A stretch of 21,217 bases of DNA from positions 1 to 21,217 of IMG/VR virus record IMGVR_UViG_3300046745_000027; one strand, written 5' to 3'. The position numbers and the translations under genes were made by a program. This document shows, in pieces, positions 1 through 21,217 of this stretch (positions are counted from its first letter, which is position 1; every line of letters begins with the position of its first letter). The notes under the pieces were generated by a model. The model did not search any database. It was not told the origin of the DNA and saw only the letters and a list, made by a program, of their open reading frames with translations. The DNA comes from a virus.

Positions 1-40
1 TGGGTGATAACAGAGCTAAAAGCAGAATTAATTTTTTCAT
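1..40 (-). CDS. 5' end of a gene encoding a protein with a signal peptide (partial)
   Basis: Only the first 13 codons lie in the window; the gene runs off the left edge. The peptide reads MKKLILLLALLSP: two lysines followed by a run of Leu/Ile/Ala, the standard start of a Sec or lipoprotein signal peptide. The ATG overlaps the stop of the upstream holin-like gene as ATGA (positions 40-37), so the two are likely translationally coupled. A secreted or lipoprotein product next to a holin-like gene would fit a lysis function such as a spanin component or an exported endolysin, but this is inferred from position only. No mature sequence is visible. Confidence 0.6.
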   Translation of the reverse strand, partial: MKKLILLLALLSP

Positions 41-351
41 ACTTTTGGTTTGTCTTTTTTCATCATTGGGCAATTTGTTGGTGTTTTACCATTGCCGTTT
101 TTTCCAGTCGTCAAACCGAATGTGGCAAGGGCTCCAGTAAATACGCTGGCGACGAAAGTAATATCCGAATTGCCAGATTTCTTTACCATAGGAATGTCAA
201 CATAGTTCATAGTAATAATAAAGCCAGACCAGACAACTACGCCTAATCTAACTACTGTTCCCAGAAATTCTATTTGATGTTCTTTGTCTTCGGCTATATC
301 TTTTACTTTTCCTAAGAAACTTTTTTCTTTGACTGGCTTATCTTCTTCCAT
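37..351 (-). CDS. Small two-helix membrane protein, holin-like candidate
   Basis: A 104 aa protein with a charged N-terminus (residues 1-27), a predicted membrane helix at about 28-50 (IEFLGTVVRLGVVVWSGF and following), a short loop, a second helix at about 64-82 (DITFVASVFTGALATFGL) and a basic C-terminal tail ending PMMKKDKPKV. Size, two helices and charged tail fit a class II holin, which would permeabilise the inner membrane at the end of infection. There is no diagnostic holin motif, so the function is inferred from topology and position. Its start overlaps the end of the 126 aa gene by 40 nt, and its stop overlaps the start of a signal-peptide gene. Similar small membrane proteins are common late in cyanophage genomes. 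Confidence 0.6.
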   Translation of the reverse strand: MEEDKPVKEKSFLGKVKDIAEDKEHQIEFLGTVVRLGVVVWSGFIITMNYVDIPMVKKSGNSDITFVASVFTGALATFGLTTGKNGNGKTPTNCPMMKKDKPKV

Positions 352-692
352 GTTGTTTTAAGTATTGGTTTCATAGCAGTTACAACATATTTAAAAGCTG
401 CTGTAGCTGTAAGTGTAGCTGCTACTGACACAACCGCAGTTGTGGTAGCCGTTACTAAGATCTCAGTCTCAGGTACCGGCATTTGTTTTTCTGTAAAAGG
501 TATGTCTACCTTTCTCATTCCGGGAGACTCCGGCTCTTTTTCAGAGGCAGTACCTTCAGGTTCCTCTTCCGCTTGTAAATCACTAGGAGGTACAACTAAA
601 GGAATGTAAGAAGGTACGTCTGCTGTTGGTAAAGGTATAGATATTGTTTCTATTTTATCTGGATTTGGTATGACTATGCTCGGTAAGTCCAT
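312..692 (-). CDS. Proline-rich protein with a C-terminal membrane segment, function unknown
   Basis: A 126 aa protein. Residues 1-75 are rich in Pro, Ile and acidic residues (it begins MDLPSIVIPNPDKIETISIP). Residues about 77-107 form an Ala/Thr/Val-rich hydrophobic stretch (TAVVSVAATLTATAAFKYVV), followed by a basic tail (KKISQSKKKVS). This suggests a single-pass membrane protein with an extended hydrophilic head. It starts 3 nt after the stop of the 187 aa oxygenase-like gene and overlaps the holin-like gene by 40 nt in another frame, so it belongs to the same operon. I recall similar proline-rich membrane proteins in marine cyanophages, always of unknown function. A virion-associated or lysis-related role is possible but unsupported. 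Confidence 0.6.
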   Translation of the reverse strand: MDLPSIVIPNPDKIETISIPLPTADVPSYIPLVVPPSDLQAEEEPEGTASEKEPESPGMRKVDIPFTEKQMPVPETEILVTATTTAVVSVAATLTATAAFKYVVTAMKPILKTTWKKISQSKKKVS

Positions 693-695
693 TTG

Positions 696-1259
696 TTAAG
701 CTAAATTTCCTGATATAGATATTCTTTCTTCGTCACTTGTATAAAACGGATAGACACAATGTTGTGTAATAGAAGGAAACATTAACATTGTTCCTTCATC
801 TTTTTTATCTAAAAGCATAGAATATCTAATTAATTGACCAAGAATATCCGTATAACAAATTTCAAAAGAGCCATTTAAACAGGGAGTTGAATCATTATTT
901 GGTACTATTTCTAATTTTTTTTCATCTTCTTGTTTATATGGAATCTTCATCCATAAAACAAAACTAATCTGACCAGTATGAGTATGTGATGGGTTATATT
1001 CATATTTTTTTTGAAAGTTGACCCATAAATCACAAAGGTTGCCTGTTAAATGTGCATATTTTAACTCTTTAGCTTTTTCAAATAAATAACTTTTAAAAAC
1101 ATTCATTTCGTCTGGTAATCCTAAACTTTTACTTATATGCCCAGCTAACAGTTTTTTTTTATCAATGTTTGCTTTATCTATTTGTGATTGTACATATGTG
1201 TGTATTTCAGTAGGAATTTTTTCTTGTAACCAGTAAGTATTTGGTGGATTAATAATCAT
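696..1259 (-). CDS. 2OG-Fe(II) oxygenase-like protein (second of a tandem pair)
   Basis: A 187 aa protein resembling the small phage 2-oxoglutarate/Fe(II)-dependent dioxygenases. The clues are a His-x-His motif (H92 and H94 in NPSHTHTGQISFVLW), a later EGTMLMFPSITQHCVYPF segment giving H167, and a final strand DEERISISGN with R179, the expected place for the 2OG-binding Arg. This order (HxH, then LxxFPxxxxH, then RxSxSxN) is typical of the family of putative 2OG-Fe(II) oxygenases common in marine phages. The substrate is unknown; protein hydroxylation or nucleotide modification are possibilities for the wider superfamily. It begins 6 nt after the 217 aa relative and ends 3 nt before the proline-rich membrane protein gene. 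The two paralogues are diverged outside these motifs. Confidence 0.68.
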   Translation of the reverse strand: MIINPPNTYWLQEKIPTEIHTYVQSQIDKANIDKKKLLAGHISKSLGLPDEMNVFKSYLFEKAKELKYAHLTGNLCDLWVNFQKKYEYNPSHTHTGQISFVLWMKIPYKQEDEKKLEIVPNNDSTPCLNGSFEICYTDILGQLIRYSMLLDKKDEGTMLMFPSITQHCVYPFYTSDEERISISGNLA

Positions 1260-1265
1260 ATTTCA

Positions 1266-1919
1266 TTACCATTCGGGGTTATAACTTGAATCATGACACC
1301 AAACTTGTCTATCTATAGCAAAATTAAAAGCTAACGATTTTCTCCTTTTACCTTTATGGGGTTCTGTACCGTGATAGCAAATAGCTGGGAAAAAGAAATA
1401 TGCTCCTTTGTCTGGTATAAGCCTTATGTTATCCATTGCTTTACAAATTTTGTCTTCCCGATACCAAGGTGGAACCATTGTTTCGATTGTATGAGTTAAT
1501 GGATTTTTTAATTCTAAACAAACTGTTTCTTTGTCATATACTTCGTCAAAATATAAAATTCCAGAATAAAAACAATTAGCATGTCTATGAGTTACGATAT
1601 TATCACCTTCGTCTTCTAAACATGTTAACCATGAAGAAGTAATTTTAGCTGTAATATCTCCGTAAGTATTTTTTAAAAATAAATTAAATTTATCAATTAT
1701 ATTATCACGCAAATTAGGATAGGATTCTAAGATTCTGTAGTACTTTTCGTGAAATTTTTCTAACCCTAAAGTATCTGCTTCTTTTATAAAATCCGTGTTT
1801 TGTTTTTGATTTGGAGTCCATACTATACGTTCATCATTTCTAATGTCAGTAAAATCAAATTCATCTATTATTCCATGACCTAAATAGTAGGCGAATGGAG
1901 TGCTTATGTTTAATGTCAT
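1266..1919 (-). CDS. 2OG-Fe(II) oxygenase-like protein (first of a tandem pair)
   Basis: A 217 aa protein with the hallmarks of the putative 2OG-Fe(II) oxygenase family. These are SSWLTCLEDEGDN followed by VTHRHANCFYSGILYF (H111 and H113, candidate metal ligands), a linker carrying LELKNP, then GAYFFFPAICYHGTEPH with H183 as the candidate distal His, and KRRKSLAFNF with R192/R193 as candidate 2OG-binding arginines. The N-terminal 90 residues are helical and carry no motif I know. It lies 22 nt downstream of the fibre gene with the tail-collar domain and 6 nt upstream of a second, diverged copy of the family. Substrate unknown. The position inside the structural operon suggests late expression. 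Confidence 0.72.
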   Translation of the reverse strand: MTLNISTPFAYYLGHGIIDEFDFTDIRNDERIVWTPNQKQNTDFIKEADTLGLEKFHEKYYRILESYPNLRDNIIDKFNLFLKNTYGDITAKITSSWLTCLEDEGDNIVTHRHANCFYSGILYFDEVYDKETVCLELKNPLTHTIETMVPPWYREDKICKAMDNIRLIPDKGAYFFFPAICYHGTEPHKGKRRKSLAFNFAIDRQVWCHDSSYNPEW

Positions 1920-1941
1920 ATATAAAGGGTGAATAATTAAA

Positions 1942-3570
1942 TTAAGTTTTCATTATGTAGCAAAGAGCATAGTAAGGTGATCTTGTATCAATACTTACTG
2001 TGTCTGATCCACTAATATTTACTGTGTCTGAACCAGAGATATTTACTGTGTCTGAACCAGATCCTGAGAATGGAATAGTAAGTCTTGTACCTGTGTAAAC
2101 ATGGTGCGTTACAGTGAAGGTTCCGTTTGTGTAGCTGTAACCAGTACTGTAATAAGTATTAATACCACCTTGGTTATATTTCTTTGCATCGCCTACAGCA
2201 TTACCAGATACACTTATGTTTACAGTATCTGAACCAGAAATACTAACGGTATCAGATCCAGAAATGTTAACTGTATCTGTTCTAGTATTAGCACCACCTG
2301 TATTACCTACAGAATAAGAGTTACCAGCACCTACAACAAATCTGTCTCTTAGGTCAGGTGTACTGTTAGATCCATTACATAGTACAAATCCACTAGGAAT
2401 ATTACCTGTAGATCCAGACCATAATAAGATCATGCCTGTTACAAATGCTTCAATACCTGTTAGGTTTGCTCCATTTATTGCTGGAAGTGTAGAAGGAAAT
2501 CTACCGTCTGGAATAGTACCAGAAGAAAGATTGCTTGCGTTCAAATTTGTTACAGACGAACCATTACCATTTGTAGCTAATTTAGTAGCAATACTATTTG
2601 TAACTGTTGTCGAAAAGTTAGCATCATCACCTAAAGCCGCTGCTAATTCATTAAGAGTATTAAGGGCTGATGGAGATGAATCTACTAAGTTTGATACGGC
2701 TGTATCTGTGTATGCAGTTGTAGCAATTTTTGTACTGCCATCACCTTGAGATTGTGTAGTCGCAGTTACTCCATTAAGTATTACACCGTTTGAAGTAGTT
2801 ATTGCATCTAGTTTTGAATGATCAGCATCTGTAAATACGTTACTGTCACTAGCAGAACCTACTAAAGCTCTTACTTCAGCAGCTGTTTGATCTCCAGTAG
2901 ATCCAGCCTCAATGCCGTCTAATTTATTACCATCACTAGCTACATCTCTACCATCAACTGTTCCTGTTACTCCGATGTTTCCTGTTACCTGTACTCCAAC
3001 CCCATGAACTACTAATCTAGATGTACCAGCTCTTGTTGTTGTAATGTCTCCGTTGTTCGATACTGCTACGTTTGATGTACCGTTTGCAATAGTCGTGCTG
3101 TCAATCGCAGTAGTTGAGGCTGTTGTAATTAAACCTTGAGCGTCAACTGTGACGATAGGAATAGCAGAGCTAGAACCATAAGATCCAGCAACTACCCCAG
3201 AGTTTTCTAATTTTGTACCCGCTATAGCTGCGTTTGATGCTATGTCAGCATTTACGATTGTGCCGTCTGCAATATCAGAAGAAGTAATACTTCCATCAAT
3301 TATGTTTGTACTATTTATATTTACGTCTGTAGGTAATGTACCAGCAGCTATTTTTTCTACTGCTATTGAATCTGTACCTAATCTTCCAGCTATTGTTGCA
3401 GAAGATACGTTTGACATATCTTCTTTTGCTAGTGGTTTACCACCAGCTTGTGAACCGTCATGTACAACGGCTGTGTCTTTTGTGGTATCTATAGTTACTT
3501 CGCCTTCGGCACCAGTAAATGATGCGTGTTGCGTTGTAGTACCACGTCTTAATTTTAATAATTTTGCCAT
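1942..3570 (-). CDS. Tail fibre/receptor-binding-type protein with Mtd-like N-terminus and tail-collar domain
   Basis: A 542 aa protein. The start, MAKLLKLRRGTTTQHASF followed by TGAEGEVTIDTTKDTAVVHDG, matches the short N-terminal attachment domain named after the Bordetella phage major tropism determinant (Mtd_N), widespread in marine phage fibres. The middle has fibre modules such as SDGNKLDGIEAGSTGDQTA, VFTDADHSKLDAI and ALNTLNELAAALGDDANF. From about residue 375 a phage tail-collar domain follows (GMILLWSGSTGNIPSGFVLC, then TPDLRDRFVVGAG). The C-terminus repeats GSDTVNISGSDTV units on both sides of a variable loop and ends RSPYYALCYIMK, typical of trimeric fibre tips. It abuts the long tail fibre gene directly, so the two may form one adhesion apparatus. 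A receptor-binding role is inferred from domain content. Confidence 0.82.
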   Translation of the reverse strand: MAKLLKLRRGTTTQHASFTGAEGEVTIDTTKDTAVVHDGSQAGGKPLAKEDMSNVSSATIAGRLGTDSIAVEKIAAGTLPTDVNINSTNIIDGSITSSDIADGTIVNADIASNAAIAGTKLENSGVVAGSYGSSSAIPIVTVDAQGLITTASTTAIDSTTIANGTSNVAVSNNGDITTTRAGTSRLVVHGVGVQVTGNIGVTGTVDGRDVASDGNKLDGIEAGSTGDQTAAEVRALVGSASDSNVFTDADHSKLDAITTSNGVILNGVTATTQSQGDGSTKIATTAYTDTAVSNLVDSSPSALNTLNELAAALGDDANFSTTVTNSIATKLATNGNGSSVTNLNASNLSSGTIPDGRFPSTLPAINGANLTGIEAFVTGMILLWSGSTGNIPSGFVLCNGSNSTPDLRDRFVVGAGNSYSVGNTGGANTRTDTVNISGSDTVSISGSDTVNISVSGNAVGDAKKYNQGGINTYYSTGYSYTNGTFTVTHHVYTGTRLTIPFSGSGSDTVNISGSDTVNISGSDTVSIDTRSPYYALCYIMKT

Positions 3571-6500
3571 TTAAAGTGTACCGAAATCGAGAGTTAAATT
3601 ATTACCAGCAGAACCATCTATAGTTGTTGCTGTCATTAGTCCTGTTACTGTTGCGCCTGTAGATGTAACCTCTACTTTGGTGTTTCCAGAATCTTGTAAT
3701 TTAATATTTCCTGTACCAGATGCGTTGATTATAGAATCTGTTGTGTTGTGAAATATTTGTAAATCCGAGTCTGCGCCAAACTTAACTTTAATATTGTCGT
3801 TGTATCTGTTATCTCCAGTAAAGACACTTCCAGATACTTGTGATAAAGCTCCAGTAGCTGTAACACCACCTTGCCATTGAGAACCATTCCAAATTCTTAG
3901 TTCATTAGCTGAAGAGTTAAAATATAAATCTCCAACAGACAATGCGTTACCACCACCATCGGTTGATGGAGCAGAAGAAGCTATTTGATATTGGTCTGCA
4001 AAGTTGTTTACGTCAGAAACATTTGTAGCAACAGTATTGATGTTCGTTGCATTAGAAACAACAGAATTAATATTTGATGCGTTAGACACCGCACTATTAA
4101 TATTTGATGCGTTTGAAACTGCACTATTAATATTGCTTGAGTTATTAGCTACAGCAGTAATGTTTGTATTATTTCCAGCAACCGCATTTATATTTGTAGC
4201 ATTAGAAACAGCAGCATTAATGTTTGAAGCATTAGAAACAGCAGAATTTATATTGCTAGAGTTTCCAGCAACTGCCGTTACGTTTGAATTATTTGCAGCA
4301 ACTGTGTTTATATTTGTACTGTTATCAGCAGTAGCAATAATTTTAACTACGTTATCCGATACTGTCTTTATTGGATCATCCTTAACAGTGATGGTGTTAC
4401 CCATTCCACTGTGGTTTGTACAGTAGTATATAAAACTTGTTGGCTGTGACTCAGGTACAACAAGTTGGACTTTTGCACCAGCTTGTCCTTGAGTGCCAGT
4501 AACAGTAACACCAGTATTATAAGCACTACCACCACTTGAAAAACGTAAGGGATGAGAACCATTAGAACTATCACTTACATCAAATGTATAAGTCCAACCT
4601 TTATATAAAGTAAGAGCTGGTTTACTTACACCATCTACAAAATATGCACCACTAGAAACAGTAATAGCAAAAGTTATTTCATCTTCTAAAGCATCAGCAA
4701 CAATATCTAATGAACCATTAGAACTTCCTGTAGTTACTGCATCACCTATTAATCCAAGATCTTCGGAATATGTTATTGCTCCAGAAACAATAGCTACGTC
4801 ATCTAATACTGATTGGGCTGGTGTAATAATTGCCCATGCACTACCATTCCAAACTCTTAAGTTTCCGTTACTATTATCAAACCATAAATCACCACTTACT
4901 AATGAATTACCATCTACTCTTTGTGTAGGAGCACTTCCACTAATTTGGTATAAATCAGCAAAGTTATTAATATCAGATACATTTGCCCCGGCTGCAACAA
5001 TATTAGTAATGTTGGTTGCAACTGTTGTTACTTCAGTAGCTTTAGGAACTAACCTGTGAAAAGTATATTGATTAAGAGTCGCTGTAGATTCAACTAATAA
5101 TCCAAATCCACTTGGCAAATCTAAAGGCACACCAGTAATAGTTACTGTGCTATTTCCAACTGTTCCGTTAGCAATAGTTACAGTAGTTCCGGTTCTTGTA
5201 TATCCTTGTGATAAAGCACCAATACTTAGTATGGCTGCTTGACCAGTAGTACCTTGTGGGTTCGTATTTGGAAAAAGTAACTCAGTAGCAATAGTAGTAA
5301 AACCACCAACGTCATCAATAAGATCAATAATTCTCGCATTGATTGCAGCAGTTGTAGCTACAAATGCATCTGAGTTAGACCATGTAGCACCACTAGCTAT
5401 AGTTTCACTAGAATCTTGCCTTAAAAACTTAGCTTCAGCCTCAGTTTCTGTGTAGTATCTACCATCTAATGCTCCACCTGTAAGCTCAGTTTCTGTAAAA
5501 TATCTGTTGTCTAATTGACCAGCATCTAGTTCAGTCTCCGTGTAGTATCTACCGTCAGCGGCTCCACCAGTTATTTCAGATTCTGTAAAATATAAACTAT
5601 TTAGTTGACCACCGTTAAGCTCTGCTTCTGTGTAATATCTACTATCAATTGCACCGCCAGAGGTAAGTTCAGTTTCGGTAAAATATCTGTTATCTAACTG
5701 ACCAGCATCTAGCTCAGTTTCTGTATAGTATCTGCCATCAGCAGCACCTCCAGTTATTTCAGTTTCAGTAAAATATCTGTTATCTAATGTACCTGTTGCT
5801 ATTTCAGAATCAGTAACAGCATTAGCTTGTATATGTTCAGCTCCTACCGCATCATCAGCTAGTTTTGTACTATCTATAATATCAGCTTCTAGATGTACTC
5901 TGTCTATAGATCCATCTACATATTGGTCACTATCTACTGAGTTAGCTGACATATGAGAAAGATCAACTGACCCTGATGTAATGTGTTCTGAATCAACAGC
6001 ATTATCGGCAAGTTTTGTACCGTCAATAATGTCTGCTTCTAAATGAACTCTATCAATACTTCCATCTACATATTGGTCACTGTCAACTGAGTTAGCTGAC
6101 ATGTGAATTAAATCTATACTTCCGTCTACATATTGATCACTGTCTACTGAGTTAGCAGACATGTGTTCTAAGTCAATCGAACCTGATACATAATGCTCAG
6201 AATTAATTTGGTCATCACCTATTTTAGCACCTGTAACAGAATCTGCTCCAAGAGCTGTAGTGTCTACGGAACCGGCAGCATAGTGTTCTGTATCTAATGA
6301 ATCTGCTGCTATATGTTCAGAATCAACACTATCGTCAGCTATCTTTGTACCATCAATAGCATCATTAGCTATCTTAGGTCTTGTTACATTAAGATCTTTT
6401 ATCTTAACAGTTGTAACAGCATTGTCTCTTACGTCAGCAGTTCTAATTTTTTGTTGCTGTTCTTGGTTAGCATATAAACTTTGATCTACATTATTATTTA

Positions 6501-6780
6501 GATCTCCAGCTCTGATTGACGAACCAGCAGCAAATACTGCCTTGGCTGAGTCTACGTCTGTTACTCTATAAATATGAATGTCTACGTTATTTGCGGGTGC
6601 ACTATTTAAAACAACGTTTGTGCCAGAAATGGAGTAGTCGTTGTTAGTACCACTTGTGTTTTCAGTTTTTATAACTCCGTCAAGTTCTACCTTAAGATCG
6701 GAGTTCTGTAATATTGGGAATGTGTACGCGTAAGTAGTGGTGGAACTATTACCCGTATAAAAATGTTCAGTTGTTGCCAT
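3571..6780 (-). CDS. Long tail fibre protein with T7 gp17-like N-terminus
   Basis: A 1069 aa protein. Residues 1-150 resemble the T7 tail fibre N-terminal domain that docks to the tail: a YxYxFP strand, then VDIHIYRVTD, SSIRAGDLN and a coiled region (YANQEQQQKI). Then come VDSEHI-type repeats (about 150-320), YFTETE-type repeats (about 330-450), a variable region, a 47-residue NNFADLYQI...RVWNGSAW module (603-649), a cupredoxin-like domain (about 701-801), ten 10-residue NINSAVSNAS repeats (823-922), a second copy of the 47-residue module (923-969) and a C-terminal SDLQIFHNTTDSI segment. It lacks the T7 fibre tip, so host binding must use other parts or the neighbouring collar-domain protein. 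It starts 6 nt after the gp16-like gene, exactly the gp17 position in T7. Confidence 0.88.
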   Translation of the reverse strand: MATTEHFYTGNSSTTTYAYTFPILQNSDLKVELDGVIKTENTSGTNNDYSISGTNVVLNSAPANNVDIHIYRVTDVDSAKAVFAAGSSIRAGDLNNNVDQSLYANQEQQQKIRTADVRDNAVTTVKIKDLNVTRPKIANDAIDGTKIADDSVDSEHIAADSLDTEHYAAGSVDTTALGADSVTGAKIGDDQINSEHYVSGSIDLEHMSANSVDSDQYVDGSIDLIHMSANSVDSDQYVDGSIDRVHLEADIIDGTKLADNAVDSEHITSGSVDLSHMSANSVDSDQYVDGSIDRVHLEADIIDSTKLADDAVGAEHIQANAVTDSEIATGTLDNRYFTETEITGGAADGRYYTETELDAGQLDNRYFTETELTSGGAIDSRYYTEAELNGGQLNSLYFTESEITGGAADGRYYTETELDAGQLDNRYFTETELTGGALDGRYYTETEAEAKFLRQDSSETIASGATWSNSDAFVATTAAINARIIDLIDDVGGFTTIATELLFPNTNPQGTTGQAAILSIGALSQGYTRTGTTVTIANGTVGNSTVTITGVPLDLPSGFGLLVESTATLNQYTFHRLVPKATEVTTVATNITNIVAAGANVSDINNFADLYQISGSAPTQRVDGNSLVSGDLWFDNSNGNLRVWNGSAWAIITPAQSVLDDVAIVSGAITYSEDLGLIGDAVTTGSSNGSLDIVADALEDEITFAITVSSGAYFVDGVSKPALTLYKGWTYTFDVSDSSNGSHPLRFSSGGSAYNTGVTVTGTQGQAGAKVQLVVPESQPTSFIYYCTNHSGMGNTITVKDDPIKTVSDNVVKIIATADNSTNINTVAANNSNVTAVAGNSSNINSAVSNASNINAAVSNATNINAVAGNNTNITAVANNSSNINSAVSNASNINSAVSNASNINSVVSNATNINTVATNVSDVNNFADQYQIASSAPSTDGGGNALSVGDLYFNSSANELRIWNGSQWQGGVTATGALSQVSGSVFTGDNRYNDNIKVKFGADSDLQIFHNTTDSIINASGTGNIKLQDSGNTKVEVTSTGATVTGLMTATTIDGSAGNNLTLDFGTL
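3874..4014 (-). repeat. 47-residue fibre module, copy 2
   Basis: Encodes DVNNFADQYQIASSAPS...LRIWNGSQW, a near repeat of the module at 4834-4974 and exactly the same length (141 nt). Both copies follow an NVS segment and close with an (L/I)RxWNGSxW strand. The DNA has diverged more than the protein, which points to an old duplication kept by selection on the protein. Confidence 0.8.
4015..4314 (-). repeat. Ten tandem 10-residue (30 bp) repeats in the tail fibre
   Basis: Ten units of the form NINSAVSNAS / NINAVAGNNT / NITAVANNSS, each exactly 30 bp, between the cupredoxin-like domain and the second 47-residue module. Such Asn/Ile-periodic repeats are expected to form an elongated trimeric shaft, either coiled coil or beta-helical. 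The repeats keep the protein pattern while varying codons. Repeat number is a likely place for length variation between related phages. Confidence 0.85.
4380..4680 (-). other. Cupredoxin-like (blue copper) domain inside the tail fibre
   Basis: Residues about 701-801 of the fibre read as a small beta-sandwich: ITFAITVSSGAYFVDGVSK, LTLYKGWTYTFDVSDSS, GSHPLRFSSGG, a Gly/Thr/Val-rich stretch, then PTSFIYYCTNHSGMGN and TITV. The residues H743, C787, H790 and M793 match a type-1 copper ligand set, and the C-x2-H-x2-M spacing is that of amicyanin (plastocyanin has C-x2-H-x4-M). I see the ligand pattern directly; copper binding and any electron-transfer or structural role are inference. Related domains with a YYCxxHSGMG motif occur in other marine phage structural proteins. 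Confidence 0.75.
4834..4974 (-). repeat. 47-residue fibre module, copy 1
   Basis: Encodes DINNFADLYQISGSAPT...LRVWNGSAW. It lies just upstream of the cupredoxin-like domain, so the two copies (this one and 3874-4014) flank that domain and the 10-residue repeats. The preceding residues NITNIVAAGANVS look like a single unit of the 10-residue repeat, so the duplicated block may be a little longer than 141 bp. Confidence 0.8.
5433..5795 (-). repeat. YFTETE-type tandem repeats in the tail fibre (about eight units)
   Basis: About eight alternating units of 14-17 residues such as NRYFTETEITGGAADG and RYYTETELDAGQLD. A block of about 30 residues (from GGAADGRYYTETELDAGQLD onward) occurs twice almost unchanged in protein, while the DNA copies differ mainly at third codon positions. 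This repeat type is common in marine cyanophage fibres and probably forms a shaft. Confidence 0.8.
5820..6400 (-). repeat. VDSEHI / NSVDSDQYVDGSID tandem repeats in the tail fibre
   Basis: A run of about 10-residue units following the pattern (S/A)(V/I)D(S/L)(E/D)(H/Q)(I/Y/M)xx(G/N/D)S, for example SANSVDSDQYVDGSIDRVHL and LADNAVDSEHITSGSVD. A higher-order unit of about 50 residues (SANSVDSDQYVDGSIDRVHL, then EADIID, TKLAD) appears twice. It lies just after the tail-docking domain and is expected to be part of the fibre shaft. Confidence 0.8.
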
Positions 6781-6786
6781 TTGGTT

Positions 6787-9700
6787 TTACAAACGATTTG
6801 CTAAATTTTGAAGTCTACGAATTTCGTCGACATCTCCAAGTTGGGTGGCGTTTTTTATTTTATCATTATAGAATTTTTTCTTATCAACGTTACTGCGATC
6901 TGAAATTCGACCTATTGCAAATTCTTGTGCATCTGATAATGCTTGACGTAATCGTTGATGTACAATTAAAAATTCTTTTCTATTTAATTCTGCACCAGTT
7001 TTAGAAGCTTCTTTATATGCAGCTCTAAATTTTTTACCATCCGCAGAGTTCATAATTTTATTAATAGCTTTTTTAAAGATTTGATCTTCACCCATTAATC
7101 TAGTAACTTCTGATCTCTGTGGTCCACTTAATTTTACACCATTACCGTCAGTATTTAACTGTGGTCTACCGTCAAATTCTGCATCTATAAGAAACTGTTT
7201 TTCGGGAGACACATCATCTCTTACTTTAAATACAGGTGCATAAGCATTCCATGCTCTTGTAAAAAAACTATCTGGTTCTCTAACTTTACCACCATCAACC
7301 CAATCGTATGCAGCAGGAAGATTTCCTTTCATACCGGGGTTTCTGTTAGCTATAAGTTGTGTTACTTCGTTTTCTACTTCTTTAATTCCGGGACTCATTA
7401 ATCTAGATAGTTCATTTCTAAGTCCACTACCGGGTACAAGTCCACTACCAAAACTTGCAGCCCAACGAGCTGTTGCACTTGGGTTGCCTTGTAGTACGTC
7501 ATACAATGGCTCTATACCAGCTAAAAATGTTTTGTTTGTTAGGTTAGCACCTATCACATACATCATCTTTTGCATACCGATGTCCATAGTGTTAGGATCT
7601 AAAGTACCATCAGATCCCGGTACGTCAAAGTTATCCATGATATCAGCAGTAACTGCAATCCAATCACTGATAGCTCCTAAGCCTTCATAGCTATACCATT
7701 TACCATCCCAACCTTTGTAACTTCTAGGTTGCCAACCAAGTTGGTTTCTAGTACGTTGTCTAGTTTTATCGTAAATACCATTGCCATGTAATCTGTCAGA
7801 AGTAAACATTAAGGCTGCACCTGACATAGCAAATGCACCAATAGCTTTTCTACCTTTTAATTCTGCACGTATTGTTTCATACGCCATTTCTAACTTGTCG
7901 TCAGCTAGACCAGTAAGACCTCTTTGTTCTAATAAATTTCTAACATTAGTTATTGATTGATTAGAAAATGGTTCTGCATATTCATTTAATTGTTTGACAA
8001 ACAAACCCATTGGGTTATGTGAGCCAGTAAATTTAATCATGTTTGTTGCAGTACGCGGAAACATGAAAAATGGTCTAAGTAAAGGAAAGGTTCTAATAAT
8101 AGAGTTAAAACTATCAACAGCAGGACTGTCTAAGTTCATAGCTATTTCTTTAGATGCAAATTCTACACCTTTGTCAGTAATCATTCCATTATTATCAAAC
8201 ATCTCTTTGTATAGTTTTTTATTTAATCTTTCTATACTTTTAGCTGTCATCTTTTTTTTACCAGCTCTTGACATTAATTCATCATATACCTTACCTCTTG
8301 TTTCTACAGAGCCAATAAATGCTCTAGTAAATCCGTCAAATGCTGTCATAGAGTTAGCACTATAACGTAACCATGGATGGTTAGCTATATCATTCATAGA
8401 TTCTATTCTATCAACAATACCTGAAGGACCAAAGTTACCTGATTTTTCTTGTGCTTCTGCAAATGCTCTAAGAGCTTTTATTTCACCTTCGTTTTTAATA
8501 GCAATATCTTCTCTCATTACATAACCTACAGAGTTAGGATCTGTCCATGCTTTACGAAACACAAGTCTCATGTGATCGAAAGATTTTTGCATGGTATCAC
8601 CTACACCACCAAAGTACATGTAACTAGCTCTTCTTAATACATCCATATCTCCAGTCATTAATGCACCACCCATTGTAGAAATAGGTCTTTCTATCATTAA
8701 AGCTAAGTTAGACGCAGCAGCTTTTAGTGGTGTACCAATAGCTGAAAGAGTAGAGTTGTATATACTACCCCACACACCTTGCATAAATGCTGATTCATAT
8801 TCTGGCTTTCCATCAAAAAACATTTTTTTAACTATGCCAGTTTTATTTCTAAAATATGTATTTAATTCGGATATGTTATTTACTTTACCGTCAGTAAACT
8901 CATAAGCTAACATTAATGGTTTTAACATTTCTGGTCGCTCAGCATTTATTTGACGTATAGTGTCAATAGTATCAGCAGATTCTTTTGTTATATTTTTTAA
9001 ATTAGCTAATGTTTCTTCAGTGTTTTCTTTTATAAAAGACATGGCATTTTCCATAACCTTTTTCTTACCACCATGATTTGAGAAATCCATCTTTTTCATG
9101 CGGTTCCAAAGGTTAACCATATTAAGTGCCCTACCTCTTGCGTAAGATGTTTGACCTTTAATATTCATTAAATATTGTAAACGATCTAAAACTTGTTCTT
9201 GTGCTTGTTGTACAGCAGCAGTACCATTCATTAATCTAGCACCCTCTGCCATATCCTTTACTTGGTCAGCCATAGACTTACCTACATAAGCTTGAGCACG
9301 AGCTAGGTCCATATTCATGTAGTCATCAAAATACTTTTTAATAGCATTAAATACACCAACATAACCTTCAGAGTTTAACACTCTAGTACCTGTATCTATA
9401 TCTACACCAGAAAAATTATCTATAACACGTTTCATTTCATCGACATCTAAATCATATAAAGATGCTGCTAGGTCTTCACCATTTTTAACAACTTCCGCAT
9501 GTGTAATTTTTTTACCACTAGGTGATTGCCAATCTATATCTAATTTTAAATCTTTAGATAATTCTTTCATAGTCCCTAATCCAGCATCATCTAGATTAAG
9601 ACCATCTTTTAATGCAGAATCAGAAAATACACTACCTACACTACCATGTACACTATCAATATTTTTATTAATACGTACAACGTCAACTGATGCAGATACA

Positions 9701-10815
9701 ATACCTCCGGGATCTGTTGTTCTAAATCCTGTTTCGTATTCATCATAAATATCATGTACACCTTTTAATGGTTGATCTAAGTCAATATTACCAGTTTCAT
9801 CTGTAGCTAATCTTATATTACGTTTACCTATATCATTAAATTCTTTAACACGTTTAGCATTGTTAACGGTCATTTCTTCGCCTGCATCACCACTAGCATA
9901 CTTCCAAGTTTTGTTTACAAACTCTTTAGCTCGCTCGTTTTTTGGCAACCATTTAGTAGCATCATCTACACCTTTCATAGCTCTAGCTATTTTAGTAGCT
10001 CCTAACATAAAATCACCAAAGAAACTAAGACCTATGCCCTCGTTTCTATTCTTCATTCTTTTAGTATCAGGGCTATCAGTGTCAAGTGTTGCTATGTCGT
10101 CAGGAATCCAACCGTATGTGCTTGGAAACATTTTCTTTAAGGAACCAGTAGCGTTATCTTCAAATTCATTAAACTCTATAACTTGGTCTACTACTGCACC
10201 AGCAGCAGCATCTATTCCAGCACTACCAAACCACTTTACAAGTCGTTTGTCACCTAATGCCCATTTTACTTTTGCATGAGCACTGGCTCCTCCTTTTTTT
10301 AGAAGTCCACCAATACTTAGTGAAGGTATAATAATAGAAGCCATTTGTCTTACACCTTGTAAACTAGCACTTTCATACTTAGGTAACTTAGGTAAGTTTA
10401 CTCCGGGTACAAGGTTGACAGTATCTGTTAAGAAATCAATGTATCCAGCTCCAGCAGCAGCAGGGTAGTTACCCCAATTTCGTGGATCTAATACATTACC
10501 TGATTGACTACTAAATCCTTTAGAAAAGTTTTTTCGAGTTTGTTCTCTGTAAGATTCAATTTTAGCGTCAAAGTCAGAACGAGGTTCTTTTTTTGGTTTT
10601 GATTCAGGATCAGGTTCAGGTGTAGATTGTTGTTGTGTTGTTTCCGTAGAAACCTGTTGAGATTGATCGGTAGTAGCTTGTTGTACCTGACCTTGGTCTA
10701 CAGGTGCTTGTTGATTTATACCTAATTCGGCATCTTGTTCAGCAAACAGCTTTTTAGCTTCGTCTGTAATAATAGGCGCTACTTTTTCTATCTCATTTAA
10801 TACTTCGTCGTTCAT
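6787..10815 (-). CDS. Internal virion (core/ejection) protein, T7 gp16-like
   Basis: A 1342 aa protein in the position of T7 gp16 (1318 aa), between the gp15-like gene (1 nt spacing) and the tail fibre. gp16 is carried in the capsid and ejected to help form the channel that moves DNA into the cell. Seen here: an acidic start, a Gln/Pro/Thr-rich low-complexity segment (residues about 34-80), and scattered hydrophobic Gly/Ala-rich stretches that could insert into membranes (GIGLSFFGDFMLGATKIARA, STLSAIGTPLKAAASNLALM, AIGAFAMSGAALMFTS). Long Lys/Glu-rich helices lie between these and in the last 150 residues. I see no clear lytic transglycosylase domain at the N-terminus, unlike T7 gp16. Assignment rests on size, order and composition rather than strong motif identity. 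Confidence 0.78.
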   Translation of the reverse strand: MNDEVLNEIEKVAPIITDEAKKLFAEQDAELGINQQAPVDQGQVQQATTDQSQQVSTETTQQQSTPEPDPESKPKKEPRSDFDAKIESYREQTRKNFSKGFSSQSGNVLDPRNWGNYPAAAGAGYIDFLTDTVNLVPGVNLPKLPKYESASLQGVRQMASIIIPSLSIGGLLKKGGASAHAKVKWALGDKRLVKWFGSAGIDAAAGAVVDQVIEFNEFEDNATGSLKKMFPSTYGWIPDDIATLDTDSPDTKRMKNRNEGIGLSFFGDFMLGATKIARAMKGVDDATKWLPKNERAKEFVNKTWKYASGDAGEEMTVNNAKRVKEFNDIGKRNIRLATDETGNIDLDQPLKGVHDIYDEYETGFRTTDPGGIVSASVDVVRINKNIDSVHGSVGSVFSDSALKDGLNLDDAGLGTMKELSKDLKLDIDWQSPSGKKITHAEVVKNGEDLAASLYDLDVDEMKRVIDNFSGVDIDTGTRVLNSEGYVGVFNAIKKYFDDYMNMDLARAQAYVGKSMADQVKDMAEGARLMNGTAAVQQAQEQVLDRLQYLMNIKGQTSYARGRALNMVNLWNRMKKMDFSNHGGKKKVMENAMSFIKENTEETLANLKNITKESADTIDTIRQINAERPEMLKPLMLAYEFTDGKVNNISELNTYFRNKTGIVKKMFFDGKPEYESAFMQGVWGSIYNSTLSAIGTPLKAAASNLALMIERPISTMGGALMTGDMDVLRRASYMYFGGVGDTMQKSFDHMRLVFRKAWTDPNSVGYVMREDIAIKNEGEIKALRAFAEAQEKSGNFGPSGIVDRIESMNDIANHPWLRYSANSMTAFDGFTRAFIGSVETRGKVYDELMSRAGKKKMTAKSIERLNKKLYKEMFDNNGMITDKGVEFASKEIAMNLDSPAVDSFNSIIRTFPLLRPFFMFPRTATNMIKFTGSHNPMGLFVKQLNEYAEPFSNQSITNVRNLLEQRGLTGLADDKLEMAYETIRAELKGRKAIGAFAMSGAALMFTSDRLHGNGIYDKTRQRTRNQLGWQPRSYKGWDGKWYSYEGLGAISDWIAVTADIMDNFDVPGSDGTLDPNTMDIGMQKMMYVIGANLTNKTFLAGIEPLYDVLQGNPSATARWAASFGSGLVPGSGLRNELSRLMSPGIKEVENEVTQLIANRNPGMKGNLPAAYDWVDGGKVREPDSFFTRAWNAYAPVFKVRDDVSPEKQFLIDAEFDGRPQLNTDGNGVKLSGPQRSEVTRLMGEDQIFKKAINKIMNSADGKKFRAAYKEASKTGAELNRKEFLIVHQRLRQALSDAQEFAIGRISDRSNVDKKKFYNDKIKNATQLGDVDEIRRLQNLANRL

Positions 10816-10816
10816 T

Positions 10817-13099
10817 TTAATTAAAGTCTTTTCTTATTGTGTTGGCTAGTGCTTCTTTGTTAGTACCGCCACTATATTTATATAGAGCTTTGTTGTACTC
10901 AAGAAACTCATAGTCATCTAACTGAGCAAAAGGATCTCCTCCAAAGTTTAAATCTATATCTAATTTAGGTAATATTTCCATTGCTGCTGCAAATTCAGAA
11001 AATGTAGTTCCATTATTCTCTGCAAATAATTTAAAGTCTTCGCCTTTTTCAAAAGGTACAAGATTAATATTTTCTTTTCCAGAAGTTGCATTTAAACGTA
11101 GATTAGTATTAGGTGTTTTATATTGTTCGTACTTCTTTATTTCAGCAGGATCTAAGTCTCTGTAGTCTTTTAAGAATGCTGGTTCTGTTAGTCGTTCTAA
11201 GTTAACAAGTTCACGTTGTCTTTGCATAACTTCAAAAGCATCTATTTGATCGTTAGGATACATAGCATTATGCATCTCAGCAATCGTATGAGCTTTTTGC
11301 GGAATACTACCAGCAGAACTACCAAATGTGTCATTAAAACTTTCTAGATACGTAGGGTTAAACATTGGTGTTTTACTTACAGCATTAGGTACAGTTTTAA
11401 TTACTTCTCTATATTCTTGAAAATCCTCTAAACTATTTGTTTTTACTTTGTCAAAATCTTCACCAAAGTTTGTTTCTATTCTCCACTTTCCGGGAGCTTC
11501 ACGTAATGGATGATCGTCACCTTTATCGTTAGCTACTACAGCAGCATTTAGTTGATTTAAAACATCTTGATAAGCCAAACCATGTGGGTCGTCTACCTTA
11601 CCCATGTATGCTTCTACTTTTTTGGCATACTCTGCTTTTGCCCATCTAGCTACTTGTTTTTGACCAAACGTACCTTTACCAACACTTAATTCAGAACTAA
11701 TAAATGTTTCTAATAAAGTTGTATTACTTTTAGCTTGACCATTACCAGTATCTGTTTGTTTAGCAATGTTCTGCAAGTTACCATCAGAAGCAACAAGAAT
11801 ACCCATGCTATTTAGTTTAGATGTGGTTAACAAACCTTTTTCAGCTAAGTCTAATGCTTCTTGTTTCTGTGCTCGTAGTGCATTTTTATCTTGACTCATT
11901 TCAGAAATGATAGTGTCAAGTCTACCATCGTAGTTACCACTAGATAATTGGTTAGCTCTAAGATTTTTAAATTTCTTTATATCTTCGTCACTAAAACCTT
12001 CTTCATAAGTAAAACCACCTTCAGGTGTTAGATCTGTTAGTAGTTCGTCTGTTTGGTTTCTATGTCCTATTTCTAGTCCTGTCTTTTCACGTCTGTACTT
12101 TTCGTTTTCAAAGTCAGCTTTTTTCTGTTCTATCTCAGCAATGTCTGCTGCAAAATAATCACCGTAATAATACTCTTTACCATCAGCAAAGCTAGTAAAT
12201 TTATTTTTGTCATTTTTAGCTTTCATCTCCTTAATCATATTGTCTGTAATAAGACCTTGGTCAGCTAAGTTTTTAGATATCTCTATAGCTTCTCTTCTAG
12301 CTGGACCATTCTGTACGAAAGGACCACGTTCATTAACGTATGATATAAAACAACTACCACCACCTTTTGAGTTTACACATTTGACAAAGTTAGATTGAGC
12401 GATTTGTTTACGTTGTGTTTCAATCTCCTCTTCTCTACCTGTTGTCCAACCGTTGTAAGCATCTTGTTGGAGGTCGCGTTGTTTTTCGTATATACCCTCT
12501 TCTTGTAAGAGTACAGGGTTTATACCTTTAAACTTTCTAAAAAACTCTCTGTTATATACTTGTTCAGCAGCTTTGTATTCTTCGTAGGTTGTAGCACCTT
12601 TTAATCTTGGATCACCTTTTGGGTTGTATTCAGCAAGTCTTGATCTAGCATAAGCTGTTACAGCACCTGTTTTCATAGCTGGACTCATCTTTCTAAACTC
12701 TTCTCCAGTCCAGATGTCCCCACCACTAGCTCTCCATTTAGCGGCAGCTTCGTCTATAGCTATACCGTCTTCTATAACACCACCTTTAGCTTCTCTGTAA
12801 GCTGAAAGTTCATCATCGCTAAAACCGTTTTCATAATACCACTCATAACCTTTGGCAATGTCCTCCTCGCGTTTTTGTTCTTCGCGTTGCTCGAAGATAC
12901 CACCGAGGGTTTTAGACATAGAGGCTAGTTGTGCCATATCTTTACCAGCATCCTGTGCTGCGTTTTTATAATTACTTAGTTCTTGTGACCAGTAATTATT
13001 CATGCCCTCGTTGATTTCTTTGTAACTATTAATTAAAGGAGCTACATAATCCTCGGACCTTTCGGGTTCAAAGGAACCACCTTGAAATGAGTCTGTCAT
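10817..13099 (-). CDS. Internal virion (core/ejection) protein, T7 gp15-like
   Basis: A 760 aa protein, close to T7 gp15 (747 aa), placed between the gp14-like gene (3 nt gap) and the gp16-like gene (1 nt gap). In T7, gp15 is a core protein that stacks on gp14 and gp16 and forms the periplasmic part of the ejection conduit. The sequence is hydrophilic and helix-rich, with many Glu/Lys and Gln (EQREEQKREEDIAKGYEWYY; REEEIETQRKQIAQSNFVKC), and has no membrane segment. A local Cys pair, KCVNSKGGGSCF, at about residues 240-251 is a small oddity in an otherwise Cys-free protein. Function is assigned by synteny and size. Confidence 0.78.
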   Translation of the reverse strand: MTDSFQGGSFEPERSEDYVAPLINSYKEINEGMNNYWSQELSNYKNAAQDAGKDMAQLASMSKTLGGIFEQREEQKREEDIAKGYEWYYENGFSDDELSAYREAKGGVIEDGIAIDEAAAKWRASGGDIWTGEEFRKMSPAMKTGAVTAYARSRLAEYNPKGDPRLKGATTYEEYKAAEQVYNREFFRKFKGINPVLLQEEGIYEKQRDLQQDAYNGWTTGREEEIETQRKQIAQSNFVKCVNSKGGGSCFISYVNERGPFVQNGPARREAIEISKNLADQGLITDNMIKEMKAKNDKNKFTSFADGKEYYYGDYFAADIAEIEQKKADFENEKYRREKTGLEIGHRNQTDELLTDLTPEGGFTYEEGFSDEDIKKFKNLRANQLSSGNYDGRLDTIISEMSQDKNALRAQKQEALDLAEKGLLTTSKLNSMGILVASDGNLQNIAKQTDTGNGQAKSNTTLLETFISSELSVGKGTFGQKQVARWAKAEYAKKVEAYMGKVDDPHGLAYQDVLNQLNAAVVANDKGDDHPLREAPGKWRIETNFGEDFDKVKTNSLEDFQEYREVIKTVPNAVSKTPMFNPTYLESFNDTFGSSAGSIPQKAHTIAEMHNAMYPNDQIDAFEVMQRQRELVNLERLTEPAFLKDYRDLDPAEIKKYEQYKTPNTNLRLNATSGKENINLVPFEKGEDFKLFAENNGTTFSEFAAAMEILPKLDIDLNFGGDPFAQLDDYEFLEYNKALYKYSGGTNKEALANTIRKDFN

Positions 13100-13102
13100 A
13101 AT

Positions 13103-13939
13103 TTAATAATTGAAATATGAACCTGTAGGACTAGGTACATAACTAAAATCAGGTAATGCATTTACATTAAAATCCATGCCACTAAATGTACCAATACCAC
13201 CAAAATCTGCATCAAAAGTTGAACTAATATCCATACCTCCTAATCCACCTCCAGTATAGTCTACATCAAAATTACCAAGAGATGAATAATCAGTAGTAGG
13301 TGCTCCGGGATCTTGAGTCATACCCCCAGCTAAAGCGCCTGCTGCGCCCACAAAAGCATTCATCATAGTCATGCCTGTGCCTCTTAGTTGTGGAGGGTTA
13401 GGTGCCATAGAAGGTACTGGGTTAAATGCTACCTGAGAGAATAAACCTCTACGAGCACTAACCTGTCTTCTTCTAATGTTCTCTGTATTTTCTTTAAACT
13501 TTTCTCTAGCCATAGAAAGACCAAAAGCTTGTCTACCAGTGTATCTACCAAACTCAGCCATATCCAGAGTTTCACCTCTTTGAACTGACCTACCAGTTTG
13601 ACCACTAGCTCTACGTGCTCCTAGTTTCTTTGACACGAGTTGTCTAAACTTTTCTTCGTTCTGAGCTGTTACTTTACCACCTAAAGCACGTAAATTAGAT
13701 TGTGCTTTAGCGTAGCCACGTTGTGCAGCTAGATCATTTTCGTTTAGATCTATATTGTATTTGTTAACTTTAGCGCCATAAACAGAGAGTTGTTGGAACC
13801 AGTTACGCTTACGCATTTCCAGTGCACGTTCATACTCTCTTATTCTTCTAGCATTCTCAGCTTTGATTGCTTTCGCTTGACCAATGCCACCAAGAATACT
13901 ACCGGCTGCTTTAAAGATTGCGCCAGCTCCTATTGCCAC
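13103..13939 (-). CDS. Internal virion (core) protein, T7 gp14-like
   Basis: A 278 aa protein in the gp14 position (196 aa in T7). It has the usual architecture: a hydrophobic Gly/Ala-rich N-terminus (MAIGAGAIFKAAGSILGGIG), a long basic helical region (NARRIREYERALEMRKRN through AREKFKENTENIRRRQV), then a second Gly/Ala-rich hydrophobic stretch (MNAFVGAAGALAGG, about 195-208) and a Gly/Asp/Phe-rich C-terminal extension. T7 gp14 inserts in the outer membrane during DNA ejection; the two hydrophobic stretches fit that role. The gene overlaps the end of the gp13-like gene by 29 nt in another frame. The extra C-terminal tail compared with T7 is a lineage feature. Confidence 0.82.
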   Translation of the reverse strand: MAIGAGAIFKAAGSILGGIGQAKAIKAENARRIREYERALEMRKRNWFQQLSVYGAKVNKYNIDLNENDLAAQRGYAKAQSNLRALGGKVTAQNEEKFRQLVSKKLGARRASGQTGRSVQRGETLDMAEFGRYTGRQAFGLSMAREKFKENTENIRRRQVSARRGLFSQVAFNPVPSMAPNPPQLRGTGMTMMNAFVGAAGALAGGMTQDPGAPTTDYSSLGNFDVDYTGGGLGGMDISSTFDADFGGIGTFSGMDFNVNALPDFSYVPSPTGSYFNY

Positions 13940-14363
13940 GGCAAAACTCCATAAATGATAATTGATTAGGTCCGTGTTTTACTTCCCTTAGAAATTTGAA
14001 CCCTAGGAATCTCAGTAGTTTAATATGTACTTTATTGCGTTTGTCCACAATGTTCCATAATAACTTTTCTTTTCTACCCTCTACATATCTTTTTGCTTCT
14101 TTAGCAAATGTAACTGGGTAGTCTTCTATTGCAGACGTGCATACCATCCAAATCTTTCCATCTGGAGATACTCCTGCCATGCCTGCTATTTGACCATCAG
14201 GTACCTTAAAGTACACTGAGTCGCAGTTATTCATTCCTACAACTAATGCATTCTCAGGATCATGTCCATGACCTTCGGTAATTTCTCTGTAGTCATCTGG
14301 TAGTAAATTGGAAGCTACTGCAATAGCAGCCTCCAATGTTGCTGGGTGAATGTATTTAGACAC
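13911..14363 (-). CDS. T7 gp13-like protein with GNAT-like fold (DUF2833 type)
   Basis: A 150 aa protein in the T7 gene 13 position, overlapping tail tube B by 8 nt and the gp14-like gene by 29 nt. Its C-terminal half, LLWNIVDKRNKVHIKLLRFL followed by GFKFLREV, parallels T7 gp13 (LWNYVWVGNTSHIRFLKTIG), the region that looks like the end of an acetyltransferase fold. The middle segment GQIAGMAGVSPDGKIWMVCT resembles the corresponding T7 strand region. T7 gp13 is needed for infectious particles but is not a stable virion part; an acetyltransferase activity has not, to my knowledge, been shown. Assignment is by synteny and local similarity. Confidence 0.77.
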   Translation of the reverse strand: MSKYIHPATLEAAIAVASNLLPDDYREITEGHGHDPENALVVGMNNCDSVYFKVPDGQIAGMAGVSPDGKIWMVCTSAIEDYPVTFAKEAKRYVEGRKEKLLWNIVDKRNKVHIKLLRFLGFKFLREVKHGPNQLSFMEFCRGNRSWRNL

Positions 14364-17298
14364 GTGTGTAATTTCTATTGGTGTATTTACCTTCCCACTG
14401 ATACGAAACTATCGTAGCGGGTGAAGGGTGTTTAGATTTTACAGTAATTATTAAATTCTTATTTCTTTCATAACAAGGTATTGTGCCAGTTATATCTGGT
14501 ACGAACCCTATGTTATTTGCATTATAATCGTCAGCTATAGTTGATTCTACTACTTGATTAAATAAAGGTTTACCACTTCTATTTACTTCCATGTTATATA
14601 AACCAACTTGTCCAAAATTAAATTTAACTCTATGTATTACTAAATCAGCTCTAGTATCTTTTCTTGTAGCACTACCTGATCTATAAGTAAAGAAGATTTT
14701 AGGTAACTCTACTTGCATCTCAAATTGATATCCAATAAGAAATGTTTCTCCAGACCAGTTTCCTGTTATTTCTAGGTTAGAACCATTAATAGTTACGTCT
14801 GCAAATCTACCTAAGTTAGTACCAGAATCAGTATCGTAAGCTGCAATATCATTAGAGCTTTCAAATCCTGTAGGTTTTGCAAATGTAGTTTTACCAGTTG
14901 TACTATTATAAGTACCACCACCTGTAGTAACACTTGTACAGTGATCTAAGTGTATAGGGTAATCTTCTCCAGCAGTTACAAAATGACCATTGTCATCTAA
15001 CTTAATAGAGTATTTTAATAATTGATCTTTGTTGTTATTTCTTACTACTACATATAATGCATCGTCTAACATACAATGATATCTAATGGTACCAGTTAAA
15101 GTCCATTGAAACCATGCCTGTAATATACGTTCATTACCTGAAGTAAAATATCTGTAACCATATAAAACTGATTGATCTTCTTCACTAAATAATACTAATC
15201 CGTTTTCTCTAGAGTTAGATATAAGTTTTAAATCGTTCTCAAATAACTGAGATACTACTTTACTTTGTTCTACAACATCCGGTTCACCTTCTCTTCTTAC
15301 CTGTGACATTTCAAAGAATCTACTATATTTATTAGCATTATCTAAGAAACCAATAGTAGTTCCTAAGTTTACTGGATTAGTTTTAAAGTTAAAGTTGTAT
15401 GATGCAAGTCTATTTATTTTAGCTGTATTAGGATTAAACAAGTCACTATCTGTAGTCAACATAAATTGTTGGTTTTTAGAAAATAACACTAATCCCGTAT
15501 TTACTTGTATAGCATCATAAATTATAGCTGGGTATTCTGAACTGCAAGATAAATCTATTGGGTCAACATTTGAAAAACTGATAGCAGTCCTAGCCCAGAA
15601 ATTAAAAAAGTTTCCCGGACGAGAAAGTATTACGTTCTCATCACTAAGCATGGCTAATCTATTTCTAAAGAATACCATTTTATTTATAGTCTTACCTACA
15701 AAGGATGCCTGTGGGTTAGTGCCACCTACTCCAGTATCTCCTACTTCTGCACCTTCCCATGCTACTTGTGATAAGGTAAATGTTGTTGAGTTAGTTCTGA
15801 CTAATTGTAGTGGCATAGTACCAGCATCAAAGTTAGTCTTAGCTCCCGGTAACACACATTCTTCCCACACACCTTCACCATCAAAACCATTATTAGCAAT
15901 AAACTTTAAGTAATAATCATCTTCTTCAGCAGCACCGTTCTGAACTTTTACTACAAAACCATCTTTACATTGTCTTGGTAAGTCATCTACAGTAAGTACT
16001 TCTCCAGCTACAACATTTAATAATTCACTAACTGGTGTAGAAACGTTAAATAAATTCTGTTCTACTCCATTTTGTACATTAGAAGTTCTGGTAATATAAA
16101 GACCATTACCTATTTGTTGTACATTATTAAAGTTTCCTGTAGCTACTATCTCTGCTCTAAGAGTACCAAGTATAGATTCTGGAGTTACTGTTGTTTTAGT
16201 GTCAAACGATGTAGGGTTAGGTCTAACTAATCCTAGATTAGCTTGTACGGATGATGAGCTAGTTTCATTAATAGTTACTTTATAATAACCATCTTTCATG
16301 TACACATAGAAATAGTCGCCTGTTTGCCACCCCTCGCCGCCATAGAGAAGGTCATTTGTTGTTGTGTACCTTGTTCTATATTCAACGTTAGATCCAGCTC
16401 CTACGGGCGTAGACTGCCCTGTGGTAGTAATTCTAAAATATAGGTTACTTCTACCTGATTGTCCTGATTGATTACTTGAGTTATATATATTTACTTGATA
16501 GCTAAATGACGTGTCAGTTTGAGTGTCTCCTGATACATCTCTGGTACCCCCTACAGCATCATTATCAACTAAAGTACCACCACTAGCTATATCAAATATT
16601 CTAGTTCCTACATTAGGAGCTAAGTCATCTGACCCGGGTCCTGCATCTTCATCACATCTAGTAGTATTATTTACTCTATTTACATGAGTATCCATATGAC
16701 CATTACTGGTGCAATAGTTATTACTAGATCTTACCATTTCTACGCTTATTCTAGTAGCTGTAGTAATAGTTGTAAAATTTGCATTATCAAATAAATTTAA
16801 AGCATACTGAGCTGCATACTTTAATGTTTTTAGTTCTATAAATACTTCTGGAGGTCTTAGTGGTTCTATAGTATTAGCCATAGCAACAGTTTTAGTTCTG
16901 TTAGTTAAGAACGTAAAATCGTTGATAGTTAGTGTCTGTATATCCTCGTCATTACTATGAGATAGATATGTAGCCATAGCAGATGTAGAACCAGTAACAG
17001 TCATCTCTGAACCGTCGTTACACTTCCACATATTTATGTCACCAGTTCTACTAACCTGACCTATATACTGTTCGTCTTCATCTCTGTAGTAATGAAACCA
17101 TCTACCAGTAGCAGATGAATTATTAGTCCCATCACTTAGAGAAGTAACAAGTTTTCCACCGGGACGTTTAAGTAAACCATGTGTTACATCAGGTAAAACA
17201 TTGTTTGCAACATTAACCTGTCCCGGGATTTTTAGTTCGTCTGGCTGTTGTGAAACGCCACCGGTTAATGTAGGTACTAATTGTGTAACACTTGCCAT
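14356..17298 (-). CDS. Tail tubular protein B (T7 gp12-like nozzle protein)
   Basis: A 980 aa protein. The N-terminus (QLVPTLTGGVSQQPDELKIP, then a KRPGG segment) matches the T7 gp12 start (IKNLKGGISQQPDILRYPDQ ... LQKRPP) in order and key residues. gp12 forms the hexameric nozzle at the tip of the short tail. T7 gp12 is 794 aa; the extra length probably lies in the Thr/Ser/Asn-rich, fibre-like region at about residues 170-400 (RSSNNYCTSNGHMDTHVNRV through YRTRYTTTNDLLYGGEGW), possibly an inserted surface domain. Its ATG overlaps the gp11 stop as TAATG (17300-17296), a sign of translational coupling, and its 3' end overlaps the gp13-like start. Confidence 0.92.
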   Translation of the reverse strand: MASVTQLVPTLTGGVSQQPDELKIPGQVNVANNVLPDVTHGLLKRPGGKLVTSLSDGTNNSSATGRWFHYYRDEDEQYIGQVSRTGDINMWKCNDGSEMTVTGSTSAMATYLSHSNDEDIQTLTINDFTFLTNRTKTVAMANTIEPLRPPEVFIELKTLKYAAQYALNLFDNANFTTITTATRISVEMVRSSNNYCTSNGHMDTHVNRVNNTTRCDEDAGPGSDDLAPNVGTRIFDIASGGTLVDNDAVGGTRDVSGDTQTDTSFSYQVNIYNSSNQSGQSGRSNLYFRITTTGQSTPVGAGSNVEYRTRYTTTNDLLYGGEGWQTGDYFYVYMKDGYYKVTINETSSSSVQANLGLVRPNPTSFDTKTTVTPESILGTLRAEIVATGNFNNVQQIGNGLYITRTSNVQNGVEQNLFNVSTPVSELLNVVAGEVLTVDDLPRQCKDGFVVKVQNGAAEEDDYYLKFIANNGFDGEGVWEECVLPGAKTNFDAGTMPLQLVRTNSTTFTLSQVAWEGAEVGDTGVGGTNPQASFVGKTINKMVFFRNRLAMLSDENVILSRPGNFFNFWARTAISFSNVDPIDLSCSSEYPAIIYDAIQVNTGLVLFSKNQQFMLTTDSDLFNPNTAKINRLASYNFNFKTNPVNLGTTIGFLDNANKYSRFFEMSQVRREGEPDVVEQSKVVSQLFENDLKLISNSRENGLVLFSEEDQSVLYGYRYFTSGNERILQAWFQWTLTGTIRYHCMLDDALYVVVRNNNKDQLLKYSIKLDDNGHFVTAGEDYPIHLDHCTSVTTGGGTYNSTTGKTTFAKPTGFESSNDIAAYDTDSGTNLGRFADVTINGSNLEITGNWSGETFLIGYQFEMQVELPKIFFTYRSGSATRKDTRADLVIHRVKFNFGQVGLYNMEVNRSGKPLFNQVVESTIADDYNANNIGFVPDITGTIPCYERNKNLIITVKSKHPSPATIVSYQWEGKYTNRNYTRV

Positions 17299-17930
17299 TA
17301 TCTAATTAATGCTTTGTAAGGTTGATAGGCGTCATATCCTTGCTCCTCTCGGAATCCAAAGAAACTATGATCTCCTTGCTGAGTATCATATTCCATGACT
17401 ATTGCTCTAGTTATTGCTTCTTGATTCTGTAATAACTTAGCAAGGTTAGCATCACCAACTAATTGAGTAGCTGCTCTGGTTGATGCTTTAGCTATAATAT
17501 ATCTCTGAAATGCAGAAGGTATATCTTCAAAATTATATAAGTATGTAGCATCTATTAATACATCATTTGTAAACTCAAATGTATGGTTTACTTTGTCATA
17601 TAATTTTCCTTCTCTTTTTACAACATCAAGATTTCTAGTTATCTGTCCATCATGTATATCGTAACGGAGCATGTTAGTAGGGATACTGATATGTTTATTT
17701 GCATCAGGACTAATTTTAATATGTTCTTCTGAATTAAAATGCCATCCTTCATTCAATACATCTTTAGTAGTTTCTACTAATAAATTAAATATAAATGATA
17801 TCTCTGGGTTTGTACTTATCAACGCACCTGTCGTTGTATCTTTTAATTGTGTAATAGGTGACTGTCCTATGCTACCCAAGATAGAGTTAACTGCGGATAG
17901 TTCGGTATCGGTTGCTATTGGAGTAGTCAT
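17298..17930 (-). CDS. Tail tubular protein A (T7 gp11-like adaptor)
   Basis: A 210 aa protein from the chosen ATG at 17930 (T7 gp11 is 196 aa). It begins MTTPIATDTELSAVNSILGS followed by IGQSPIT, against T7 AAELSAVNDILASIGEPPV; LNEGWHFNSEE matches IQSRGWTFNIEE; and the C-terminal part (PSAFQRYIIAKASTRAATQL) matches the T7 adaptor as well. It forms the ring joining portal and nozzle. The reading frame stays open upstream to 18071 but those codons lie inside the capsid gene and the terminator, so the MTTPIA start is preferred. No Shine-Dalgarno sequence is visible before it: the preceding bases are the terminator T-run and a short A/T stretch. Confidence 0.9.
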   Translation of the reverse strand: MTTPIATDTELSAVNSILGSIGQSPITQLKDTTTGALISTNPEISFIFNLLVETTKDVLNEGWHFNSEEHIKISPDANKHISIPTNMLRYDIHDGQITRNLDVVKREGKLYDKVNHTFEFTNDVLIDATYLYNFEDIPSAFQRYIIAKASTRAATQLVGDANLAKLLQNQEAITRAIVMEYDTQQGDHSFFGFREEQGYDAYQPYKALIR

Positions 17931-17944
17931 AAAATTTTTGTCAT

Positions 17945-17978
17945 AAAAAAAAGGGGGGAGGGTAAACCTCCAAGCCCC
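17945..17978 (-). terminator. Intrinsic terminator after the capsid gene (T-phi counterpart)
   Basis: On the minus strand, GGGG-CTT-GGAGG-TTTA-CCCTCC-CCCC is followed by eight T residues (17952-17945), 11 nt after the capsid stop codon. T7 has its main late terminator at the same place, between genes 10 and 11. It would give partial termination, so that capsid mRNA is made in excess over tail mRNA. Confidence 0.9.
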
Positions 17979-17988
17979 TGTATAAGAT

Positions 17989-19134
17989 TTAGAATGCAGC
18001 GTTACCTGAAGATCCAACAGCAGCACCGGCAATAAGCTCGACACATGCAGCAGGGTTAAGGTAGTCAGCACCCATAGCCATGCGACCTAAGATCACATCG
18101 CCTTGGTAAACAACTGAAACGTCGCCTGAAGTTACTTGAACCTGTGGTCCAATAGCTTCTACAACACCAGCTCCTTCCTTCTGGAAGATCAAACCACATG
18201 AGTTAGCAAATTCTGTTTCTTCACCGTACTCGTTGTTGATTCCAGTTACGTCAGCAGCAGCGTCTTCGACAGCTTCGCCAACAAATGAACCTACGTTTGT
18301 AGGAGATGTGATTCCGGGGTTTGTTGCACCAGCAGAACCATACTTAGTACCATACTGACTGAAGAATGGGATGTTCATTGACTTGAAGATCTTGATGCCT
18401 GCAATTTCAATGATACCTTGTCCAGACTGTAAAGCTGTACCTTGTGTATCTCTGTTGATAAGTCCGCTTGAACCTACACCTTGTATTAATTCGTAGTACT
18501 GTCTTGGGTTAAGTACAGCTACTCTTCCGTCTTCACTAACACCTTTCTCATCTAATGCCGCAGCAGCGTCATAGAAAGCGTTAATTAGAGAAGCTGGTAC
18601 ATAAGCATCAGATGCTTGGTTGTTTGTACCTACACGGATTTGTGTTCCACCGGGTTCTACAAAGCCAGACTTTGTGATTGGTGAAGCAGCTCTAGCACCA
18701 CGAGCGATAGATCTAAAGATTAGTCTGTCGTACTTTTGAGCAAGAGCGTATCCAATCTTCTTGGAAATTTCTCCTCTCAATTCGTAGTGAGCAAGTGTCT
18801 CGTCTAATTCGTAAACGAATGCACTTGAGATTAGAAGGTCATCACATGTGATAGTCTTCTCAGCTACTGGAGGTGCTCCATCGGAGTTTCCAAGTATGCT
18901 GTTGCCGGGTGTATGGAACTCGGCTTTAGTGTGTCCAGTATAGATAAACTGCAAAGATTTTCCATTTTTTAGAGTTCTCTTCATAACGAGATCCCTTGCT
19001 ATCGCATTGTGTTGGAAGCCTTTGAACATTTCTCCACTGAACAATTTTAAGTAAAGTGCTCTTGCGTCACCTGTACTATTGGACTGACCGGCGCGAGTTA
19101 AACTCGTGGTCATTCCTGAACTCTGTTGAGCCAT
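17989..19134 (-). CDS. Major capsid protein (T7 gp10-like)
   Basis: A 381 aa protein aligned in order with T7 gp10A (345 aa). It has SNSTGDARALYLKLFSGEMF (T7 GDKLALFLKVFGGEVL), NGKSLQFIYTGHTKAEFHTP (T7 SGKSAQFPVLGRTQAAYLAP), KTITCDDLLISSAFVYELDE (T7 KVITIDGLLTADVLIYDIED) and LAHYELRGEISKKIG (T7 MNHYDVRSEYTSQLG). It forms the HK97-fold icosahedral shell. The gene has a separate, palindrome-rich leader of about 150 nt (possible promoter) and a strong terminator after it, so it is set up as its own high-level unit. Codon use is richer in C/G at third positions than the tail genes, as expected for the most expressed protein. No T7-type frameshift extension (gp10B) is evident at its end. Confidence 0.96.
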   Translation of the reverse strand: MAQQSSGMTTSLTRAGQSNSTGDARALYLKLFSGEMFKGFQHNAIARDLVMKRTLKNGKSLQFIYTGHTKAEFHTPGNSILGNSDGAPPVAEKTITCDDLLISSAFVYELDETLAHYELRGEISKKIGYALAQKYDRLIFRSIARGARAASPITKSGFVEPGGTQIRVGTNNQASDAYVPASLINAFYDAAAALDEKGVSEDGRVAVLNPRQYYELIQGVGSSGLINRDTQGTALQSGQGIIEIAGIKIFKSMNIPFFSQYGTKYGSAGATNPGITSPTNVGSFVGEAVEDAAADVTGINNEYGEETEFANSCGLIFQKEGAGVVEAIGPQVQVTSGDVSVVYQGDVILGRMAMGADYLNPAACVELIAGAAVGSSGNAAF

Positions 19135-19284
19135 TGTTATGTCCTATTTTAAGGGGTATATTGTATCGTTCCTAACGTTAGAATGTTGTCAGTCTTAATT
19201 GGTCTTACGTGAGACTGTCACGTTTGTGGTCTATCCCACCGTATATACGGCTGATGGTATCCTCCTTAGAGGGCAAAAGCCAGA
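19135..19284 (-). promoter_or_regulatory. Capsid gene leader: candidate late promoter and RNA structures
   Basis: This 150 nt stretch has no convincing gene. In transcription order it holds an isolated strong Shine-Dalgarno (AAGGAGG, 19267-19261), a perfect 12 bp palindrome CCGTATATACGG (19250-19239), a 6 bp stem with 5 nt loop ACGTGA-CAGTC-TCACGT (19223-19207), a short direct repeat of AAGAC around CAATT, and a palindrome CTAACGTTAG (19181-19172). T7 has its phi10 promoter at this spot, so a phage RNA polymerase promoter is expected. I cannot recognise its sequence; the Syn5 promoter ATTGGGCACCCGTAA is not present. The capsid start itself has only a weak AGGAC. Confidence 0.45.
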
Positions 19285-19335
19285 TTGAGATAGGGGGACT
19301 TGAACCCCCTAAGATCGCCTAACCGATTACTCTAG
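19285..19335 (-). other. Putative phage attachment site (attP): 3' half of a Leu/Ser-type tRNA
   Basis: Read on the minus strand, this stretch has a possible 3' anticodon-stem strand (CTAGA, 19335-19331), a long variable arm ATCG-GTTAGG-CGAT (type II tRNA), a perfect T arm GGGGG-TTCAAGT-CCCCC (19309-19293), an acceptor 3' strand TATCTCA (19292-19286) and discriminator A. There is no matching TGAGATA strand, D arm or anticodon arm upstream, so it is not a functional tRNA. A 3' tRNA half in a phage is the classic form of an attP core, because insertion there rebuilds the host tRNA. A 42 bp match to host tRNA-Leu is known for the cyanophage P-SSP7. No host sequence was compared here. Confidence 0.72.
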
Positions 19336-19372
19336 TGTAAGCAATGCCACGATATACAAAAGTAACTTTCAT
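19319..19372 (-). CDS. 17 aa DUF4278-like peptide, apparently cut short by the tRNA-like sequence
   Basis: A very short ORF: MKVTFVYRGIAYTRVIG. The YRGxxY core is the signature of DUF4278, small proteins of unknown function found in cyanobacteria and their phages, usually several tens of residues long. A strong Shine-Dalgarno (AGGAG, 8 nt before the ATG) supports translation. The last four sense codons and the stop lie inside the tRNA-like attP core, so the host-derived sequence ends the reading frame. It is either a remnant or a working micro-peptide. Its ATG overlaps the stop of the 19 aa ORF (ATGA). Confidence 0.5.
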   Translation of the reverse strand: MKVTFVYRGIAYTRVIG

Positions 19373-19428
19373 GGTTTTCTCCTATATACCCAAGCCCCGT
19401 TCCATGCTTGAGTCGTCATGCGTCCCAT
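19369..19428 (-). CDS. 19 aa micro-ORF, doubtful
   Basis: Reads MGRMTTQAWNGAWVYRRKP, with its stop overlapping the ATG of the 17 aa DUF4278-like peptide. It lies between that ORF and the 51 aa basic protein. There is no good Shine-Dalgarno and I recognise no family. The aromatic/basic composition and the exact ATGA overlap are the only arguments for it. Confidence 0.2.
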   Translation of the reverse strand: MGRMTTQAWNGAWVYRRKP

Positions 19429-19450
19429 GCGGGATGAACGGACGTGGTTG

Positions 19451-19606
19451 CTATTTTCTCTTCTTTGCAGTTTTAGCTGCTCGCTTGAAGTTCGCGTTTG
19501 TGGGTGCTCCGGGTGATCCGGGCTTTCTCATCTTTTCACCAGAACCAGCAGCGATGCGCTTTTTCTTGGCATGGATGTTAGCATATAAGCCACGCTTACT
19601 TGCCAT
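19451..19606 (-). CDS. Small basic protein (51 aa), common in marine phages, function unknown
   Basis: Encodes MASKRGLYANIHAKKKRIAA followed by GSGEKMRKPGSPGAP and a Lys/Ala-rich tail ending in KKRK. The RGLYANIHAKxKRIxAGSGE, KMRKPGxxGAPT pattern is a recurrent small-protein family in marine phages, without known function to my knowledge. About a third of residues are Lys or Arg, so it may bind nucleic acid or be a virion-associated basic protein; both are guesses. Its ATG overlaps the end of the 22 aa ORF by 11 nt. It is the most recognisable of the micro-ORFs between the D1 and capsid genes. Confidence 0.7.
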   Translation of the reverse strand: MASKRGLYANIHAKKKRIAAGSGEKMRKPGSPGAPTNANFKRAAKTAKKRK

Positions 19607-19664
19607 ATTTCTTACCCCCTTTTTTCATGCCACCTTTACAGGAGCCTTTACCTTTGTGTGCCAT
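19596..19664 (-). CDS. 22 aa Lys/Gly-rich micro-protein
   Basis: Encodes MAHKGKGSCKGGMKKGGKKY followed by GK. It has a good Shine-Dalgarno (GAGGA, 7 nt before the ATG), its ATG overlaps the stop of the 50 aa gene as TAATG, and its end overlaps the 51 aa gene. Short KGKGSCKGGMKKGGKK-type proteins recur in marine phages. The Lys/Gly-rich make-up with a single Cys is unlike random AT-rich sequence. Function unknown. Confidence 0.5.
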   Translation of the reverse strand: MAHKGKGSCKGGMKKGGKKYGK

Positions 19665-19816
19665 TACTTTTTCCTCATGTTTTTAGAAATAGCCTTAGCT
19701 ACCTTAGCAGGCATTTTAGGATTCTTAGACATCAGCTTTTTAGCTGTGCCATTACCATTTTTTTTGGCAGGAGGTCTGCCTCTTTTAGAACCGTAGGTTC
19801 CTTTTCCCATTGGCAT
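19664..19816 (-). CDS. Small basic protein (50 aa), function unknown
   Basis: Encodes MPMGKGTYGSKRGRPPAKKN followed by a Lys/Ala/Met-rich stretch (TAKKLMSKNPKMPAKVAKAI) and SKNMRKK. The GTYGSKRGRPPKK start is a familiar pattern of small phage basic proteins, and KRGRPPAKK resembles an AT-hook-like core, so binding to AT-rich DNA is conceivable. It starts 2 nt after the stop of the DUF6321-like gene (reads TAATTATG) and lacks a clear Shine-Dalgarno, consistent with translational coupling. A second ATG at codon 3 is an alternative start. Confidence 0.6.
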   Translation of the reverse strand: MPMGKGTYGSKRGRPPAKKNGNGTAKKLMSKNPKMPAKVAKAISKNMRKK

Positions 19817-19818
19817 AA

Positions 19819-20034
19819 TTAACATTTCCATTTGCGAAGGGCAAGAGCCTTACGAGTAGGCTTGCCGTTTGGTTTTTTCATAGGACCTTTCACGCCCGAC
19901 ATGCGAGCGCAGAAAGATCTTTTACGAGCACCACCTTGAGGTTGTGGTGCTTTAAGATTTGATCCAGTTGCAGCGTTGTATTTTTTTCTACCGGCTGCTG
20001 TCAGACCCCCCGTCCGACTCTTGTGTTTGCCCAT
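19819..20034 (-). CDS. DUF6321-like small basic protein
   Basis: From the ATG at 20034 the product is 71 aa: [20 protein letters not shown], then AATGSNLKAPQPQGGARKRS, FCARMSGVKGPMKKPNGKPT and RKALALRKWKC. The elements [19 protein letters not shown], RKSFCARMSG and GKPTRKALALRKWKC are the conserved blocks of the DUF6321 family found in many phages; function unknown. Two conserved Cys and high basic charge could suit nucleic-acid or virion binding. Upstream in-frame starts exist (ATG at 20067, TTG further up), but the family usually begins just before the KSRTGG block. It overlaps the 73 aa ORF after psbA in another frame. Confidence 0.72.
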   Translation of the reverse strand: MGKHKSRTGGLTAAGRKKYNAATGSNLKAPQPQGGARKRSFCARMSGVKGPMKKPNGKPTRKALALRKWKC

Positions 20035-20209
20035 CTTCAGGCTTACGTTCTTTCTCTTGGTTGTCATTGCTATTACAAAATTCAAATCTTGTTACGCTTG
20101 CACGCATTTTATCAGATTGTTGTGACATATTGTTCCAGTGTCTAGACACTCCAGAGATAATAAAACAGTTAGTAATTATTGTTAATATTAAACAAAGCTT
20201 ATTAAGCAA
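19988..20209 (-). CDS. Small ORF after psbA with hydrophobic N-terminus, uncertain
   Basis: A 73 aa ORF using a TTG start that overlaps the psbA stop by 8 nt. Residues 1-21 are hydrophobic ([20 protein letters not shown]), the rest hydrophilic and acidic/polar, ending GGSDSSR. An ATG at 20128 would give a 46 aa soluble form ([20 protein letters not shown] and onward) without the membrane segment. Its tail overlaps the DUF6321-like gene. No strong Shine-Dalgarno precedes either start, and I recognise no family. The shorter ATG form is as likely as the long one. Confidence 0.35.
20137..20150. repeat. Perfect 14 bp palindrome downstream of psbA
   Basis: AGTGTCTAGACACT is an exact inverted repeat, 52 nt after the psbA stop. 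On the minus strand it could form a short hairpin but there is no T-run, so it is not an intrinsic terminator. It may be an RNA-processing or 3'-end stabilising hairpin for psbA mRNA, or a protein-binding site. It lies inside the N-terminal part of the 73 aa ORF. Confidence 0.5.
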
Positions 20210-21217
20210 TTTCTGGAGCGGTGAGTGCTATTTGTGTTGACTCAGCGTTAGCTAAATCAAGTGGGAAGTTGTGTGCATTTCTTTCATGCATTACTTCCAT
20301 ACCTAAAGACTGTCTGTTTAGAACATCAGCCCATGTAGGAATTACATTTCCACTAGCATCAACTACTGACTGGTTAAAGTTAAAACCATTTAAGTTAAAT
20401 GCCATTGTGCAGATTCCCATGGATGTTAGCCATATGCCAATAACCGGGAAAGCACCAAGAAAGAAATGTAAAGAACGAGAATTATTGAAAGACGCATATT
20501 GAAATATTAGTCTACCGAAGTAGCCATGAGCTGCAACGATGTTATAAGTCTCATCTTCCTGACCAAATTTATAGCCATAATTCTGTGACTCCTGTTCAGT
20601 TGTCTCCTTAATAATAGAGGACGTAACCAAACTTCCGTGCATAGCAGCGAAAAGAGATCCACCGAATACCCCAGCAACACCGAGCATGTGGAACGGATGC
20701 ATAAGGATATTGTGTTCTGCTTGGAATACGAACATGAAGTTAAAAGTACCAGAAATACCAAGAGGCATACCATCACTAAAACTCCCTTGTCCGAAAGGGT
20801 ACACGAGAAAAACCGCTAGAGCTGCTGAGACTGGAGCCATGTAAGCTACAAAAATCCAAGGTCTCATACCTAGTCGATAAGATAGTTCCCATTGTCTTCC
20901 TGCGTATGCAGCCACTCCAATGAGAAAGTGGAATATAACTAACTGATAAGGTCCGCCATTGTATAACCACTCGTCCAGTGTAGCAGCCTCCCAGATAGGA
21001 TAGAAATGTAGTCCGATTGCGTTAGAGCTAGGGACGACAGCTCCTGATATTATATTGTTCCCGTATAATAAGGAGCCGGAAACTGGCTCACGTATGCCGT
21101 CGATGTCCACAGGTGGAGCAGCGATGAAGGCGAGAGTAAAACATATTGCAGCAGCTAGTAAGCAAGGTATCATTAATACTCCGAACCATCCTACGTATAG
21201 GCGATTGTTTGTACTTG
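20202..21217 (-). CDS. psbA: Photosystem II D1 protein, phage-encoded (partial, N-terminus outside window)
   Basis: Codons 23 to 359 of D1 are present; the first 22 codons lie beyond the right edge. D1 binds the photosystem II cofactors and turns over rapidly in light; phage copies keep host photosynthesis going during infection. Counting from the conserved M37 (21173), the key residues are all in place: YZ Y161 (YPFGQG), D170 (SFSDG), E189/H190 ([12 protein letters not shown]), H198, H215, S264, H272, H332/E333 (MHERNAHNF), D342 and the A344 processing site, with a 15-residue C-terminal extension. Position 130 is Gln (GRQWELSY), as in the low-light D1 form, rather than Glu. Intact frame and full ligand set indicate a functional protein. 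It is upstream of the capsid gene and so probably expressed late. Confidence 0.97.

Follow-up and report, generated by a model that had tools for sequence, protein, structure and literature searches.

tRNA punctuation, in mitochondria and in bacterial tRNA-mRNA operons, inserts tRNAs between genes, where each exactly abuts the message that follows. The cyanophage elements described here are alike in that tRNA-like structures stand between genes and form exact junctions with the next message, and true tRNAs occupy some of the slots; they differ in that most are not tRNAs (D and anticodon arms are absent), the genome is that of a DNA phage, a hairpin leader follows, and the cleavage is a predicted one. 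T7 mRNAs are processed by RNase III at intergenic sites and carry 5′ stem-loop leaders. The cyanophages share the T7-like genome plan and may combine intergenic cut sites (predicted here) and 5′ hairpins in an analogous way, but their signal resembles a tRNA and not an RNase III duplex, and a generic T-arm scan of both strands of the T7 genome found none of these T arms. RNase P also cuts tRNA-like minihelices of phage origin: the C4 RNA of P1/P7, M3 RNA, and T4 gene 32 mRNA (PMC11143913). Those are single cases, whereas the cyanophage set is repeated and covarying, each member having a downstream hairpin. The mascRNA/menRNA family (RF01684), whose RNAs are produced by RNase P and RNase Z cleavage, resembles the element studied here in its acceptor-like stem, single reduced arm, and T arm, but its context is that of eukaryotic long noncoding RNAs and we do not imply homology; alignment of the element to the whole RF01684 model reached 15.9 bits (E = 1.5), below the 42.5-bit threshold, and all other Rfam matches were likewise sub-threshold.

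A tRNA-derived look is shared, too, with the attachment sites of T7-like cyanophages, and an earlier note on this DNA had proposed a likely attP core of a phage that inserts into a tRNA-Leu or tRNA-Ser gene of its host. In this group, the published attP sites lie directly downstream of int and consist of 39 bp from the first half of tRNA-Leu; P-SSP7 and S-TIP37 integrate via ~40-bp copies of a tRNA-Leu first half (PMC8776855). The attP sites of these two phages are 39- to 42-bp exact copies of host sequence next to int, whereas the element studied here sits before the capsid gene and matches no host tRNA beyond its T arm. Its longest exact match in 400 Cyanobiaceae genomes was 19 nt, far from the 39 to 44 bp that an attP shares, identically or nearly so, with a tRNA gene of its host and from the match of at least 40 nt to a cyanobacterial tRNA 3′ end that the earlier note had proposed to look for. 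The 42-bp tRNA-Leu match that the note cited for P-SSP7 served as a positive control and was reproduced in full (P-SSP7 positions 5857 to 5898; 42/42 nt in a Prochlorococcus genome). P-SSP7 and S-TIP37 each carry both int/attP and a tRNA-like element, the two lying ~15 kb apart: int at 4896 to 5768 and the capsid-slot element at 20632 to 20679 in P-SSP7, and int at 4005 to 4853 and the element at 20516 to 20561 in S-TIP37. No credible host match was found for the P-SSP7 capsid-slot element. The pattern is also that of a tRNA 3′ half, standing far from int in these two relatives. For the host genomes sampled, we rejected the attP reading.

The window analyzed here, a 21,217-base IMG/VR virus record, is a fragment of a phage genome and shows one element only. 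It covers the late region of a T7-like cyanophage on the minus strand, in the order psbA, small ORFs, capsid gene, and tail and internal virion genes (Table 1). As the earlier note had stated, the site lies between psbA and the capsid gene, and no integrase accompanies it: Pfam PF00589 has no match in the 21-kb record. Between psbA and the riboswitch (positions 19451 to 20085, minus strand) lies a string of micro-ORFs, apparently basic and without assigned function. The Glutamine-II riboswitch exceeds its 33-bit threshold, is followed by a short peptide ORF, and is also present in ten related phage loci; the peptide is kept in P-SSP7, P-SSP2, P-SSP3, and P-GSP1. The stop codon of the peptide lies within the tRNA-like element, in its middle-hairpin loop.

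TABLE 1 Features of the 21,217-base window around the tRNA-like element
Feature	Position	Strand	Basis or remark
psbA	20202..21173	−	ORF list; 89% identity to Prochlorococcus PsbA; upstream gene, same direction
Glutamine-II (Downstream-peptide) riboswitch RF01704	19389..19444	−	cmscan match 19389-19443, 54.3 bits, E 7.6e-11
17-aa riboswitch-associated peptide MKVTFVYRGIAYTRVIG and stop (YRG peptide ORF)	19319..19372	−	Read from sequence
tRNA-like domain: outer (acceptor-like) stem GAG/CTC, middle hairpin, T arm	19286..19332	−	Fold, covariance model, covariation in relatives
Middle hairpin ATCG-GTTAGG-CGAT	19314..19327	−	Fold and compensatory changes
T arm GGGGG-TTCAAGT-CCCCC, 5-bp stem	19293..19309	−	Perfect; extended 7-bp stem (TA/TA counted) 19291-19311
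Acceptor-like strand TATCTCA	19286-19292	−	Followed by discriminator-like A at 19285
Predicted 3′ processing junction, discriminator A 19285/next element	19284..19285	−	Inferred from constant 13- to 14-nt spacing
Motif B, second conserved leader element, hairpin-containing capsid-message leader	19223..19283	−	One mismatch versus GACGGTGGGATAGACCACA
Major capsid protein gene	17989..19134	−	PHROGs major head protein, E 1.9e-85; ATG at 19134

The window feature is a real and conserved RNA whose fold mimics the upper half of a tRNA, and attP is the wrong label for it. Its minimum free energy fold (−15.5 kcal/mol) consists of exactly the outer stem, the middle hairpin, and the T arm. The T arm, acceptor-like strand, and discriminator A that the earlier note had read on the minus strand are all there (19285 to 19309). 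What it had called a variable arm is indeed a helix, but one formed by the small middle hairpin, with the peptide stop codon in its loop. ARAGORN found no complete tRNA with D and anticodon arms in the window, but the note's statement that the 5′ half is missing is only partly right: a 5′ acceptor-like strand exists and pairs as GAG/CTC. The T arm has the T54, C56, A58, and 5-bp stem of a minihelix (TTCAAGT loop, GGGGG/CCCCC stem), and T arms of this pattern occur once on the sense strand of the window and nowhere on the antisense strand, with ~0 expected. The middle hairpin is supported by compensatory changes in P-SSP7 and P-GSP1 (ATCGG/CCGAT versus ATCAA/TTGAT). A covariance model built from relatives, with the window left out, gives this element a score of 24.8 bits (E = 0.0035). 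The window's own copy may be weak, because its outer stem has only 3 bp, with mismatches, compared with 5 to 7 bp in relatives. Cyanobacterial tRNA genes usually lack an encoded CCA, and none is encoded 3′ of the element. A search of the GTDB collection with an exact 25-mer gave no match.

In relatives, the element occupies a defined slot directly 5′ of motif B, which we collected in 314 copies from IMG/VR scans and the isolates P-GSP1, P-SSP2, P-SSP3, and P-SSP7; all four isolates have homologous slots. Motif B occurs once per genome, its outer stem covaries, and a capsid gene starts <400 nt downstream in 285 of the 290 loci with enough sequence. Window positions 19239 to 19250, within motif B, form a palindrome, CCGTATATACGG in the window and CCGTCTAGACGG or CCGTCATGACGG in relatives. 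In nearly every relative, the self-complementarity of this 10- to 14-bp palindrome is perfect and extends through its centre (CTAG, CATG, ATAT, or TCGA), which is beyond what an RNA loop alone demands.

Four alternative occupants fill the slot. Form A is a complete tRNA, identified by ARAGORN as tRNA-Gly(UCC) in 17 IMG/VR loci and tRNA-Leu(AAG) in 2, and form B is a D-armless tRNA-Gly (9 loci); these totals are not frequencies, because several scans selected loci by their T-loop pattern. Form C, the mini form found in the window, has an acceptor-like stem, a 7- to 20-nt insert that is often a hairpin, and a T arm. Form D lacks a T loop; it is a hairpin whose CACCTCAGAGTCGGA core hardly varies and which has 7 to 10 further pairs. 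In the IMG/VR scan that was not selected by slot (n = 103), forms D, C, B, and A numbered 53, 45, 4, and 1. Mini forms and true tRNA-Gly genes are thus interchangeable at this position: in isolate NATL1A-7 the slot holds an annotated tRNA-Gly(UCC) gene, ~125 nt before the capsid ATG. The riboswitch precedes 66 of 103 mini slots but none of the slots with full or D-armless tRNAs, so the element is independent of it.

Other observations concern the variants of this slot. Form D stands directly 5′ of motif B in nine loci (L007, L008, L011, L549, L550, and L552 to L555) as well as the 53 IMG/VR loci; its stem covaries, and the distance from the CACCTCAGAGTCGGA core to motif B is 11 to 12 nt. Form D is possibly another 12-bp minihelix mimic. 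Unless it is, its prevalence means that likeness to tRNA is not essential in the capsid slot. The anticodon arm of the two tRNA-Leu(AAG) genes (L133 and L134) looks degenerate, and these are probably tRNA mimics retained for their acceptor and T arms only. Comparison of L016 and L126 with L051, L070, L079, and L087 reveals the same module behind an upstream ORF that has been swapped up to the acceptor strand, which suggests modular exchange at the border of the tRNA-like element.

When mini forms with unequal inserts were aligned by MAFFT, the 5′ acceptor strand was misplaced. We therefore counted covariation in two other ways: slots were anchored explicitly and compared with permutations, and a gapless set of nine sequences of equal length was analyzed. 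In the mini forms, the 5′ strand changes in step with the seven bases 3′ of the T stem, giving acceptor pairs such as AGGTAAG/CTTACCT, AAGTGA/TCACTT, GCTAAG/CTTAGC, GGCAAG/CTTGCC, ACTGGT/ACCAGT, and many more. At least five contiguous acceptor pairs form in 115 of 135 distinct slots, compared with at most 71 in 300 permutations; with one slot per acceptor type, the count is 43 of 52 compared with at most 26. In the gapless set, 93.5% of cells pair, both sides change in 8 of 12 pairs, and the covariation score, which was reached by none of 500 shuffles, is lost when the partner strand is slid. All 67 mini forms examined have the same bases at T54, C56, and A58 and the same pairs at 52-62 and 53-61, position 55 being G or T. 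In each of the 156 slots, whether it holds a mini form, a D-armless tRNA, or a full tRNA, 13 or 14 nt separate the T loop from the element that follows, and the same spacing holds for 33 of 33 slots in a set that was not selected by it.

The elements are not confined to the capsid slot. In the generic T-arm scan of both strands of eight T7-like cyanophage genomes, all 21 T arms found lay on the transcribed strand; the pelagiphage HTVC019P gave one antisense match, probably by chance. Twenty of the 21 stand just before a gene (in Syn5, 133 nt before the capsid gene), the exception being P-SSP7 41067, which lies within a coding gene and is probably also a chance match. A strong hairpin begins ≤3 nt downstream of the discriminator at 10 of 14 non-capsid sites, compared with 3.4% of random positions (p ~2e-12), and acceptor pairing at the genome-wide sites exceeds that in all 500 permutations. 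The site at 9515-10a position 7370 displays the full arrangement: AGGTAGG[hairpin]ACGGG-TTCAAGT-CCCGT-CCTACCT-A-TT-GACTCTC-AATGA-GAGAGTC-TTATTCAAACAA-ATG. At orthologous sites in 9515-10a, NATL2A-133, and P-SSP10, the T stem and hairpin are kept through compensatory changes and the ORF starts 32 to 34 nt away. The covariance model from the relatives recovered further elements in P-SSP7 at 602 to 649 (E = 1e-5) and 1005 to 1042 (E = 0.13); it found no match in eight host genomes, although that search was run without a positive control and says little. Behind the P-SSP7 (L132) element at 602 to 649, in a region annotated as gene-free, we noticed an unannotated 85-codon ORF (MYYVEDRSSTCVDVIAVCPFSKVAKVRYHNGREYTYSNVSR...) at ~709 to 966.

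T7-like cyanophages place tRNA-like elements just 5′ of genes, and we propose that host tRNA-maturation enzymes probably cut the messages there. In each element, the acceptor-like stem would stack on the T arm to give ~12 bp, and a short hairpin replaces the D and anticodon arms; a hairpin leader follows within ~3 nt in the polycistronic message, and then the gene. RNase Z cleaves after the discriminator. Such a cut, with RNase P and/or other enzymes acting on the 5′ side, would give a downstream mRNA (here that of the capsid) whose hairpin lies 1 to 3 nt from its 5′ end and may shield it from 5′-dependent decay; the upstream psbA/peptide message would be left with a stable tRNA-like 3′ end.

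What is known of the enzymes is compatible with this proposal. Hairpins made of acceptor and T arm are sufficient RNase P substrates; RNase P contacts C56 and the T loop, has been proposed to use a ~12-bp ruler from the T loop, and cuts phage RNAs as well as polycistronic mRNAs (PMC11143913). RNase P and RNase Z are both present in cyanobacteria, as is a 5′ exonuclease, RNase J (PMC10989914), and P-SSP7 causes host RNase E to rise (PMC9692554), so that protected 5′ ends would pay. The strongest hint of a processing function comes from the true tRNA-Gly genes that the slot can hold, since these must be processed. We favor RNase Z, or RNase Z and RNase P together, as the cutting enzyme(s). A point against the proposal is that a 5′ cut by RNase P in the capsid slot would remove the peptide stop codon. 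The earlier note had offered, as a fallback, an RNase P/RNase Z-like processing or stability element in late mRNA; the new evidence favors that suggestion, with cleavage itself as its predicted part.

A tRNA-like structure that is never cut is an unlikely alternative: it might control stability or translation of the capsid leader, form part of the expression platform of the riboswitch, or bind a tRNA-binding protein. Covariation and T-loop conservation alone do not prove cleavage, the riboswitch peptide ends inside the element, and many loci have a hairpin without a T loop instead. An element tied to the riboswitch is, however, at odds with the slots where full or D-armless tRNAs stand without one. 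Cleavage better accounts for a junction distance common to mini forms and real tRNAs and for the recurrent layout of element, 5′ hairpin, and gene, and full tRNAs in the slot would undergo processing anyway.

Decay of former tRNA genes (tRNA-Gly or others) into functionless pseudogenes would explain the graded series from complete tRNA-Gly through D-armless tRNA-Gly to mini forms. We consider it very improbable, since pseudogenes would keep neither acceptor pairing over dozens of coordinated changes nor an invariant T loop and constant spacing, and the elements recur before unrelated early genes. It is similarly hard to believe in an element that acts on DNA or transcription, such as an intrinsic terminator or a promoter region. 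GC-rich hairpins between genes and the self-complementary palindrome of motif B (CCGTCTAGACGG; CCGTATATACGG in the window) are what such a reading has in its favor, but the minus strand has no T run downstream and no terminator-like or strong sigma-70-like site there, motif B occurs singly in each genome, unlike promoters of phage polymerases, and the covariation is of the RNA type. We rejected both specific candidates, motif B as a phage-polymerase promoter and a terminator at the element. Finally, although the T arm resembles that of tRNA-Leu (a 17-nt match within host tRNA-Leu genes) and integration into tRNA-Leu does occur in T7-like cyanophages (PMC8776855), the short host matches, the first-half nature of known sites, and the distance from int leave an attP core with virtually no credibility.

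Returning to cleavage at tRNA-like elements, the position of the peptide stop codon within the capsid-slot element raises the speculative prospect that riboswitch-driven translation could compete with folding of the element. A bolder version of the proposal, which we hold to be decidedly doubtful, is that tRNA-mimic cut sites and 5′ hairpins replace RNase III punctuation in these phages and that the capsid slot is coupled to glutamine sensing: ribosomes on the riboswitch peptide would unfold the tRNA mimic, so that separation of the psbA and capsid messages would depend on nitrogen status.

In the open-licence literature we found no description of these elements or of how cyanophage messages are divided. 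T7-like cyanophages are abundant in the sea, and P-SSP7 serves as a model of how phages take over photosynthesis. T arms in such genomes should not be taken as attP sites. If our proposal is true, the elements would explain how separate, stable mRNAs for the capsid and early genes arise while host RNase E rises, and would provide a simple sequence marker of processing sites across thousands of viral contigs. They would also represent tRNA punctuation in a DNA virus, carried out by elements that are no longer tRNAs.
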